Origin: Archangium gephyra
GTDB lineage: Bacteria; Myxococcota; Myxococcia; Myxococcales; Myxococcaceae
Direction: 5' to 3'
DNA: 64,000 nucleotides
NCBI RefSeq assembly: GCF_001027285.1
Contig: NZ_CP011509.1
Coordinates: forward strand, 7,960,501-8,024,500
Below are positions 1 to 64,000 of this stretch, one piece after another; within the stretch, counting starts at the first letter, position 1; each line of letters starts with the position of its first letter. The notes under the pieces are model-generated. The model was given only the letters and a program-made list of their open reading frames with translations, had not been told where the DNA came from and made no database searches. The position numbers and the translations under genes were made by a program.

Positions 1-1575
1 GTAGCTGATGCGCAGCTTGCTCGCCGCACGCCGCTTGTTCCACGCCGTGCGCTGGAGCATCGCCAGTATCGCCTCCCGCTCCGCCAGCATCGCCGCCCGC
101 TTGCCGATGTCCTTCAGCGACATCTCCCCTTCCGGCACCGTCGGAGGCGGAGGCGGCGGCTGCGGCACGTCGAACGGATTGGTGTACTTGGGCTGCGCCA
201 CCACCTGGTTCACCGGCACCTCCGCCGCGGGCACCGCCCCGCGCGCCGGCATCTCCAGCACCTGCACCGCTCCGCCCGGGCCCGCCACCGACACCGGGGC
301 CGCCGGCATCGGCACCGGCATCCGCATCGTCGGCGCCGGAGGCTCCACGTCCCCGTCTCCCGCGTACGACGTCGGCAGCGACGGCGCACTCGCCGGTGCA
401 CGGCCTCCCGCGCGCAGCTCGTCCAGCACGAGCGTCGCATCCTTCAGCACGCACAGCCGGCGCACCATGTTCTCCAGCTCGCGCACGTTGCCCGGCCACT
501 CGTACTCCGTGAAGGCCCTCAGCACCTCGGGCGGCAGCTCCGCCACCCCGCTCATGTACTGCTTGCCGTACTTCTTCAGGAAGTGGTCCGTCAGCGGCAC
601 CACGTCCTCCGGCCGCTCGCGCAGCGCCGGCAGCCGGATGGCCACCACGTTCAGGCGGTAGAAGAGATCCTCGCGGAAGTTGCCCAGCTCGATCTCCCGC
701 TCCAGCTCGCGGTTCGTCGCCACCACCACGCGGCTGTCCACCCGGACGCTCTTCTTGCCACCAACGCGGAAGAACTCCTCGTCCTGCAACACCTGCAGCA
801 GCTTGGCCTGCAGGCGGATGGCCATCTCGCCGATCTCGTCCAGGAAGATGGTGCCCTGGTCCGCCAGCTCGAACTTGCCCGGCTTCTCCGCCGTGGCGCC
901 CGTGAAGGCACCGCGCTCGTGGCCGAACAGCTCGCTCTCCAGCAGCTCGCCCGGCAGCGCCGCGCAGTTCACCTTGATGAACGGCCGGTTGCGGCGGTTG
1001 CTGCGCGCGTGGACCTCGCGGGCAATCACCTCCTTGCCCGTCCCGGACTCGCCCAGCAGCAGCACCGGCACGTCCGTGTCCGCGATGCGCTCCACCAGCG
1101 CGCGCACCTTGCGCATGGCCGGCGAGTGCGAGATGAGGATCCGCTCCCCGCTCGCCTCCTCGCGCGACGCCCCCGCCGCCTGGGCCGCTGGAGCCTGACG
1201 CGCCGGCAGGCGGTTGCCGAGCGCCCGGCTCATCGCGTCCTCCAGCTCGTCACTGCTGAAGGGCTTGGACAGGTAGTCGCTGGCGCCCATCTTCATGGCG
1301 CGCATCGCGTCCTCCGCGCCCGAGAGCGCCGAGAGCACGATGACGGGCGCGCCTCCGCCGGAAGCCCGGTAGCGCCGCAGCACTTCCAGGCCACTCATCT
1401 CCGGCATCATCACGTCCAGCAGCACCACATCGAACGAGCCACCGGAGAGCATCTCCAGCGCCTGGGAGCCACTCGACGCGCAGCGCACCTGGTACCCCGA
1501 GCTGCCCAGCAGCTCGCCGAGGAACGTCCTCACCTGCTCCTCGTCGTCCACCACCAGCACCGCGATCCGATCCAT
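1..1575 (-). CDS. NtrC-family sigma-54-dependent response regulator (3' end cut by window edge)
   Basis: Transcriptional activator of sigma-54 promoters, normally switched on by a partner histidine kinase. The 525 residues present read without a stop to the window edge. Residues 1-120 are a receiver domain with acidic pair D10-D11, phospho-acceptor D54 in LLDVMMPEMSG and K104 in LSKPFS. Residues about 145-390 are the AAA+ domain with Walker A GESGTGKE (175-182) and the sigma-54 contact loop GAFTGA (222-227). A long Pro/Ala-rich linker of about 100 residues precedes a Fis-type helix-turn-helix that begins ...NKRRAASKLRISY and is cut before its last helix. The ATG has GGAGG seven bases upstream. 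The long linker is unusual for the family. No kinase gene is visible here. The target genes cannot be told from the sequence. Confidence 0.93.
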   Translation of the reverse strand, partial: MDRIAVLVVDDEEQVRTFLGELLGSSGYQVRCASSGSQALEMLSGGSFDVVLLDVMMPEMSGLEVLRRYRASGGGAPVIVLSALSGAEDAMRAMKMGASDYLSKPFSSDELEDAMSRALGNRLPARQAPAAQAAGASREEASGERILISHSPAMRKVRALVERIADTDVPVLLLGESGTGKEVIAREVHARSNRRNRPFIKVNCAALPGELLESELFGHERGAFTGATAEKPGKFELADQGTIFLDEIGEMAIRLQAKLLQVLQDEEFFRVGGKKSVRVDSRVVVATNRELEREIELGNFREDLFYRLNVVAIRLPALRERPEDVVPLTDHFLKKYGKQYMSGVAELPPEVLRAFTEYEWPGNVRELENMVRRLCVLKDATLVLDELRAGGRAPASAPSLPTSYAGDGDVEPPAPTMRMPVPMPAAPVSVAGPGGAVQVLEMPARGAVPAAEVPVNQVVAQPKYTNPFDVPQPPPPPPTVPEGEMSLKDIGKRAAMLAEREAILAMLQRTAWNKRRAASKLRISY

Positions 1576-1647
1576 CCCCTCGCCTCCCCTCACCCTGTCC
1601 ATCTCGATTCACCCCGTGGGACGCCCATTGCCGGGCTGATCCCTCGT

Positions 1648-2592
1648 TCAGACCGTCAGTCCCATTCCAGTGCTGCTCCGCCGCTCCTCGCGGGCCCTGC
1701 GCAACGACTGCAGCGCCTGGGTCAGCATTTGCACCGGAGATCCCACCACGTCCGGATAGCTCACCGCCCCCAAGGCCAGCGAGGGGCGCAGCACCTTGCC
1801 CTGCACCTGCAACCGCGCCAGGGCGAAGCGCTCGCCCACGCGCGCCATCACGTCCGGCACACCCTCCGCCGGCGTCCCCGGCAGCAGCACCGCGAATTCG
1901 TCCTCGCCCACCCGCGCCACCACGTCCGCCTCGCGCACCGTCTGGCCGAACACCACCGCGCAGTACACGAGCAGGCGCTCGGCCAGGCCCCTGCCGGACT
2001 CCTTGCGCATGGCGCGGAAGTCCTCCAGCGCCCCCGCCACCACCGAGAAGCTGCCGCCGAAGCGCTCCATGCGCCGCGTCTCCAGGGCGATGAGCTCCAG
2101 CAGGAAGGTGCGGTTGTAGAGCCCGGTGAGCGGATCATGGATGGCCGCCGAGCCCGCGTCCTCCGGCAGCATCGCCCGGCGCACGGAGGCCTTGAGGCGC
2201 AGCTGGGCGCGCAGGCGCAGCACCAACTCCTCGCCCGAGCCGCTGCGCGGCACCATGTCCACGCACAGCCCCTTCTCCAGGCAGTGGCGGTAGGTGTCCG
2301 GGTCCCCGGCGTCCACCAGGTAGAGCATGGGCACCGCGCCCCGGCCCATCTGCCGCAGCCGCCGCGCCACCGACACGGCCGCGTAGTCCGGGGCCTGCGC
2401 CGCCAGCACCACCGCGTCCGGCCGGATGGCCTCGAACAGCGGCCCCGCCGCGTCGAAGCGTGTCACCGGCACCACCCGAAAGCCCGCCTCACCCAGCACC
2501 ACCCTCGTGCGCTCCAGGTCTCCCGCCCGCGGCTCCACCACCAACACCGTCAGGGGTTGATCCGCCCTTTTGTGCTTGCTTCTCAACGCCAC
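1648..2592 (-). CDS. GGDEF-domain protein with degenerate receiver (putative diguanylate cyclase)
   Basis: 314 residues. The N-terminal 130 residues look like a receiver domain, but the phospho-acceptor position reads VVLAAQAP, so the Asp is replaced by Ala, and the acidic pocket is reduced to VVEP. Phosphorylation is therefore unlikely. The C-terminal half is a GGDEF domain starting DPLTGLYNR (153-161). The signature is GEDEF (229-233), with the second Gly of GGDEF replaced by Glu. An inhibitory-site motif RxxD (READ, 220-223) lies exactly five residues before it, as in feedback-controlled diguanylate cyclases. It may make cyclic di-GMP, or be a c-di-GMP-binding sensor if GEDEF is inactive. 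GTG start after a G-rich stretch. It lies 72 bp upstream of, and in the same direction as, the NtrC-type regulator, so the two may be co-transcribed. Confidence 0.88.
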   Translation of the reverse strand: MALRSKHKRADQPLTVLVVEPRAGDLERTRVVLGEAGFRVVPVTRFDAAGPLFEAIRPDAVVLAAQAPDYAAVSVARRLRQMGRGAVPMLYLVDAGDPDTYRHCLEKGLCVDMVPRSGSGEELVLRLRAQLRLKASVRRAMLPEDAGSAAIHDPLTGLYNRTFLLELIALETRRMERFGGSFSVVAGALEDFRAMRKESGRGLAERLLVYCAVVFGQTVREADVVARVGEDEFAVLLPGTPAEGVPDVMARVGERFALARLQVQGKVLRPSLALGAVSYPDVVGSPVQMLTQALQSLRRAREERRSSTGMGLTV

Positions 2593-2715
2593 CGTATCCC
2601 CCGTCCGGCCAGAACCTTTTTCCCCATCGTTCCTCCGGCGTTCTCCCCAGGTTTACAGCCCTACCCGCCGCCACCTCTTCGCATCCCCCTGTTTTTCCTG
2701 AGGGTGGGAAGGGAG

Positions 2716-2994
2716 TTACTCCCCATGGCCACCGGAATGAGCAACCGGCGTGCCATTCATTGCCCTGCGGAGGCACGCTTCGACCTCGGCCTCCTCCAGC
2801 CGGAGCTTGAAGGTGTCCCGGCCGTCGATGATGACCACGGGGATGTCGTAGCGGTACGCGGCGAAGGTGGCCGGAGAGGCGCGGATGTCCTCCTCCACCA
2901 GCTCGAAGGGGATGCGCTCGCGCACCCGCTCCAGGACTTCCTTCGCCTGGTCGCAGAGGCAACAGTTCGGTTTCGAGTAGAGTCGGACAATCAT
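2716..2994 (-). CDS. Glutaredoxin-like thiol-disulfide protein
   Basis: 92 residues with a thioredoxin/glutaredoxin fold. The start MIVRLYSKPNCCLCDQAKEVL gives a beta strand followed by the redox pair C11-x-x-C14, and a cis-proline region DIPVVIIDG follows at about residues 50-58. The short length and CxLC-type motif match the small glutaredoxin-like (DUF836-type) family rather than classical GrxA. Probable role: a cytoplasmic dithiol reductant; substrate unknown. Its ATG is 21 bp from the divergently transcribed DUF4388 gene, so the two promoters must overlap. No good Shine-Dalgarno is visible. The tail after residue 82 (GTPVAHSGGHGE) is low-complexity. Confidence 0.85.
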   Translation of the reverse strand: MIVRLYSKPNCCLCDQAKEVLERVRERIPFELVEEDIRASPATFAAYRYDIPVVIIDGRDTFKLRLEEAEVEACLRRAMNGTPVAHSGGHGE

Positions 2995-3015
2995 TTGGTC
3001 GAAGGATGTGACGTC

Positions 3016-4185
3016 ATGCGCGGCCTGTCAGGTGACTTCTCGACGATGCCGTTGAGGGATCTCGTCGCGTACCTCGGCAGCAGGCGAGCCACCGGGACGC
3101 TGCGGATCATGCGGGCGGGCGTGCGCAAGCTGCTCCTGGTGCGCGCCGGGCAGGTGATCAGCGCCAGCTCCAACCAGCCGCGCGAGTTCCTCGGCCAGTT
3201 CCTCATCAACATGGGGCACCTGAGCGAGGAGCAGTTCAGCAAGGCGTACGCCACCCAGCGCGAGACCCAGGTGCCGCTGGGGAAGATCGTGGTGATGACG
3301 GGGCTGGTGTCCGAGCCCACGGTGCGCGCCACCCTCTCGCTGAAGTTCCGCGAGACGCTGCTGGACATGTTCCGCTGGGAGGAAGGCGAGTTCTCCTTCG
3401 ATGCGGGCTCGGTGTCCGAGGTGGAGGGCGTGGACGCGCGGGTGGATCTGACGGAGGTGCGCCGCGAGGGCGAGTTCCGCGAGACGGCCTGGCAGTCCAT
3501 CCGGGCGGCGTTCCCCTCGGGCAACCTGTACCTGACGGTGGACGAGGGCCGGCTGCCCGAGCCGCCCAAGCCGGGCACCCTGGACGCGAAGCTGGTGAAG
3601 CGCATCCGCGAGGGGCTGACCATCGACGAGATGGCCAAGGTGCTGCACGCCTCGGACTTCCTGGTGTACCAGCGCCTGTATGCGCTCCACCGGCTGGAGG
3701 CGGTGAAGGTGTCGGCCACGCCGCCGCCGGGACGCCAGCGGCCCCCGCCCTCGGACGAGGACGAGGCGCAGGTGGTGGACCTGGAGGTGATCGGCACCGA
3801 GTCCCCCACGAGCGAGGTCATCCAGGCGGCGCAGTCCTACCTGGAGAACGGCAACTTCCGGGACGGCGAGGCACTGGCGCGCCGGGCGCACGAGATGGCG
3901 CCCACGCCGGAGACGGAGGCCCTGCTGCGCTCGGCGGAGGCCGCGCTGGTGGGAGCGCTGCGCCGGGAGATGCTGGACAAGCCCCAGGTGCCCTCGCTGC
4001 TGATGTCCGCGGCCCAGCTCAAGACGCTGCAGCTGGGCACCCCCGAGCGCTACCTGCTCTCGCGCATCGACGGCAAGCGCGACCTGGGCGCCATCATCTC
4101 CATGTCCCCCCTCAAGGAGCTGGAGGCGCTCAAGTACTTCCAGTCCTTCGTGGACGGCGGGCTGGTGAAGCTCACTCCGCGGTGA
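3016..4185 (+). CDS. DUF4388 (PATAN-type) domain protein
   Basis: 389 residues, start MRGLSGDFSTMPLRDLVAYLGSRR. The first ~100 residues match the DUF4388 pattern (effector region, then strands such as GTLRIMRAGVRKLLLVRAGQVISASSNQ). This family is abundant in myxobacteria and often linked to two-component, gliding and polarity signalling. The middle region (LINMGHLSEEQFSKAYATQ) resembles the helical part that follows DUF4388. A C-terminal TPR-like helical segment (SYLENGNFRDGEALARRAHEMAP) is followed by a small domain ending LVKLTPR. Likely a cytoplasmic adaptor with no catalytic residues. The open frame extends far upstream on this strand, but the ATG at 3016 has AAGGA nine bases ahead and begins exactly at the domain start. 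The partner is not identifiable. Confidence 0.85.
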   Translation: MRGLSGDFSTMPLRDLVAYLGSRRATGTLRIMRAGVRKLLLVRAGQVISASSNQPREFLGQFLINMGHLSEEQFSKAYATQRETQVPLGKIVVMTGLVSEPTVRATLSLKFRETLLDMFRWEEGEFSFDAGSVSEVEGVDARVDLTEVRREGEFRETAWQSIRAAFPSGNLYLTVDEGRLPEPPKPGTLDAKLVKRIREGLTIDEMAKVLHASDFLVYQRLYALHRLEAVKVSATPPPGRQRPPPSDEDEAQVVDLEVIGTESPTSEVIQAAQSYLENGNFRDGEALARRAHEMAPTPETEALLRSAEAALVGALRREMLDKPQVPSLLMSAAQLKTLQLGTPERYLLSRIDGKRDLGAIISMSPLKELEALKYFQSFVDGGLVKLTPR

Positions 4186-4288
4186 GCCGGGCGCACCGGA
4201 GCGATTTCCAGTAAACGAGAAATAAACGCCTCCGTTGTAATCAAGTAAAAACCTGGATACCCTGAATGCCCCCCCTGAAGGAGCATTC

Positions 4289-5014
4289 ATGCAGCGCAAG
4301 CAGATCATGGGTTCGCTCGTCCTCGCCCTCGGGCTCGTGAGTGGCCCGGCTCTCGCCCTGGACCTCGAGCGCGTCTCCACCGAGAAGGAGTTGGATCCGA
4401 TCATCAACGAGGAGGCCGAGGTCTTCCCGGCCACGCTCGAGCTGGCCTTCCAGGATCCGAGCCCCGAGACCCAGGAAGAGACCAAGGAGGACTTCATCCC
4501 GGAGCTGCCCATCCTGCTGCAGGGCAAGCTGTACTCGTCCGGGGAGTTGCAGGAGGCGGGGGTCCACCTCTCGCATTACGTGCTCGATGCGCGCTCGGCG
4601 GAGATGAACGTCGTCCAGGGCTTCCGCACCGCGGAGGAGATGAAGGTCTACCTGGAGAAGACGGGCCAGATGCCCTCGGAGCAGCCCTCGGAGCGGCAGT
4701 ACACGTGCACCGCCTCCTCGAACTTCTACGAGAACGCCAGCTACCAGGGCCTGCGGTTCTCCGTGATGCCGGGCGACGCGCTTGGCAACCTGGGGAACTG
4801 GGACAATCGCATCTCGTCCCTGCAGAGCTCCTCCTGCGCCAGCTGGACGGTGCTCTTCGATCATCCCAATTTCGGTGGACGTCAGCTGTGGATCGGCGGC
4901 GGCTGGTCCGTGCCCCGGTTGGGCAGCTTCTGGTTCCTCGGCATCAACCTGTGGTGGTGGTGGCGCTGGTTCGCGTGGGACAACCGGGCCTCGTCCGTGG
5001 CCGTGTACTTGTAG
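4289..5014 (+). CDS. Secreted beta/gamma-crystallin-like (peptidase inhibitor I36-type) protein with Trp-rich tail
   Basis: 241 residues. The start MQRKQIMGSLVLALGLVSG, ending at ALA, is a clear Sec signal peptide. An acidic stretch (about 25-75, many E/D) follows, and the C-terminal ~100 residues carry two Greek-key-like crystallin motifs (CTASSNFYENASYQGLRFSV and ASWTVLFDHPNFGGRQLWIGG, each with the (Y/F)xxxx(Y/F)xG pattern). The second motif is interrupted by a strongly aromatic insert, FWFLGINLWWWWRWFAW. Such folds occur in spore-coat protein S and in protease inhibitors of the I36 family; which applies here is unknown. AAGGAG five bases before the ATG supports the start. The upstream 100 bp is A/T-richer than its surroundings, consistent with a promoter, but no convincing -35/-10 pair was found. 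Confidence 0.75.
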   Translation: MQRKQIMGSLVLALGLVSGPALALDLERVSTEKELDPIINEEAEVFPATLELAFQDPSPETQEETKEDFIPELPILLQGKLYSSGELQEAGVHLSHYVLDARSAEMNVVQGFRTAEEMKVYLEKTGQMPSEQPSERQYTCTASSNFYENASYQGLRFSVMPGDALGNLGNWDNRISSLQSSSCASWTVLFDHPNFGGRQLWIGGGWSVPRLGSFWFLGINLWWWWRWFAWDNRASSVAVYL

Positions 5015-5021
5015 TCACCGG

Positions 5022-6701
5022 TCAGAAGGGTGCCGGCCGCTCGAAGGAGACGAGCCGGCCCGTCTCCGGATGCAGGAACGAGAGCGACTCCGCGTGCAGA
5101 TGCAGGCGGACGTCCTCGTGGCCGTAGAGGCGATCCCCGACGATGGGGGCGCCGAGTCCGAGCGGATGCGCCGCGTGGACGCGCAGCTGGTGGGTCCTCC
5201 CGGTGAGCGGGAAGAAGGCCACCCGGGTGCGCTGTCCGCGCCGCTCGAGCACCCGCCAGCGCGTCACCGCGGGCTTGCCGTGCACCGGGTCGTGGATCTG
5301 CCGGGGCCGGTCATCGAGGTCGACGCGCATGGGGAAGTCGATGGTGCCCTCCTCGCCCCGGACGAGCCCCTCGACCCAGGCCACGTAGCGCTTGTGGATC
5401 TCCCGCTGGGCGAACCGCCGCTGCAGGGCCGCGTGCGTGCGGGAGTCGAGCGCCGCGACGAGCAGGCCCGAGGTGTCCAGATCGAGCCGGTGCACGAGCA
5501 GCGGGCCCGACGCGTGCGGGTAGCGGGCGCGGAGCCGGGCGAGCACCGAGTCCGTCACCGAGGTGTCCCGGGCGGGCACGGAGAGCAGGCCCTCGGGCTT
5601 GTCGACCACGACGATCCAGGCGTCCTCGAAGACGATGGACAGGTCTCCGGTCACGACGGCCGGTGGCGCGAAGACCCTCGGGGAGTGGACGTGCAGGCCC
5701 TCCAGCATGAAGGGAAGCAGGGGCGCGCACTTGTCGCGGCAGGCGGCGTAGAACGCACCGGAGGCACGGCCTCCCGAGGGCGGTGGAGTGCCCCACCAGA
5801 ACTCGGCGAGGGCCAGCGGGCGCAGGCCGTGTGCGAAGGCATGGGCGAGGAGCTTCGGGGCCGCGCAGTCGGCCGCGCCCGAGGGCGGCTCTCCTGGGGC
5901 GTACAGGGCCCGGAGTGGACGGCGCTCGCCCCGGGCATTGGGCACCGCGTAGGTGTCGTGGAGCCGCTTCATGATCGCGCGGCAGACGATCCACCGCAGA
6001 CGCTCGAGGGCCCGCAGGCGCCGCTCCAGCCGCGACAGTCGGGGGACGATGGCCTGGCGCTCGGCGTCCTGGGCCGCCTCCATCCGGCGCTTCTCCGCCT
6101 TGTCGCCCCGGCTCTCCTGATCGAGCGTGTGGAGGGCCTCGCGCTTCGCCTCCGCCGTGAGCGCTTCCGAGGACTCCAGCTCGGCCCGCCGCGTGTGACG
6201 CCGCCGCTTCCGCTCCTCGTGCCGGGCGCGCAGCTCGGTGCGTTCCGTGGCGTGGCGCGCCTCCTGCGTTTCATGGGCGGCCCGGAGCCCGGTGAGCTCC
6301 GGCGAGGTCCTCAGCTCCTCGGCACGGGCGAGCAACGCCTTCACCACGGCCTCGCCCGCGGGCTCCACCTGTTCGCGTGCCTCGCGGTCGAAGAGCGGCG
6401 GGACGAAGCCCGGGACTTCCCAGCGCCCGGCGAGCATGCCGGAGAAGGAGCGGAGGAAGCCGATGCGTCCATCGGGTGCGCGCACGACCAGCACGCCGAA
6501 CATCTTGCCGCCCTCGGGGCCATCGAGCAGCGAGGCCGGAATCCCCGGGGCGACGAAGCCCGCCCGGAACTCCGCCTGCAACAGCTCCGCGGCCCGGCGC
6601 GCCAGGGCATGGGGACCGAGCTCGTCGAAGGGGCTCGGGAAGGACCCGGTGACGGCGTCAGGGGCGGGCTGCGGCTCGAAGGGTGTGACGCACGTCTCCA
6701 C
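5022..6701 (-). CDS. RluA-family RNA pseudouridine synthase with long N-terminal extension
   Basis: 559 residues. Converts uridine to pseudouridine in structured RNA. The catalytic domain is C-terminal. It begins IVFEDAWIVVVDKPEGLLSVP (about 356-376) and carries the RluA signature HRLDLDTSG (404-412) with catalytic Asp407, then RTHQLRVH and a C-terminal LHLHAESL. The first ~250 residues are an added region: a small alpha/beta part with PGIPASLLDGPEGG, then a highly charged coiled coil (about 140-235, rich in R/E/A). Plain RluA enzymes are ~220-320 residues, so this is the long extended subtype known from gamma-proteobacteria and others. GTG start preceded by GGGAG. The stop lies 8 bp from the convergent crystallin-like gene. 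The RNA target cannot be predicted. Confidence 0.9.
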   Translation of the reverse strand: METCVTPFEPQPAPDAVTGSFPSPFDELGPHALARRAAELLQAEFRAGFVAPGIPASLLDGPEGGKMFGVLVVRAPDGRIGFLRSFSGMLAGRWEVPGFVPPLFDREAREQVEPAGEAVVKALLARAEELRTSPELTGLRAAHETQEARHATERTELRARHEERKRRRHTRRAELESSEALTAEAKREALHTLDQESRGDKAEKRRMEAAQDAERQAIVPRLSRLERRLRALERLRWIVCRAIMKRLHDTYAVPNARGERRPLRALYAPGEPPSGAADCAAPKLLAHAFAHGLRPLALAEFWWGTPPPSGGRASGAFYAACRDKCAPLLPFMLEGLHVHSPRVFAPPAVVTGDLSIVFEDAWIVVVDKPEGLLSVPARDTSVTDSVLARLRARYPHASGPLLVHRLDLDTSGLLVAALDSRTHAALQRRFAQREIHKRYVAWVEGLVRGEEGTIDFPMRVDLDDRPRQIHDPVHGKPAVTRWRVLERRGQRTRVAFFPLTGRTHQLRVHAAHPLGLGAPIVGDRLYGHEDVRLHLHAESLSFLHPETGRLVSFERPAPF

Positions 6702-7003
6702 GGCTCTCCCGTAGCACGAACCGTGGACTGGCGAAGAGCGGCTGCCCGGTGCCGGAGCGGCGGAGCACTCGCCGTGACCCGTGGCCGGGAACGGGCCGGC
6801 ACGGCGCGAGGACGGACTTTCTTTCCGTCACCGGGTGGACGCTCCGGAAGTTTCTTCAGGAGAGGAGCGCGCGATGGGCAAAAGGTTTCCCAACGGTTCC
6901 CCTTTTTTTCCCAGGAACTCCGCGACTTTCGCCTCGGTGAAGAACCCAGTACCCAGAGTGGAGCCGGGTTTGCACGCGCCGTGAAGCCCACAGGGGGGGT
7001 GCC
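6702..7003. other. Intergenic region between divergent genes
   Basis: About 300 bp upstream of both the pseudouridine synthase and the large lipoprotein gene, so it should hold promoters for both. It contains a T/C-rich stretch (about 6895-6912, CCCCTTTTTTTCCC) and a run of seven G just before the lipoprotein start that serves as, or masks, its ribosome-binding site. I found no convincing sigma-70 or sigma-54 hexamers, no small gene and no hairpin. Confidence 0.5.
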
Positions 7004-9949
7004 ATGACTGGACTGCGCTGGGCCTGCATCGCCGCGTGCCTGCTGACCGTGGTGGGAACGAGTTGCAAGCCACAGGAGCCATCGAAGCTGGCTGTCCGGG
7101 CCTATCTGGAGTTCGGCGCCTCGGCGGTGGGGGTGAGCCGGGTGAGGACGGTGGTGCTCGCCAATGAAGGAGGCGCGCCCCTCACCATCCATGGGGTCAC
7201 AGCCACCGGTGCCTCCGTGGAAGTGAGCCCCCTCGGGCCCTTCGAGCTGGAGGCGGGTGCCACGCGGGAGCTGGAGGTGCGCTTCACGCCAGACATGGAA
7301 GGCGTGGTGAGGGGCGAGCTGGAGGTGCGCAGCGATGCCAGCAATGTGGCGCCCTCGGGAGTGGTCCGGCTGAAGGTGGCCGGAGTGGGCGTGAAGTCCC
7401 TGGTGCAGGTGCAGACGGAATCCCTCGACTTTGGCGCCAGGCTCCTGGGCGAGTCGCGGGAGTTGAAGATCCAGGTGAACAACCCCATGAAGATGGACAG
7501 CCCGGTGGGCCTGGAGCTCACCGGAGTCGACGCGGATCAGTTCACCTCCAGCGAGACACGGACAGCGCTGATGTTGAAGCCGGGCGAGGTGCGCCAGTTG
7601 CCGGTGCGCTTCGAGCCGAAGCGCCTGGGAGAGGCCCACGCCATCGCACGCGTGGCGGTGTGCCCCACCTGCGAGCCCGTGGACGTGCCGCTCTCGGGCA
7701 AGAGCCTGGACAGGTGGCTGGAGGTCACCCCCGCCCGGTTGGACTTCGGCCACGTGGCACGGGGGGCGTTCTCCGAGCTGCGGATGACCGTGCGCAACCT
7801 GAGCTCCGAGCCCATGGTGTACGGCGGGGTGAAGCTACTGGACAACGAGAGCGGCGCCTTTCGCGTGGCGAGAGAGCCCACGCTCCCGGCGGGCATGATC
7901 GCTCCAGGTGTCGCGGTCGAGGTGTGGGTGGCCTTCATGCCCACCACCACGGGCCCCGTGCGCGAGGCGCGGCTGGAGCTCGACGTGGACCACGGGGGAA
8001 GCACCCCGAAGATGGGGATGCAGTTGCCGCTCACTGGTGAGGGAGGCGCCTCATGCCTGGTGTCCGAGCCCCATCCGCTCGACTTCGGCACCGTGGCCGA
8101 GAACTGGAGGGTCTCCCGGATGGTCTACCTCACCAACCAGTGCGGCACTGGCGTGCTGCTGCGCAACCTGAAGCTCGAGGCCCAGAGGGGCGGAGACTTC
8201 AACCTGGAGCCGGAGCACGCCAGCCTGTCCATCCCCGCGGGCCATACCACCTCGGTGCCCATCACCTTTCAGCCCCGGATTTCCGGCACCAGCGAGGCCC
8301 GGCTCACCTTCGAGCTCCAGACCGGGCACACCACCTCCACCGAGGGGGTGCGGGTGCTGGGCACGGGCCAGCCGCTCCCCGCCTGCCAGTACGAGCTCGA
8401 GCCCGCCACGATGGATTTCGGCCAGGTGCCGGTGGGCGCCGAGGTGACGCTCGGTGTAGCGGTGCGCAACCTCGGCACCAGCAACTGTCACCTGATGGGC
8501 CCGCGGCTCGCGAGCGGCGGAAGCCCGTCCTTCTCGATGAACGAGGCGACCACCGTCCTCGCACCAGGCAAACGGGCCATGCTGCACGTCCGCTTCAAGC
8601 CCGACTCGCAAGGCGAGTTCATCGGCCAGGCGGAGGTATGGCTCAATCACCCCAGTGCCGGTCACCTGCGGGTGCCACTGCACGGCAGGGGCGTGCAGGG
8701 CTGCTTCTTTGTGCTACCCACCACCCTGGACTTCGGCGTCACGCGGCTCTCCTGCGGCTCACCTGAGCGAGAGCTCATCGTCCACAACCGGTGCTCCACC
8801 CCCACCACGCTCACGGGGCTGAGGCTCGAGGGCGACGCAGCCGACTTCCAGGTGACACACGGCTTCCATTTCCCCGCGATCTTCCCCGCCTACAGCGAGT
8901 CCCGCCTGAAGGTGGCCTACGCACCGCGGAGCAGCGCGGAGAGTTCCGCCGCGCTCCGGTTCGACCTGGGCACGAGCACGGCCTACACCGTGGGCATGGT
9001 GGGCAAGGGGCAGCTCGAGAGCGAGCAGACGGACTCGTTCATCCAGCACTCCGCCAACAAGGTGGATGTGCTCTTCGTGGTGGATAACTCGGGTTCGATG
9101 ATGGACGAGCAGGAGATGCTGGGCGCGAACTTCTCCGCATTCATCGGCTCCGCGTTTCCGCGGGGAGTGGACTTCCACATCGCGGTCACCACCACCGGCC
9201 TCGAGAAGTCCTCGGGTGGTTGGGCGGTGTGTCCGGGCAGCGCCGAGGGGGGTGAGAATGGCCGCTTCTTCCCCGTGGACAACTCCTCGCCCCGCCTCAT
9301 CACGCGCAGCACACCCGAGGCCGCGGCTGTCTTCGCGCGCAACACCCACGTGGGCGTGTGCCACTGGAACGAGCAGGGCCTGGAGGCCATGTACCGCGCC
9401 CTGTCGGATCCGCTCGTATTCGTCACGGATGATCCGCGCACGCCACTGCCGATGGACGGCAATGCCGGCTTCCTGCGCGAGGACGCCAGGCTGGCCGTCA
9501 TCGTCGTCTCTGACGAGGAAGACTTCTCGCTGCAGCCGGCGGCCACCTATGAGACGTTCCTGCTGGGCCTCAAGGGTGGAGACCGCTCCCAGGTCATCTT
9601 CTCCGCCATCGTCGGGCCTGAAGATCTGACCACCTGCCCCCGTGCCAGCAGCACCGGCAGCCGCTACATCCAACTGGCCCGGTCAACAGGCGGCGTGGTG
9701 GAGAGCATCTGCACGCCCGATTGGGCCGCCTCGCTGGAGCGCATCTCGGAGAGCACCTTGGGTCCCAACCGCTCCTTCCCACTCAGCGAGGTGCCCTCGG
9801 ACACCTCACTCCTCCAGGTGCGGGTGGACGGAGTGGAGGCGAAGAGCGGATGGACGTACGACCCGGCCGCCAACACCGTCCGCTTCGAAAAGGAAGCGGC
9901 GCCCCCACCCGGAGCCTCCGTGCGGGTGACCTACCCCGTGGGCTGCTGA
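7004..9949 (+). CDS. Lipoprotein with multiple choice-of-anchor-D/HYDIN-type Ig-like domains and C-terminal VWA domain
   Basis: 981 residues. The start MTGLRWACIAACLLTVVGTSC is a type II signal peptide with the lipid-anchored Cys at 21. From about residue 30 to 670 there are six to seven repeats of ~100 residues, each opening with a strand of the form LDFG(x)V or MDFGQVPVG and containing LxPG...V.FxP. This is the ASPM/SPD-2/HYDIN immunoglobulin-like fold. A von Willebrand A domain follows: VDVLFVVDNSGSM supplies the MIDAS DxSxS residues near 687-697, with AVIVVSDEEDFS later. A ~75-residue tail ends ...VRVTYPVGC. Likely an outer-membrane-anchored, metal-dependent adhesion or scaffold protein. 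It is monocistronic and convergent with the transpeptidase gene. The binding partner is unknown. Confidence 0.88.
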   Translation: MTGLRWACIAACLLTVVGTSCKPQEPSKLAVRAYLEFGASAVGVSRVRTVVLANEGGAPLTIHGVTATGASVEVSPLGPFELEAGATRELEVRFTPDMEGVVRGELEVRSDASNVAPSGVVRLKVAGVGVKSLVQVQTESLDFGARLLGESRELKIQVNNPMKMDSPVGLELTGVDADQFTSSETRTALMLKPGEVRQLPVRFEPKRLGEAHAIARVAVCPTCEPVDVPLSGKSLDRWLEVTPARLDFGHVARGAFSELRMTVRNLSSEPMVYGGVKLLDNESGAFRVAREPTLPAGMIAPGVAVEVWVAFMPTTTGPVREARLELDVDHGGSTPKMGMQLPLTGEGGASCLVSEPHPLDFGTVAENWRVSRMVYLTNQCGTGVLLRNLKLEAQRGGDFNLEPEHASLSIPAGHTTSVPITFQPRISGTSEARLTFELQTGHTTSTEGVRVLGTGQPLPACQYELEPATMDFGQVPVGAEVTLGVAVRNLGTSNCHLMGPRLASGGSPSFSMNEATTVLAPGKRAMLHVRFKPDSQGEFIGQAEVWLNHPSAGHLRVPLHGRGVQGCFFVLPTTLDFGVTRLSCGSPERELIVHNRCSTPTTLTGLRLEGDAADFQVTHGFHFPAIFPAYSESRLKVAYAPRSSAESSAALRFDLGTSTAYTVGMVGKGQLESEQTDSFIQHSANKVDVLFVVDNSGSMMDEQEMLGANFSAFIGSAFPRGVDFHIAVTTTGLEKSSGGWAVCPGSAEGGENGRFFPVDNSSPRLITRSTPEAAAVFARNTHVGVCHWNEQGLEAMYRALSDPLVFVTDDPRTPLPMDGNAGFLREDARLAVIVVSDEEDFSLQPAATYETFLLGLKGGDRSQVIFSAIVGPEDLTTCPRASSTGSRYIQLARSTGGVVESICTPDWAASLERISESTLGPNRSFPLSEVPSDTSLLQVRVDGVEAKSGWTYDPAANTVRFEKEAAPPPGASVRVTYPVGC

Positions 9950-10011
9950 AGCAGGCCCCCGCCCCACCCGTCACAGTTGCCTGGCATGACGCCTCCCGAG
10001 GAAGCTGGCTG

Positions 10012-11484
10012 TCAGGGCCGCGTCATCGCCGACTTGCTACCCGTCTCGGCGGGGGCTCCGGCCACCGGCTCGGCGGACAGCTCCTCCTCGGACTCCTCGT
10101 CCGCGGGAGCCTGCTCCTGCGGCTCCTCGTCCTTCGCGGGAGCGAGGGCACCCGGAGGCAGGCGCGCCAGCCCCAGGCGCATGGCCTCGCGGCCGAGCCA
10201 CGTGGCGCGGATGTGCCAGATGGGCTCGTTGACGATGACCGCCGCCACCGCCACCTTCGGGTTGTCCTTGGGCGCGAAGCCCACGAACCACGAGTAGTCG
10301 CGGAACGGATTGCGGTCCGCCAGCGTGCCCGTCTTGCCCACCGCGCCCGGCACGCCCATCCCCCGCTCGCGGAAGGTCCGGCGCGCCGTGCCCTTCGTCA
10401 CCGTGGCCTCCATCAGCGTCGCCAGGTCGCGCGCCACCTCGGGCGACAGCACCTGCTCGGTGGGCTTCGCCTGGGCGTCCGCGCCGGGCTCGAAGAGGAC
10501 GGGATCCCTCCACACGCCGCCGTTGGCCGCCACGGACGCCAGCAGCGCGCCATGCAGCGGCGAGAGGTACACGTCCCCGAAGCCCGCGCCCGTCTGGGCG
10601 AAGCGGAACTCGTCCTCCTCCGGCACGGCGGCGAGCGACACGTCCGTGGGCACCGGGAAGGACAGCTCCCGGTTGAAGTGGAAGCGGGCCGCCGCGTGCT
10701 TGAGCGCCTTGGGCGACAGGTAGCGCTGCGTCAGCTTGGCGAAGATGACGTTGGCGCTCTTGCCCATGGCCTCGGCCAGCGAGTGGCACTGGCCATCCCT
10801 CGCGCTGTCCTGCAGCAGCTTCTCGGAGAGCCGGCGCTTGCCCCCGTGGAAACACGTCTCGTCCGCGGGCGTCACCCCCGCCTCCAGCAGCGCGGCGCCG
10901 GTGACGATCTTGAAGATGCTGGCCGCGGGGAACACCGCGCGCGTGGCCAGTCCGCGCAACCCCGGCTGGGCCCGCGAGTGCTCGGCCATGGCCAGCACGC
11001 GGCCCGTGGAGGGCTCCAGCACCACCACCGCCCCATAGGGCACGCGGTACTGCGAGAGGATGCCATTGAGCTGCGACTGGAGCACCGGGTCGATGGTGAG
11101 CGGCACGTCCCCCTTGGGTCCCGGCACCACCAGGCGCCCCTGCACGTCCTTCTTCGCGCGGGCGAGCACATCCTGCTTCGCCGTCAGCGAGCGCAGGCGG
11201 GTGATGGGCGGATCCGCCTCGCGAGAAGGCACCGGCACGGGCGGCACGAGTCCCAGCAGCTCCGCGCTCCCGGCGCCGTCCGTGGCCCCGGCGAGGCCCG
11301 CGTCCGCCAGCCCGGCATCCGGGGAGGCGGCCTCGGCCACCGGCGCTACCCCGTCCTCCATGGGGCGTACATCGTCCGCGCCAACGAGCAGGAAGAACAG
11401 GGGGAGGAGCAGCGTGGCGGGGAGGGCCCGGGAGAGCGTCATGCAGAACCGTCGCGCGAGTGAGGGTGGAGGGGGGGTTGGCAT
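10012..11484 (-). CDS. Penicillin-binding transpeptidase-domain protein
   Basis: 490 residues from the chosen start. Cross-links peptidoglycan in the periplasm. Signal/anchor segment TLLLPLFFLLVGA at about 23-36, then an Ala/Asp-rich linker. The transpeptidase domain has all three penicillin-binding motifs: SxxK as SIFK (189-192), SxN as SAN (243-245), and KTG (384-386). No transglycosylase or classical dimerisation domain precedes it, so it is a short class B/FtsI-like form. The C-terminus is an acidic, low-complexity tail (EEPQEQAPADEESEEE). The open frame extends upstream to 11637, but that would overlap the divergent permease gene. ATG 11484 has GGAGG eight bases upstream and is preferred; ATG 11442 is possible. 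Its specific role (elongation, division or development) cannot be told. Confidence 0.88.
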   Translation of the reverse strand: MPTPPPPSLARRFCMTLSRALPATLLLPLFFLLVGADDVRPMEDGVAPVAEAASPDAGLADAGLAGATDGAGSAELLGLVPPVPVPSREADPPITRLRSLTAKQDVLARAKKDVQGRLVVPGPKGDVPLTIDPVLQSQLNGILSQYRVPYGAVVVLEPSTGRVLAMAEHSRAQPGLRGLATRAVFPAASIFKIVTGAALLEAGVTPADETCFHGGKRRLSEKLLQDSARDGQCHSLAEAMGKSANVIFAKLTQRYLSPKALKHAAARFHFNRELSFPVPTDVSLAAVPEEDEFRFAQTGAGFGDVYLSPLHGALLASVAANGGVWRDPVLFEPGADAQAKPTEQVLSPEVARDLATLMEATVTKGTARRTFRERGMGVPGAVGKTGTLADRNPFRDYSWFVGFAPKDNPKVAVAAVIVNEPIWHIRATWLGREAMRLGLARLPPGALAPAKDEEPQEQAPADEESEEELSAEPVAGAPAETGSKSAMTRP

Positions 11485-11584
11485 GGTACCCGCCTCCATC
11501 GAGACGTCCATTCCTCCGCGGGCGTTCCCCTGGAGAGCGAGAATCCTGGCGAGCCCCCTCTGGGCCCGGTAGGGTCCACCTGCC

Positions 11585-12472
11585 TTGAACGTCTTGAATG
11601 AGACTGCAGTGATCTGGAGCGCCGAGTGCCGCCGCACGCTCCGCAGCGTCCGTGTGTTGGCGCTGCTGGCGCTCTACAGCCTGTTCTCCATGCTGGTGTT
11701 GCTGGTGGTGGGCGGCATCACCCGGGCGCTGCGTGAGCAGCTGGACCTGCAGATTGCCCAGGCCGGTGCGAACGCCGCGGCGGCCGATCAGGTGACGGCG
11801 GAGTTCCGCAAGGGCTTCCTCGGCTTCCTGGTGGGAGGCGACCAGGCGGTGATGGAGGCCCTGGCGCAGGTGCCGCTGGTGGTGGTGGTGGTCTTCAAGG
11901 CCACCCTCTTCTTCCTGCCGCTCTACGTGGCGATCATGGGCTTCGATCAGGTGAGCGGCGAGGTGGGCCCGCGCTCCATCCGCTACCTCACCGTGCGAGC
12001 CCGGCGCCTGTCGCTGCTGCTGGGCCGCTTCCTGTCGCAGGCCACGGTGCTGCTGGGGCTGGTGCTCATCATCGATGCGGGCATCTTCGTCTACGCCTGG
12101 CTCACCACGCCGGACTTCACCTTCGGCTCCTTCTCGTTCAACCTGCTGAAGTTCTGGCTGGCGGCGGTGGTGTTCTCGCTCTCGTACCTGGCGCTCACCA
12201 CCCTGTGCTCCAGCCTGTTCCGCGCGCCGGCGCTGAGCCTCATCGTCAACATCTTCGTGCTCTTCGGCTTCTGGCTGGTGAACCTGATCGGCGGCTTCGC
12301 CTCGAAGGACAGCCCGGTGGCGTACGTGCGCTACCTGTCGCCGTCGCACTACGCCAATGGCCTGCTGCACCCGGGGCTGGCCGAGTTCGCGGTGAGCGGC
12401 CTGGCCTATGTCTTCTTCACGCTGCTGTTCCTCGGCGGCGCCATCGTCATCCTGCGGGAGAGGGACCTGTGA
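11585..12472 (+). CDS. ABC-2 type transporter permease
   Basis: 295 residues with about six membrane-spanning segments: ALLALYSLFSMLVLLVVGG near the N-terminus, a long cytoplasmic or periplasmic loop, VVVVVFKATLFFLPLYVAI, then four more ending FFTLLFLGGAIVIL. The motif FDQVSGEVGPRSIRYLTVR fits the ABC-2/NosY-type permease family, where it precedes a helix packing on the ATPase. It forms a transporter with the next gene: their ends overlap by the 4-base GTGA, indicating translational coupling. TTG is used as start, and a second in-frame TTG at 11594 or GTG at 11618 are alternatives. The substrate is unknown. The 100 bp upstream is a divergent promoter region shared with the transpeptidase gene. 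Confidence 0.87.
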   Translation: MNVLNETAVIWSAECRRTLRSVRVLALLALYSLFSMLVLLVVGGITRALREQLDLQIAQAGANAAAADQVTAEFRKGFLGFLVGGDQAVMEALAQVPLVVVVVFKATLFFLPLYVAIMGFDQVSGEVGPRSIRYLTVRARRLSLLLGRFLSQATVLLGLVLIIDAGIFVYAWLTTPDFTFGSFSFNLLKFWLAAVVFSLSYLALTTLCSSLFRAPALSLIVNIFVLFGFWLVNLIGGFASKDSPVAYVRYLSPSHYANGLLHPGLAEFAVSGLAYVFFTLLFLGGAIVILRERDL

Positions 12473-13383
12473 GCGAGCGCGCCATCGAGATCGTCGAGGT
12501 CACCCGGCGTTTCGGCGCCAAGGTGGCGGTGGATGGGGTGAGCCTCACCGTCAACCGGGGCGAGGTGTACGGGCTCATCGGCCCCAACGGCGCGGGGAAG
12601 ACGACCACCTTCTCCATGATGTGTGGCTACCTGCGTCCCACGGGTGGCACGCTGCGGGTGATGGGGGTGGATCCCCGCGTGGACGGCGCCCTCAAGGGGA
12701 AGATCGGCGTGCTGCCCCAGGACGCCATCCTCCCCGGAGGCTGGAAGGTGGGGCCGCTGCTCACGTACTGGGCCCAGCTGAGCGGTGTGGCCAACCCGGA
12801 GCAGGAGGCGCGCAAGTGCCTCGAGCGGGTGGGCCTCGCGGAGGCCTGGGGAGTGGAGACGCACGCGCTGTCGCACGGCATGGCCAAGCGCACGGCCCTG
12901 GCGCAGGCCCTGCTGGGCAGTCCGCCGCTGGTGCTGCTCGACGAGCCCACCGCCGGGTTGGATCCCCGCATCGCCAACCAGGTGCGTCAGGTCATCCGCG
13001 AGCTGAAGGACCAGCACACCACGGTGGTGGTCTCCAGCCACAACCTCCAGGAGCTGGAGCAGCTGTGCGACGCGGCGGCCATCCTCGACCGGGGCAAGCT
13101 GGCGCAGGCCGGCACCATGGCCGAGCTCACCGGCCAGTCCGCCGAGTTCCGCGTCCAGGTGGCCCGGGGCACCGTCATCCTCCCGGAGCTCGAGTCCCTG
13201 CCCGGCGTCACCTCGGCGCGCATGGAGGGCGAGACGCTGCTGCTCGTCCGCTTCGACGGCCAGGCCCACAAGCCCGAGGAGGTCATCAGCCGCGTTGTGG
13301 GCCACCTGCTCCAGACGGGCGTGCTCATCCTGGGCGTCTCCCGGGGCCGCCGGCTGGAGGAGCGGGTGCTGCAGCTCACGTAG
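12469..13383 (+). CDS. ABC transporter ATP-binding protein
   Basis: 304 residues, cytoplasmic ATPase partner of the preceding permease. Walker A GPNGAGKTT (about 38-46), Q-loop VLPQDAILPGG, signature LSHGMAKR in place of the usual LSGGQ, Walker B LVLLDEPTAGLDP, and H-switch VVVSSHNLQE. The C-terminal ~80 residues form the extra domain seen in CcmA/NatA-type ATPases of the ABC-2 class. It starts with GTG inside the stop codon of the permease (GTGA overlap). The departure from LSGGQ (Ser-Gly-Gly to Ser-His-Gly) occurs in some ABC-2 ATPases, so activity is still likely. With only one permease gene, the transporter would be a homodimer in both subunits. The substrate cannot be predicted. Confidence 0.9.
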   Translation: MSERAIEIVEVTRRFGAKVAVDGVSLTVNRGEVYGLIGPNGAGKTTTFSMMCGYLRPTGGTLRVMGVDPRVDGALKGKIGVLPQDAILPGGWKVGPLLTYWAQLSGVANPEQEARKCLERVGLAEAWGVETHALSHGMAKRTALAQALLGSPPLVLLDEPTAGLDPRIANQVRQVIRELKDQHTTVVVSSHNLQELEQLCDAAAILDRGKLAQAGTMAELTGQSAEFRVQVARGTVILPELESLPGVTSARMEGETLLLVRFDGQAHKPEEVISRVVGHLLQTGVLILGVSRGRRLEERVLQLT

Positions 13384-13402
13384 CGGGCAGGCCTCCGGGG
13401 GG

Positions 13403-13430
13403 CGGAAAATAATCCCCGGAAAATCCGGGG
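13403..13430 (-). terminator. Likely rho-independent terminator for the TusA-like gene
   Basis: Perfect 7-bp inverted repeat CCCCGGA-AAA-TCCGGGG at 13414-13430. On the minus strand the hairpin is followed by ATTATTTT, a U-rich tract. It lies about 55 bp past the TusA-like stop and also sits just past the convergent ABC ATPase gene. Confidence 0.5.
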
Positions 13431-13484
13431 TGAAACTCCGGAGCGGTTCAGGTCACCAGCCCTCCGATGGTGACCCGCCTCCTC

Positions 13485-13724
13485 TCACGCCCCTCCGCCC
13501 GCCTTGCGGACCCAGGCCACCCAGGCCGCCCCGCGCCTTTCCAGGCCGAGCAGGGCGTGGCCGGTGGCCTCGCACCAGGCGGGCAGATCGGCCTGCACCC
13601 CGGGGTCGGTCGCCACGAGCTCCACCAGCGTCCCGGGGGCGAGCCGCCGCACGGCCTTCGCTATCTCCAGGATGGGAACGGGGCAGTACGTCCCCGAGGC
13701 GTCCACGCGCACGTCCGGCTGCAT
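13485..13724 (-). CDS. TusA/SirA-family sulfur carrier-like protein
   Basis: 79 residues starting MQPDVRVDASGTYCPVPILE. The conserved CPxP motif (C14-P-V-P) with the following helix ILEIAKAVRRL is diagnostic of the TusA/YeeD/SirA family. The Cys carries a persulfide used in tRNA 2-thiouridine or other sulfur-transfer routes. Length fits the family (75-80). The frame is open a further 30 residues upstream, but that part is low-complexity and lacks family similarity, so the shorter start is preferred. No cysteine desulfurase, thiolase or rhodanese gene adjoins it, so the route it serves is open. Convergent with the ABC ATPase gene. Confidence 0.85.
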   Translation of the reverse strand: MQPDVRVDASGTYCPVPILEIAKAVRRLAPGTLVELVATDPGVQADLPAWCEATGHALLGLERRGAAWVAWVRKAGGGA

Positions 13725-13943
13725 GGGCCCAGTGTAGGCCCGGGGCGTGCGGCGCGCTGGAGGAATTTTCGCCGAAAACCTTTGTGTTTTCGGGGCCCTG
13801 GGTGGCGTCTTCACCCAGTCCGCGCACGCCTGCCCGCCTTGCGTGCTCGGAACGGGCTCTGTTATCTACCCGCGCCCTGCTGACTTGATAAAGCCCGGGA
13901 TCGTAGTCGGACCTGACGACGTACTTAGGAGCAGAACAGACTC

Positions 13944-15920
13944 ATGAAACCCAATGTGATCGTGGCCCTGCTGGTGGGCCTGTTGCTGGGATTCGTCGGT
14001 GGCCGCGCCATCAATGGCGGCACCACGGCTTCCGCCGCTGCCAACAAGCCCACGGCGGCCGCCGCCGCCAACGCGCCCCGCCCGAACAATGCCCGCCAGG
14101 TGGACCCCACCGTCTTCAAGGTGCCCATCGACGGCTCTCCCACCAAGGGCAACGCGGACGCGCTCGTCACGCTCGTCGAGTTCTCCGACTACCAGTGCCC
14201 CTTCTGCTCCCGCGCCGACGCCACGGTGCAGCAGCTCCAGAAGGACTACGGCAGCAAGCTGCGCGTGGTCATGAAGCAGAACCCGCTCTCCTTCCACCCG
14301 CGCGCCAAGCCCGCCGCGCTGGCCGCCATGGCCGCTGGTGAGCAGGGCAAGTACTGGGAGTACCACGCGAAGCTCTTCGCCAACGCGAAGGCCCTCGAGG
14401 ACGCCAACCTCGAGAAGTACGCCGAGGAGCTCGGCCTGAACATCGCCCGTTGGAAGACGGACATGACCAAGCCGGAGTTCACCGCCATCATCGACCGGGA
14501 CCAGGCCCTCGCCGGCAAGCTCGGCGCCAACGGCACCCCCGCCTTCTTCATCAACGGCCGCTTCCTCTCCGGCGCCCAGCCCATCGACAACTTCAAGGCG
14601 CTGATCGACGAGGAGCTCGGCAAGGCCGAGGCCCTGACGCGCTCGGGCACCCCCGCCAGCCAGGTGTACGCCGCCATCATGGCCAAGGGCGTGGAGTCCG
14701 CGCCCAACAAGCCCTCGCAGCAGGAGCAGGCTCCGGCGCAGGCCTACCGCAAGGTGGAGTTCCCCGCCGATGCCCCCTCCTTCGGCCCCAAGGACGCCAA
14801 GGTCACCATCGTCGAGTGGTCCGACTTCGAGTGCCCCTTCTGCAGCCGCGTCGGCCCGACGCTCAAGCAGATCAAGGAGAACTACGCCAAGGACGTGCGC
14901 GTGGTGTTCCGTCACCAGCCGCTGTCCTTCCACGCGAACGCCAAGGGCGCCGCCGAGGCCTCCATGGCCGCCCATGAGCAGGGCAAGTTCTGGGAGTACC
15001 ACGACAAGCTGTTCCAGAATCAGAAGGCCCTGGATCGCGCCAACCTCGAGAAGTACGCCCAGGAGCTGGGGCTGAACATGGGCCAGTTCAAGGCCGCTCT
15101 CGACTCCGGCAAGTTCCGCGCGAAGGTGGAGGCGGACGCCACCGCCGGCGCCGCGGTGGGCGCCAATGGCACCCCGACGTTCTTCGTCAACGGCCGTGAG
15201 TTCGTGGGCGCCCAGCCCTTCGAGAGCTTCAAGCGCATCATCGAGGACGAGAAGGCCCGCGCCGACAAGCTGCTGGCCGCCGGCACCAAGTCCGCGGACC
15301 TGTACGCCAAGCTCATCGAGGAGGGCGTGAAGTCCAATGGCTCCGCTCCCCAGGCGCAGGCCCCGGCCGAGCCGCCCGTGCAGAACATCGAGGTCGGCAA
15401 CGCCCCCTCGCGTGGTGCGAAGAACGCCCCGATCACCATCGTGGCCTTCTCCGACTTCGAGTGCCCCTTCTGCGGCCGCGTGCTGCCCACGCTCAAGCAG
15501 ATCGAGGACGAGTACAAGGGCAAGGTCCGCGTGGCCTTCAAGAACCAGCCGCTGCCCTTCCACGCCAACGCCAAGCCGGCCGCCGCCGCCGCCCTGGCCG
15601 CCAACGAGCAGGGCAAGTTCTGGGAGTACCACGACAAGCTGTTCCAGAATCAGCGCGCCCTGGATCGCGCCTCGCTCGAGAAGTACGCGCAGGAGCTGGG
15701 CTTGAACATGAACCAGTTCAAGGCCGCGCTGGACTCGGGCAAGTTCGACGCCCAGGTCACCGCGGACATGAACGAGGCCACCCGCGTGGGCGTCAACGGC
15801 ACCCCCACCTTCTTCATCAACGGCCGCTCGGTCGTCGGCGCGCAGCCCTTCGAGGCCTTCAAGCGCGTCATCGACGAGGAGCTGAAGAAGAAGGGCTCCG
15901 TCGCGGCGGACCAGAAGTAA
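13944..15920 (+). CDS. Envelope protein with three tandem DsbA-like thioredoxin domains
   Basis: 658 residues. The N-terminal hydrophobic segment VIVALLVGLLLGFVGG acts as membrane anchor or uncleaved signal. An Ala/Pro linker then leads to three DsbA-family (Thioredoxin_4-type) domains. Each has CPFC: C85/C88, C297/C300, C507/C510. Each also has a cis-Pro motif NGTPxFFxNG (near 197, 408, 618). The spacing of the active sites is 212 and then exactly 210 residues. Domains 2 and 3 are much more alike than either is to domain 1. All active sites look intact, so it should be a multi-site thiol oxidoreductase outside the cytoplasm. Ordinary members have one such domain. ATG is preceded by AGGAG at a long spacing of 12. 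Monocistronic, closed by a strong terminator. Confidence 0.9.
   Translation: MKPNVIVALLVGLLLGFVGGRAINGGTTASAAANKPTAAAAANAPRPNNARQVDPTVFKVPIDGSPTKGNADALVTLVEFSDYQCPFCSRADATVQQLQKDYGSKLRVVMKQNPLSFHPRAKPAALAAMAAGEQGKYWEYHAKLFANAKALEDANLEKYAEELGLNIARWKTDMTKPEFTAIIDRDQALAGKLGANGTPAFFINGRFLSGAQPIDNFKALIDEELGKAEALTRSGTPASQVYAAIMAKGVESAPNKPSQQEQAPAQAYRKVEFPADAPSFGPKDAKVTIVEWSDFECPFCSRVGPTLKQIKENYAKDVRVVFRHQPLSFHANAKGAAEASMAAHEQGKFWEYHDKLFQNQKALDRANLEKYAQELGLNMGQFKAALDSGKFRAKVEADATAGAAVGANGTPTFFVNGREFVGAQPFESFKRIIEDEKARADKLLAAGTKSADLYAKLIEEGVKSNGSAPQAQAPAEPPVQNIEVGNAPSRGAKNAPITIVAFSDFECPFCGRVLPTLKQIEDEYKGKVRVAFKNQPLPFHANAKPAAAAALAANEQGKFWEYHDKLFQNQRALDRASLEKYAQELGLNMNQFKAALDSGKFDAQVTADMNEATRVGVNGTPTFFINGRSVVGAQPFEAFKRVIDEELKKKGSVAADQK
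14976..15653 (+). repeat. Internal DNA repeat, DsbA domains 2 and 3
   Basis: A stretch of 48 bases is identical at 14976-15023 and 15606-15653, exactly 630 bp apart (210 codons). It encodes EQGKFWEYHDKLFQNQ in both domains. Identity at synonymous positions points to recent duplication or gene conversion between the two domain copies. Confidence 0.85.
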
Positions 15921-15940
15921 GCCCCGCCTGCGGTGAATGA

Positions 15941-15986
15941 AAAAGGCCGTCGGACCGACCTGGGTCCGGCGGCCTTTCTCTTTGCG
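15941..15986. terminator. Rho-independent terminator, probably bidirectional
   Basis: Arms AAAGGCCGTCGGACC (15942-15956) and GGTCCGGCGGCCTTT pair with one G-T wobble around a short loop. The plus strand continues TTTCTCTTT and the minus strand has a T run (complement of AAAAA at 15940-15944). It lies between the convergent DsbA-repeat and ridA genes, 20 bp past the first and 10 bp past the second. Confidence 0.85.
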
Positions 15987-15995
15987 GGCGCTCGC

Positions 15996-16382
15996 TCAGG
16001 ACACGGCGATGGCGTCGATCTCCACCTTGGAGCCGCGGGGCAGCGCGGCCACCTGCACCGTGGCGCGGGCCGGGGGCGCCCCGGGGAAGTAGCGGCCGTA
16101 GACCTCGTTCACCTTGGTGAAGTCACCCAGGTCGGTGAGGAAGATGGTGCAGCGCACCACGTGCGAGAAGTCCAGGCCGGAGGCCTTCAGCACCGCCTCC
16201 AGGTTCTTCATCACCTGCTCGGCCTGGTCGACGACGTCCCCCTCCACCATCTGCATCGTCTTGGGGTTCAGGGGGATCTGCCCGGACAGGAAGGTCATCT
16301 TCCCGGAGTCCACCTGCACGGCCTGCGAATAGGGGCCAATCGCCTTGGGCGCGTCGTCGGAGTGCACAATCTTGCGAGCCAT
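15996..16382 (-). CDS. ridA: RidA-family enamine/imine deaminase
   Basis: 128 residues. Hydrolyses reactive 2-aminoacrylate and related enamines released by PLP enzymes. The start MARKIVHSDDAPKAIGPYSQ and the motif GPYSQAV are typical. The substrate-binding Arg lies in PARATVQVAALPRGSKVEIDAIA near the C-terminus, the YjgF/RidA signature. The ATG at 16382 has GAGGTG eight bases upstream. A further 22 codons are open upstream but match nothing in the family. It stands alone between a terminator and an untranslated region, downstream of and in the same direction as the RelA/SpoT homologue, 217 bp from it. Confidence 0.93.
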   Translation of the reverse strand: MARKIVHSDDAPKAIGPYSQAVQVDSGKMTFLSGQIPLNPKTMQMVEGDVVDQAEQVMKNLEAVLKASGLDFSHVVRCTIFLTDLGDFTKVNEVYGRYFPGAPPARATVQVAALPRGSKVEIDAIAVS

Positions 16383-16549
16383 GAGTTCACCTCGGATACG
16401 AGGCGGCCAGGAGCGGCCGCGCGTCCGCGGCGGCTCTAGCACCTGCACGGCGGGCGGCCAACCCCTTGGAGGGCTGGGGCGCGAAGTGGAGAACGGTGAC
16501 GGGCACCCTCACCCCGGGGGGCTTGCCCCCCTTTGAACGACGGGGGGAT

Positions 16550-16568
16550 CCTCTCCCGGGGGGAGAGG
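16550..16568. repeat. Dispersed CCCTCTCCC hairpin, copy a
   Basis: CCTCTCCC-GGG-GGGAGAGG, extended to nine pairs by a T-G pair. It lies 31 bp past the relA stop. A piece of the family flank, ACCCTCACCCC, sits at 16504-16514, separated from the hairpin by an extra G6C-TT-GC6 inverted repeat (16516-16531). Confidence 0.7.
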
Positions 16569-16599
16569 GAGAGGAGTGACGGCGCCCGCCTCCAGAAGC

Positions 16600-18828
16600 T
16601 CAGATGCGCTCGACGGAGTAGACGCCCGGCAGACGCTCGATGGTGCGCATCAGATCGGTGAGCTGCTTGAGGTCGGAGATGGTGACCTCGAAGGTGTTCA
16701 CCGCCCGATCATCCCCCGTGGCCCGGCAGTTGGCCTGGGAGATGTTCACACCCTTCTTCGAGAAGGTGTTGGAGATGTCCGCCAGCAGGCCCGTCCGGTC
16801 CGCCGTCAGCACGCGCAGGGTGACGGGCCGCTTGAAGTCGCCCCGCACGTCCCACGACACGTCCACGCGGCGCTCGGGATCCGTGGCCAGCGCCTTGTCG
16901 CAGCCCACCGTGTGCACCGTCACGCCCCGGCCCCGGGTGATGAAGCCCGCGATGGGATCGCCCGGCACCGGGTTGCAACAGCGTCCGAAGCGCACCAGCA
17001 CGTCGTCCACGCCGCCGATCTGCACCCCGCTGCTGCTCTGCTTCCCCACCAGCTTCTTGGCGAAGTCGGTGACCCTCGACAGGCCCGGCAGCATGCTGCT
17101 GCTCCCGCTCCCGCCGCTGCCCGACGTCTGGGCCTCCGCCGACGTGCCCTTGCCATCGCCCGAGCCCGCCGCCAGCTTCTCCGGCGGCACCACACGGGCA
17201 ATCACCTGGTTGGGCACCACCTTGCCGTAGCCCAGGGCCACCAGCAGGTCGTCCTCCACCCGGAAGCCGAGCTCCTCGCAGGTCTTCTTCAGCGCGCCGG
17301 TCTTCAGCAGCTTGTTGAAGTTGAGCTGGTAGCGCTTGAGCTCCCGCTCCAGCAGCTCGCGGCCCAGTTGCAGGCTCTTCTCGCGCTGCTGCTGCTTGAT
17401 GAAGGCACGGATGCGCTGCTGGGCCCGGCTCGTCTTGACGAAGGTGAGCCAGTCCTTGGACGGGTGCGCCTGGGGGCTGGTGAGCACCTCCACCGTGTCC
17501 CCGTTCTTCAGCTTGTAGCGCAGCGGGACGATCTTCCCGTTCACCTTGGCGCCCACGCACCGGCCACCCACGTCCGAGTGGATGGCGTAGGCGAAGTCCA
17601 CCGGCGTGGCCCCGCGCGGCAGGCTCTTCACGTCCCCCTTGGGGGTGAAGACGAAGACCTCGTCGGTGAAGAGGTCCACCTTCACCGTCTCGAGGAACTC
17701 CTTGGGATCCTTGAGGTCCTGCTGCCACTCCATGAGCTGGCGCAGCCAGGCGAACTTCTCGTCGTCCTTGCTGACGGTGAGGGCCTTGCCCTCCTTGTAT
17801 GCCCAGTGCGCCGCGATGCCCTCCTCGGCCACCTTGTGCATCTCCGGGGTGCGGATCTGCACCTCGATGCGCTCGCCCAGCGGCCCCACCACCGTCGTGT
17901 GCAACGACTGGTACATGTTGGGCTTGGGGATGGCGATGAAGTCCTTGAAGCGCCCCGGCACCGGCTTCCACAGCTGGTGCACCAGGCCCAGCGCCTCGTA
18001 GCAGCTGGGCACCGCGGGCATGAGGATGCGGAAGGCGATGATGTCGTGGATCTGCTCGAACTCGATCCCCTGCGACTTCATCTTCTTGTAGATGCTGTAG
18101 ACGTGCTTGAAGCGGCCACTCACGTCGCCCTTCAAGCCGCGCTCCTCCAGCTTGCTGCGCACGAGGTCGCTCACGTCATCGATGTACTTCTCCCGCTCCT
18201 TCTTGCGCTTGTTGAGCTTGTCCTGCAGCGCGACGAAGTCCTGGGGCTTGACGTAGCGGAAGGACAGGTCCTCCAGCTCCGTCTTGATCCAGCTGATGCC
18301 CAGGCGGTTGGCCAGCGGCGCGTAGATGTCCAGGGTCTCCTGGGCAATGCGGCGCTGCTTCTCCTCGGCCATGTGATCCAGCGTCCGCATGTTGTGCGTG
18401 CGGTCCGCCAGCTTCACGAGGATGACGCGGATGTCCTGCGCCATCGCGATGATCATCTTGCGGAAGTTCTCCGCCTGCTTCTCCTCCTGGGAGAGCGTGG
18501 CCGAGGCCGAGAACTTGGACAGCTTGGTCACCCCGTCCACCAGCTGGGCGACCTCAGGGCCGAAGAGCTCCGTGAGCTCCTCGGCGGTGGCGAGCGTGTC
18601 CTCGATGGTGTCGTGGAGCAGGCCCGTGACAATGGAGGCCTCATCCAACTTCAGCTCCGCCAGGAGGCCAGCGACCTCGAGCGGATGGATGAGATAAGGC
18701 TCTCCCGACTTGCGTAGTTGGCCCTGATGTACCTTGGCCGAGTAGACGTACGCCTTCTTGATGATGTCCAGATCGGGGTCCGGATGATAGGAGGCAACCC
18801 GCTGGAGGATGTCGTTGAGGCGAATCAT
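16600..18828 (-). CDS. relA: RelA/SpoT homologue, bifunctional (p)ppGpp synthetase/hydrolase
   Basis: 742 residues from MIRLNDILQRVASYHP. It makes and degrades the stringent-response alarmone. In order: HD hydrolase domain with HPLEVA and HDTIEDT; synthetase domain with RFKHVYSIYKKM, DIIAFRIL and GRFKDFIAIPKPNMYQSLHTTV; TGS domain (VFVFTPKGDVKSLPRGATPVDFAYAIHSDVG); a helical/zinc-finger-like region with GRCCNPVPGDPI; and a C-terminal ACT domain ending LPGVYSVERI. All HD and synthetase motifs are intact, so both activities are expected. A Ser/Gly-rich insert (GSGGSGSSS) separates the helical region from the RIS part. A GTG start 48 bp upstream is possible. In M. xanthus the RelA homologue triggers starvation-induced development. 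DksA, its usual partner on RNA polymerase, is encoded 4 kb away. Confidence 0.96.
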   Translation of the reverse strand: MIRLNDILQRVASYHPDPDLDIIKKAYVYSAKVHQGQLRKSGEPYLIHPLEVAGLLAELKLDEASIVTGLLHDTIEDTLATAEELTELFGPEVAQLVDGVTKLSKFSASATLSQEEKQAENFRKMIIAMAQDIRVILVKLADRTHNMRTLDHMAEEKQRRIAQETLDIYAPLANRLGISWIKTELEDLSFRYVKPQDFVALQDKLNKRKKEREKYIDDVSDLVRSKLEERGLKGDVSGRFKHVYSIYKKMKSQGIEFEQIHDIIAFRILMPAVPSCYEALGLVHQLWKPVPGRFKDFIAIPKPNMYQSLHTTVVGPLGERIEVQIRTPEMHKVAEEGIAAHWAYKEGKALTVSKDDEKFAWLRQLMEWQQDLKDPKEFLETVKVDLFTDEVFVFTPKGDVKSLPRGATPVDFAYAIHSDVGGRCVGAKVNGKIVPLRYKLKNGDTVEVLTSPQAHPSKDWLTFVKTSRAQQRIRAFIKQQQREKSLQLGRELLERELKRYQLNFNKLLKTGALKKTCEELGFRVEDDLLVALGYGKVVPNQVIARVVPPEKLAAGSGDGKGTSAEAQTSGSGGSGSSSMLPGLSRVTDFAKKLVGKQSSSGVQIGGVDDVLVRFGRCCNPVPGDPIAGFITRGRGVTVHTVGCDKALATDPERRVDVSWDVRGDFKRPVTLRVLTADRTGLLADISNTFSKKGVNISQANCRATGDDRAVNTFEVTISDLKQLTDLMRTIERLPGVYSVERI

Positions 18829-18907
18829 CGAATCGTCAGCAATGCTAACTGCCGCCCCCAGGGGGGGCAACGTCACAACCTCGGGATTCGCTCGGGACTC
18901 GCTTTCG

Positions 18908-18937
18908 TTGACCCGGCGTTACAGCCACTCCTAGAGT
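18908..18937 (+). promoter_or_regulatory. Candidate sigma-70 promoter for the FHA gene
   Basis: TTGACC (18908-18913), 18-bp spacer, TAGAGT (18932-18937). The -10 ends only 10 bp before the ATG at 18948 and there is no Shine-Dalgarno. If real, the transcript would be leaderless or nearly so. Read by eye, weak to moderate match. Confidence 0.35.
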
Positions 18938-18947
18938 CGATCTGCCC

Positions 18948-20032
18948 ATGTCACAGCTCCTGCTGTCCGCCCTTGCCGTGGTCTGCCCGAACTGTGACGG
19001 CTACAACCCCCCTCGCGCCGAGGTCTGCGCGAGCTGCGGCACCTCGCTGAGCGAGGCGCCGGCCACGGCGAAGCCGCCACCGTCGAGGACCCCGCCCGCC
19101 TCCTCTCCGGGCAAGCCCGGTTCCGGTGTCTCCCGGATGCCCGTGGGGACGGGCCGTCCGCCCGAGTCCCCGCCTGGTCTGCGTCCGGCCTCCTCCCGGA
19201 CCCCGGCCCCCGTGGCCTCGGCCGGAGGGATTCCCCTGGCCAGCCGCGCCGCGCCCGGAGTGGCGGCCCCCCGCTCCCCGGTGGCTCCCCTGCCCTTGAC
19301 GCGCCCCGCCGCGCCTTCGGCCCCCCCGTGGGTGCGCCCAAGCCGGCCGCCGCGCCCGCCTCGGGAGCCCGTCCCGCCCCCGCCGCCTCCCGCTTCGGCC
19401 TGGCCGTCGTCGCCGGCACCACCCGAGGCCAGCGCTTCAAGCTGCCCGTCACCGGCTGCACCGTGGGCCGGACCCGCGGGGCCATCCTCTTCGCCGACGA
19501 CGTCTTCGTCTCCGCCCAGCACGCCACCTTCCTCATCAAGGACAACGTGCTGCATGTGCGCGATGAGTCCAGCGCCTCGGGCGTCTATGTCACCATCCCC
19601 GGTGCCGAGACGATCCTGCCCCTGTCCTTCTTCAGTGCGGGCCAGCGCCTCTTCCGATTCCTCGGCAAGCTCGAGGCCCCGCCGCCCCTCGCCGGGCGCC
19701 CTACCGTCTACGGTGCCCCCGTCCCTCCCGGGCAGGGCGTCTACGGGGTGGAGGAAGTCCTCGTGGGCGGCCGCAGTGGCCGCACGGTGGTGACGTCCAC
19801 GCCGCTGCTGACCATCGGCCAGGCCAACTGCGACTTCAGCTATGCGCAGGAGGAGGGACTGGCCGGCCGGCACTGCGAGCTGAGCTTCACTCCCGCGGGT
19901 GCCCAGCTGCGAGATCTCTCCGGAGGCCTCGGTACCTACGTGCGCATCGCCCCCTCGGTGGAGCGGCCGTTGCGTCCCGGAGATCGCGTGCGCCTGGGCC
20001 AGCACATCGTCCAGGTCGAACTGATGGGCTGA
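18948..20032 (+). CDS. Zinc-ribbon plus FHA-domain protein, split by an apparent -1 frameshift at a C7 run
   Basis: The N-terminal part is in one frame: MSQLLLSALAVVCPNCDGY with a second CASC gives a CxxC-x14-CxxC zinc ribbon, then a long Pro/Ala linker. The FHA part is in the -1 frame: RFGLAVVAGTTRGQRFKLPVTG opens the domain, VGRTRGAILFADDVFVSAQHATF supplies the phosphothreonine-binding Arg and SxxH, and a second FHA-like domain (GRHCELSF...GLGTYVRIA) follows. The frames join most economically at seven C (19321-19327), where one more C gives SAPPVGAPKPAA and a 361-residue protein. The linker reads well as Pro/Ala on both sides, and the neighbour at 22078 has the same ribbon-FHA-FHA plan unbroken. 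Read straight, the first frame ends at 19793 without a domain. Sequencing slip, true mutation or programmed slippage are all possible. Confidence 0.7.
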
Positions 20033-20047
20033 GGCTCGGGCCGGGGG

Positions 20048-22024
20048 CTAGCGGCTCCCGGCGGCCGAGGCCAGCTGCGGCTCCTTGAGCAGCAGGGTGG
20101 CGCGGGCCTGGGAGGCCGGCAGGTCACGCAGGTGACGCTTCCACCAGGCGCGCGCCTCCTCGTGCTTGTCGAGCGCCCAGTACAGCTCGCCCAGAATCAG
20201 TGACAGCTCCGGCGACGGAACGGCGGCGAAGGCCGCCGAGTACTCGGTGGCGGCCGCTTCGAGGTCGCCGCTCTTGAAGGCGGTGTACCCGGCCTGCTGC
20301 CGGCGCTGCGCCTCCCGGGGGTTGCGCTTGTCGGCGGGAATGTCCTGCTCGTACAGCGGCACGCCGGGGGCGGGGACGTAGGCCCCGGACTCCTGGCCCG
20401 GGATGGGGGCGTTCTTCGGCGGGACGAAGGGCTGCTCCAGGGACTGGTTGCGCCAGTTCGTGTACATCCACCAGGCCACGAGGCCGAGCGTCACCAGCGC
20501 CAGGGTGAGGACGAAGGCCTTGAGGAAGCCGAAGTTGCCGCCCGCGTCGGGCACGGTGGCGACGAGGGCCTCCGTCTTGTCGTGCATGATCGCCGTATCA
20601 GGCGTCTGCGAGCGCTCCACGAGCGAGCGCTCGGTGGTGGCGCGCTCGAGCGGGGGCCGCTCCGGCGGGAAACGATCGGTCGCGGAACGCACGGCGGCGA
20701 GGGGCGCGGGGTGGGGCCGCTCGCGCTCCGGCGGAGGCCGGCTCGGAGGAGCGAGCTGCGTGCGCTCCGCCGAGGCACGGGCCAGGGCGGCGCCGGGCGG
20801 CATCCGCTCGGACACGGGCTGCATGCGCTCGGGCATGGCGCGCACGGTGGCATCGGACTCGCCGCCCCAACCCGGGTCGGTGAGCTCCGTGCTCACGCCG
20901 GTGGGAGGCGGTGTGGCCCTGCGCGGCAGCGGCGCGAGCACGCCCGGGGCGGGAGCGCCGCGGCGGACGGCGGGCGAGGCGTTGGAGCGGCGCTCGCGCT
21001 CCTTCTCCACGGCGAGCAGCTCGGCCTTGAAGGCCTCGGCGTCCTGCGGCCGGTCATCCGGGCTCTTCGAGAGGGCCCGCATGATGAGCCGCTCCATGGC
21101 GGGCGACACGCGGATGTCCGAGCGCTTGCGCGACGGAGGAAGGGGCTCCTCGGTGAGGTGCTTGGTGGCGTAGCCCACGGCCGAGTCGGACTCGAAGGGC
21201 AGCCGGCCGGTGAGGAGCTGGTAGAGGATGACGCCCACGGCGTACAGGTCCGAGCGGTGATCCAGCGTGGCGCCACGCGCCTGCTCGGGGGACATGTACT
21301 CGGGGGTGCCGCAGACGAAGCCGGTGCGCGTGAGGGCGGGACCCTCGCCCTCGGCGTCCTGGATCTTCGCGATGCCGAAGTCGAGCACCTTCACGAAGTC
21401 CGGCTCGTTGCGGCGCTGCTCCACCATGATGTTCTCGGGCTTGAGGTCCCGGTGGATGACGCCGGCGTTGTGCGCGTCGTAGAGGGCGGAGAGCACCTGG
21501 CTGACGATGCGGACGATGCGCGGCTCGGGGAGCGGACCGTCCTTGCTGAGCACGGTGTGCAGGTCCTGCCCCGGGACGAACTCCATCGCGATGAAGAGGG
21601 CGCCGTCCTCGGCGATGCCGAAGTCGAGGATGCTGATGGAGTTGGCGTGGTTGAGGCGGCTGGCGGCCTTGGCCTCGCGCTTGAAGCGGGCGACGGTGCG
21701 GTCATCGCCCAGCAGCGTGTGACGCAGCACCTTGAGCACCACCAGCTTGTCCAGGGTCACCTGGCGGGCGCGGTACACCTTGCCCATGCCGCCCTCACCG
21801 ATGAGGGCCTCCACCTGGTACTTCTGGGCGATGGTGCGGCCGATGTACTCGTCCGGCTCCCCACGCGAGAGGGGGGAGTCACAGGAGGGGCAATACTTCG
21901 AGGCGTCACCGGCGTCAGCGCCGCAGCTGGGGCAATGCAAGGGGGGCTTCCCGGAATGCAGGAGTCGGGTGTGGGGCCCCGAACTTCCCACGAGCGTCGG
22001 GTTGCCCGCAAGGTGGACGGGCAA
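20048..22024 (-). CDS. Membrane-anchored Ser/Thr protein kinase with N-terminal zinc ribbon
   Basis: 658 residues. Zinc ribbon CPSCGADAGDASKYCPSC at 31-48. Kinase domain about 69-335: glycine loop GEGGMGKVY (76-84), Lys98, HRDLKPEN with catalytic Asp193, DFG at 215-217, and GTPEYMSPEQ in the activation segment, so it should be active. A ~170-residue Pro/Arg/Glu-rich juxtamembrane region follows, then one transmembrane helix (FVLTLALVTLGLVAWWMY) and a C-terminal domain with TPR-like helices (AGYTAFKSGDLEAAATEYSAAF). FHA proteins encoded on both sides are natural readers of its phosphothreonines. The TTG start at 22024 is uncertain; a TTG at 21940, directly before the ribbon, is a good alternative. 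Confidence 0.93.
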   Translation of the reverse strand: MPVHLAGNPTLVGSSGPHTRLLHSGKPPLHCPSCGADAGDASKYCPSCDSPLSRGEPDEYIGRTIAQKYQVEALIGEGGMGKVYRARQVTLDKLVVLKVLRHTLLGDDRTVARFKREAKAASRLNHANSISILDFGIAEDGALFIAMEFVPGQDLHTVLSKDGPLPEPRIVRIVSQVLSALYDAHNAGVIHRDLKPENIMVEQRRNEPDFVKVLDFGIAKIQDAEGEGPALTRTGFVCGTPEYMSPEQARGATLDHRSDLYAVGVILYQLLTGRLPFESDSAVGYATKHLTEEPLPPSRKRSDIRVSPAMERLIMRALSKSPDDRPQDAEAFKAELLAVEKERERRSNASPAVRRGAPAPGVLAPLPRRATPPPTGVSTELTDPGWGGESDATVRAMPERMQPVSERMPPGAALARASAERTQLAPPSRPPPERERPHPAPLAAVRSATDRFPPERPPLERATTERSLVERSQTPDTAIMHDKTEALVATVPDAGGNFGFLKAFVLTLALVTLGLVAWWMYTNWRNQSLEQPFVPPKNAPIPGQESGAYVPAPGVPLYEQDIPADKRNPREAQRRQQAGYTAFKSGDLEAAATEYSAAFAAVPSPELSLILGELYWALDKHEEARAWWKRHLRDLPASQARATLLLKEPQLASAAGSR

Positions 22025-22077
22025 TGTTCAGCGCCCGAGCAACCCCCGGCCGGGCTTGATATGTACCTCTGCCCGCC

Positions 22078-22836
22078 ATGGCCTCCTACTGCCCCCGTTG
22101 CGACGCCGAGAATCCCGACTCCGCCTCCACCTGCCACGCCTGTGGCTCGCCCATGCGCTCCGGCACCATGGTGATGGCCGCTCCGAAGCTGGCGGCCAGG
22201 CCCCAGGTGGCCCTCCGGGTGGTCCGGGCGGACGGCGGCCCCGAGTCGGTGGTGCGGATGACCGGGGACACCCTCACCTGCGGCCCCCAGGGGGACCTGG
22301 CGCTGACGGATGACCCCTTCATCATGCCCGAGCAGGCGCGCTTCTTCTTCTCGGGGGGGCGGCTGGCGGTGGAGGACGTGGGAGGCGCCAACGGCGTCTT
22401 CGTGCGCCTGCGCCAGGAGCGCGAGCTGCCGGTGGGCGGAGAGCTGCGCCTGGGACGGCAGCGGCTGGTGCTCGAGCCCATTCCCGCCGCGGCGGTGGGC
22501 CCGGGTGGCGCCCACATCTGGGGCTCGACGGATCCGGGCTACCGGCTGCGGCTGGTACAGATCCTGGAGGGGGGGCTGCGCGGGGCGGCCTTCCCGCTCA
22601 AGGAAGGCGACAACCAGCTGGGGCGCGAGCAGGGGGAGATCACCTTTCCCACGGACGGCTTCGTCTCGGGGCGTCACGCGCTGCTGAGTGTGAAGCAGGA
22701 CCGTCTGCGGGTGCGGGACGTGGGTTCGTCCAACGGCACGTTCATCCGGCTGACCGGTCCGGTCTTCGTGGACAACGGGGACCACTTCCTCATCGGCCGC
22801 CAGCTGCTCCGGGTGGAGATCCAACTGGCGGCCTGA
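22078..22836 (+). CDS. Zinc-ribbon protein with two FHA domains
   Basis: 252 residues. MASYCPRCDAENPDSASTCHACGSP is a zinc ribbon (C5, C8, C19, C22). The first FHA-like domain (about 42-140: ALRVVRADGG, GGANGVFVRL) has a weakened binding loop. The second (about 150-250) has the full set LGREQGEITFPTDGFVSGRHALL and VGSSNGTFIRL, so it should bind phosphothreonine. The start is 53 bp from the divergent kinase gene, and no Shine-Dalgarno is evident. Likely a cytoplasmic reader or scaffold for that kinase. The paralogue at 18948 has the same plan. Confidence 0.9.
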   Translation: MASYCPRCDAENPDSASTCHACGSPMRSGTMVMAAPKLAARPQVALRVVRADGGPESVVRMTGDTLTCGPQGDLALTDDPFIMPEQARFFFSGGRLAVEDVGGANGVFVRLRQERELPVGGELRLGRQRLVLEPIPAAAVGPGGAHIWGSTDPGYRLRLVQILEGGLRGAAFPLKEGDNQLGREQGEITFPTDGFVSGRHALLSVKQDRLRVRDVGSSNGTFIRLTGPVFVDNGDHFLIGRQLLRVEIQLAA

Positions 22837-22900
22837 CGAGCGGCAGGAGCGCCTTCACGCGGGCCCGTGCGTGGGGGAGCGCCCCTGCCCTGCCACGGCG

Positions 22901-23263
22901 TCAGCCGTAGGACTTCTCCTTCTTCTCCTGCTCCTCCTTGCAGCGGATGCAGAGCGTGGTCACAGGCCGCGCCTCCAGCCGCTTGGGGGAGATCTCCTCC
23001 TCGCACCGCTCGCAGATGCCGAAGGTGCCCTCCTCGATGCGGGTCAGGGCCCGATCGATCTTCTGCATCAGGAACTTCTCGCGGTCGCGCAGCCGGAACG
23101 CCATCGACTGGGCATACTCGGAAGAGGCCTGATCGATCTCGTCGGGGAGATCATCGGTGTCGAAGCTGGCTTCCTCCACCAGCGTCTTCTTGGCGCTCTC
23201 CAGCAGGCTCGTCTTGCTGTCCTCGAGCATCTTCTTGTAACGCTTGAGATCTTTCTGGTTCAC
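22901..23263 (-). CDS. dksA: DksA/TraR-family RNA polymerase-binding protein
   Basis: 120 residues. It enters the RNA polymerase secondary channel and works with ppGpp on promoter choice. The coiled-coil segment begins NQKDLKRYKKMLEDSKTSLL. The tip carries the acidic DxxDxA motif as DEIDQA, the residues that act at the active site. The C-terminal zinc finger is C-x2-C-x17-C-x2-C (CERC...CIRC) with the diagnostic RLEARPVTTLC. It is shorter than E. coli DksA (151) at the N-terminus. The GTG start is chosen because the 24 codons upstream are not family-like. A ppGpp synthetase (relA) lies 4 kb upstream on the same strand. Confidence 0.93.
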   Translation of the reverse strand: MNQKDLKRYKKMLEDSKTSLLESAKKTLVEEASFDTDDLPDEIDQASSEYAQSMAFRLRDREKFLMQKIDRALTRIEEGTFGICERCEEEISPKRLEARPVTTLCIRCKEEQEKKEKSYG

Positions 23264-23398
23264 AGCCTTAGGCTCCCGTGCGGCGGGGAAATGGGCCCAA
23301 CACCCCGTAAAAAAGGGCCGGAAAGCTTTATTCACGTGCGGTCTGGTGTCAAGCAGCCCCGGACCACCTCATGAAAACAGGCGGCGAGGTCGTACCCA

Positions 23399-24280
23399 AT
23401 GAGCGATGCCTCGAAATTCGACCGGGAGTTCTTGCGAGCCGCACTCTCGCTCGCTGGGAAGGGAGACGTTGACCACTTCCTCTACATCAGCGACGTGCCC
23501 ATCGCCCCCGAGGACCTGCGCCGGCAGCTGGCGAAGCGCAAGCTCGTCTACGCGGTGACCTCTCCGCGGATCGCCGAGGAATTGTTGGCCAGTAAACAGA
23601 AGGCGCTGGTGATTCCGGCCTACGACTACTCCCGGACCGAGCGGGTGAAGGTAGCGCTCGTGTCGGCGCTCTCCCAGGGGGCCTTCAAGGAGGGGGATCT
23701 GGTGCTGTGCATGACGGGCAGGCTGGGCCGCTCGCCGGACACGCTGATGCAGATGCGCATTGGCGGCTCGCTGGACGACCGGCTGACGATCGAGGGCGTG
23801 AAGCTGGGGGACGAGTTCAACTCGCAGGTGGTGGACGCGCTCATCCAGCTGGCGCTGCAGGTGGGCCAGGAGGGCTTCGAGGGCCATCCCATCGGGACGA
23901 TCATGACGATTGGAGACCACACGAGCGTGATGGAGAAGAGCCGGCAGATGACGATCAACCCGTTCCAGGGTCTGTCGGAGGCCGAGCGCAACGTGTTGGA
24001 TCCGAAGATCCGCGAAGCCATCAAGAACTTCTCGGTGCTGGACGGGGCGTTCGTGATCCGGGAGGACGGGGTGGTGCTGGCGGCGGGGCGCTACCTGTCG
24101 GCGTCGGACGAGATGGTGAAGATTCCGATGGGCCTGGGGGCGAGACACGCGGCGGCGGCGAGCATCACGTCGACGACGAAGTGCATCGCGCTGGTGGTGA
24201 GCCAGACGTCGGGAGCGGTGAGGCTCTTCAAGGGCGGCAACATCGTGCTGGAGCTACACCAGACGGCGCGGCGCACGTAA
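23399..24280 (+). CDS. DAC-domain protein, putative c-di-AMP synthase of the DacZ-like type
   Basis: 293 residues. N-terminal alpha/beta region (1-190) with HFLYISDVPIAPEDLRRQL and VLCMTGRLG, resembling the pyruvate-kinase-like domain of archaeal DacZ. C-terminal DisA_N/DAC domain: VLDGAFVI (DGA at 215-217), AAGRYLSAS, GLGARHAAAASIT and ALVVSQTSGAVRLFKGG. DAC enzymes join two ATP into cyclic di-AMP using DGA and RHR. Here RHR reads RHA (249-251), so the last Arg is missing. The remaining motif context is very close to the family, so activity is plausible but unproven. No membrane segment or DisA DNA-binding domain. No phosphodiesterase or known c-di-AMP effector gene is nearby. ATG at 23399; convergent with the thioesterase gene. 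Confidence 0.82.
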   Translation: MSDASKFDREFLRAALSLAGKGDVDHFLYISDVPIAPEDLRRQLAKRKLVYAVTSPRIAEELLASKQKALVIPAYDYSRTERVKVALVSALSQGAFKEGDLVLCMTGRLGRSPDTLMQMRIGGSLDDRLTIEGVKLGDEFNSQVVDALIQLALQVGQEGFEGHPIGTIMTIGDHTSVMEKSRQMTINPFQGLSEAERNVLDPKIREAIKNFSVLDGAFVIREDGVVLAAGRYLSASDEMVKIPMGLGARHAAAASITSTTKCIALVVSQTSGAVRLFKGGNIVLELHQTARRT

Positions 24281-24311
24281 CACCCCCCGCGTCCCCCACC
24301 CGTGCGTCCTC

Positions 24312-24344
24312 CCCTCGCCCCCCGGGAGAGGGACGGGGTGAGGG
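24312..24344. repeat. Dispersed CCCTCTCCC hairpin, copy b
   Basis: CCCTCGCCC-CCC-GGGAGAGGG (one mismatch between arms) followed by ACGGGGTGAGGG, the reverse complement of the flank seen in copy c. It lies 31 bp past the DAC gene, between two convergent genes. Confidence 0.7.
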
Positions 24345-24391
24345 TATCCGTCCCCCGGGTTGTGCCCCGCCGAGTCCCCGCGGTTCCGCGC

Positions 24392-24823
24392 TCAACCCCC
24401 GGAGATCCGCGCGAGGGCCTCCCGCATGCGCTCGGGCATGGGCACGGCCTTGCGAGACTGGCGGTCCACGAACACATGCACGAAGTACCCGTGGGCGGCG
24501 GCCTGCGCCTCGCCTTCCTTGAAGATGCCGATGCCGTAGGTCACGGAGCGGTTCCCGAGCTTGTCCACGCGTAGGCCCGCGCGCAGGCGGTCGGGGTACG
24601 CGAGCGGAGCCTTGTAGGTGCACCGGGACTCCACGACGAGCCCGATGACGGGGCTGCTGACGATGTCCAGGCCGCCCTCGTGGATGAGGTAGTGGTTCGC
24701 GACGGTGTCGAAGTAGCTGTAGTAGGTGACGTTGTTGATGTGCCCGTAGGCGTCGTTGTCCATCCAGCGGGTGGTGATGGGCAGGAAGTAGCGGTAGCGG
24801 TCGGAGGTCTCGACGTCGGACAT
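24392..24823 (-). CDS. Acyl-CoA thioesterase of the 4-hydroxybenzoyl-CoA/YbgC hot-dog type
   Basis: 143 residues. The signature [24 protein letters not shown] has the catalytic-type Asp (in [10 protein letters not shown]) of the 4HBT family; the rest ([33 protein letters not shown]) is the hot-dog beta sheet. Hydrolyses a CoA thioester; substrate unknown. ATG 24823 with AGGGG eight bases ahead is preferred. A GTG at 24847 would overlap the stop of the upstream dehydrogenase gene by GTGA. Either way the two are co-transcribed and the pairing suggests a shared acyl or hydroxyacid route. Confidence 0.87.
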
Positions 24824-24843
24824 GGCAATGGCCCCTGCTTCGG

Positions 24844-26151
24844 TCACCAGTAGCGCAGCGCCTGGCGGAACAGCTCGGTGAGGACGGGCCGGGTCATCTC
24901 GCGGGGGGCGTTCTGCAGCAGGCGCTGCTGTGGGAAGGCTCCTTCCGTGAGGGCGGCCAGGTCCGCGTCGGTGTAGCCCACCCCGCCGAGGCCATTGGGA
25001 ATGCCCACGGCGCGCATGATCTGGATGAGTTTGCCCGCGAGCACCTCGCCGGCGTCACCGGGCGTGGCACCCCGCACGTCCGCGCCCAGCAACTGCGCGG
25101 CCTCCAGGTGGCGCTCGGGACTGACCTCGGCGGTGTAGCGGAACACGGCCGGAGCATTGACGATGACGGCCATGCCATGCGGCACCAGGGGCTCGTCGTC
25201 CGGATAGCCCGAGGGCCGGAAGTCGCGCACCAGTCCGGCCACGGCGTAGGCCATGCCGTGCGGCGCGTGCACCCCGGCGTTCCCGAAGGCGATGCCGGCC
25301 AGCGTGGAGGCCCACATCAACTGCTCACGGGCCTCGTGGTCCTGCGCATCCTTCACCCCGCGCTCGAGGTACAGGCCCATCAGGCGCAGCGCCTCGCGGC
25401 AGCCGAGATCGCTCCACGGATTGGCGCCCTGGCTCATGGGCCGCAGGCTCGGCCGGGGCGGGGCGGGCCGGCGCACATACGGCCGCGCGGTATAGGACTC
25501 CAGCGCATGGGACAGCACGTCCAACCCACTGGCGGCGACCACCTCGCTCGGCAGGGTCGCGGTGCAGTCCGGGTCGATGAGCGCCTCGGTGGGCCGCAGC
25601 GCGGGCGAGGCGATACCGGTCTTCGCCGCCATGGAGAGCAGATCGAAGATGGTGATGCCGGTGACCTCGCTGCCCGTGCCGGAGGTGGTGGGACAGGCGA
25701 TGTGCGGCTTGAGCGGGCCGGGCACCGGGCGTCCATCTCCCACGGGCGCGTTGACGTAGGCCAGGAAGTCGGCCGGATACGTGGCGTAGAGGTTGGCCGC
25801 CTTGCACGTGTCGATGACCGAGCCGCCGCCCAGGGAGATGTAGCCATCCGGCCGGACCTCCGAGGCGAATCGCGCCGCCTCCAGGAATGAGCGATCGGTG
25901 GGCTCGACATGGACGTCCGTGTAGACGGCGACCTCCAGCCCGGCGGCGAGCAGGGACCGTCGCACCTTCTCGAAGTGGGGCAACCGGGCCACCCGCTCGT
26001 CCGAGAACAGGGCCACGCGCTTCATTCCGAGTGCCCTGGCGCGGTCCCCCACCTCGGCCAGACAGCCGCGGCCAAAGGTGATGCGTGAGGTGTCCACGGT
26101 GAAGGCGCTGTCGCAGCCCTCGCCGACGGGGTGGTAGTGGCAGCAGCCCAT
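24844..26151 (-). CDS. Hydroxyacid-oxoacid transhydrogenase (ADHFE1-like iron-containing alcohol dehydrogenase)
   Basis: 435 residues. Family III metal-dependent alcohol dehydrogenase: nucleotide loop [15 protein letters not shown], then [18 protein letters not shown]. Metal ligands lie in [13 protein letters not shown] and in [12 protein letters not shown] plus a later [11 protein letters not shown]. The segment YTARPY...[16 protein letters not shown] is characteristic of the HOT/ADHFE1 subgroup, which couples 4-hydroxybutyrate oxidation to 2-oxoglutarate reduction. The N-terminus is Cys/His-rich (MGCCHYH), which may bind metal. ATG 26151 has GGAGG six bases upstream; a GTG directly before it is less well placed. 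First gene of a probable two-gene unit with the thioesterase. Confidence 0.9.
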
Positions 26152-26170
26152 CACGTCCCTCCTGGAGTCA

Positions 26171-26743
26171 TCAACCCGGCTTCACGGTCTCGCCACGCTC
26201 CTCGCGGTAGATGTCCGCGAGCGCGTGGGCCCGCTCCACCTCGTCCCGCGCGGCATCCACCGCGAGCACCTTTTCGAAGCGCTCCACCTGCTCCTGCAGG
26301 GCCGTGGACACGAGCCCGCCCACCGCGAGCCGGGCGGAGGCACTCTCGCGCTCGATGCGGAGCTCGGCCACCCGGTTGCCGAGCTCCGCGGCGGCCTCCA
26401 GCAGCAGCTTGCCGTCCTGCTCGGCGCGGACGAGTGACTCGCGCGTGGTGCTCAGCAGGGACTCGGCCTGCAAGCGGTCTCGCGCGAGCGTCGCGGAGAT
26501 CTTCCCCTCCCCCTGCTCGTCCGCCAGGGACTGCCGCTTCGCGAGCTCCTCCAGACGCTTGACGTAGCGATCCTCGGAGCGCGCGAGGTCGCCCCGGAGC
26601 GCCAGCAGCGTGGCGGCGGACTTGCGGATCTCCGCGCCCTGACGCTCCAGGTCCTCGATCAACTGATCGAAGGCCGCGAGCGGATCCGTGGGCCGCTCGG
26701 GCTTCTTGGGCGTCTTCTTCTTGCGCAACCAGTCGAAGAGCAT
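26171..26743 (-). CDS. PspA/IM30-like coiled-coil protein
   Basis: 190 residues starting [14 protein letters not shown]. Almost entirely alpha-helical with long heptad stretches ([41 protein letters not shown]...), resembling the PspA/IM30 membrane-remodelling family. Similarity is at the level of length and coiled-coil pattern; I do not see a clear amphipathic PspA helix at the N-terminus, so membership is probable, not certain. The longer open frame upstream (to 26947) is only a shadow over the VWA gene. It is the last gene of the MoxR-VWA-coiled coil unit, 13 bp after the VWA stop. Confidence 0.7.
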
Positions 26744-26756
26744 GACTGGCGGCAGC

Positions 26757-29060
26757 CTACTCGAACGGGCGGCAGAGGAGGCGGACACGTGCGAGGCGCT
26801 CGTGCACCTCTGAACCTCCCGTGGCGAGCGCGGCGAGGTAGCGGGCCGGGGGAATCTGGTACACCCCGAGCAGGTGCTGCAGGAGGAAGAGGCCCTCGGT
26901 GGGGCGACGCTCGGCGGGAGCGAGCGCGGCGGCCTCCACGATGGCATCGAGGATGTCGGCCACGCGGGCGCTCACCTCGGGGCCGGGGGTCTCCGCCACC
27001 TTCTGTCCGGAGAGCCGCTCGACCTCCGGGAAGAGCGCGTCGAACGAGGCCTCGGAGGCCACGGGGGCGGCGGGAAGCGTGCGCCCGGCGGCGAGGGCCT
27101 CCAGGGCCTGGAGGTGGGGCGCGAGCGCCTCGACGGCCTCCGGGGTGACGGGCACGTCACTTGGCAGGAGGGTGCGCCAGGGGCTGTCGAACTCGGTGCG
27201 CGCCCACTGGATCTCCTGATCGGAGAGGTGGTGGTAGAAGGCGCGGCCGCCCCGGGCCCGCTGCTCCATGACGAGCGACTTGAGGTCCGGGTTCTCCTCG
27301 CCGAGCGAGATGAAGCTGAGCGAGATGTCCAGCGCGTCCATGGGCGCGCGGGTGCGGCGGATGAGCTCCAGATCGACGCGGTCCTCGCCGTCGGTGATGA
27401 GCACCACCGTGGCGCGGGCGAGGTACGGATCCCTCCCCTGCGCGGAGCGGATGGACTCGAAGGCGGACATGAGCGCGAGGGAGATGTCCGTCTGGCCCTC
27501 GGCGGGCGAGTCCCGGAAGAGCTTCTCGATCTGCCGGGTGGCCTCGCGAGCGGTGTCCACGCGGGCCAGCTCGGTGGGGATGTCGTTGAAGAAGGAGAAG
27601 TAGAGCGGATCGAACGGCTCGCCCTTGCGCGCCTTCACGCGGAGGTTGTTGAGCTCGGCGATGATGATGGCGTCGCGGAAGCGGGCCCGGGCGCCGTGCA
27701 TGGAGCCCGAGGCGTCACACACGTACACGCGCACGGCGGTGCGCTTCATCTTCTTGGGCCGCGGGGGTGGCTCGTCCTCCAGGTAGGCGCGCACCATCTG
27801 GCTGTGGCCGGCCAGGTCGTACAGCACCATGCGCGGGTCCGAGACGACGAAGTTGTGCACCTCGTGCAGGCCACCCGTGCGCTCGAACGTCATGTTCTGG
27901 GTGGGGTATGGCACCCGCCGGGGCACGGGGCGCACCTTGCGGGTGTTCATCTCGACGATTTCCTCGGTGAGCGAGTCCTCCACGTCGAAGTAGCGGCCGC
28001 AGCCCGCCGCCAGCTCGAAGGCCGAGAGCTGCTCGGGCTGCAGCGAGAAGGCCAGGTCCGCGAGCAGATCGTCCGCGGTGGAGGTCTTGGGCGCCTGGCG
28101 CAGACCGTTGGGGCCCTCATGCGCGGGAGGCTTCTCTCCGAACCAGCGTGTCAGGTCGTCGCGCTCGGCGGACTCCAGCATGGCCCTCATGGGCTGCCGG
28201 CCGGGCATCAAGGGCTCGAGCGCCGCGCGGGCCGTCTCCGCCAACTGGGCGTCGTTCGCCTCCAGCGCGCGCTCGTAGAGGCCCCGGAGCGAGCGCCACG
28301 CCATCTGGGGATCCCTGCTCGCGGTGCGCCGCACCTCCTGCACCAGCTCATCCAGGGAGCGCGCCGCCGGCTGCTCCCGGACCCGATCTCGCGCCTGGGA
28401 CACCTCGCTGCGCAGGGCCACGCCCCGGTCGCGGTCGTGGTCCATGCCGATGCGCAGGAGGATCTCGTGGGCCACGTCCAGATCGCGCCGCTTCTGGACC
28501 AGATCGTCCACGTTGGAGCGCGCCCGCTGCGCGAGGAACTCGGCCACGGCCATGCGGGCCGTGCTCGGCGCCACCCGGTCGTTCCAGGCGGGGCCCGGCC
28601 GCGCGAAGATCTCGAAGGTGCCCTCCTCGTTGGGCGCAGGCGTGGGGGACATGAAGAGATCCGCCACCCGCAGCACCCGCGTGAGCCGGACGAAGCCCCG
28701 CTCCAGCGCCGTGCGCGCACCCGGAGGCGTCCGGCCCACCCGGAGCATCTTCTCCACCGCGTCGAGCGTCCGCTCGAACTCCTCCAGGGCCTCCTGGGCC
28801 CGGGTCTTCAGGCCCGTGGCCAGATCCCCCACCCTGCCCTTGCGCACGCCCAGCTCGAGCAACAGCCGCGCGTCCGCGAGGGTGTGCACCCCCACCCGCT
28901 CCATCGCCTTGTCGAGCGCCGTCAGGGTGGGCAGGGACAGGTCCACCTCGGCCGGGGCGGTGAGCCCGAGCCACCAACCCCGCAAGCCCTCGGCCTGGGA
29001 CGGCGCTCCCTGGAGCGCGTCCAACCGGAGCCGCAGGCGTGAGAGCCGCGAGCCGAGCAC
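26757..29060 (-). CDS. VWA-domain protein, CoxE/ViaA-like
   Basis: 767 residues. The first ~430 are mostly helical. A VWA domain follows, VRVYVCDASGSMHGARARF, with the MIDAS DxSxS at D449-S451-S453, then VVLITDGEDRVDLELI and a further helical tail. ViaA and the CoxE group share this arrangement and act with MoxR-type ATPases to remodel metalloenzymes or membrane complexes. GTG start with AGGAGG about nine bases upstream; 14 bp after the MoxR stop, so the two are clearly co-transcribed. It is larger than E. coli ViaA (~480), mainly through its N-terminal half. Cytoplasmic, no membrane segment. Confidence 0.85.
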   Translation of the reverse strand: MLGSRLSRLRLRLDALQGAPSQAEGLRGWWLGLTAPAEVDLSLPTLTALDKAMERVGVHTLADARLLLELGVRKGRVGDLATGLKTRAQEALEEFERTLDAVEKMLRVGRTPPGARTALERGFVRLTRVLRVADLFMSPTPAPNEEGTFEIFARPGPAWNDRVAPSTARMAVAEFLAQRARSNVDDLVQKRRDLDVAHEILLRIGMDHDRDRGVALRSEVSQARDRVREQPAARSLDELVQEVRRTASRDPQMAWRSLRGLYERALEANDAQLAETARAALEPLMPGRQPMRAMLESAERDDLTRWFGEKPPAHEGPNGLRQAPKTSTADDLLADLAFSLQPEQLSAFELAAGCGRYFDVEDSLTEEIVEMNTRKVRPVPRRVPYPTQNMTFERTGGLHEVHNFVVSDPRMVLYDLAGHSQMVRAYLEDEPPPRPKKMKRTAVRVYVCDASGSMHGARARFRDAIIIAELNNLRVKARKGEPFDPLYFSFFNDIPTELARVDTAREATRQIEKLFRDSPAEGQTDISLALMSAFESIRSAQGRDPYLARATVVLITDGEDRVDLELIRRTRAPMDALDISLSFISLGEENPDLKSLVMEQRARGGRAFYHHLSDQEIQWARTEFDSPWRTLLPSDVPVTPEAVEALAPHLQALEALAAGRTLPAAPVASEASFDALFPEVERLSGQKVAETPGPEVSARVADILDAIVEAAALAPAERRPTEGLFLLQHLLGVYQIPPARYLAALATGGSEVHERLARVRLLCRPFE

Positions 29061-29074
29061 GCGTCAGCACCTCC

Positions 29075-31603
29075 TCACAACGAGGCCCGCGTCTCCAGCA
29101 GTTCCTTGCTGAAGCGGGTGAAGTCGTCGTCGATGCCGCGCAGCACGTTCTCCAGCTTGCGCGCGCTCTCGCCCAGCTCGCCGGGGATGGCGATCAGCAC
29201 GCCGAGCACGCCCTTGATGCGCACCAGCTCGCCCTCCTTGAGCGCGAGCAGCGGGAAGCGGCTCTTCACCAGGCGATCGAAGATCGAATCCGCCAGGGGG
29301 CGGCGCTGGGCGGACCGGGGCGGAGGCAGCTCGGAGAGGATCTGGGTGAGCCAGCTGCGCAGGTACTTGAGGCGCGTCTGCACGAAGGCCAGCTCCACCC
29401 GGGCCACCGCCTCGCGGAGCTCGGTGGACAGGAAGGACGTGGCGGAGGCGGGCCGCGCGAAGGCCAGCTGCCCATCCAGCCCGAGCAGCGCGGCGAGCTC
29501 GCCATCCTTCATCTGCGTGGAGAAGTCGCCCCGGTAGAAGTTGTAGGCCTCGCCGCTGATGGCGGCATGGGGGGCCGGCGGCGGGCTCGCCACCTCGCGG
29601 CCGATGTTCCGCACGTACTCGCGCAGACGCCCCTCGAGGAGCTCCTTGCACTCGGCGAACACGGGTTCGGGGGCCAGGCCCTCGCGCCGCAGGTTCTCCG
29701 CCACCGTCTGCACCGTGCGCGAGAACTGATCGATGCGCTCGAAGGGCGTGGTGGACAGCACGTCCTTGGCGTAGGTGGAGCCGAGCGGCTGCAGCAGCTC
29801 CTGCTTGAGGCCGCGCTGAGCGGGGTCCAGCTTGCACAGGGCCTGCTCGAGCTGGGAGAGCCGGCGCGAGTCCCCCGAGAGCGCATCGAGCGGATCCCTC
29901 CGTCCGCGCGCACCCGAGTAGGCCGTCGTCGCGCGCTGGCGCAGGGCGGTCACGGCCCGGCGGCGTGCCTCGGCCTCGGCGGTCCGCAGCCGTGCCACCA
30001 CGCCCGAGTTCCCTTCGGCGAGCAGCGCCAGGAGCTCGCCCACCCGGCCCAGCTCCTCGGACAGGTTGTCCGTGAGCCCACCGAGCGTGTCCAGCCCCAC
30101 CGACTCGTCGAAGGCGAGGCTCTCGGCGTTGAGCGCCATCAGCTCGAGCGCCTGCAGGAGGAAGCGGGACATCGCGTCACACAGCGCGGGCAGCCGCTGG
30201 CGCAGCTCCGCCACCTGGCGGCACAGCTCCACCGTCTCCGAGAGCGCGGTGAACACGGCCATCCCCGCCCGGGCCTCGGGACCCTCGATGGGACCGCGCG
30301 CCATGCGCTGCTCCACCACCGAGAGCAGCCCTCGCGCCGCCCCCAGCAAGGCCACCCGGTTGTCCGGATGACGCGGCCCCGGGACGAGCTTGGCGCGCAG
30401 GCGCTGCGCCGTGGTGGTGACGATGCCAGGCTGGAAGTTGCGCGCGAGCGCCTCCACCGCCTTGAGCTCATCGGCCGCGCCGAGCGAGGCCGCCTCGCGC
30501 TCCACGCCCGTGCCCAGCTCCGCCTTCACCTTGGTCAGCGCCGCGTCGAAGGCCTTCTGCTCGATGCGGACGATCTCCAGCTGCGCGCGCTCGCGCGGAT
30601 CCACCGCCACCTTGAGGAGCGCATCGGCCTCCTCCGCCTGGGGCCCGCCGAGCAGGAAGAACCAGCGCAGGGCGTCCAGGTCCTCCACGGTGGCCTCGAG
30701 CGGCCGGTCCGGACGGCGGTAGAGCTGATCCCTCACCACCGCGGCCTTGAGGGCCCACAGCGCCTTCACCACCGAGCGCTGCGAGAAGTACTTGGTGGGC
30801 ACGTAGTCGGGCAGCTTGGACACCTGGGCCGTGAGCGCGCGCTCCAGCTCGTCGGTGAGCATCTCGATGGCCTCGAGCAGGTGGCTGCCCACCGTCACCT
30901 GTTCCACCGCCGCCTGGAGCACGTCCAGCTGCTGCAGCGTGAGCGAGGCACGCAGGTCCGGCCGGATGCCATGGGCGAAGCGGTGCAGCATGGCCGCGCG
31001 GCTGGGACGCCGGGCGAAGGACTTGGGCACGAAGGAGATGAAGCTGAGCCGGTCCGCGAAGGCCAGCAGCAGCTCCGGCGAGCGCGCCAGCACCTCCGAG
31101 AGGTAGCGGTTGCTCGTCATGATCGCGCACTCGATGCGCCCGCTCGTCACCCGGCGCCCGTGCTTGAGCTCGCGCTCGTGCAGGACGTTGAGGATGGAGC
31201 GCAGCAGCATGTCGCGCCCATCGAAGACCTCGTCGAGGAAGGCGTGGGTGGCGCCCAGCATGCCGTCCTCGGTGATGAACTCGGTGCGGCCCGTCTCGGT
31301 GAGCACCTTGAAGTCCACCGGACCGATGAGGTCCGTCTGCACCGTGGACTCGGCGATCTGCTTGGCGAAGAGCGAGGGCTGCCCCGTCTTCTCGTCGAGG
31401 ATGCGGCCGAGCACCGCCGAGGCGATGGCGCTCTTCGCCGTTCCCGGAGGTCCGACGACGAGCACGTGCTCCCGGCAGAGCAGCGCCAGCTCTATCTGGG
31501 TGAAGAGCGTCTCACGCTCGAGGTAGGCCTCGCGCAGCTCCTGGAAGAAGTGGCGGAAGGCTTGCGCGGCCTGGGGAGGGACGGGCGTGGGCGGGTGGAT
31601 CAC
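29075..31603 (-). CDS. MoxR-type AAA+ ATPase, RavA-like
   Basis: 842 residues. The AAA+ module is N-terminal: Walker A GPPGTAKS (51-58), LFAKQIAESTVQTDLIGPVDF (MoxR-specific region), Walker B with AFLDEVFDG (D124, E125), and sensor 1 IMTSNRYLSE, then the lid. About 500 residues of helical C-terminal region follow, much longer than RavA (~500 in total) and with no recognised domain; it is Leu/Ala/Arg-rich and probably elongated. MoxR ATPases with VWA partners act as chaperones for cofactor insertion or complex assembly. The GTG start is the only reasonable one. It leads a three-gene unit with the VWA protein and the coiled-coil protein. Confidence 0.88.
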   Translation of the reverse strand: MIHPPTPVPPQAAQAFRHFFQELREAYLERETLFTQIELALLCREHVLVVGPPGTAKSAIASAVLGRILDEKTGQPSLFAKQIAESTVQTDLIGPVDFKVLTETGRTEFITEDGMLGATHAFLDEVFDGRDMLLRSILNVLHERELKHGRRVTSGRIECAIMTSNRYLSEVLARSPELLLAFADRLSFISFVPKSFARRPSRAAMLHRFAHGIRPDLRASLTLQQLDVLQAAVEQVTVGSHLLEAIEMLTDELERALTAQVSKLPDYVPTKYFSQRSVVKALWALKAAVVRDQLYRRPDRPLEATVEDLDALRWFFLLGGPQAEEADALLKVAVDPRERAQLEIVRIEQKAFDAALTKVKAELGTGVEREAASLGAADELKAVEALARNFQPGIVTTTAQRLRAKLVPGPRHPDNRVALLGAARGLLSVVEQRMARGPIEGPEARAGMAVFTALSETVELCRQVAELRQRLPALCDAMSRFLLQALELMALNAESLAFDESVGLDTLGGLTDNLSEELGRVGELLALLAEGNSGVVARLRTAEAEARRRAVTALRQRATTAYSGARGRRDPLDALSGDSRRLSQLEQALCKLDPAQRGLKQELLQPLGSTYAKDVLSTTPFERIDQFSRTVQTVAENLRREGLAPEPVFAECKELLEGRLREYVRNIGREVASPPPAPHAAISGEAYNFYRGDFSTQMKDGELAALLGLDGQLAFARPASATSFLSTELREAVARVELAFVQTRLKYLRSWLTQILSELPPPRSAQRRPLADSIFDRLVKSRFPLLALKEGELVRIKGVLGVLIAIPGELGESARKLENVLRGIDDDFTRFSKELLETRASL

Positions 31604-31656
31604 GGGAGGCGCATCGTAGCCCCCCCCGCCTGCTTATTTGAAGGGCTCGCTCACCC

Positions 31657-32064
31657 CTACTTCAAGTGCACCGCGCACGCACCATCCGGGCAGGCCCGCC
31701 CCGCGATGCGGAAACGGTAGCGGGCCACGAGGCCATACAGCCAGTCCGCCACCTGCCGAAGCCCCGGCACGTAATAGACGAAGAGCAGCTTGCCCGGTGC
31801 CCTGCGCCCCAGTGCCTGCACCACGGCCTCGGCGCCCTCGAAGATGCGCCCATCCGCCTGGATGAGCTGTATCCCGTGCTCGCACCGCTCGAGCGGGATG
31901 CCGGGGTACGCCGCCAGGACGCCCTCCTCCCGGAACGAGCGCAGCTGCGTCCCGTGGCCGCCCAGCAACCGCTGGAACTGCTTCGCGGCCGCGATGCACA
32001 GGCGGCAGTGCCCGTCGTACAGGATGACGTCATGCCCCGGGGGCGTCGTCGTCAGCGCTCTCAT
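31657..32064 (-). CDS. DCC-family thiol-disulfide protein (DUF393)
   Basis: 135 residues. The family-defining DxxCxxC is seen in ILYDGHCRLC (C20, C23), followed by a thioredoxin-like pattern (QLRSFREEGVLAAYPG, GAEAVVQALG) and a hydrophobic C-terminal stretch (LLFVYYVPGLRQVADWLYGLVARYRFRI) that may lie in the membrane. The biochemical role of DCC proteins is not settled. ATG 32064 has GAGGAG four bases upstream. The open frame to 32184 runs through a terminator and is not coding. It is transcribed towards the same side as the MoxR unit, with 53 bp between. Confidence 0.83.
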   Translation of the reverse strand: MRALTTTPPGHDVILYDGHCRLCIAAAKQFQRLLGGHGTQLRSFREEGVLAAYPGIPLERCEHGIQLIQADGRIFEGAEAVVQALGRRAPGKLLFVYYVPGLRQVADWLYGLVARYRFRIAGRACPDGACAVHLK

Positions 32065-32110
32065 GGGTCTCCTCTCATATCGGGTGGAGTCGCTTGGGCG
32101 CGAATGAAAC

Positions 32111-32151
32111 AGAAGGGCCGGACACTCCCTCTCGGGAACGCCGGCCCTTCT
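32111..32151 (-). terminator. Stem-loop downstream of dnaK
   Basis: Perfect 11-bp inverted repeat AGAAGGGCCGG / CCGGCCCTTCT with a 19-nt loop. On the minus strand it is followed by GTTTCATTCG, moderately T-rich. It sits between the dnaK stop and the DCC gene start and should separate the two transcripts. Confidence 0.6.
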
Positions 32152-32176
32152 TCGGGGTTCAACCCCAGGTCTTGAT

Positions 32177-32210
32177 ACCCTCACCCCGACCCTCTCCCGA
32201 GGGGAGAGGG
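32177..32210. repeat. Dispersed CCCTCTCCC hairpin, copy c
   Basis: ACCCTCACCCCG flank (32177-32188), then CCCTCTCCC-GAG-GGGAGAGGG (32190-32210), a perfect 9-bp stem with a 3-nt loop, ending 10 bp past the dnaK stop. Confidence 0.8.
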
Positions 32211-32220
32211 AGGGAGGGAA

Positions 32221-34140
<1,920 letters not shown>

Positions 34141-34466
34141 GGTGTGTAACCTCCCGAAATGACTGCGAAAAATCCCGAGAAACTGTCGATTACTTCCGAT
34201 GTGTGACCAACGTAACCACCCACCTGGGGGTGTCAAACCGCGTCAAGCTGCGTCACCTGCGCGCCACCTGCTCGCCACGGTGCGTAACGCGCTCTCCACC
34301 TCCGCCACCCGCGCGTGGCAACCGGCCGAGCATCCGATCAGTACCCGACGCGCCAACCCCTCGTAATTACTGAAGCAGGGGGTGGATAACGCCTCGCGTC
34401 AGCCATTGGCTGAGAATGTGCACTGAGGCAGCCCGACGCCCCAACCCCCCCTCTGGAGGCAGCCTC
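34141..34466. other. Intergenic region between divergent dnaK and the lipid-kinase-like gene
   Basis: 326 bp. The dnaK-proximal half holds the TTGACA/TACGTT promoter. The other half has a short inverted repeat CAGCC-ATT-GGCTG near 34398-34410 and the Shine-Dalgarno of the 34467 gene. No small gene or RNA gene recognised. Confidence 0.5.
34209..34236 (-). promoter_or_regulatory. Candidate sigma-70 promoter of dnaK
   Basis: On the minus strand: consensus -35 TTGACA (34231-34236), 16-bp spacer, TACGTT (34209-34214), about 70 bp before the GTG start. The -35 is perfect and the -10 is poor. A second TTGAC (in CTTGACGCGG) lies just upstream. Confidence 0.45.
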
Positions 34467-35561
34467 ATGCTGGTACAGCCACTCAGGTCCGTGGATCCGC
34501 GCCAGAATCCGTCCGTCGCCGGAGCCCCCGAGCACAAGGTCGCGGTGCTGCTCAACGCCAACGCCCGCCGGGTGGACGCACAGCTGGTGAAGTCCCTCTC
34601 ACACGTGGTGCCGGAGCAGGATCTCTTCCTGTCGCGCTCGGAGCTGGACTGCCGGCGCATCGTCCAGACGGTGCTCGAGCGCAACTACCCCATGGTGTTC
34701 ACGGGAGGGGGTGACGGGACGTTCCAGGGCTTCGTGAGCGAGGTGTTCCGCCAGCTGGAGCCGCGGGGCCGCTTCGCCGGCAAGCGCGCGCCGCGTTTCG
34801 GCGTGCTGAAGCTGGGCACGGGCAACGGCCTGGCCACGTACGTGAACGCCGGTGGCGGCGCGGACGGCATCCTTCAGGACGTGGTGCGCGCGCGCGCGGG
34901 CGAGGTGCCCGGCCACCGGCGGATGGATCTGCTGATGGTGGACGGCCTGCGCACGGCCTTCGCGGGCATGGGCGTGGACGGGAAGCTGCTCAACGACTAC
35001 CTCTGGGTGAAGGACAACCTGGGCCGCGGTGGGCTGCTCAAGAAGATGCTGACGGGCGCGGGGGGCTACTTCTCGGCGGTGGCGCTGAAGACGGTGCCGC
35101 ACTACCTGTCCAACCCGACGTGGGTGGAGTGCGAGATCATCAACGGCCAGGCCGGTGAGGCGTACCGGGTGGGGCCGCAGGGCAACCCGGTGGGCGCGCC
35201 CATCGCCCCGGGGCAGCGCATCTTCCAGGGCCCGCTGATGATGGCGGCGGCGGCGACGATGCCCTTCTACGGGTACGGCTTCCGGATGTTCCCCTTCGCG
35301 GGCGAGCGCCGGGGAATGATGCACCTGCGCCTGGGCCAGCTGCACGCCACCAGCGTGCTGGCGAACCTGCCCAAGCTCTGGGCGGGCCGCTGGTTCCCCG
35401 AGGGCATCCACGACTTCTACGCCCAGGACGTCCACATCCGCTTCGCCCGGCCCATGCCCTTCCACGTGGGTGGGGACGCCGCGGGCTACCGCGAGGACGT
35501 GAAGCTGAGCGTGGCGCCCGAGGCGGTGGAGCTGCTGGACTTCCACGGCGCGGTGCACTGA
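34467..35561 (+). CDS. Diacylglycerol/lipid kinase-like protein
   Basis: 364 residues. The catalytic-domain signature of the DAGK/YegS family is visible: KVAVLLNANARRVDAQL at the start, MVFTGGGDGTFQGFVSE (the GGDGT nucleotide loop) and FGVLKLGTGNGLATY in place of the usual LPxGTxND. The C-terminal half carries the beta-rich lid (MDLLMVDGLRTAFAGMGVDGKLL). Probably phosphorylates a lipid or sphingoid base; the substrate is unknown. The GTGN change from GTxND removes an acidic residue often used in this family, so activity is likely but not certain. ATG 34467 has GGAGG seven bases upstream; an ATG 51 bp earlier is less likely. Confidence 0.85.
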   Translation: MLVQPLRSVDPRQNPSVAGAPEHKVAVLLNANARRVDAQLVKSLSHVVPEQDLFLSRSELDCRRIVQTVLERNYPMVFTGGGDGTFQGFVSEVFRQLEPRGRFAGKRAPRFGVLKLGTGNGLATYVNAGGGADGILQDVVRARAGEVPGHRRMDLLMVDGLRTAFAGMGVDGKLLNDYLWVKDNLGRGGLLKKMLTGAGGYFSAVALKTVPHYLSNPTWVECEIINGQAGEAYRVGPQGNPVGAPIAPGQRIFQGPLMMAAAATMPFYGYGFRMFPFAGERRGMMHLRLGQLHATSVLANLPKLWAGRWFPEGIHDFYAQDVHIRFARPMPFHVGGDAAGYREDVKLSVAPEAVELLDFHGAVH

Positions 35562-35569
35562 GCGCCCTG

Positions 35570-35590
35570 CCCTCTCCCCCTGGGAGAGGG
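35570..35590. repeat. Dispersed CCCTCTCCC hairpin, copy d
   Basis: CCCTCTCCC-CCT-GGGAGAGGG, perfect 9-bp stem and 3-nt loop, 8 bp past the lipid-kinase stop and 18 bp from the convergent methyltransferase stop. Confidence 0.8.
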
Positions 35591-35608
35591 CCTGCCCGCC
35601 CGGCCCGG

Positions 35609-36367
35609 CTACCCGCGATCGCGCGTGGCCGGAGGCTTCTCGCCCGGCTCGCGGCGGCGGCCCACGGCGAACGCGTAGCTCGAGGTGGCCTTGCCGTTCT
35701 CCCGGTGCAGGGCCATCTCCTCGCGCAGCCAGGTGGCCTGCTCGGCCGGGGCCTTGGCGAGGTAGGGCTCCAGGTCCTTGTAGAGGGCATCCAGCTCGGC
35801 GTCCTGGAGGGACTCGACGGACTCGGGCTCGAAGCCGGACAGGGCCAGGTGCTGGAGCAGCTCGCGGGGCAGCAGCAGCGAGGCCCCCAGGCGGCGCTCC
35901 CAGAAGTCGAGCACGGCGCGGGGCGTCACGCGGCCCACCCGGACCGGATAGGTCAGGCCCAGCCGGCCGTTGTGGGCCAGCAGGGGCCGGAAGGTGCCCA
36001 CCGCATCGGCGAGCGCCAGGAAGATCCGTCCCTGGCAGAGGATGGCGTCGAACTCGCCCTCCCGGAAGGCGGGCTTGCGCAGATCCACGCGCCGCACGTC
36101 CACCCGGCCGTCCAGCCCGAGCGAGCGCACCCGATCCCTCATGTGCATGAGGAGCGTCTCGTCCGAGTCCGCGGCCACCACGGAGCAGCCAAACTCCTGG
36201 GCAAGCACCACGCTGGCCGGGCCGGAGGGGCCACAGCCGAGCTCCAGCACACGGCCGCCCTCTTCCAGCTGCGCCACCTTCGCGAAGCGGCGGGTCGCGA
36301 TCTCGGAGCTGAAGGGGCGCCGAGCGTCACCAGGGAAGTAGAGCGGAAAGGGCTCAGCCGGGCTCAT
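35609..36367 (-). CDS. SAM-dependent methyltransferase
   Basis: 252 residues, class I Rossmann methyltransferase. Motif I GGRVLELGCGPSGPASVVL (about 37-55), acidic residue after strand 2 in VVAADSDETLL, motif for strand 4 FDAILCQGRIFLAL, and VRRVDLRKPAF between. The C-terminal part (DFWERRLGASLLLPRELLQHLALSGFEPESVESL) is like small-molecule methyltransferases. The substrate is not predictable. ATG with GAGG six bases upstream. Convergent with the lipid kinase gene across repeat copy d. Confidence 0.87.
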   Translation of the reverse strand: MSPAEPFPLYFPGDARRPFSSEIATRRFAKVAQLEEGGRVLELGCGPSGPASVVLAQEFGCSVVAADSDETLLMHMRDRVRSLGLDGRVDVRRVDLRKPAFREGEFDAILCQGRIFLALADAVGTFRPLLAHNGRLGLTYPVRVGRVTPRAVLDFWERRLGASLLLPRELLQHLALSGFEPESVESLQDAELDALYKDLEPYLAKAPAEQATWLREEMALHRENGKATSSYAFAVGRRREPGEKPPATRDRG

Positions 36368-36436
36368 GAGGAGCCTCTTCTACACCGCTGGCCCGGAATC
36401 GCCAATTCCCCCCGCGCACCCGGGCGGGGGCCGCCC

Positions 36437-36760
36437 TCAGAGGTAGTAGACGACCCTCGGCTCCTGCCGCAGCCGGGCATAGATGGAGCGGCGGTGCTCC
36501 TCGGACAGCAGGTACACCGACACGCTCACCGACACGTAGGTGCCCTTGCTGCTGGGCTGCTCCCGGATGGAGTCCGGGGAGATCTCCGTGCCCATGAGCG
36601 TCCGGAAGAGCTCGCGCACGTACTGGACGAACCCGCCCGGCTCCTGCCGCCCCATGACCTTGAAGGTATAGACAGTGGGGTACTCGATGAGCGGCTTCTT
36701 CTCCTCGCCGTCACCCTGCGTGCCCTGCGTGGCACCATCTCCCATACCATCTGCCTTCAT
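36437..36760 (-). CDS. DUF493 (YbeD-like) family protein
   Basis: 107 residues. After an acidic/Gly-rich N-terminal stretch of ~20 comes the DUF493 core IEYPTVYTFKVMGRQEPGGFVQYVRELFR and a beta-sheet end TYVSVSVSVYLLSEEHRRSIYARL...VVYYL, the ACT-like fold of YbeD. Function is unknown; in E. coli a YbeD homologue lies by lipoate genes. Here it follows the PhoH gene by 27 bp with its own GAGG Shine-Dalgarno, so the two form a unit. Confidence 0.85.
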   Translation of the reverse strand: MKADGMGDGATQGTQGDGEEKKPLIEYPTVYTFKVMGRQEPGGFVQYVRELFRTLMGTEISPDSIREQPSSKGTYVSVSVSVYLLSEEHRRSIYARLRQEPRVVYYL

Positions 36761-36787
36761 GACTGCTTCCTCGTGCGGCGCAGGGGG

Positions 36788-38110
36788 CTAGAGGAGGTTG
36801 GCCGCGAGCTCGGCCAGGGCGCTGCGCTCGCCCTTGGCCATGGTGATGTGGCCCGCGATCTTCTCATTCTTGAACCGGTTGACCACGTGAACGAGTCCGT
36901 TGTTGGTCGCGTCCACGTAGGGGTTGTCTATCTGGAACGGGTCCCCGGTGAGAATGATTTTCGTGTTGTCGCCCACGCGGGTGATGATCGTCTTCACCTC
37001 GTGGGGGGTGAGGTTCTGCGCCTCGTCGATGATGATGTACTGGTTGGGGATGGAGCGCCCGCGGATGTAGGTGAGCGCCTCGATCTCCATCAGCCCCAGG
37101 TCGATGAGCTCGTGGTAGCCCCGGCCCGCCTTCTTGTCGGCGCGGCTCAGGTTCATCAAGAACTCCACGTTGTCGAAGATGGGCTGCATCCAGGGGTTCA
37201 TCTTCTCTTCCAGGCTGCCCGGCAGGTACCCGATGTCCCGGCCGAGCGGGAAGACGGGCCGGCTGACGAGCAGCTTCTGGTACACGCCCTCCTCCGTCAC
37301 CTTGTGGAGCCCCGCGGCGATCGCCAGCAGCGTCTTGCCCGTGCCCGCCTTGCCCACGATGGTGACGAGCTTGATCTCGTCGTTCATCACGAGATCCAGG
37401 GCGAAGCTCTGCTCCATGTTGCGCGGGCGGATGCCCCAGACGCCCTCGGACTTCATGCCGCGCAGCAGCGGCACCACCCGGCCCCGCGACGCGTTGAAGC
37501 GGCCCATGGCGGTGTGCGACGGGTTCGTCTCGTCCTTGAGCAGGATGAACTGGTGCGGCGAGAGCGACTCCTGTCCGGAGATCTCCACCTCGGCGCCCGG
37601 CTTGTACATCTGGTCCACCATGTCGCGGGGGACCAGGCGCTCGGTGAAGCCCGTGTAGAGCTCGGTGATCTCCACCCGCTCGGCGTCGTAGTCCTCGGCG
37701 ATGAGGCCCAGCGCGTCCGCGCGGATGCGCAGGTTGGTGTCCTTGGTGATGAAGACGGCCGGTGACTGCGGCTCGCGCTCCATCAAGTCGATGGCCACCG
37801 AGAGGATGCGGTTGTCCATCAGGTTGCTGTCCGCCATGGAGAGCGGCAGATCCCTGTCGGTGAAGCACACGCGCAGCACGCCCCCGTGCGGCAGGCGCAC
37901 CCCGTCCTTGAGCGAGCCCTCCTCCCGGAAGGAGTCCAGGTAGCGCGCCACCAGACGCGCATTGCGCCCCAGCTCGGAGAGATCGCGCTTGAACTGATCG
38001 ATCTCCTCGATGACGTAGATGGGGATGATGACGTTGTGTTCCTTGAAGCTGTAGATGGAGCGGGGGTCGTGGAGAAGGACGTTGGTGTCGAGGATGAAGT
38101 TCTTTCGCAT
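36788..38110 (-). CDS. PhoH-family ATPase with N-terminal PIN nuclease domain
   Basis: 440 residues. PIN domain at 1-~150 (MRKNFILDTNVLLHDP, then VIEEIDQFKRD, and DNRILSVAIDLM with the acidic metal ligands) fused to the PhoH ATPase: Walker A GKAGTGKTLLAI, VSRPVFPLGRDIGYLPGS, and Walker B YIIIDEAQNLTPHEVK. The same fusion is seen in YlaK of Bacillus; it is proposed to act as an ATP-driven RNA helicase-nuclease. ATG 38110 begins exactly at the PIN core; an open frame continues upstream without similarity. It heads a unit with the DUF493 gene. Confidence 0.92.
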   Translation of the reverse strand: MRKNFILDTNVLLHDPRSIYSFKEHNVIIPIYVIEEIDQFKRDLSELGRNARLVARYLDSFREEGSLKDGVRLPHGGVLRVCFTDRDLPLSMADSNLMDNRILSVAIDLMEREPQSPAVFITKDTNLRIRADALGLIAEDYDAERVEITELYTGFTERLVPRDMVDQMYKPGAEVEISGQESLSPHQFILLKDETNPSHTAMGRFNASRGRVVPLLRGMKSEGVWGIRPRNMEQSFALDLVMNDEIKLVTIVGKAGTGKTLLAIAAGLHKVTEEGVYQKLLVSRPVFPLGRDIGYLPGSLEEKMNPWMQPIFDNVEFLMNLSRADKKAGRGYHELIDLGLMEIEALTYIRGRSIPNQYIIIDEAQNLTPHEVKTIITRVGDNTKIILTGDPFQIDNPYVDATNNGLVHVVNRFKNEKIAGHITMAKGERSALAELAANLL

Positions 38111-38390
38111 CGTGTGGAGCGCGACCTCGAGGTGGGTGCGACCGCTGGAACCGACCGTGCGACGGGACTCCGACTGACGGACCGCTTCTGCGCCTGACTG
38201 CCAACCGAATATTAGGCCGGGCCTCCCACGCGGGAAGCGGCCCGAGGCCATTTGGGGCCTACCTCGGGTGTAACGCACACGCTAACAAGGTGGTTCCCGC
38301 CGCGCCCATGATCTCCGGATCAGTGGACGCCCGCTCCGCCAGCCGCTCCACGGCCTCCAGAGGCCTCCAGATGTCGTCGAGCGAACACCC

Positions 38391-38963
38391 CTACAGGTAG
38401 CGGATCTGCACGAGGGTGTATTCGATTTCCCCACGGGGACGGTGCACCTCGACGGTGTCGCCGACCTTCTTGCGCAGCAGGGCCTTCGCGATGGGCGACT
38501 CCACGCTGATGCGGCCGCCGGCGGTGTCGATCTCGTCCGAGCCGACGATCTGGTAGGTCACCCGGGCCTCGTCCTCGTCCTCGAGCGTCACGGTGGCGCC
38601 GAAGTAGACGCGGGAGGGGTCCGGCTGCTCGGACGGGGTGACGATGGTGGCGGTGTCCAGGCGCTTCTGGAGGAAGCGGATGCGCCGGTCGATCTCGCGC
38701 AGGCGCTTCTTGCCGTAGATGTACTCGGCGTTCTCCGAGCGGTCCCCCTGGGCGGCGGCGGCGGACACCTCGGCGGTGACCTTGGGACGCTCCTCGTTGA
38801 GCAGGCGCAGCAGCTCCTTGTGCATGCGCTCGGCCCCAGAGCGGGTGAGGTAGCGGCGGTGGCCGGAGGAGGACTTTTCTTCTTCCTCTTCCTCCCCACC
38901 CTCCAGTTGCAGCGCGTCGTTCTCCTCGGGGGCTTCCTCGGAATTCCGGACGTCTCGGGACAT
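38391..38963 (-). CDS. greB: Transcript cleavage factor GreB with acidic N-terminal extension
   Basis: 190 residues. Residues ~48-190 align with GreB: YLTRSGAERMHKEL, EERPKVTAEVSAAAAQGDRSENAEYIYGKKRLREIDRR (the two acidic residues of the coiled-coil tip lie in DRSENAEY), and GRISVESPIAKALLRKKVGD. It rescues backtracked RNA polymerase. Compared with the usual ~158 residues it has about 40 extra at the N-terminus, highly acidic (EEAPEEND and a run of six Glu). ATG 38963 preceded by AAAGAGG at short spacing. It lies just upstream of two tRNA genes on the other strand. Confidence 0.92.
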   Translation of the reverse strand: MSRDVRNSEEAPEENDALQLEGGEEEEEEKSSSGHRRYLTRSGAERMHKELLRLLNEERPKVTAEVSAAAAQGDRSENAEYIYGKKRLREIDRRIRFLQKRLDTATIVTPSEQPDPSRVYFGATVTLEDEDEARVTYQIVGSDEIDTAGGRISVESPIAKALLRKKVGDTVEVHRPRGEIEYTLVQIRYL

Positions 38964-39141
38964 GGCCTCTTTGTATAGCGCCTCCGGGGGGCGGAAGGAG
39001 GCGTGGGGGCGGGCCGTTGAAGAGTGGCTGTCAGGTGACGGGGGGAACGATCGCCAGTAGAAGTCGGGAACGAGTGCTGGTAGAGAGCGCCCGGAGGCCG
39101 GAGGTCGAGGAATCCGGCGGTAGAGCAAAAAAGAATAGTGC

Positions 39142-39214
<73 letters not shown>

Positions 39215-39219
39215 CAGAG

Positions 39220-39292
39220 GTCCCCGTCGTCTAGAGGCCCAGGACGCTGGCCTTTCAAGCCGGTAACACGGGTTCGAATCCCGTCGGGGACA
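39220..39292 (+). tRNA. tRNA-Glu (anticodon UUC)
   Basis: 73 nt. Acceptor GTCCCCG / CGGGGAC, discriminator A; anticodon stem CTGGC / GCCGG with one T-G pair, loop CTTTCAA gives TTC; T arm ACGGG-TTCGAAT-CCCGT. CCA is not encoded. Closed by a terminator 6 bp downstream. Confidence 0.95.
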
Positions 39293-39297
39293 CAAAG

Positions 39298-39348
39298 CCG
39301 AGGCCGGAAGCCGCTGAGCAATCAGGGGTTTCCGGCCTCGGTGTTTTC
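39298..39348 (+). terminator. Rho-independent terminator of the tRNA operon
   Basis: CCGAGGCCGGAA (39298-39309) pairs perfectly with TTCCGGCCTCGG (39330-39341), 12 bp, followed by TGTTTTC. Confidence 0.85.
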
Positions 39349-39564
39349 AGGACCGGGCGCGTCTCCAGGATGGCTCCACGCCGGAGACCCTCCCCGTCCC
39401 TCCTCCAGCATCTGGAGGGCGCGGTGCGTCTCCCCCTTCCCCAGGTGCAGGTACCGCATGGTGGTGCGGAGGACAGGAAGCGCCCCCGTCACCTTGAGCC
39501 CCGCCCGCTTCCGCGCGGCGGCCTATAACTCTATTGACCTCCAAAGTCAGGAGAACCAATCACA

Positions 39565-40080
39565 ATGATTCTTACCAAGCCGCGCGATCCGAGATTCATA
39601 ACCATTCGTCGTGGCGGTACCCTGAGCGACGCCAATCACCGCCTGCTCGCGTTATGGGCGGCTGCTTGCGCGGAGCATGTATTGCATTTCTTTGAAGAAG
39701 CACAACCAGACGATGGACGTCCGCGTCAGGCAATTGAGCTGATTCACGCCTGGACACGGGGCGAAATCACCATGCGCCAGGCCCACAAGGCGGCCTTTGT
39801 CGCCAACGCCGCGGCGAGAGAGATTTCCGGTGCGGCCAAGTTCGCGGCCCTTGCGGCCGGCCAGGCGGTGGCAGTCGCGCATGTGGCAGCTCATGAGTTG
39901 GGCGCTGCAGCATATGCAATCCGGGCCGCGCGAGCTGCCGCGCCTGAAGACGAGCGTGAACAAGCCGGTCGTCAGGAGTGCCACTGGCAGCGCGAACAGC
40001 TTCCCGATGAAATCCGGGAGCTTGTGCTTGATGACCAGCGACTGCGCAATGAGGCGTGCTGGTCTGTGTTTGATTGTTGA
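39565..40080 (+). CDS. Imm5-like putative immunity protein (orphan)
   Basis: 171 residues, all-helical and Ala-rich. The start region TIRRGGTLSDANHRLLALWAAACAEHVLHFFE and the following PRQAIELIHAWTRGEI match the Imm5 family of immunity proteins that accompany polymorphic toxins. No toxin gene is visible next to it, so it is an orphan: a cytoplasmic protector against a neighbour's or a distant toxin. Base use is visibly more A/T-rich than in flanking genes, pointing to transfer, and it lies next to a tRNA pair, a common insertion point. Shine-Dalgarno AGGAG lies 11 bases before the ATG; a TATAAC box at 39524 may be its -10. Family assignment is from memory of the pattern. Confidence 0.75.
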   Translation: MILTKPRDPRFITIRRGGTLSDANHRLLALWAAACAEHVLHFFEEAQPDDGRPRQAIELIHAWTRGEITMRQAHKAAFVANAAAREISGAAKFAALAAGQAVAVAHVAAHELGAAAYAIRAARAAAPEDEREQAGRQECHWQREQLPDEIRELVLDDQRLRNEACWSVFDC

Positions 40081-40247
40081 ACCTGGTGCCTCCTCGCTGT
40101 ACTCACGCGACGCGGTCCGCCGGTCTCCACCGCGCCTTTTCGGCACGCCGGGCCGCGGCACGGGTGAGTTGCATGAGCTCAGGCCGCTTGACCCCCACCA
40201 TCGGGCGTGAGCCTACTGACCGCGCTACCGCAACAGGAGACTGCCCC

Positions 40248-40610
40248 ATGGAGCACAAGCGATTCTTCGACGAGATGTTCGCGCACGTGGATGCGCTCGA
40301 CGCCCGCGGCTTCGCATCATTCTTCACGCAAGGGGGCGTCTTCCGCTTCGGGAACAACGAGCCGGTCTCCGGCCGTGCCCACATCGAGGGCTTCATCTCC
40401 GGGTTCTTCTCGGCCATCGGCGGCATCAGCCACCAGTTCCAGAATTGCTGGACGCTGGAGGACCGCGCCTTCGCCAACGGGCTGGTCACCTACGTGCGCA
40501 AGGACGGCAGCAAGCTCACCGTCCCGTGGGCGACCATCTCCCGCTTCGAGGGCGGCAAACTGGCCGAGTACAACGCGTACGTCGACGCCTCGAAACTCTT
40601 CAATCCCTAG
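40248..40610 (+). CDS. SnoaL/NTF2-like protein
   Basis: 120 residues. Cone-shaped NTF2 fold typical of SnoaL-like proteins: RFFDEMFAHVDALDARGFASFFTQGGVFRFGNNEPVSGR, then IEGFISGFFSAIGGISHQF and WTLEDRAFANGLVTYVRKDG. Such proteins are small isomerases, cyclases or ligand-binding proteins; the function cannot be told. ATG 40248 has AGGAG eight bases upstream, and the open frame before it crosses no conserved sequence. The region between it and the Imm5-like gene (40081-40247) shows no further gene. Convergent with the radical SAM gene. Confidence 0.83.
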   Translation: MEHKRFFDEMFAHVDALDARGFASFFTQGGVFRFGNNEPVSGRAHIEGFISGFFSAIGGISHQFQNCWTLEDRAFANGLVTYVRKDGSKLTVPWATISRFEGGKLAEYNAYVDASKLFNP

Positions 40611-40636
40611 GCCCGCTCCGCAAGGCCCAGGAGGGT

Positions 40637-41887
40637 TCAGACTCCAGGCAGCGGGAAGGCCTCCCAACCCGGAGGCCACTCCACGCGCTCATAGGTGAAG
40701 TGATGCGGATCGTCCGACGGCCAGGGCGACTCGAGCGGCTCCTCCACCAGCTCGAAGACTCCATGGTCGAAGGGCAACCCCGTGCCGGGCGCGGCGCGGA
40801 CCACGCGCTCGCGCACGCCGCTCTCGGCCAGCCGGAGTGAGCGGTGGTGGCAGTAGGGGTTGTTGCCCCGCCGGTTGAAGAGCACATGCGCCCGTTGCGA
40901 GCACCCTCCCCGGCAGGCCTCGGCGTAGCGGCAGCTCGCGCAGTGGCCCCACAGGTGCGCGATGCCCTCGGGCGTCCCGGCATCGACGTTGAAGGTGAGC
41001 TCGCGCGTCTCCAGGATGTCGGCCAGGGGCTGCTGGCGGATGTTGCCGCCCACGAACTCGGACGGCAGCGTGGGGCACGCCTTGATGCCGCCATCCGCGT
41101 GGATGCCCAGCACGGACAGGCCCGCCTTGCAGCCCGCCCACACCTTGGCCCCGCTGGAAGAGAAGAGGAGGTCGTCGTACGGGCCGAAGTAGCCCACGTC
41201 GTTGCCGGGAACCAACGACAGCCGGGACTCCTCGCGCACACGCAGCGCGACGCGGGCGAGCATCCGGTAGAGGTCCGGCAGCTCCGCGGGCTGCAGCAGC
41301 ATCCACGCGTTGTCCGTCCCGTTGCCCATGGGACCGGTGAGTTGCACCTGCCAGGCGCGGATGCCGGCATCCCTCAGGCGCTCGTACAGCGCCGGCAGCT
41401 CGGGGGCGGACAGGCGGTTGACCTGCGTGTTCGAGCTGAAGGGCAGGCCCACCTCGCGGAAGTGGCCCAGTGTCTCGAAGCAGAAGCGGAACGAGCCCTT
41501 GCGACCACGGATGCGATCATGCGTGGCCTCCAGGCCGTCCACGGAGACGGAGACGTGCGCGATGCCCGCCTCCTTCATCCGCCGCGCCGTCTCGCGCGAG
41601 AGGCCATAGCCTCCCGTCGTCATGGTGCAGAGCATCCCGTGGTCCGTGATGGCCCGCGCGATGTCGAGCCAGTCGGGACGCAGGAACGCCTCGCCGCCCT
41701 CGATGGTCACTTCCTGGATGCCCACCTCGGCGAGCTGGCGCACCAGGTCGAGCGCCTCCTCGCGGGAGAGCTCATTCTTGCGGCTGTCTCCCGCCCGCGA
41801 ACCGCAGTGGCCGCAGGCGAGGTTGCACTTGAGGGTGAGTTCCCACACGGCATAGGCCGTGCGGGTCTGGACGGCGGGCGGGGGCAT
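40637..41887 (-). CDS. Radical SAM/SPASM peptide maturase
   Basis: 416 residues. The radical-SAM cluster motif CxxxCxxC is at C21, C25, C28 within WELTLKCNLACGHCGSRAG. Further conserved parts are VTIEGGEAFLRPDW (the GGE motif), MTTGGYGLS and VSVSVDGLEATHDRIRG. The C-terminal SPASM domain has WAGCKAGLSVLGIHADGGIKACP, then HCASCRYAEACRGGC and NPYCHHR, giving the seven-Cys pattern for two auxiliary 4Fe-4S clusters. SPASM enzymes usually act on ribosomal peptides. The gene for a 58-residue peptide ends 26 bp upstream, in the same direction. There is no RRE-like domain at the short N-terminus. The nearest known group I can suggest is PlpX-type spliceases, an inference from the substrate's YG motif and not proven. 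Confidence 0.9.
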   Translation of the reverse strand: MPPPAVQTRTAYAVWELTLKCNLACGHCGSRAGDSRKNELSREEALDLVRQLAEVGIQEVTIEGGEAFLRPDWLDIARAITDHGMLCTMTTGGYGLSRETARRMKEAGIAHVSVSVDGLEATHDRIRGRKGSFRFCFETLGHFREVGLPFSSNTQVNRLSAPELPALYERLRDAGIRAWQVQLTGPMGNGTDNAWMLLQPAELPDLYRMLARVALRVREESRLSLVPGNDVGYFGPYDDLLFSSSGAKVWAGCKAGLSVLGIHADGGIKACPTLPSEFVGGNIRQQPLADILETRELTFNVDAGTPEGIAHLWGHCASCRYAEACRGGCSQRAHVLFNRRGNNPYCHHRSLRLAESGVRERVVRAAPGTGLPFDHGVFELVEEPLESPWPSDDPHHFTYERVEWPPGWEAFPLPGV

Positions 41888-41913
41888 GAGACGGGAGTGG
41901 GGACCGCGAGGGA

Positions 41914-42090
41914 TCAGCTCAGCTTGTTCTTGATGATGTCTTCATCCGGGGGCGGCAGGCCGTAGTCGGCGCTGCCTCCGCGGATCTGATCGAGCGCCTT
42001 CTCGTCCAGCTCGAGCACCTGGCGGGTGCGCTCGTTCTGACGATCAATGACCTGCGTGCGCGGAAACTTCTTCTCGACCTTCTTCGTCAT
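41914..42090 (-). CDS. Putative RiPP precursor peptide
   Basis: 58 residues. The leader-like part is charged (KK, EKK, RQNER) and ends LELDEKALDQIRGG with Gly38-Gly39, a classic double-glycine cleavage site preceded by the usual L...L..I spacing. The putative core is SADYGLPPPDED plus a basic end (IIKNKLS), with a single Tyr43-Gly44. AAGGA lies six bases before the ATG. It lies 26 bp ahead of the radical SAM/SPASM gene and shares its strand, so the two should be one transcript. No export or peptidase gene was found nearby, so a distant C39-type transporter would be needed. It is too short for routine gene lists, but the ribosome-binding site, GG leader and partner enzyme all agree. Confidence 0.8.
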   Translation of the reverse strand: MTKKVEKKFPRTQVIDRQNERTRQVLELDEKALDQIRGGSADYGLPPPDEDIIKNKLS

Positions 42091-42231
42091 GGGCGGTCCT
42101 TTCGTGAAGGGACGCTCGAGGATAAGGCTTCCTGATGACCGATAGCAATCCAGAACTTCAGGACAGGCCCGTCGTACCGCCCGGGGGAAACAGGGCGCCG
42201 CGAATGCCGTGTACCTGGCGCCGGAGAGGCT

Positions 42232-43839
42232 TCAATCCCAGCGATCCAGCGTGTAGGTCGCGACGGAGCCCTTGCTCGTCACGCGAAGCCCCACGTTCCA
42301 GGAGGAATCCGCGGAGGGGATGACCATGAGGCCGCTGGCGAGCGGCTCCCCCTCGGGAACCACCAACTGGCGGCTGCGTGAGAACGCCTCGATGGTCGCG
42401 CGAATCCCATGCAGGTCGCTTCGCAGGTGCTCGGGAAACAGCGACAGGCTGCTGTTCCGGCTGTCGCGCGAGCCCTTCAGGATGAAGAAGACACCCTGCC
42501 CCTGCTGCGGGAAACGATCGCCGAACCAGGTGTTGGGCTTCATCGTCAGCCCGAGGACCTCCACGTAACCCGGCGTCAGGCCCCAACTGCTCGCGGTGCT
42601 CGGGTTCTGGTAGAAGTACCAGGTGACCGCGTTGCGCTGCTCCGGCGAGTCCCACTGGATGAGGGGCGGCGCGTCGGGATGGACCGCCGTGATCAGTGCC
42701 GAGAACGCCGAGCTGCTGGAAGGAACCAGCAACTCCATCTTCTCGGCCGTGGGCAGCACGGTGTCGCGGAACTTGATCCACGTCAGCGTCTTGGTGGGCA
42801 GTTTGAGGTCCGTGGCCCGAGCCTCCTCCTTGGACTTGAGATGCCCGAAGACACTCCCACCCTTCTCGGGCTTGTCCGTCCTCGGCTTCCAGGTGAGCGG
42901 CACATCCGCGAGCGTGGCGAAGCGGCGCTCCAACGCGGGGGCGAGCCCCAGCTTCGCGATCGCCTCCTCCGCCTGCTGGATGTTCCCCGCGGACGGCGCC
43001 GCCTGTGGGCGCTGGTACTGGAGCGGGTGCATCTTGTCATCGAACCGCTTCTTGACCGTCTCGAAGGGCAGGCCCGCCGCGAGGTCCTCCAGCAGCGTGC
43101 CGACCATCGAGCTGCGCGGCGTGCAGAAGCCCGCGGGCGCCGAGGCCACTGCCTTCCAGATCAGATTGCGGCCCTGGGGCGTCTTGCGCTCGCGCTGGCG
43201 GGCGATGAGCCACTCGACTACGCCGATGAACTTCTCGGAGCGCGTGAGCGCCTCCGCCTGAAGGACGACCCGGGCCTGCTCCAGAAGCTCCGCCTTGAAC
43301 TCGTCGAGCGCCACGTTCAAGCAGCGGTGGTTCTCCCGATGCTCGGCCATCTTCTGGCTGGCACTCAGGAGGCCCGGCTTGAAGACGCGGGCCTGGGGAA
43401 CGCGCACGGCCAGGTGCTTCCAGACGCCCGTCTCGGGGTTGCCCCAGACAGGCTCGGACGAGAGGAACACGCCGTTGACGTGAGCCTTCTCGACCATCCC
43501 CCGCAGCCGCTGCACGGCGGCGAGGTTCTCCTCGGAGGCCAGATGCTCGAGCCAGAAGGGGCTGCCCTGATGACCCGTCTCGTCGAGGGTCACCAGATGG
43601 CCGAAGCGCTCGATGAACTGACGGCAGCTGTTGCAGTTCTGCTGCTGGCGGAGCTCCTCGGGGAAGGAGGCGAGGTAGGCCTCCCAGAGACCGGCGGCAT
43701 TCGTGGTGAACAGCTGCTGGTGGGCGACGTGCTCCTCGAAGCCCGCCTGGAGGCGGCCCAGATAGCCGTGGTAGTCAGACCCGTCACGGGTACCCACCTG
43801 CTGAGACGGCGAGCTGGCCTTCAGGTCACTGTTGCTCAT
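42232..43839 (-). CDS. Conserved protein of unknown function with CxxC motif
   Basis: 535 residues, no signal peptide and no membrane segment. N-terminal region with QNCNSCRQFIERFG, a CxxC that could bind metal. The middle has a helical stretch with GFCTPRSSMVGTLLEDL and MHPLQYQRPQAAPSAGNIQQAE, a block that I associate with uncharacterised proteins of phages and actinobacteria. The C-terminal half is beta-rich and ends VATYTLDRWD. ATG preceded by AGGA nine bases upstream. It is on the same strand as, and 141 bp upstream of, the peptide/maturase pair, so it might belong to that locus, but there is no functional evidence. I could not assign it to a named family. Confidence 0.8.
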   Translation of the reverse strand: MSNSDLKASSPSQQVGTRDGSDYHGYLGRLQAGFEEHVAHQQLFTTNAAGLWEAYLASFPEELRQQQNCNSCRQFIERFGHLVTLDETGHQGSPFWLEHLASEENLAAVQRLRGMVEKAHVNGVFLSSEPVWGNPETGVWKHLAVRVPQARVFKPGLLSASQKMAEHRENHRCLNVALDEFKAELLEQARVVLQAEALTRSEKFIGVVEWLIARQRERKTPQGRNLIWKAVASAPAGFCTPRSSMVGTLLEDLAAGLPFETVKKRFDDKMHPLQYQRPQAAPSAGNIQQAEEAIAKLGLAPALERRFATLADVPLTWKPRTDKPEKGGSVFGHLKSKEEARATDLKLPTKTLTWIKFRDTVLPTAEKMELLVPSSSSAFSALITAVHPDAPPLIQWDSPEQRNAVTWYFYQNPSTASSWGLTPGYVEVLGLTMKPNTWFGDRFPQQGQGVFFILKGSRDSRNSSLSLFPEHLRSDLHGIRATIEAFSRSRQLVVPEGEPLASGLMVIPSADSSWNVGLRVTSKGSVATYTLDRWD

Positions 43840-44023
43840 CGGGAGCCTTCCTGTTCGTGGGATGAAACCGGTCGCGGAGACATCCTAAGCCTATTGAGCC
43901 CATTCGAGGCCCGAGCTGACGGCCCGAATATTTTCTGCATGATTTTCCACGTCCCCGTCTCATGCCAGTGGGAGCTCCGCCACTGCATCTCGCAAGCCCG
44001 GCTCCCATGAGGGGGAAGACGAC

Positions 44024-44542
44024 ATGCGCCATACGACGGTTTCCGCGATCCTGCTCGCCACCTTCACGGTGGCCTGTGCCACCGCTCCGGGGAAGAACTT
44101 CGACACCTCGAGGCCACTCAAGATCGAGGGGGGGAGCTATCGCCAGGGCGAGCAGATCATCCAGCTGCCCGAGCTCGAGGAGAAGCTCGAGGCGCATCCG
44201 GCCGCCAGGCCCCAGATGGGCGGCTATCAGGCGAAGAAGTGGACCGGAATGATTCTCGGCAGCGCGGGCGGAGCCCTCGTCGGGTGGAACCTGGGGACCA
44301 ACCTCACGACGTCCGGCACGAAGACCTGGACGCCGGCCCTGGTGGGTGCCGGTGCCATCGCCCTCGCCATTCCGTTCGCCCTCATGGCGGATGGACAGCT
44401 GCGCTCGGCGGCGGAGGCCTACAACGGCAGCTTCGCCCAGCCCCAGTCGAAGGTGCTGGGCGGTGCGGTGCCGTTCCTCGCCATCGTGCCCGAGTCCAAC
44501 GGGCGCAAGCAGTGCCTCGCGGGCTTCACGATGTCCTTCTGA
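44024..44542 (+). CDS. Lipoprotein of unknown function
   Basis: 172 residues. The start MRHTTVSAILLATFTVAC has a lipobox with Cys18. A polar ~50-residue part (ELEEKLEAHPAARPQMGG) is followed by two hydrophobic segments (MILGSAGGALVGWNLG and ALVGAGAIALAIPFALMA), the arrangement of small outer-membrane or periplasmic-face proteins. GAGGGGG eight bases upstream of the ATG. No family recognised. Monocistronic, 93 bp before the DUF5916 gene in the same direction. Confidence 0.78.
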   Translation: MRHTTVSAILLATFTVACATAPGKNFDTSRPLKIEGGSYRQGEQIIQLPELEEKLEAHPAARPQMGGYQAKKWTGMILGSAGGALVGWNLGTNLTTSGTKTWTPALVGAGAIALAIPFALMADGQLRSAAEAYNGSFAQPQSKVLGGAVPFLAIVPESNGRKQCLAGFTMSF

Positions 44543-44635
44543 GCGCCCACCCGCCGTAGCGAGCGGGCGAGGCGGGCGGAGGGCAGCCCGTCTCCATTCA
44601 ATTCGGGCGGGGCCTGATGCTAAAACCGGGCCCTC

Positions 44636-47230
44636 ATGTCTTTCCGCCGCCTCCTTGGCTCGCTCGCCCGCTCCCTCGCCTGCCTGACCCTCCTCCTTTC
44701 GCTGGCGGCGGCTCGCGCGGAGCAGGCACTCGGCTCCTTCGAGGCCGTCCGCACGTCCGTCCCGCCCCAGCTCGATGGCCGGCTCGATGACGAGGTCTGG
44801 GCCGCTGCACCCGCCTACACGCGCTTCGTCCAGACCTTCCCCCAGGAAGGCGCCGAGCCCACCGAGCGCACCGAGGTGCGCGTCGTCTACGACGATCAGA
44901 CGCTCTACGTCGGCATCATCAACTTCGACTCGCAGCCGGAGCTCGTCAACCGCCAGCTCGGGCGCCGCGGCCAGCCTCCCGAGTCGGACATCGTCACGGT
45001 GTCCATCGACAGCACGCATGATCGCCGCACCGCCTACTCCTTCTCCGTGAACGCGGGCGGCACCCTCCGCGACACCCTCTACTTCGACGACAACAAGAGC
45101 TCGAATGACTGGGACGCCATCTGGGACGGCCGCGCCGCCCAGCGGCCCGATGGCTGGTCCGTGGAGCTCGCCATCCCCCTGCGCCTGCTCCGCTTCCCCA
45201 GCGCGCCCATCCAGGACTGGGGCTTCGCCGTCCGCCGGGAGATCGCCCGCAGGTCCGAGGTGATCGACTCCACCCTCATCCCCCGCAACGCCAACGCCTT
45301 CGTCTCGCGCTTCGGCAACCTCACCGGCATGCGGGGGCTCGAGCCCCACATGGACGTGGAGCTCACCCCCTACGTCGCTTCCCGCGCCAGCCGCCGGCCC
45401 CTCTCCTCGGATCCCTTCCTCCCGAGGCCCCGCCTGTGGGAGCCGTCCGCGGATGTCGGTCTCGACGTCAAGCTCTCCCTCACCAGCCAGCTCGTCCTCA
45501 ACGCCACCGTCAACCCGGACTTCGGCCAGGTGGAGGCCGACGAGCTCATCCTCAACCTCTCCACCTTCGAGGCCTTCTTCCCGGAGAAGCGTCCCTTCTT
45601 CACCCAGGGCATGGACATCTTCCAGCCCGCGGGCTCGGACGTCAGCGACTCCTCTCAGATGCTCTTCTACTCGCGCCGCATCGGCCTGGACACGCCCATC
45701 CTCGCCGCCACCAAGCTGACAGGCGCGCTCAGCCGCAACGTGCAGATCGGCCTGCTGGATGCCGTGGTGATGGGAGCCTCCGCGCCAAGCCGCTCCGGCG
45801 AGGACTCCGAGCAGCCGGACTCCCGCTACCAGTTCCACCCCACCCGGCCCCTCCACTTCGCCCCCAACAGCACGCTGCCGCAAGAGCCTGGCGTCCCCCA
45901 GAACTTCTTCATGGCCATCTCCCGCGCCACGCTGGTCCCTGGCGCCACCGTGGGGCTCTCCGTGGGTGCCGCCACGCCCCTCGGCCATCGCTGCGGCACG
46001 GTGCTGCCCGAGGACCCCGGGCTCCGCGATGAGTGCCTCGTGGCCGGGGGCAACGCCGCCGCCCTCGACTGGAACCTCCGCACCCAGGACGGCAATTGGG
46101 TCTTCGTCGGACAGCTCGCCGGCTCCCAGATCGTCGGCGGCCCCGAGGCCGGACAGCTGCGCCGCGATGGCACGCTGCTGCGCCCGGGCGACACCGGCCT
46201 CGGCACGTACATGACGGCCGGACTGCTCGGTGGCGATCCCTTCCGCTTCAGCGTCGGCTACGAGTACGCCTCCCCCAGGCTGGAGCTGAACGCCACCGGC
46301 TTCCAGACCACCCAGAACCAGCAGAGCGCCAAGGCCACCGTCGAGTTCGTCCGGCCCTCGGGCTGGGGCCCGCTCCACACCTTCTCCACCTCGCTCAACG
46401 CCTACCGGGACTGGACGACCGACTCGCGCTCCCTGCACATCAACGATCAGCTCCTCCTCTTGAGCGAGGCCACCCTCCCGGGCTTCCACGTCGCCGGCTT
46501 CAAGATCGGGGCGAAGTTCAACCGCCAGGACATCCGGGAGATCCCCCTCACCGGAATCCCCATCGAGCGGCCCGACTACCAGTACCTCACGGCCTGGGGC
46601 GAGACGAACCGCAACCTGCCGCTCTCGCTGCGCCTGGATGCCTACGTCAACCGGCTCGTGGCTCCCGCCCCCACGCTCTCCAAGCGCGGACAGGGCGCCG
46701 CCCTCTCCACCATCTGGCGGCCGATGCCCAACCTCGAGACGCAGTTCATCGCGGACCTCTACGGTGTGCTGGAGGGCCCCCGGTGGATCAAGAGCCTGCC
46801 GGACGGCCGCCACCTGCTCGGTGAGCAGGATCCCATCGTCCTGTCCCTCACGCTGCGCCAGCTCCTGGTGCTGTCGCCGCGGCTCACCCTCCAGCTCTAC
46901 GCCCAGCTCTTCACCGCCACCAACCGCTTCGGCCCCTTCTACGAGGCCACGTCCGGCTCCAGTGCACGCGTGCGCCTGGCGGAGCTCGTCCCCACGGACC
47001 CCGGCTTCGATCCGAGCTACCACGAGGCCGCGCTCAACATGAACATGGTGCTGCGCTGGGAGTACTCGCCCGGCGCCACCCTCTTCCTCGTCTACTCGCG
47101 CGCCCAGCAGGAGCTGCCGCCCGAGGAGGGCAGCGCCGAGCTGTCACAGCTGCTGCTTCCCAGCCGCCTCTTCTCGGGAGCCGCCACGGACACGATGTTC
47201 ATCAAGTGGTCCCACGCCTGGGGACTGTGA
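44636..47230 (+). CDS. Outer-membrane protein with CBM9-like domain and DUF5916 beta-barrel
   Basis: 864 residues. Signal peptide LACLTLLLSLAAARA, then a family 9 carbohydrate-binding-like domain (PPQLDGRLDDEVWAAAPAYTRFVQTFP ... VRVVYDDQTLYVGI ... VELAIPLRLLRF) over residues ~35-220. The remainder is the DUF5916 barrel region (VNPDFGQVEADELILNLSTFEAFFPEKRPFFTQGMDIF is diagnostic). DUF5916 proteins are surface proteins of unknown role, frequent in Bacteroidetes and myxobacteria. The ATG at 44636 is the natural start. Sugar or glycan binding at the cell surface is inferred from the CBM9 part. Confidence 0.87.
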   Translation: MSFRRLLGSLARSLACLTLLLSLAAARAEQALGSFEAVRTSVPPQLDGRLDDEVWAAAPAYTRFVQTFPQEGAEPTERTEVRVVYDDQTLYVGIINFDSQPELVNRQLGRRGQPPESDIVTVSIDSTHDRRTAYSFSVNAGGTLRDTLYFDDNKSSNDWDAIWDGRAAQRPDGWSVELAIPLRLLRFPSAPIQDWGFAVRREIARRSEVIDSTLIPRNANAFVSRFGNLTGMRGLEPHMDVELTPYVASRASRRPLSSDPFLPRPRLWEPSADVGLDVKLSLTSQLVLNATVNPDFGQVEADELILNLSTFEAFFPEKRPFFTQGMDIFQPAGSDVSDSSQMLFYSRRIGLDTPILAATKLTGALSRNVQIGLLDAVVMGASAPSRSGEDSEQPDSRYQFHPTRPLHFAPNSTLPQEPGVPQNFFMAISRATLVPGATVGLSVGAATPLGHRCGTVLPEDPGLRDECLVAGGNAAALDWNLRTQDGNWVFVGQLAGSQIVGGPEAGQLRRDGTLLRPGDTGLGTYMTAGLLGGDPFRFSVGYEYASPRLELNATGFQTTQNQQSAKATVEFVRPSGWGPLHTFSTSLNAYRDWTTDSRSLHINDQLLLLSEATLPGFHVAGFKIGAKFNRQDIREIPLTGIPIERPDYQYLTAWGETNRNLPLSLRLDAYVNRLVAPAPTLSKRGQGAALSTIWRPMPNLETQFIADLYGVLEGPRWIKSLPDGRHLLGEQDPIVLSLTLRQLLVLSPRLTLQLYAQLFTATNRFGPFYEATSGSSARVRLAELVPTDPGFDPSYHEAALNMNMVLRWEYSPGATLFLVYSRAQQELPPEEGSAELSQLLLPSRLFSGAATDTMFIKWSHAWGL

Positions 47231-47386
47231 GCCGCTCGCCCTCACCTTCCAATAATCCGGGAGGGGCTCCCAGGTGGCTCACTCCCGTGAGCCCCGAGGC
47301 CGGCGGCTCGGGTGCGAGGGCGCTTCCCACTGTTTGAACGAAGGCCGAGGGCTTTCTGGTATGGCACGCCGCCGGAGGAACGAACG

Positions 47387-49036
47387 ATGCCAACTGGAAG
47401 CAACTTCGCCGTACGCCGTCCGTCTGCCCTCATCGGCCTGCTCGCGCTTGCCCTGGTGGGTGGCTGTGCCCACAAGCCGATCGTCACCGAGAACAAGGGC
47501 CGCGAGCTGAAGAACGAAGGTCCGGTCATCGCGGACACCGCGAGCGGCCAGGTGCGCGGGGTCCTCTCCGAGGGCATCCGCGTCTTCAAGGGGATTCCGT
47601 ACGGCGGGCCCACGTCGGGCAAGAACCGCTTCATGCCGCCGGTGAAGGCCGAGCCGTGGAGCGGCGTCCGGGAGGCCGTCGAGTACGGCCCGCGCTGCGC
47701 CCAGCGCAGTGCCATCGGCACGTCGGTGGATCGCCAGGTCGTGGCCGCGCTCGTCACGCCCGACACCCAGGCCATGAGCGAGGACTGCCTGGTCCTCAAT
47801 GTCTGGACGCCCGGTGTGGCGGATGGCGGCAAGCGCCCCGTCATGGTCTGGCTGCACGGCGGCGGCTTCGTGGAAGGCTCCGGGTCGGCCGCCCTCTATG
47901 ACGGCACCGCGCTCTCCCGGCGCGGGGATGTCGTGGTGCTCACGCTCAACCACCGGCTCGGAGCGCTGGGCTACCTCTACACGGGCGGCGCCAACACGAC
48001 GTCCGGCAATGCCGGCATGCTCGACATCGTCGCGGCGCTCGAGTGGGTGCGCGACAACATCGCCTCGTTCGGCGGGGATCCGGGCAACGTCACCGTCTTC
48101 GGCGAGTCGGGCGGCGGCATGAAGGTGACGCTCCTGCTCGCCATGCCCGCGGCGAAGGGGCTGTTCCACAAGGCCATCAGCCAGAGCGGTGCGCTCGTGC
48201 GCGCGATGAAGCCGGAGGAGGCGGCCGCCCAGGCCGGCGAGCTGATGGCCGAGCTCAAGCTCCAGCCTGGAGACCTCGAGGCGCTGCGGAACCTCCCCCT
48301 GGAGAAGCTCTTCGATGCCCAGATGGCCGTCATGAAGAAGGAGCGGGGGACGTTCACGTTCAACTCGCCCTTCACCCCCGTGGCGGATGGGCAGGTGCTG
48401 CCCGGCAATCCGTTCGATCCCTCGGCCCCCGCCGTCTCGGCCGGCGTGCCGCTGATGATTGGCACCAACCAGGACGAGATGACGCTGTTCCTCCACGGGA
48501 AGCTGGGAGCGATGCCCGACGGTGTGGCCCGCATGGGCCTGGGCCGGCTGGTGGGCGAGGCGAAGGACCAGGTCTTCGATCACTACCGCCGCGCCAGACC
48601 GGACGCCCCGGCGAAGGACCTGATCCTCGCCGCCGGCAGTGATCTGTTCCGGGCGCCGTCCCTGCTGGCCGCCGAGCGCAAGGTGGCCCAGGCGGGCGCC
48701 CCCGTCTACGTGTACCTGTTCACCTGGGAGACGCCGATCCTCGAGGGGCAGCTCAAGGCCACCCACGCGCTCGACATCCCCTTCGTGTTCGACAACGCCG
48801 ACCTCGTGCCCTCCTTCACCGGCAAGGATCCCGAGCGCTTCAAACTGTCCGAGCAGATGAGCGGGGCGTGGATCGCCTTCGCGCGCAACGGCAACCCGAA
48901 TCACTCCGGCATTCCCACGTGGCCGGCCTACAACACCGAGCAGCGCCCCACCCTGCTCTTCAACCTCACGTCCCGGGTCGAGAATGATCCGGGCCGCGAG
49001 GAGCGCCTGCTCTGGCACGGCATCTTCACGAAGTAG
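47387..49036 (+). CDS. Carboxylesterase type B lipoprotein
   Basis: 549 residues. Lipoprotein signal ending LVGGC (Cys27). Alpha/beta hydrolase of the carboxylesterase B family: RVFKGIPYGGPTSGKNRF, SEDCLVLNVWTP, VWLHGGGFVEGSG (oxyanion hole), nucleophile elbow FGESGGGMK (GESGGG instead of the usual GESAGG), then TNQDEMTLF for the acid and THALDIPFVFDN for the catalytic His. All triad positions appear present. Probably a surface-anchored esterase. ATG 47387 has GGAGG eight bases upstream; the frame is open a further 25 codons without support. The gene convergent with it is a glycosyltransferase. Confidence 0.92.
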   Translation: MPTGSNFAVRRPSALIGLLALALVGGCAHKPIVTENKGRELKNEGPVIADTASGQVRGVLSEGIRVFKGIPYGGPTSGKNRFMPPVKAEPWSGVREAVEYGPRCAQRSAIGTSVDRQVVAALVTPDTQAMSEDCLVLNVWTPGVADGGKRPVMVWLHGGGFVEGSGSAALYDGTALSRRGDVVVLTLNHRLGALGYLYTGGANTTSGNAGMLDIVAALEWVRDNIASFGGDPGNVTVFGESGGGMKVTLLLAMPAAKGLFHKAISQSGALVRAMKPEEAAAQAGELMAELKLQPGDLEALRNLPLEKLFDAQMAVMKKERGTFTFNSPFTPVADGQVLPGNPFDPSAPAVSAGVPLMIGTNQDEMTLFLHGKLGAMPDGVARMGLGRLVGEAKDQVFDHYRRARPDAPAKDLILAAGSDLFRAPSLLAAERKVAQAGAPVYVYLFTWETPILEGQLKATHALDIPFVFDNADLVPSFTGKDPERFKLSEQMSGAWIAFARNGNPNHSGIPTWPAYNTEQRPTLLFNLTSRVENDPGREERLLWHGIFTK

Positions 49037-49048
49037 GCGCGGCGGACC

Positions 49049-50713
49049 TCAACGGCCCACGCTGAATTCACGGGCCCTGGAGTTGTAGGCGTCCAGGAGC
49101 GGCTCATACCGGATTCCAAAGCTCACGGTATGGGCCCCTTCCTCCAGCGCTGGCAGTGGGAGGGAGGCCTTGAATTCCCGTTGGCCGCCCGGCGGGAGGA
49201 CAGCGTCTTCCGGAAAGACCTCCAGCGTCCCTCGATGGACCTCCTGGCCGTCCTTCCGGATGACGTAGAACAGCGCGGGTACCCGTGGAAAACCGTCTCG
49301 CGCGAAGCGGAGCGCCGTGTTCCTCGGATTGGAGACCGTGACGGCGATGGCCACGGCCTCTCCACTCTTCACGGTGGGAGGGAACGCGACCTCCACCGGG
49401 ATGTCGTAATACGACGAGAACCCGGGCGCGATGAAGTAGTGGACTGTCTTGTCCATGCGCGTCCGCAGCTCCGTGCTCCCGGCGAAGGGCCGGTCCTGGA
49501 CGAGGACCACCTCCCGTCCCTGCAGACCGTCCTCGTAGTTCCACAGCTCGTACTGGGATTGACGCCGCTCGCCACTCTGCAGGGCCACGCCCGTCTGGCC
49601 CGAGTAGAACGAATAGAGAGACGACTCCCGGAAGTTGTCGCCGAAGAGCACCGGCCTGTCACCGGCCACCTTCTGGATGTCTTCCGCCCACAGCTTCCGG
49701 CCATGGTAGTAGTCCACGTTGAGGTGGTTCACCGGGAAGATGCGGAACATCAAATACAGCCGGAGCACCACGACGGCGAAGGCCAGCGGCAGCACCAGGA
49801 ATTGAAAGAGCCGCTCGTGCTTCTCCTCCTCGTAGTACCGCGAGGCGAGCAACAGCAGCGGGAAGAGGGCAATGGACGTCCAGTGGAAATGGACGAACGC
49901 CTTCAGGGCCGTGAAGAGGAAGAAGCCGAAGGTGCCCACGCAGAGGAGCTGCAAGGCCCTCTCGAAGCGGTCCTGTGTTCTGACGACGAACGGAATGAAG
50001 ATCAGCCCGGGCCCGATCGCCGGGAGCTGCTGGCTGAGGTACTCGAGGAGATACCGGGTGGTGAAGGCGGTGGTGCGGCCCTTGAGGTGGAACTGGAACG
50101 TCGGAAACTGGTGCGCGTACTGCCAGCCCAGGTGAGGCAGGAACAACACCAGGGCCAGCACCATGGACAACCAGAAGCGCGGTGAGCGCAGCAGCCTGAG
50201 GTTGGAGAGCACCGTGAAGCCAACCACCAGGACGCCATGGTACTTCGAGTACAGCATCAACGCGGTGGAGCACCCCAGCAACAGCACCGCGGCCAGGTCC
50301 TCCTTCTCCAGGAACCGCTGGTAGCCCAGGAGGAACAGCACGAGGAAGAAGAGGAGCGGCCCGTCCGGGAAGATGATGAAGGCCAGGTAGTTCAGCAGCG
50401 GCAGGGACAGCACCATCAGATAAATGAGGGTGTCCCGCCTCGGCTGCTCCCGAGGCACCAGCTTGAACAACAGCAGCACGCTCAGGGCATTCAGAATCAC
50501 ATTCACCAGCCGTACGCCCAGCTCGTTCGGGAAGAGCGCGTAGCCGAGCCGCACCATCAGCGCGATGAAGGGGGGATGGTCGTAATAGCCCCACTCCAGG
50601 GACCGCGAGTAGAACCAGTAGTACGCCTCATCACTGGTCAGCTCCGTGAACGCGGCCTGCACGAGATTCAGCACCAGCCAGAAGATGAAGAAGTGCAGGG
50701 GCCTGATTTTCAT
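49049..50713 (-). CDS. GT-C type glycosyltransferase (ArnT/PMT-like)
   Basis: 554 residues with about ten to eleven membrane helices in the first ~340 residues. The first periplasmic loop has ELTSDEAYYWFYSRSLEWGYYDHPP, the Asp-Glu pair typical of GT-C (family 39/83) enzymes that use polyprenyl-phosphate sugars. The C-terminal ~210 residues are soluble and include an Ig-like strand pattern (VSNPRNTALRFARDGFPRVPALFYV). It probably adds a sugar to lipid or protein at the outer face of the inner membrane; the substrate is unknown. ATG 50713 begins at the first helix; the 22 codons before it are poor. The divergent lectin-kelch gene starts 223 bp away. Confidence 0.87.
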   Translation of the reverse strand: MKIRPLHFFIFWLVLNLVQAAFTELTSDEAYYWFYSRSLEWGYYDHPPFIALMVRLGYALFPNELGVRLVNVILNALSVLLLFKLVPREQPRRDTLIYLMVLSLPLLNYLAFIIFPDGPLLFFLVLFLLGYQRFLEKEDLAAVLLLGCSTALMLYSKYHGVLVVGFTVLSNLRLLRSPRFWLSMVLALVLFLPHLGWQYAHQFPTFQFHLKGRTTAFTTRYLLEYLSQQLPAIGPGLIFIPFVVRTQDRFERALQLLCVGTFGFFLFTALKAFVHFHWTSIALFPLLLLASRYYEEEKHERLFQFLVLPLAFAVVVLRLYLMFRIFPVNHLNVDYYHGRKLWAEDIQKVAGDRPVLFGDNFRESSLYSFYSGQTGVALQSGERRQSQYELWNYEDGLQGREVVLVQDRPFAGSTELRTRMDKTVHYFIAPGFSSYYDIPVEVAFPPTVKSGEAVAIAVTVSNPRNTALRFARDGFPRVPALFYVIRKDGQEVHRGTLEVFPEDAVLPPGGQREFKASLPLPALEEGAHTVSFGIRYEPLLDAYNSRAREFSVGR

Positions 50714-50936
50714 CGGATGGTCGTCTCGGGGTGAGGCCGGAGCATCGCGGGTGATACCCCCCCACCGCCTACGCGGCAAGCGTTCGTGGCGGATCGCATG
50801 TCAGGCCCGCGCGGTATGTACGTCAGCCAGTGGCCGCGCGGCGGGCAGCTGAACCCCCGCGCGTTCATGACAGTGCGGTGCCGTATAGGGATGTCCAACA
50901 CGCGGCTCGTTCTGGAGCCGCCGAGGGGGAAAAACA

Positions 50937-52670
50937 ATGCGAATCAATCTACTGGGTGCGGCTCTGATCGGTGGCCTTCTGGGCGCCTCGTCCGCGCGGG
51001 CCGAGACGACCCTCTTCTCCGACGACTTCTCCACCAACCCGGCCACCAACGGGAAGTGGACCGTGGTGCAGAGCGATGTGCCGAACTCGCTCTACGACAC
51101 CACCAGCCAGTCCTTCTACATGACCCGGGTGGGCGGCTACACGGGCGGCGGCATCTACATGATGGCCAATACCCCGCTCAAGACGCGCAAGTGGGAGGCC
51201 TCGTTCCGCTACCGCATCGGCGGCCGGTACCAGGGCGGCGCCGACGGGCTCGCCTTCATGTTCTACAAGAAGGGCGGCTACAGGCCCGCGGGTGGCGGGT
51301 TCCTCGGCTTCAACCCGGCCTACGTGAACCAGCCGGGCTACGGCGTCATCATCGACAACTACTACAACTCGGGGTGGGATCCGTCGGCCAGCTACATCGG
51401 GCTGATCAAGGACAACACCCACTCGTTCTCGGCCAAGCTCGCCTACGCCAATGACTCGCGCACCGAGGACGCCGTGTGGCACGCCATGCGGGTGCGCTTC
51501 ATGGACGGCGAGGTGTCCGTGTACGTCGACGGCGGGCTGCTCTTCACGCACAAGATGGCCGCGCCGGACTACTCGTACGACGGCGTCGGGTTCTCCGCGG
51601 GCATCGGCGCCGACCAGAACTACCACCAGATCGACGACTTCGTCCTGACGGACCTCGAGCTCCCCGTGTGGAGCACCACCGGCCGGATGAACCTCGAGCA
51701 CGGGCTCCACACGGCCACGCGGCTGCCCGGGGGCAAGGTGCTCGTCGTGGGTGGTTTCAACAGCGCGGCCGAGGTGTATGACCCGGCCACCGGCGCGTGG
51801 AGCTTCACGGGCCCGGCGTCCACGTCGCGCCTGCTGCCCACCGCCACCGCGCTCAAGGACGGCCGGGTGCTCGTCACCGGCGGCGAGAACGACTCGCGCT
51901 CGCTGGAGACGGCCGAGCTGTACAACCCCGCCACCGGCGCGTGGAGCCCCACGGCCTCGCTGAGCACCGGCCGCAAGGATCACACGGCCACCCTGCTGAG
52001 CGATGGGCGGGTGCTCGTCACCGGCGGGTACAACGAGCGCTCCGGCACCCTGTCCTCGGCCGAGCTGTATGACCCGGCCACCGGCACGTGGACGCCCGTG
52101 GGCTTCCTGAGCCAGGCCCGCAGCCAGCACAAGGCCGTGTCCCTGTCCGGGGGCAAGGTGCTCGTCACGGGCGGCCTGGATGCCAGTGGCATGCCCCTGG
52201 CCAGCGCCGAGGTGTATGACCCGGCCACCGGCGCGTGGACGCGCACCGGGAGCCTGAGCATGGGCCGCCGGTCTCACTCCGCCACGGCCCTGAAGAACGG
52301 TCAGGTGCTCGTCGCGGGGGGTTACGACGCGAGCGCCTCCACCCTGGCTTCGGCCGAGCTGTACGACCCGGCCACCGGCGCGTGGAGCTCCACCGCTCCG
52401 CTGGGCAAGGGCCGCCGCTACCACACCGCCACCCTGCTGAACGATGGCAAGGTGCTGCTCGCCGGCGGTTACAGCGACTGGTACGGCATCCTCGCCTCCG
52501 CCGAGCTGTATGACCCGGCCACCGGCACCTTCGCCGACACGGCCAGCCTGGGTCTGGTGCGCTACGATCACACGTCCACGCTGCTGGAGGACGGCCGCGT
52601 GCTGACGGTGGGCGGCTTCAGCACGGGCGATCAGGCCTCGGCGGAGCTGTTCGGACCCGCCAGGAAGTAA
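50937..52670 (+). CDS. Secreted lectin-like plus kelch-repeat protein
   Basis: 577 residues. Signal peptide ends ASSARA at ~22. Residues ~25-240 form a legume-lectin-like jelly roll (TLFSDDFSTNPATNGKWTV, GGADGLAFMFYKKGG, GYGVIIDNYYNSG, YVDGGLLFTHKM). About seven kelch motifs follow, each built on HTATLLxDGxVLVxGGY...SAELYDPATGAW, forming a beta-propeller. Likely an extracellular carbohydrate-binding or matrix protein. ATG after GAGGGGG. The propeller part is encoded by near-identical DNA repeats. Monocistronic, followed by the convergent SDR gene. Confidence 0.88.
   Translation: MRINLLGAALIGGLLGASSARAETTLFSDDFSTNPATNGKWTVVQSDVPNSLYDTTSQSFYMTRVGGYTGGGIYMMANTPLKTRKWEASFRYRIGGRYQGGADGLAFMFYKKGGYRPAGGGFLGFNPAYVNQPGYGVIIDNYYNSGWDPSASYIGLIKDNTHSFSAKLAYANDSRTEDAVWHAMRVRFMDGEVSVYVDGGLLFTHKMAAPDYSYDGVGFSAGIGADQNYHQIDDFVLTDLELPVWSTTGRMNLEHGLHTATRLPGGKVLVVGGFNSAAEVYDPATGAWSFTGPASTSRLLPTATALKDGRVLVTGGENDSRSLETAELYNPATGAWSPTASLSTGRKDHTATLLSDGRVLVTGGYNERSGTLSSAELYDPATGTWTPVGFLSQARSQHKAVSLSGGKVLVTGGLDASGMPLASAEVYDPATGAWTRTGSLSMGRRSHSATALKNGQVLVAGGYDASASTLASAELYDPATGAWSSTAPLGKGRRYHTATLLNDGKVLLAGGYSDWYGILASAELYDPATGTFADTASLGLVRYDHTSTLLEDGRVLTVGGFSTGDQASAELFGPARK
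51772..52663 (+). repeat. Kelch-encoding DNA repeats
   Basis: Units of about 144-150 bp, most clearly marked by copies of gtatgacccggccaccgg near 51772, 51916 (variant), 52066, 52210, 52357 and 52503, with a weak last copy near 52645. Only a few base changes separate several copies, so unit gain or loss between strains is likely. Confidence 0.75.
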
Positions 52671-52758
52671 CAGGGGTTCAGGCAGGCCCGAGGGCCCGGT
52701 GCTCCGTCTCAGGGACGGGTGCATCGGGCCCTCCGCCGTGGAGGGCTGGCCGAGGGCC

Positions 52759-53577
52759 TCAGCCCACCTTGGAGGGGGTGATGCCCAGCGTGTCCGCGTA
52801 GCTGTGGATCCCCCGGATGTGATTGCCACCATCCACGGCGATCGTCTCGCCGGTGACCCACGACGAGAGCTCGCTGCACAGGAACGACACCACCTTCGCC
52901 ACGTCATCCGGCTCGCCGCACACCTTGCCGAGCGGCGTCCGGGCGAGGAACTCCCTCTTCATGGCCTCCGTCATCAGGCCTGTCCCCTCGGAGAGGGGCG
53001 TGCGGATGACGCCCGGCGCGACGATGTTGACCCGGATGCCGTACCGCCCCAGTTCCGAGGCCGCGACCTTGGTGAGGTTCGCGAGCCCCGCCTTGGAGGC
53101 GCAGTAGTGGCCGAGCCCATCCGTCACGTCCGTCTGGTTCAGCGAGGAGATGTTGACGATGGACCCGGGCTGCTTCGCGTCCACGAGCGCCCGCCCCAGG
53201 GCCTTCATGAAGAGGAAGGGCCCCTTCAGGTTGATGTCCAGGACCTGCTCGAAGTCCTGCTCCGGCATGTCGATGATCGGAGAGAGCGTGGCCGTCCCGG
53301 CGTTGTTCACGAGGATGCCCGGCAGGCCGAACTCCCGCGTGGCGGTCTCGATGGCCCGGGAGACATCCGCGGCCCGGACCACATCTCCCGCGAAGGGCAC
53401 GGCCCGCGCGCGCCCCTCCATCGTCCGGTTGAGCTCCTCGGCGGCGGCCTCCACCTTCTCCCGGGTCCGCCCGAAGAGGAGCACATTGGCTCCTTCCCGC
53501 ATGAAACGCGCGGCGATCCCCAGCCCGATTCCCTGCCCCGCTCCCGTCACGATGGCACTGCTCGACACCAGCTTCAT
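52759..53577 (-). CDS. Short-chain dehydrogenase/reductase
   Basis: 272 residues, classical SDR. NAD(P) motif TGAGQGIG (11-18), VNNAG, catalytic Ser in SIVNISSLNQ, and YxxxK as YCASK. FGRTREKVEAAAEEL after strand 2 has a basic residue that favours NADPH. C-terminal GGNHIRG typical of FabG-like enzymes. AAGGAG five bases upstream of the ATG. Substrate unknown. Divergent with the YccF-like gene. Confidence 0.92.
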   Translation of the reverse strand: MKLVSSSAIVTGAGQGIGLGIAARFMREGANVLLFGRTREKVEAAAEELNRTMEGRARAVPFAGDVVRAADVSRAIETATREFGLPGILVNNAGTATLSPIIDMPEQDFEQVLDINLKGPFLFMKALGRALVDAKQPGSIVNISSLNQTDVTDGLGHYCASKAGLANLTKVAASELGRYGIRVNIVAPGVIRTPLSEGTGLMTEAMKREFLARTPLGKVCGEPDDVAKVVSFLCSELSSWVTGETIAVDGGNHIRGIHSYADTLGITPSKVG

Positions 53578-53667
53578 CCCGGCTCCTTGTGTTCTCAGGG
53601 GGCCCGGACGCTACACCTGCACTGAAGGCCGGCAAGGATCGGGTCCAGCGCGTTATAACTTCCCGCC

Positions 53668-54039
53668 ATGCGATTGCTCTTGAACGTGCTGTGGATCGTC
53701 CTCGGTGGGTGGGTCATCTGGCTCGAGTACATGATCGGCGGCCTGCTGCTCTGCCTCACCCTCGTGGGCATCCCCTTTGGCATGCAGTGCTTCAAGCTGG
53801 CCGGACTGGGCCTGCTGCCGTTCGGCAAGGACATCGTCGACGCGCCGGGCGCCAGCCCCATCGGCTGCATCCTCAACGTCTTCTGGATCGTCGTCGCGGG
53901 GATCTGGATCTGCCTGAGCCACCTCGCGCTCGCGCTGGGGCTCGCCTTCACCCTCATCGGCATCCCCTTCGCCATCCAGCACGTGAAGCTCGCGATGCTC
54001 GCGCTCGCGCCCTTCGGGAAGCTCGTGCGCGAGACGTGA
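53668..54039 (+). CDS. YccF-family inner membrane protein
   Basis: 123 residues with two internally similar halves. Each has a pair of hydrophobic helices and the motif LxGIPFxxQxxKLAxLxLxPFGK (LVGIPFGMQCFKLAGLGLLPFGKDI and LIGIPFAIQHVKLAMLALAPFGKLV), diagnostic of the YccF domain duplication. Function unknown. No Shine-Dalgarno; TATAAC just upstream at about 53655 could be a -10 box close to the start. It ends 9 bp from the convergent barrel gene. Confidence 0.9.
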   Translation: MRLLLNVLWIVLGGWVIWLEYMIGGLLLCLTLVGIPFGMQCFKLAGLGLLPFGKDIVDAPGASPIGCILNVFWIVVAGIWICLSHLALALGLAFTLIGIPFAIQHVKLAMLALAPFGKLVRET

Positions 54040-54048
54040 GCGCTGGCG

Positions 54049-54645
54049 TCAGAACGCCACGCCGAAGGCCAGGCGGGGCGTGGGGATGACCTGCACCCGC
54101 AGCGCCCCCTCCCCTTCCGCCTCGAGGTCCGGAGTCGAGCGGTACTGGGCCGAGAAGCCCGCCGCGAGCGTGAAGCGGTTGAACAGCACCAGCGTCCAGC
54201 CGACGGTCCCCCCCAGCCCCAACCCCAGGCCCCTGCGCCGCACGTGGTTCTGCGAGCGCAGCTGGTAGACCACGCTGAACTCGGGCCCGAAGTAGATGCC
54301 GCTCGGAGCGTTGCCGAGCACGAAGAGCCGGATGCCGAGCGTCCCCGCCAGCCCCAGCGTCCAGGCCTCCGGCGTGCGCCCATAGGCGAACTCCGGTGCC
54401 ACGTAGAGCGACAGCGGCTTGCCAAAGGCCCGCTCGTACTCCACTCCGAGCTGCGAGTTCTTCAGCGCCAGCGGGTTGATGGTGAAGGTGTTCCGGGCGC
54501 CCAGCTCCTCCTCGGGAGGGGGCTTCGGCTTGCCCAGCTTCGAGAACCAGTCCTGCACCCGGGTGATGACGTCGTCTTCCGCCAGGGCGCTGCCGGGGAA
54601 GAGGACACACAGCGAGAGCAGGAGGAGCAGCGCGGCGCGGGGCAT
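54049..54645 (-). CDS. Small outer-membrane beta-barrel protein
   Basis: 198 residues. Signal peptide ALLLLLSLCVLFPGSALA, a short helical/proline part (RVQDWFSKLGKPKPPPEEE), then alternating hydrophobic strands ending in Phe (TINPLALKNSQLGVEYERAF ... LAFGVAF), the pattern of an 8-stranded barrel like OmpW/OmpX. The final Phe is the usual assembly signal. The longer frame upstream to 54855 overlaps the hydrolase gene and is not used. Function unknown. Confidence 0.75.
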   Translation of the reverse strand: MPRAALLLLLSLCVLFPGSALAEDDVITRVQDWFSKLGKPKPPPEEELGARNTFTINPLALKNSQLGVEYERAFGKPLSLYVAPEFAYGRTPEAWTLGLAGTLGIRLFVLGNAPSGIYFGPEFSVVYQLRSQNHVRRRGLGLGLGGTVGWTLVLFNRFTLAAGFSAQYRSTPDLEAEGEGALRVQVIPTPRLAFGVAF

Positions 54646-54712
54646 GGAGGGCTCGGGATGAGGGGGGCCGCCATCTTCGAGCACCCATGGGGGACGCCTC
54701 AAGCACGGAGCT

Positions 54713-55756
54713 TCATGGGCGTGCCTCCCGCTCCCTTTCGAGGAGCCACGAGGCGATGGCCTTCTCACACGCCTCGTGGCGGTCCAGGAAGGCGAAGTGG
54801 CCGCTGTCGAGCTCCACATAGGTGGCGAGAGGCCCCGCGCGCCGGGCCACTTCACGCATCAGCCGCGCGGGCATCATGGAGTCATGCGTCCCCTCGACGA
54901 GCAGCACGGGGACGCGCGGCGGTGGCACCTTCGTCGAAGCCCCGGAGATCAACAGGAGCCCCCGCAGCTCCAGCCCGGGATGCGCGGCCCGGCCCACGAG
55001 CACGCTCGCGCCCACGCCCCCGTTGGACAACCCCCCGAGGTACACCCGCCGGACTCCCCGCCGCGCGAGCCAGGCGAAGGTGCGCTCCAGGGTCTCCTCG
55101 CCCCCGCCAGACCACCAGTCCCCCATCGGGCCCACCGAGGGGCACACGGTGAGCGCCGAAATGGCCCGCACCGCACGCGCCATCTGCCAGCAGTACACGG
55201 CGAAGTTGCCGGTATAGCCGTGCAGGAACACCACGGCGGTCTCGGGAGCGGCGTGGCCCTCGGCGGGGATGACGACGGCATCGAAGGCCTCGGGGGACTG
55301 GAGCCCGAGCCACGTCGCGATCGCGGGCGTGGCGCTCAGGCCCTCGGCTTCCCGGAGCCGGGAGAAGGCCGACTCGAGGGCCGGGACGAAGTCGCGCGTG
55401 TCCGAACGGGGCAGACGGCCCGACAGCAGGAGCGCATGGGCCGCGAGCAGGGTTCCATCCCGCTCATCGACGAGCCGGTTCACGAGCCGCCCTCCCTCGT
55501 CCGGCAGACGCAGGGTGTGCAGGCCGCGCCCCTCCACGAGGACGAGCCGCGCGCCAGCGACGAGCACCAGCAGGCCGAGCCCGGCCCGGGTCAGTCCGCG
55601 CCACCTCCGCCAGCGTTTCGTGAGCAGCCCCGCCGAGAGGACGGCGCCCCCCACGGCATAGGCCCAGCCCGACGGGGTCGCTCCCACGCAGCAGGCCGCC
55701 ACGAGGAGCAGGACGGCGGCGGGGGCGGTCACGAGGCCGAGGAGGAAGACGAGCAT
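54713..55756 (-). CDS. Membrane-anchored alpha/beta hydrolase
   Basis: 347 residues. The first ~75 residues contain two or three hydrophobic segments (MLVFLLGLVTAPAAVLLLVAAC, WAYAVGGAVLSAGLL, AGLGLLVLVAGARLVLV). The hydrolase domain follows: AVVFLHGYTGN (oxyanion region), nucleophile elbow LGGLSNGGVG (Ser in GLSNGG), acid in VLLVEGTHDSMMP, and His in ELDSGHFAFLD. The triad is complete. Substrate unknown; an envelope lipase or esterase is plausible. ATG 55756; upstream open frame not supported. Confidence 0.87.
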   Translation of the reverse strand: MLVFLLGLVTAPAAVLLLVAACCVGATPSGWAYAVGGAVLSAGLLTKRWRRWRGLTRAGLGLLVLVAGARLVLVEGRGLHTLRLPDEGGRLVNRLVDERDGTLLAAHALLLSGRLPRSDTRDFVPALESAFSRLREAEGLSATPAIATWLGLQSPEAFDAVVIPAEGHAAPETAVVFLHGYTGNFAVYCWQMARAVRAISALTVCPSVGPMGDWWSGGGEETLERTFAWLARRGVRRVYLGGLSNGGVGASVLVGRAAHPGLELRGLLLISGASTKVPPPRVPVLLVEGTHDSMMPARLMREVARRAGPLATYVELDSGHFAFLDRHEACEKAIASWLLEREREARP

Positions 55757-56120
55757 GCGCCCAGTGTGGAGCGCGGCCTGCCTCCAGAACGCCCCGCCCC
55801 GCCGAACGGCTCCAGGAAGACGGCCACCGGTCGCGCCGCGCTCGCGAGAGGCCGGCCTGTACCAGATGACCCCATCGCGCTCCCCCACTGTCCGATTCCG
55901 GGACACCCACCGGCCTCCCACGAAAGGCCTGGGTTTACTGGGGAATCATCCCGCACACGTAACGTCCCTTTACGTTCTGGCACGCCGGACGGTGGAGCCC
56001 CGATGCTCCAGCGTGACGGCGCGGCCACGCCAACCTCGCGTTCTCACGAAGAGAGAGCCGCTGGCCCGAGCCTTGCTCATTGAACGGCCGCCTCATCCCC
56101 CTGCAAAGGAAGCAAGCCCT
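55757..56120. other. Intergenic region between divergent hydrolase and metalloprotease genes
   Basis: 364 bp. It contains an AACGT-cccttt-ACGTT inverted repeat at 55961-55976, a possible operator, and TGGCACG at 55979 that resembles a sigma-54 -24 element but lacks a matching -12. An open frame runs through it from 55755 into the protease gene, but it is proline/arginine-rich and not conserved. Nothing else recognised. Confidence 0.45.
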
Positions 56121-57224
56121 ATGAGCAAGAACCTTCGTGGCAATTTCAAGTGGATGGCTGTCGCGGGTGCGTCCCTTCTCGGCGCCTGCGGCGTGCCGGG
56201 GGACGAGACCGCGGCGAACGGTGAGGGACTCGCCCAGGGCGCGCAGGAGCTCGCCGCCCGGGACGTGTCGGTGCGGCTGTCCTCCGACAAGGCCACCTTC
56301 GGCGCCGGCGAGACGGCCCGGGTGACCGTCACCCTCACCAACGACTCGCGCCACGCGGTCAAGCTGCTCAAGTGGTACACGCCCGCCGAGGGCCTCGAGG
56401 AGTCGCTCCTCCAGGTGAAGCTCAATGGCGAGGACGTGGAGTTCACCGGCCCGCACTACAAGCGCCCGGCCGCCTCCGAGAAGGACTTCCTCACCCTGGC
56501 CCCCGGCGAGAGCCTGAGCCGCACGGTGGATCTCGGCGAGGTGTATGATCTGTCGCGCACCGGCAGCTACTCCCTGCGCTTCGAGGTCGCCACGGAGAAG
56601 CTCCACGGCAACAGCGCCAAGGCCGGCCTGCTCAAGTCCAACGACGTGACCGTGTGGATCGAGGGCCGCGCCGCCGCCAAGCCCGCCACCGACGGCCCCA
56701 CGACGATTGGCAGCGTCACCTACAGCGGCCGCTGCTCCACCACGCAGATGGCCACCCTCACGGACGCGCTCAACGCGGCCAGCGCCATGGCCAACGACTC
56801 GTCGTCCTACCTCAATGGGACGCCCTCGGGCACGCCGCGCTACACCACCTGGTTCGGCGCCTTCTCGAGCAGCGGCTGGACCACCGCGAAGACCCACTTC
56901 GCCGCCATCAAGGACGCCTTCGACACCAAGCCGATCACCGTCGATTGCAGCTGCAAGAAGAGCTACTACGCCTACGTCTACCCGAACCAGCCGTACAAGA
57001 TCTACGTGTGCAACGCCTTCTGGTCCGCGCCGATGACGGGCACCGACTCCAAGGGCGGCACCCTCATCCACGAGATGAGCCACTTCACGGTGGTGGCCGG
57101 CACGGATGACCACGTCTACGGGCAGAGCGGCGCCAAGAGCCTGGCGATCTCCAACCCCACCAACGCGCTCAACAACGCGGACAACCACGAGTACTTCGCC
57201 GAGAACACGCCGTTCCTGCAGTAG
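56121..57224 (+). CDS. M35-family (peptidyl-Lys type) metalloendopeptidase lipoprotein
   Basis: 367 residues. Lipoprotein signal ending LLGAC (Cys23). N-terminal Ig-like domain (VRLSSDKATFGAGETARVTVTLTNDS, residues ~45-170). The C-terminal peptidase domain has TLIHEMSHF (HExxH zinc site) and the aspzincin motif GTDDHVYG carrying the third ligand Asp, then NADNHEYFAEN. This is the deuterolysin/Lys-specific endopeptidase family, here secreted or surface-anchored, a fitting tool for predation or protein scavenging. Paired Cys (CDCSC-like VDCSCKKSYYAYVYP) suggests disulfides. AAGGA lies ten bases before the ATG. Strong terminator follows. Confidence 0.93.
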   Translation: MSKNLRGNFKWMAVAGASLLGACGVPGDETAANGEGLAQGAQELAARDVSVRLSSDKATFGAGETARVTVTLTNDSRHAVKLLKWYTPAEGLEESLLQVKLNGEDVEFTGPHYKRPAASEKDFLTLAPGESLSRTVDLGEVYDLSRTGSYSLRFEVATEKLHGNSAKAGLLKSNDVTVWIEGRAAAKPATDGPTTIGSVTYSGRCSTTQMATLTDALNAASAMANDSSSYLNGTPSGTPRYTTWFGAFSSSGWTTAKTHFAAIKDAFDTKPITVDCSCKKSYYAYVYPNQPYKIYVCNAFWSAPMTGTDSKGGTLIHEMSHFTVVAGTDDHVYGQSGAKSLAISNPTNALNNADNHEYFAENTPFLQ

Positions 57225-57252
57225 TCACCGGCGGACAGTGAGCTGACGTGAG

Positions 57253-57283
57253 ACGGGAGCGGCGACGCTCCCGTTTTCTTTTG
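57253..57283 (+). terminator. Rho-independent terminator of the M35 gene
   Basis: ACGGGAGCG-gcga-CGCTCCCGT, perfect 9-bp stem with 4-nt loop, followed by TTTCTTTT. It lies 28 bp past the protease stop. Confidence 0.92.
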
Positions 57284-57322
57284 GGCATCCGTGCGCCGCG
57301 CGGCCCGTGGTAAGGCCCGCCC

Positions 57323-57790
57323 ATGCCCAACACGACGATCATCGAAGGCCTGGACGGACTCCGGGCCCTGGCCGGACAGAAGCTCGGTGCCTCCGAGTGG
57401 AAGCAGCTGGCGTACGAGGACATCGTCCGCTTCGCCGAGGCCACCGGGGACTTCCAGTGGATCCACGTGGACCGTGAGCGGTGCCAGCGGGAGTCGCCCT
57501 TCGGCGTGCCCATCGCCCACGGCTACTTCAGCGTCTCGCGCATCGCCGGGCTGTTCTTCGAGATCGTCGACATCCGGGGCTTCGCCCTGGTGCTCAACTA
57601 CGGCCTCAACAAGGTCCGCTTCCCCGCTCCCCTCAAGGCCGGCGCCCGCTACCGGCTGAGCCTCGAGCTCAAGGAGCTCAAGGACATTCCCAAGGGCGTC
57701 GAGGCCCTGATGCTCGCGAGCATCGAGGTGGAGGGCGAGTCCAAGCCGGCGTGTGCCGCGGAAGTCCTCTACCGGTTCATGACCGCGTGA
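57323..57790 (+). CDS. MaoC-family acyl dehydratase
   Basis: 155 residues, single hot-dog fold. The signature FAEATGDFQWIHVD...ESPFGVPIAHGYFSVS holds the hydratase dyad Asp/His of (R)-specific enoyl-CoA hydratases (the usual D..xH is in TGDFQWIHVD and the His in AHG). Adds water to, or removes it from, acyl thioesters. TAAGG seven bases upstream of the ATG. It is after a terminator, so it has its own promoter. No CoA enzyme partner next to it. Confidence 0.9.
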   Translation: MPNTTIIEGLDGLRALAGQKLGASEWKQLAYEDIVRFAEATGDFQWIHVDRERCQRESPFGVPIAHGYFSVSRIAGLFFEIVDIRGFALVLNYGLNKVRFPAPLKAGARYRLSLELKELKDIPKGVEALMLASIEVEGESKPACAAEVLYRFMTA

Positions 57791-57918
57791 GCGGCGGCGG
57801 CCTGCTCGCGGACCACGCAGGCCACCCGCCCCCGAGTACCGGACTGGCCCCGGGCTGACAGCTCGCGGGGCCCGGCCTCACCTTGGTGGAAGAAGCCCTC
57901 CCGCCAGAGGCCAGCCCC

Positions 57919-58875
57919 ATGTCGACGCTCTCTCCACCTCCCCTGTCCCGTCTGTATCTGCTCGCCTTCGATCACCGGAGCGCCTTCGAGCATTCGCTCC
58001 TCGGCTTGTCTGGTCCCCCTACGGCCGACGAGGCGGAGACCATCCGCCGGATGAAGATGCTCATCTATACCGGCTTCCGGCTCGCCCTGCGCCAGGGGGC
58101 GCGGCGCAACGGCAGTGGCATCCTGGTGGACGAGCGCTACGGGACCCACGTGGCGGCCCATGCGCTCGAGGACGGGCCCCTGCTGGCCATGTCCGTGGAG
58201 AAGAACGGTCAGCACGAGTTCGACTTCGAGTACGGACCGGACTTCGGTACGCATGTGGAGACCTTCGACCCGGCCTTCACCAAGGTGATGGTGCGCTACA
58301 ACCCCGAGGAGGACCCCGAGCGGAATGCCCGGCAGCGGGAGCGGCTCGCCCACCTCACCGACTGGTTGCAGCAGCGCGGGCGCCGCTTCCTCTTCGAGCT
58401 GCGGGTGCTGCCCACCAAGGCCCAGCTCGACGCCGTCGGAGGTGACCAGGAGCGCTATGACACCGAGCTGCGGCCCGCCCTGCTGGTGCAGGCGATGGAG
58501 GAGCTGCAGGCCGGTGGCGTGGAACCGGACGTGTGGAAGATCGAGGGCCTGGACCGGCCGTCGGACTGCGAGAACGTGGCCAGACAGGCCCGCGCGGGGG
58601 GCCGGGAGCACGTGGCGTGCATCGTGCTCGACCACCGCACGGGCTGGAAACGGCTGGAGCGCTGGCTGCACGCGGCCGGTACCACGCCGGGGTTCATCGG
58701 CTTCTCGCTCGGCCAGACGCTCTGGTGGAACCCCCTCCGGGCCCTGCAGGAGGGGAAGATCACCGCGGCCGAGGCGGCTCAGCGGATCTCCGAGAACTAC
58801 CAGCGGGCGCACATCCTCTGGGACAAGGCGGCGCTCCGCTCCCCGCTTCAGCGGATGGAGGCCTCGCCGGCCTGA
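57919..58875 (+). CDS. DUF2090-family aldolase-like protein
   Basis: 318 residues. The opening LSRLYLLAFDHRSAFEHSLLG and the later KVMVRYNPEEDPERNARQRERLAHLTDWLQ and FLFELRVLPTKAQL match DUF2090, the domain fused to IolC in some bacteria and proposed to act as 2-deoxy-5-keto-gluconate-6-phosphate aldolase. VWKIEGLD and CIVLDHRT supply Lys and Asp residues in TIM-barrel strand positions. The reaction here is uncertain. ATG 57919 has AGAGG eight bases upstream; the frame starts 12 codons earlier at a non-ATG codon. No inositol genes nearby. Confidence 0.82.
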   Translation: MSTLSPPPLSRLYLLAFDHRSAFEHSLLGLSGPPTADEAETIRRMKMLIYTGFRLALRQGARRNGSGILVDERYGTHVAAHALEDGPLLAMSVEKNGQHEFDFEYGPDFGTHVETFDPAFTKVMVRYNPEEDPERNARQRERLAHLTDWLQQRGRRFLFELRVLPTKAQLDAVGGDQERYDTELRPALLVQAMEELQAGGVEPDVWKIEGLDRPSDCENVARQARAGGREHVACIVLDHRTGWKRLERWLHAAGTTPGFIGFSLGQTLWWNPLRALQEGKITAAEAAQRISENYQRAHILWDKAALRSPLQRMEASPA

Positions 58876-58948
58876 CACCACCGCCCTGGAAATTCCGGGC
58901 AATCGTTTCAGTGGAGGACCGTAGGGCCGCCAGCCGGGAGGGGGCCCC

Positions 58949-61402
58949 ATGTCCACGCTGCTCGACGATGTCCGTTTCGCCGTCCGAATCCTTCGCAAGA
59001 CGCCGGGCTTCACCGCCGTGGCCATCCTCACGCTGGCGCTGGCCATTGGCGCCAACACCGCGCTCTTCAGCGTGGTGAACGCCGTGGTGCTGCGCCCCCT
59101 GCCCTTCCCCCAGCCCGAGCGCCTCTTCCAGGTGGTTCGCCGCCACGTGGGCGGCACCAGCCCCTCCCTCTCCGTCCCCCAGTTCGCCTTCCTCTCGGGG
59201 CAGTCCCAGCCCTTCGCCCACCTGACGGCCTACCCCGCCCTCAACGGAGGCTTCAACCTGACCGGAGACGGGATTCCCGAGCGCGTGCCGGGCACGCGGA
59301 CGACGGCCTCCTTCTTCGAGGTGCTCGGCGTGCGGCCGGCGCTCGGCCGCGGCTTCGTGCCCGAGGAGGACGTGCCCGGCGGGCCGCGCGTGCTGGTGCT
59401 GGGACATGGCCTGTGGCAGCGCCGCTTCGGGGGCAAGCCGGACGTCCTCGGCCGCTCCCTCCAGCTCAACGGGGAGAGCTACACCATCATCGGCGTCGCG
59501 CCGCCCGGCTTCCGGCACCCGGAGGATTCCCAGCTGTGGACGCCGCTGCAGCTCGACCGGACGAACACGGAGGACGCGCACTACCTGACCGTCGTGGGCC
59601 GCGTGAACCCGGGGATGGCGCCCGAGCAGGTCGCGTCCCTGGTGGCCGTCCAGGGCGAGCAGCTGCGCGCGAGCCGCGTGAGCGCGCTCAACCGGGAGTA
59701 CCGGATGGACGCGGAAGGGCTCCAGCAGAGGGGGGCCTCGCGCGTGCTGCCGGCGCTGCTCATGCTGCTGGGCGCCTCGGTGCTGGTGCTGCTCATCGCG
59801 TGTGTGAACCTCGCCAACCTCCAGCTGGCGCGGGCCGCCACCCGGGAGCGCGAGCTGGCCGTACGCACCGCGCTCGGCGCCAGCCCCTCGCGCCTGCTGC
59901 GTCAGCTCCTCACCGAGAGCCTCTTGCTGTCCGGCCTGGGGGGTCTGGCCGGACTGCTGCTGGCCTCCTGGAGCATCCCCGCGCTGCTCATGCTCGCCCC
60001 CGAGGGTCTTCCCATTCCGGAGGGAGTGAACATCGATGGAACCGTGCTCGCCTTCACCCTGGGGGTGTCGGTGCTCACGGGCCTCGTCTTCGGCCTGCTT
60101 CCCGCGCTGAAGGCCTCCCGGCCGGAGCTCCAGGACTCGCTCAAGGTGAGCGCCTCGCGGGCCGCGGGTGGGCCGGGGAGCCAGCGCACGCGGCGGCTGC
60201 TCGTGGTGGGGGAGGTGGCGCTCGCCGTCATCCTCCTCATCGGTGCCGCGCTGCTGGTGAAGAGCTTCGCGACCCTGATGGGCACGGCGCCGGGAATCGA
60301 CACCCAGGGCGTGCTGACGATGAAGCTGTCGCTCCCCGAGGCCCGCTACGGCACCCCGGAGTCGCTCGAGTCCTTCATCCGGAACGTGGAGGAGCGGGTC
60401 CGCGCCCTGCCCGGCGTCCAGGCCGTGGGCTTCGCCACCACCCTCCCCTTCGAGGACGGCTCCGACATGATGTTCACCATCGAGGGCCGCGACCCGGGGC
60501 CCGGTGGCAAGGACGCCGAGGGAGACGCGGACTACCGGCCGGTGACGGCCGGCTACTTCCAGGCCCTGAAGATCGGGCTGGTGCGGGGGCGGCTGCTGAC
60601 CGGCGCGGATCGCCATGGGAGCACACCGGTGGTGGTCATCAACGAGACCGCCGCGCGCCGCTACTGGCCCGGGCAGGATCCGCTCGGGCAGCGCATCACC
60701 ATTGGCAAGGGACTCGCCCAGCTGGGTGACCCGGCGCCCCGGGAGATCGTCGGCGTGGTGCGGGACGTGCGGGAGAACGGCGTCCAGCGCGAGGCCCCTC
60801 CCATCCTCTACCTGCCTCCGGGCCAGATGCCGGCCCAGCTCTCGACGATGATCATCCGCATGCTGCCGCAGAGCTTCCTCGTGCGCACCCCGGGGGACAC
60901 CACGCCGTTCGCCACGAGCGTGCCGCGGGAGATCCAGGCGGTGGACTCGATGCAGCCGGTGACGAACCTCCAGCCCATGGAGGACATCCTCTCGCGCTCG
61001 CTCGGCTCGCAGCGCTTCAACATGACGCTGCTGGGGCTGATGGCGGGCCTCGCGCTCGTGCTGGCCGCGGTGGGCATCTACGGCGTGCTGTCCTACCTGG
61101 TGAACCAGCGCACCCGGGAGATCGGCGTGCGTCTGGCTCTGGGCGCGACGCGCGGCGAGGTGGTGCGGCTCATTCTCCGCCAGGGGCTGTCCCCGGTGGG
61201 CCTGGGCCTGGTGCTGGGTGTGGCGGGCGCCGCCGGGCTCACGCGGCTGAGCTCCAGCCTGCTGTTCGGCGTGGAGGCGTTGGATGTCTCCGTGTTCCTG
61301 CTGGCGCCGGTGGGGCTCGTGGGCGTGGCGCTGGTGGCCATGTGGCTGCCGGCACGCCGGGCCGCCCGCGTGGACCCGATGGTGGCGCTGCGGTACGACT
61401 AG
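58949..61402 (+). CDS. FtsX/MacB-like permease of the ADOP type
   Basis: 817 residues. Opens DVRFAVRILRKTPGFTAVAILTLALAIGANTALFSVVNAVVLRPLPFP, the diagnostic start of the acidobacterial duplicated orphan permease group. Two FtsX-like cores: helices at ~20-45, then a large periplasmic MacB-like domain, three helices (VLVLLIACVNLANLQLA, LLLASWSIPALLML, and one near 370), a second periplasmic domain (TMKLSLPEARYGT...), and a last set near the end (LVLAAVGIYGVLSYLVNQRTREIGVRLALGA). No ATPase gene adjoins it, as is usual for the group. Function unknown. GGAGG nearby upstream of the ATG. Confidence 0.9.
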   Translation: MSTLLDDVRFAVRILRKTPGFTAVAILTLALAIGANTALFSVVNAVVLRPLPFPQPERLFQVVRRHVGGTSPSLSVPQFAFLSGQSQPFAHLTAYPALNGGFNLTGDGIPERVPGTRTTASFFEVLGVRPALGRGFVPEEDVPGGPRVLVLGHGLWQRRFGGKPDVLGRSLQLNGESYTIIGVAPPGFRHPEDSQLWTPLQLDRTNTEDAHYLTVVGRVNPGMAPEQVASLVAVQGEQLRASRVSALNREYRMDAEGLQQRGASRVLPALLMLLGASVLVLLIACVNLANLQLARAATRERELAVRTALGASPSRLLRQLLTESLLLSGLGGLAGLLLASWSIPALLMLAPEGLPIPEGVNIDGTVLAFTLGVSVLTGLVFGLLPALKASRPELQDSLKVSASRAAGGPGSQRTRRLLVVGEVALAVILLIGAALLVKSFATLMGTAPGIDTQGVLTMKLSLPEARYGTPESLESFIRNVEERVRALPGVQAVGFATTLPFEDGSDMMFTIEGRDPGPGGKDAEGDADYRPVTAGYFQALKIGLVRGRLLTGADRHGSTPVVVINETAARRYWPGQDPLGQRITIGKGLAQLGDPAPREIVGVVRDVRENGVQREAPPILYLPPGQMPAQLSTMIIRMLPQSFLVRTPGDTTPFATSVPREIQAVDSMQPVTNLQPMEDILSRSLGSQRFNMTLLGLMAGLALVLAAVGIYGVLSYLVNQRTREIGVRLALGATRGEVVRLILRQGLSPVGLGLVLGVAGAAGLTRLSSSLLFGVEALDVSVFLLAPVGLVGVALVAMWLPARRAARVDPMVALRYD

Positions 61403-61715
61403 TCCCCCGGTACAAGGGGAGCCTCCCTGGCCGCTCCGCGGGCGGAAGCACGCGGGCCCCGGTCACACACGGGTGGAAAAAGGGCGGTGGAAGAGAACCG
61501 CGAGACCGTGGTGTTGAAGAGGGCGAAGTGGCCGTGATCCGAAGGATGCTGCACTCGGTGTACATGTGCGAAGCATCGACATGGCACCCGGGGCCGCGAG
61601 GCCCAAGGGCCGTCGATTCGAATCATCTTTGAAGGTGCATGCGCCAGCGCAAGCACGGGACTTCCACGAGGGGGGCGGAGACGCCCCCTTCGTCGTTTCC
61701 GGAGCCGGTGCTTCC
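61403..61715. other. Intergenic region between convergent permease and deacetylase genes
   Basis: 313 bp. It holds several small hairpins: GGGGGCG-GAGA-CGCCCCC at 61671-61688 followed by TTCGTCGTTT, and ATCGAC...GTCGAT enclosing GGGCC-GCGA-GGCCC around 61574-61617. Either could end transcription. GTCGATTCGAATC near 61611 recalls a tRNA T arm, but no tRNA fold was found. No gene recognised. Confidence 0.45.
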
Positions 61716-62831
61716 CTACTCCGAGCGGCAGTCCACCCAGTGCACCCCCGAGCCGCGCGTCTCGCTCCAGATGCGCGGGAGGGCGCTGGCGGCCTTCGGG
61801 TGGATGTCGTGGAAGAGGATGATGCCGTGCCGCCACAGCAGCATCAGCGACAGCACGCGCCCGGCGGCCTTCGTGCCCGAGTTGCTCGCATGCCAGTCCT
61901 GCGAGTCGATGTTCCACAGCATGTTCTTCATTCCGCCGCGCTCCAGCGCCTGGAGGATGTCCGGGTTGCGCTGGCCGTAGGGCGGGCGGAACAGCGTCAG
62001 CTTCGTCTGGCCTTCCGGCAGGCTCTCCGCGAGCTTGGAATGGAAGGACTCCATGCCCGCCACCGCGCCGGCCCACGAGGCGTGGGAGCGATGCTCCTGG
62101 CCGTGCGAGGCGACGCACATGCCCGAGTAGAGGGCCCGGAGCTGCTCCACCGAGGTGGCCTTGCGGCGGGCCTCGTAGTTGTTGCCGAGCAGGAAGAAGG
62201 CGGCGTGGATGCCCTGGGCGCGCAGCTGCTCGGCGAGCGCGTCCGTGCTACCGCCCTTGGGCGTGGGGCCATCATCGAAGGTGAGCAGGAAGCTCCGGTC
62301 CGGCATCTCCAGGCCGAAGCGCTCGGAGGGCGACAGGGGGAGGATCTCGCTCGTCACCTTGGGGAAGAGCCCCGCCAGGCGGACCAGCTCGGCGACATAG
62401 CCCTGGTGGAAGGGCTTCTGCTCGGCGTACCAGGGCGCCAGCTCCGCCGGCAGCTTCGCGAGGCCCGCCCGGGAGGTGGCGACCATCGCGTCCCAGTCCT
62501 TGGGCACCGCGCCCTCGCAGAAGAGGGCCCCGGCGGCACACGTCTCCCGGGCCTTGGCGAAGTTGTCCACCACCACCTGCCGCATCCGCTCCTTCCACTT
62601 CGCCAGCGACGCGGCGTCACCCGTGGCGTCGTTGCGGGCATCGGCGTCCGCCATGGCCTCGGTGAACACGGCGAGCTCCGCGCGGGAGGCCACGTCGAAG
62701 GCCTGGGGAGTCTTCATGGGCCAGGGCCATTGGGAGCGCTCGGTGAGCGACACCTTCAGGCCCGCCTGGGCGGTGGGCACGAGCAGGACGGAACAGAGCA
62801 GCGCGGTCAGGTAGCGGAACGGGCGGTACAT
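61716..62831 (-). CDS. Secreted polysaccharide deacetylase (NodB-type)
   Basis: 371 residues. Signal peptide LTALLCSVLLVPTAQA. A helical region of ~150 residues, then the CE4 domain: motif 1 LLTFDDGPTPKGGST (metal Asp), motif 2 VASHGQEHRSH (two His), motif 3 LFRPPYGQRNP, motif 4 WNIDSQDW, motif 5 IILFHDIHP. All five are present, so it is likely active on chitin, peptidoglycan or a capsular polymer. The N-terminal helical part is not part of the usual domain. AGAGG five bases before the ATG. Confidence 0.92.
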   Translation of the reverse strand: MYRPFRYLTALLCSVLLVPTAQAGLKVSLTERSQWPWPMKTPQAFDVASRAELAVFTEAMADADARNDATGDAASLAKWKERMRQVVVDNFAKARETCAAGALFCEGAVPKDWDAMVATSRAGLAKLPAELAPWYAEQKPFHQGYVAELVRLAGLFPKVTSEILPLSPSERFGLEMPDRSFLLTFDDGPTPKGGSTDALAEQLRAQGIHAAFFLLGNNYEARRKATSVEQLRALYSGMCVASHGQEHRSHASWAGAVAGMESFHSKLAESLPEGQTKLTLFRPPYGQRNPDILQALERGGMKNMLWNIDSQDWHASNSGTKAAGRVLSLMLLWRHGIILFHDIHPKAASALPRIWSETRGSGVHWVDCRSE

Positions 62832-62952
62832 GGAATCCTCTCTCAGGTGACGGACGTGAAAAGCACGCTACGTGCCAGCCCCCGGGCAGAGGAAGCCCCC
62901 CCCGAACGCGGCCGGACGGCCACGGGGCGCGGACCCCCGGCCACGAGGCCCG

Positions 62953-64000
62953 CTACGCCGCGCGCCTGTCCAGGATGCCCGAGCGGGCGATGCGCTCGAC
63001 GGCCTCGGCCAGCCGCGCCTCGCTCTGCACGAGGGCGATGCGCACGTGGCCCTCGCCCATGGCGCCGAAGCCACTGCCGGGCACCACGGTGACGCCGGCC
63101 TGCTCCAGCAGCTCCATGGCGAAGGCGAGGCTGGACTCGAAACCCGGCGGCACGGGTGCCCAGCAGAACATGGTGGCCCTGGGCTTGGGGACGGCCCAGC
63201 CCAGCCGGTTGAGCCCGTCCACCAGCACGTCCCGGCGGCGCTGGTAGGTGGCGGCCATGTCGGCCACGCACTGCTGCGGCCCGGTGAGGGCGGCGATCGC
63301 GGCGGCCTGGATGGGCCGGAAGAGCCCGTAGTCCAGGTGGGCCTTCACCTCCGCCAGCAGGCCGAGAAGCCGCGCGTTCCCCACGGCGTAGGCGATGCGC
63401 GCCCCGGCCAGGTTGTACGTCTTGGACAGGGAGTTGAACTCCAGGCCCACCTCCATCGCGCCCGGCGTCTCCAGGAAGCTGGGGGGCCGGTACCCGTCGA
63501 AGGACAGCTCGCTGTAGGCCGCGTCATGCAGGATGACCGTGCCGTAGCGGCGCGCGAAGGCGACCACCTGCTCGAAGAAGCCGGGCCGGACCACGGCGGC
63601 CAGCGGGTTGCTCGGGTAGTTGAGGACCAGGAGCCTGGCCCGTTGCTTGATGTTCTCGGGCAACGCCTCCAGGTCCGGGAGGTAGCCGTGCTCGGCCTTC
63701 AGGGGCACGGGATGGAGCTCCGCTCCGGCCAGGACGGGGCCCGCGGTGTAGATGGGGTAGCCGGGATCCGGCACCAGCACGAGGTCACCCGGGTCGGTGA
63801 TGGCCTGGGTGATGTGGGCCAGTCCCTCCTGCGAGCCGGTGAGCCCCAGCACCTCGGAGTCCGGGTGAAGCGTCACACCGAAGCGCCGCTGGTACCAGCC
63901 GGCCACCGCCTCGCGAAATGCGGGTAGGTCCCGCATCGGATAGCCGTAGTTGCCCGGATCCCGGATGGCCTGGGCCATGGCCTCGGTGATGTGCGGGGCG
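62953..64000 (-). CDS. PLP-dependent class I aminotransferase (start beyond window)
   Basis: At least 349 residues; the 5' end is outside the window. Fold type I aminotransferase: NYGYPMRDLPAFREAVAGWYQRRFGVTL, TGSQEGLAHI, PDPGYPIYTAG, NYPSNPLAA (the Asn-Pro pair), and the PLP-binding Lys in SLSKTYNLAGARI. C-terminal half GSGFGAMGEGHVRIAL with the carboxylate-binding Arg. Closest in pattern to the LL-diaminopimelate/AlaC-type group. The substrate is not certain. Intergenic space of 121 bp to the deacetylase gene, with no terminator seen. Confidence 0.9.
   Translation of the reverse strand, partial: APHITEAMAQAIRDPGNYGYPMRDLPAFREAVAGWYQRRFGVTLHPDSEVLGLTGSQEGLAHITQAITDPGDLVLVPDPGYPIYTAGPVLAGAELHPVPLKAEHGYLPDLEALPENIKQRARLLVLNYPSNPLAAVVRPGFFEQVVAFARRYGTVILHDAAYSELSFDGYRPPSFLETPGAMEVGLEFNSLSKTYNLAGARIAYAVGNARLLGLLAEVKAHLDYGLFRPIQAAAIAALTGPQQCVADMAATYQRRRDVLVDGLNRLGWAVPKPRATMFCWAPVPPGFESSLAFAMELLEQAGVTVVPGSGFGAMGEGHVRIALVQSEARLAEAVERIARSGILDRRAA

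Follow-up and report, generated by a model that had tools for sequence, protein, structure and literature searches.

A two-gene cassette of Archangium gephyra with a short double-Gly peptide and a predicted radical SAM splicease

The locus, its peptide and its conservation

The window, i.e., the whole stretch of 64,000 nucleotides of Archangium gephyra DNA considered here, carries two adjacent genes on the minus strand, the peptide ORF being followed after 26 nt by the ORF of an enzyme. The precursor peptide gene (41914..42090) encodes 58 amino acids, MTKKVEKKFPRTQVIDRQNERTRQVLELDEKALDQIRGGSADYGLPPPDEDIIKNKLS, and its assignment is based on the ORF, an AAAGGA ribosome-binding site upstream of the ATG, seven database homologues and alignment A2; a small gene with a good ribosome-binding site, as the first-pass annotation had reported, is indeed what is found. 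The enzyme gene (40637..41887) encodes a radical SAM/SPASM maturase of 416 amino acids, predicted to be a splicease from its TIGR04103 match, its Pfam matches (Radical_SAM and SPASM) and its position in a tree; no clear ribosome-binding site was seen upstream of its start. The spacing, the common strand and the cysteine motifs noted at first pass were all seen as described: Cys 21, 25 and 28 form the CxxxCxxC motif, Cys 253, 271, 316, 319, 325, 329 and 346 are the seven SPASM cysteines, and all ten cluster cysteines are invariant in an alignment of 14 sequences.

In the peptide, LDQIRGG is followed by SADYGLPPP. The leader region, as read from the sequence, comprises residues 1-39, from KKFPR to LDQIRGG (41974..42090, minus strand), and contains a helix predicted with low confidence, for which the hhalign results are suggestive only. 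The double-Gly boundary delimits the predicted core, residues 40-58, SADYGLPPPDEDIIKNKLS, which with its stop codon occupies 41914..41973, minus strand; within it lies the predicted splice site Asp42-Tyr43-Gly44, of XYG type (41956..41967, flanking base positions included, same strand). In alignment A2, A-x-YGLPPP is conserved and Tyr43-Gly44 is invariant (10 of 10 rows); past PPP, the tail differs in length and sequence. The larger set of 19 distinct window-type peptides, made of 12 loci (the window's included) and seven database proteins, qualifies the expectation of an invariant Tyr43-Gly44 pair: Tyr is kept in 19 of 19, but Gly only in 17, the two exceptions being Tyr-Ala. These are L075 and L076, two of the 12 loci of this type, with the reading RYALPPP; each is a second copy in a Cystobacter-type genome, where a copy with IYGLPPP is present as well. 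After the Tyr-Gly position, LP occurs in 18 peptides and IP in one, and the residue before Tyr is variable (Lys in six, Arg in six, Asp in four, Ile in three).

A simple count of motif presence was dropped as proof, because 15 of the 30 control loci with distant radical SAM enzymes also satisfied a loose xYG...P criterion and motif presence alone therefore proves little; the nearby xYG...P ORFs at these control loci (L009-L039) may reflect chance or further splicease-like systems.

As for conservation, the Archangium violaceum orthologue locus L001 (97%) matches the window in one block of 1543 aligned positions with 93% identity, which spans both genes and about 80 nt upstream, and stops 10 nt short of the end of the enzyme gene; no other match occurs within 9 kb at E 1e-10, and the flanks differ. 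The paralogue L149, together with L002 and L046, is 80-82% identical to the window across both genes, and since the matches are confined to the two genes at all four loci, the two-gene cassette is the inherited unit. Between the window and L001, six of the 51 compared peptide codons changed, four of them synonymously. At each of the 12 clade loci, a window-type peptide frame adjoins an enzyme frame free of stops, and seven database peptides, spread over several databases, match the window's peptide with E-values from 4e-25 to 6e-16; the proposed check, that the peptide be conserved beside the maturase in relatives, thus had a positive outcome. Together with the kept Tyr and the enzyme family, this conservation supports the earlier idea of a two-gene RiPP system. 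In a family-level search, an enzyme relative with at least 57% identity was present in 14 of 96 genomes. A further cassette lies in the window's own genome at G000:C1:223463-224701 (83%), and its core is SARYGLPPPIEISLES; elsewhere in that genome, G000:C1:2396439-2396588 is 72% identical to enzyme residues 220-270 and is maybe the remnant of a third copy.

Family and relatives of the maturase

Regarding its family, the enzyme had TIGR04103 as the best of 82 NCBIfam matches, with 634.6 bits and an E-value of 5e-191, a score that misses the cut-off of 725; the second match was TIGR03913, the GDL-motif maturases, with 344.2 bits, far under the cut-off of 591.75. TIGR04103 is presumably the same family as IPR026482. 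PMC11002830 places PlpX in IPR026482; by a name search, Pleurocapsa PlpX was not among the 120 of 1146 matches listed for the Hydrococcus query. An anaerobic sulfatase maturase was rejected as a candidate, no sulfatase-maturase family being among the best 25 of the 82 NCBIfam matches, and the suggested placement of the maturase came out in favor of TIGR04103; triceptide enzyme families were equally absent from these best 25. A further candidate, an RRE fused at the enzyme N-terminus, was rejected because the matches to the family profile and to the radical SAM profile already start at residue 8 or 16, which leaves no room for it. The structural model has a mean pLDDT of 76.4, and its fold resembles those of anSME, SkfB, PqqE and SuiB.

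A quick tree with 115 rows places the enzymes of the window's type in one clade (support 100), which joins L053, an enzyme whose precursor has a fused helix (support 88); both belong to a group of 46 rows (86) that holds separate-helix and fused-helix systems and is set apart from the distant families (100). Several forks have no clear branching order, and the fused-helix enzymes do not form a single clade. Near-copies (L045, L057, L074, L093, L095-L098, L141-L144, L149) and fragments or other matches (L038, L042-L044, L127-L129, L132-L139) were left out of the tree and of the peptide-residue and motif counts, which include seven of the eight fused-helix loci, L003 and its copy L077 being out; the tree includes L094, a copy of L004.

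The enzyme is 60-66% identical to cyanobacterial TIGR04103 enzymes, some of which have YGLPP precursors. Within this phylum, 28 of 386 genomes have a TIGR04103 match at 1e-60, 20 of them over the cut-off, and 22 loci were chosen at a score of at least 721 bits, namely 21 over the cut-off plus L004 at 721.3 bits; L123-L129 and L131, from the same search, are outside this count. An xYG...P ORF lies within 1.5 kb at 21 of the 22 loci, in most cases a short precursor with an LYGV, MYGV or YGLPP core, and at L115 no xYG precursor was found within that distance. The Pfam Nif11 domain was present in all four cyanobacterial precursors tested. At L122, the enzyme match contains three stop codons.

The PlpY-like helix, separate and fused

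All 22 chosen cyanobacterial loci have, directly after the enzyme, a separate ORF of 55-97 amino acids with an LPRxxW helix and a consensus of about LLPRSAWxSQxxYLRxxFRAKKALDRIE. PMC12710340 describes a PlpY smaller than the RRE fold would require, and we take this ORF as PlpY, matched by description and not by sequence; the PlpY-like model was likewise built from these PlpY-like ORFs, and not from PlpY itself. Searched genome-wide, the model found stand-alone ORFs in four of four cyanobacteria (E 8.4e-17 to 2.3e-22); in the window's genome the same search found no stand-alone PlpY (best E 1.39), and no match in five genomes carrying the window's type was better than E 0.75. No PlpY-like ORF was recognized by the helix pattern at L123, L124 and L131 (cyanobacterial phylum, 606-635 bits), and in the tree group of the window the pattern was not matched at L006, L007, L123 and L124.

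The PRxxW helix occurs fused into the xYG precursors of eight myxobacterial loci: FPRASWKD in L003, FPRTTWED in L005, FPRTAWAD in L052, LPRDRWAN in L053, LPRRAWKD in L054, FPRANWKD in both L055 and L056, and LPRSGWAN in L140. These precursors are open frames of 182-467 codons in which the helix stands ahead of 3 to 10 xYG sites, with GG between the helix and the first xYG in four of the eight. Their leaders scored 35.3 against the PlpY-like profile, a value reached in none of 200 column shuffles (maximum 16.6), and in two of the genomes, G571 and G043, the best PlpY-like model match genome-wide fell inside the precursor frame (E 0.012 and 0.016). At the sequence level, a PlpY-like helix acting in cis in these sister precursors is thus a well supported prediction. 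The precursors of L054, L055, L056, L140 and L124 have 5 to 10 xYG sites each, with linkers that are mostly proline-rich.

As for the window's leader, it starts with MTKKVEKKFPRTQV, its helix is predicted at residues 11-37 with low confidence (mean pLDDT 61.5), and the stretch KKFPRTQV is without the Trp of the PRxxW helix. A leader profile from 16 of the 19 window-type peptides (L076, P0001 and P0002 left out) was compared with the fused leaders, and 0 of 300 and 1 of 120 shuffles scored as high; against the combined profile of PlpY-like ORFs and fused leaders it was 2 of 300, and against the PlpY-like ORFs directly 10 of 120, which is not significant. The hhalign probability for the helix link was 0.6-6% (3-6% against the fused leaders and the combined profile), a search of the window's own genome with the fused-leader model did not find the window's peptide at E 10, and the PlpY helix was not detected in the peptide by HMM directly. 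Of 1091 ORFs of 50-70 amino acids in the loci analyzed, 17 contain the bare motif [FL]PR[STN], true precursors among them. The window's leader is therefore suggestive of a degenerate copy of the PlpY-like helix and, given the weak hhalign values, the non-significant direct comparison and the failed model search, the cis-helix reading of the peptide is graded as likely and not higher.

No transporter, peptidase or RRE was matched by Pfam in the 10 neighboring ORFs scanned, which are part of the window's ORFs, and the eight C39 matches of the genome all fall outside the window; five of these are strong, the nearest about 166 kb away. The earlier remark that such genes are missing nearby holds for these ORFs and for C39, and what it called unusual now has a likely explanation, in that a PlpY-like helix surviving in the leader would account for the lack of an RRE. 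Upstream of the cassette and on the same strand, a 535-amino acid ORF (42232-43839) has no Pfam match at E 1.

Regarding the leader type, Pfam and NCBIfam gave no match at E 1 of the peptide to a Nif11 or nitrile-hydratase-like leader. Double-Gly leaders have hydrophobic residues at -4, -7 and -12, and LDQAAGG is the site of the protease PoyH (PMC10885120); the window's leader has Ile36, Leu33 and Leu28 at these positions, and its LDQIRGG is similar to the PoyH site.

Predicted reaction, alternatives and related systems

The closest described counterpart is PlpXY/PlpA of Pleurocapsa sp. PCC 7319, where a SPASM radical SAM enzyme likewise adjoins an XYG precursor (PMC11002830 and PMC10533398). 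MYG and LYG sites are the targets of PlpXY, and a splice tag tested with it contains PIRPLYGLPI (PMC10533398), so that YGLP is shared with DYGLPPP of the window. PlpA-type precursors have Nif11 or nitrile-hydratase-like leaders, and PlpY is separate in that system, whereas the window has a 39-residue double-Gly leader and no separate PlpY found in its genome. The cyanobacterial loci of TIGR04103, "nif11-class peptide radical SAM maturase 3" (L103-L122, L130), have an enzyme 60-63% identical to the window's and YGV or YGLPP cores, but their leaders are Nif11 in the four tested and the PlpY-like ORF follows the enzyme. The myxobacterial fused-helix systems have an enzyme 57-63% identical to the window's and, as predicted with low confidence for the window, a helix before the xYG, but their precursors are multi-repeat and keep the Trp, while the window's peptide has one xYG site and lacks this Trp in its leader. 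The reaction class is already known, with 27 other characterized and 939 predicted splicease systems cited in PMC10533398; the window's system departs from it in having a short double-Gly leader, only one splice site and no separate partner. The cis-helix idea itself may already be in print.

The cassette is probably a spliceotide system, whose enzyme would be a tyramine-excising splicease acting on Asp42-Tyr43-Gly44 and guided by a leader helix that docks in cis; splicease chemistry as such is likely for an enzyme of this family placement beside a conserved xYG(L/I)PP core. In the proposed sequence of events, the leader helix (FPRTQV...RTRQVLELDE) would dock the precursor on the enzyme, taking in cis the role of the separate cyanobacterial PlpY-like protein; the enzyme would excise the tyramine unit of Tyr43 from the peptide backbone, with the ends rejoined, and a double-Gly peptidase encoded elsewhere would then free a core of about 19 residues. 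The calculated mass of the predicted core is 2071.047 Da unspliced and 1935.979 Da when spliced, a difference of 135.068 Da. The product might be a ketoamide protease inhibitor with its specificity set by the residue before Tyr (P1), i.e., Asp here and Arg in the same-genome paralogue; we infer this role and the P1 assignment by analogy, spliced residues being reported to confer protease inhibition in other spliceotides (PMC10373908).

Of the options offered at first pass for the Tyr-Gly pair, a PlpX-type splicease is well supported as a prediction, with TIGR04103 as the best family, Tyr in 19 of 19 peptides and Gly in 17. It is unlikely that Tyr43 is instead modified without excision, e.g., through a Tyr-centered crosslink or a cyclophane of the kind found in triceptide/XyeA-type RiPPs. 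The SPASM fold is common to many peptide maturases, and in NCBIfam the peptide matched XyeA alone (12.5 bits with a cut-off of 33, E 0.13), but this match, far under the cut-off, covers leader residues 14-39 only and leaves the core outside; moreover, the enzyme matches TIGR04103 and TIGR03913 best, the position before Tyr varies among Asp, Lys, Arg and Ile, and Gly is largely kept after Tyr, which a side-chain crosslink does not need.

Divergence from PlpX chemistry to a related but distinct Tyr reaction (partial cleavage, decarboxylation or epimerization), with the Tyr-Ala relatives further steps away, is rather unlikely; the score under the TIGR04103 cut-off, the two Tyr-Ala loci and the lack of a separate PlpY would fit it, and the identity of 60-66% to cyanobacterial enzymes, some with YGLPP precursors, and the retention of all ten cluster cysteines speak against it. 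Very improbable is a pseudo-cassette or a non-RiPP role, with the small ORF incidental or the pair decaying: exporter, peptidase and regulator are not linked among the scanned neighbors and the enzyme is without a clear ribosome-binding site, yet the peptide frame recurs in every clade locus beside stop-free enzyme frames, the codon changes relative to L001 are mostly synonymous, the conserved block is bounded by the two genes, and homologues occur across several databases.

The spliceotide reading can be extended, tentatively, to a minimal self-guided splicease, in which PlpY would have been absorbed into the leader, so that the 58-residue peptide combines activator, double-Gly site and one splice site, and in which the products would be short alpha-ketoamide protease inhibitors built on the fixed scaffold SA-X-YG-LPPP, where X is an exchangeable P1 residue (Asp in the window, Arg at G000:C1:223463). 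If true, backbone splicing would be achieved with one enzyme and one short peptide, whereas the prototype uses two proteins and a long-leader precursor, and the system would be useful for placing ketoamide residues, bioorthogonal or inhibitory, in proteins. The series from separate PlpY through fused helix to short degenerate leader would then depict a RiPP recognition partner merging with its substrate, and the X-variable scaffold would predict protease targets directly.

In relatives with 45-50% identity (L060, L070, L086, L088, L090, L091, L092, L100 and L125), the upstream short proteins have, by eye, a zinc-ribbon-like start; ACYG closes a lipobox-like stretch in those of L060, L086, L088, L100 and L125, and YG directly after the Cys to be lipidated points to a possible family of spliced lipoproteins. 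At L058, L059, L061 and L078 (49-53% identity), the upstream proteins have two MYG(I/V)(F/V)xRD...helix repeats and resemble protein-type splicease substrates. Zinc-ribbon-like proteins, with domains assigned by eye, are also found in a planctomycete (L008:7160-7543), with MYGP three times and a C-terminal hydrophobic stretch, and downstream in the cyanobacterial locus L004, with VYGAP/IYGSP ahead of an FHA-like part. Finally, in the single genome of Plesiocystis pacifica (G098), TIGR04103 is matched five times with an E-value of 1e-40 or better.
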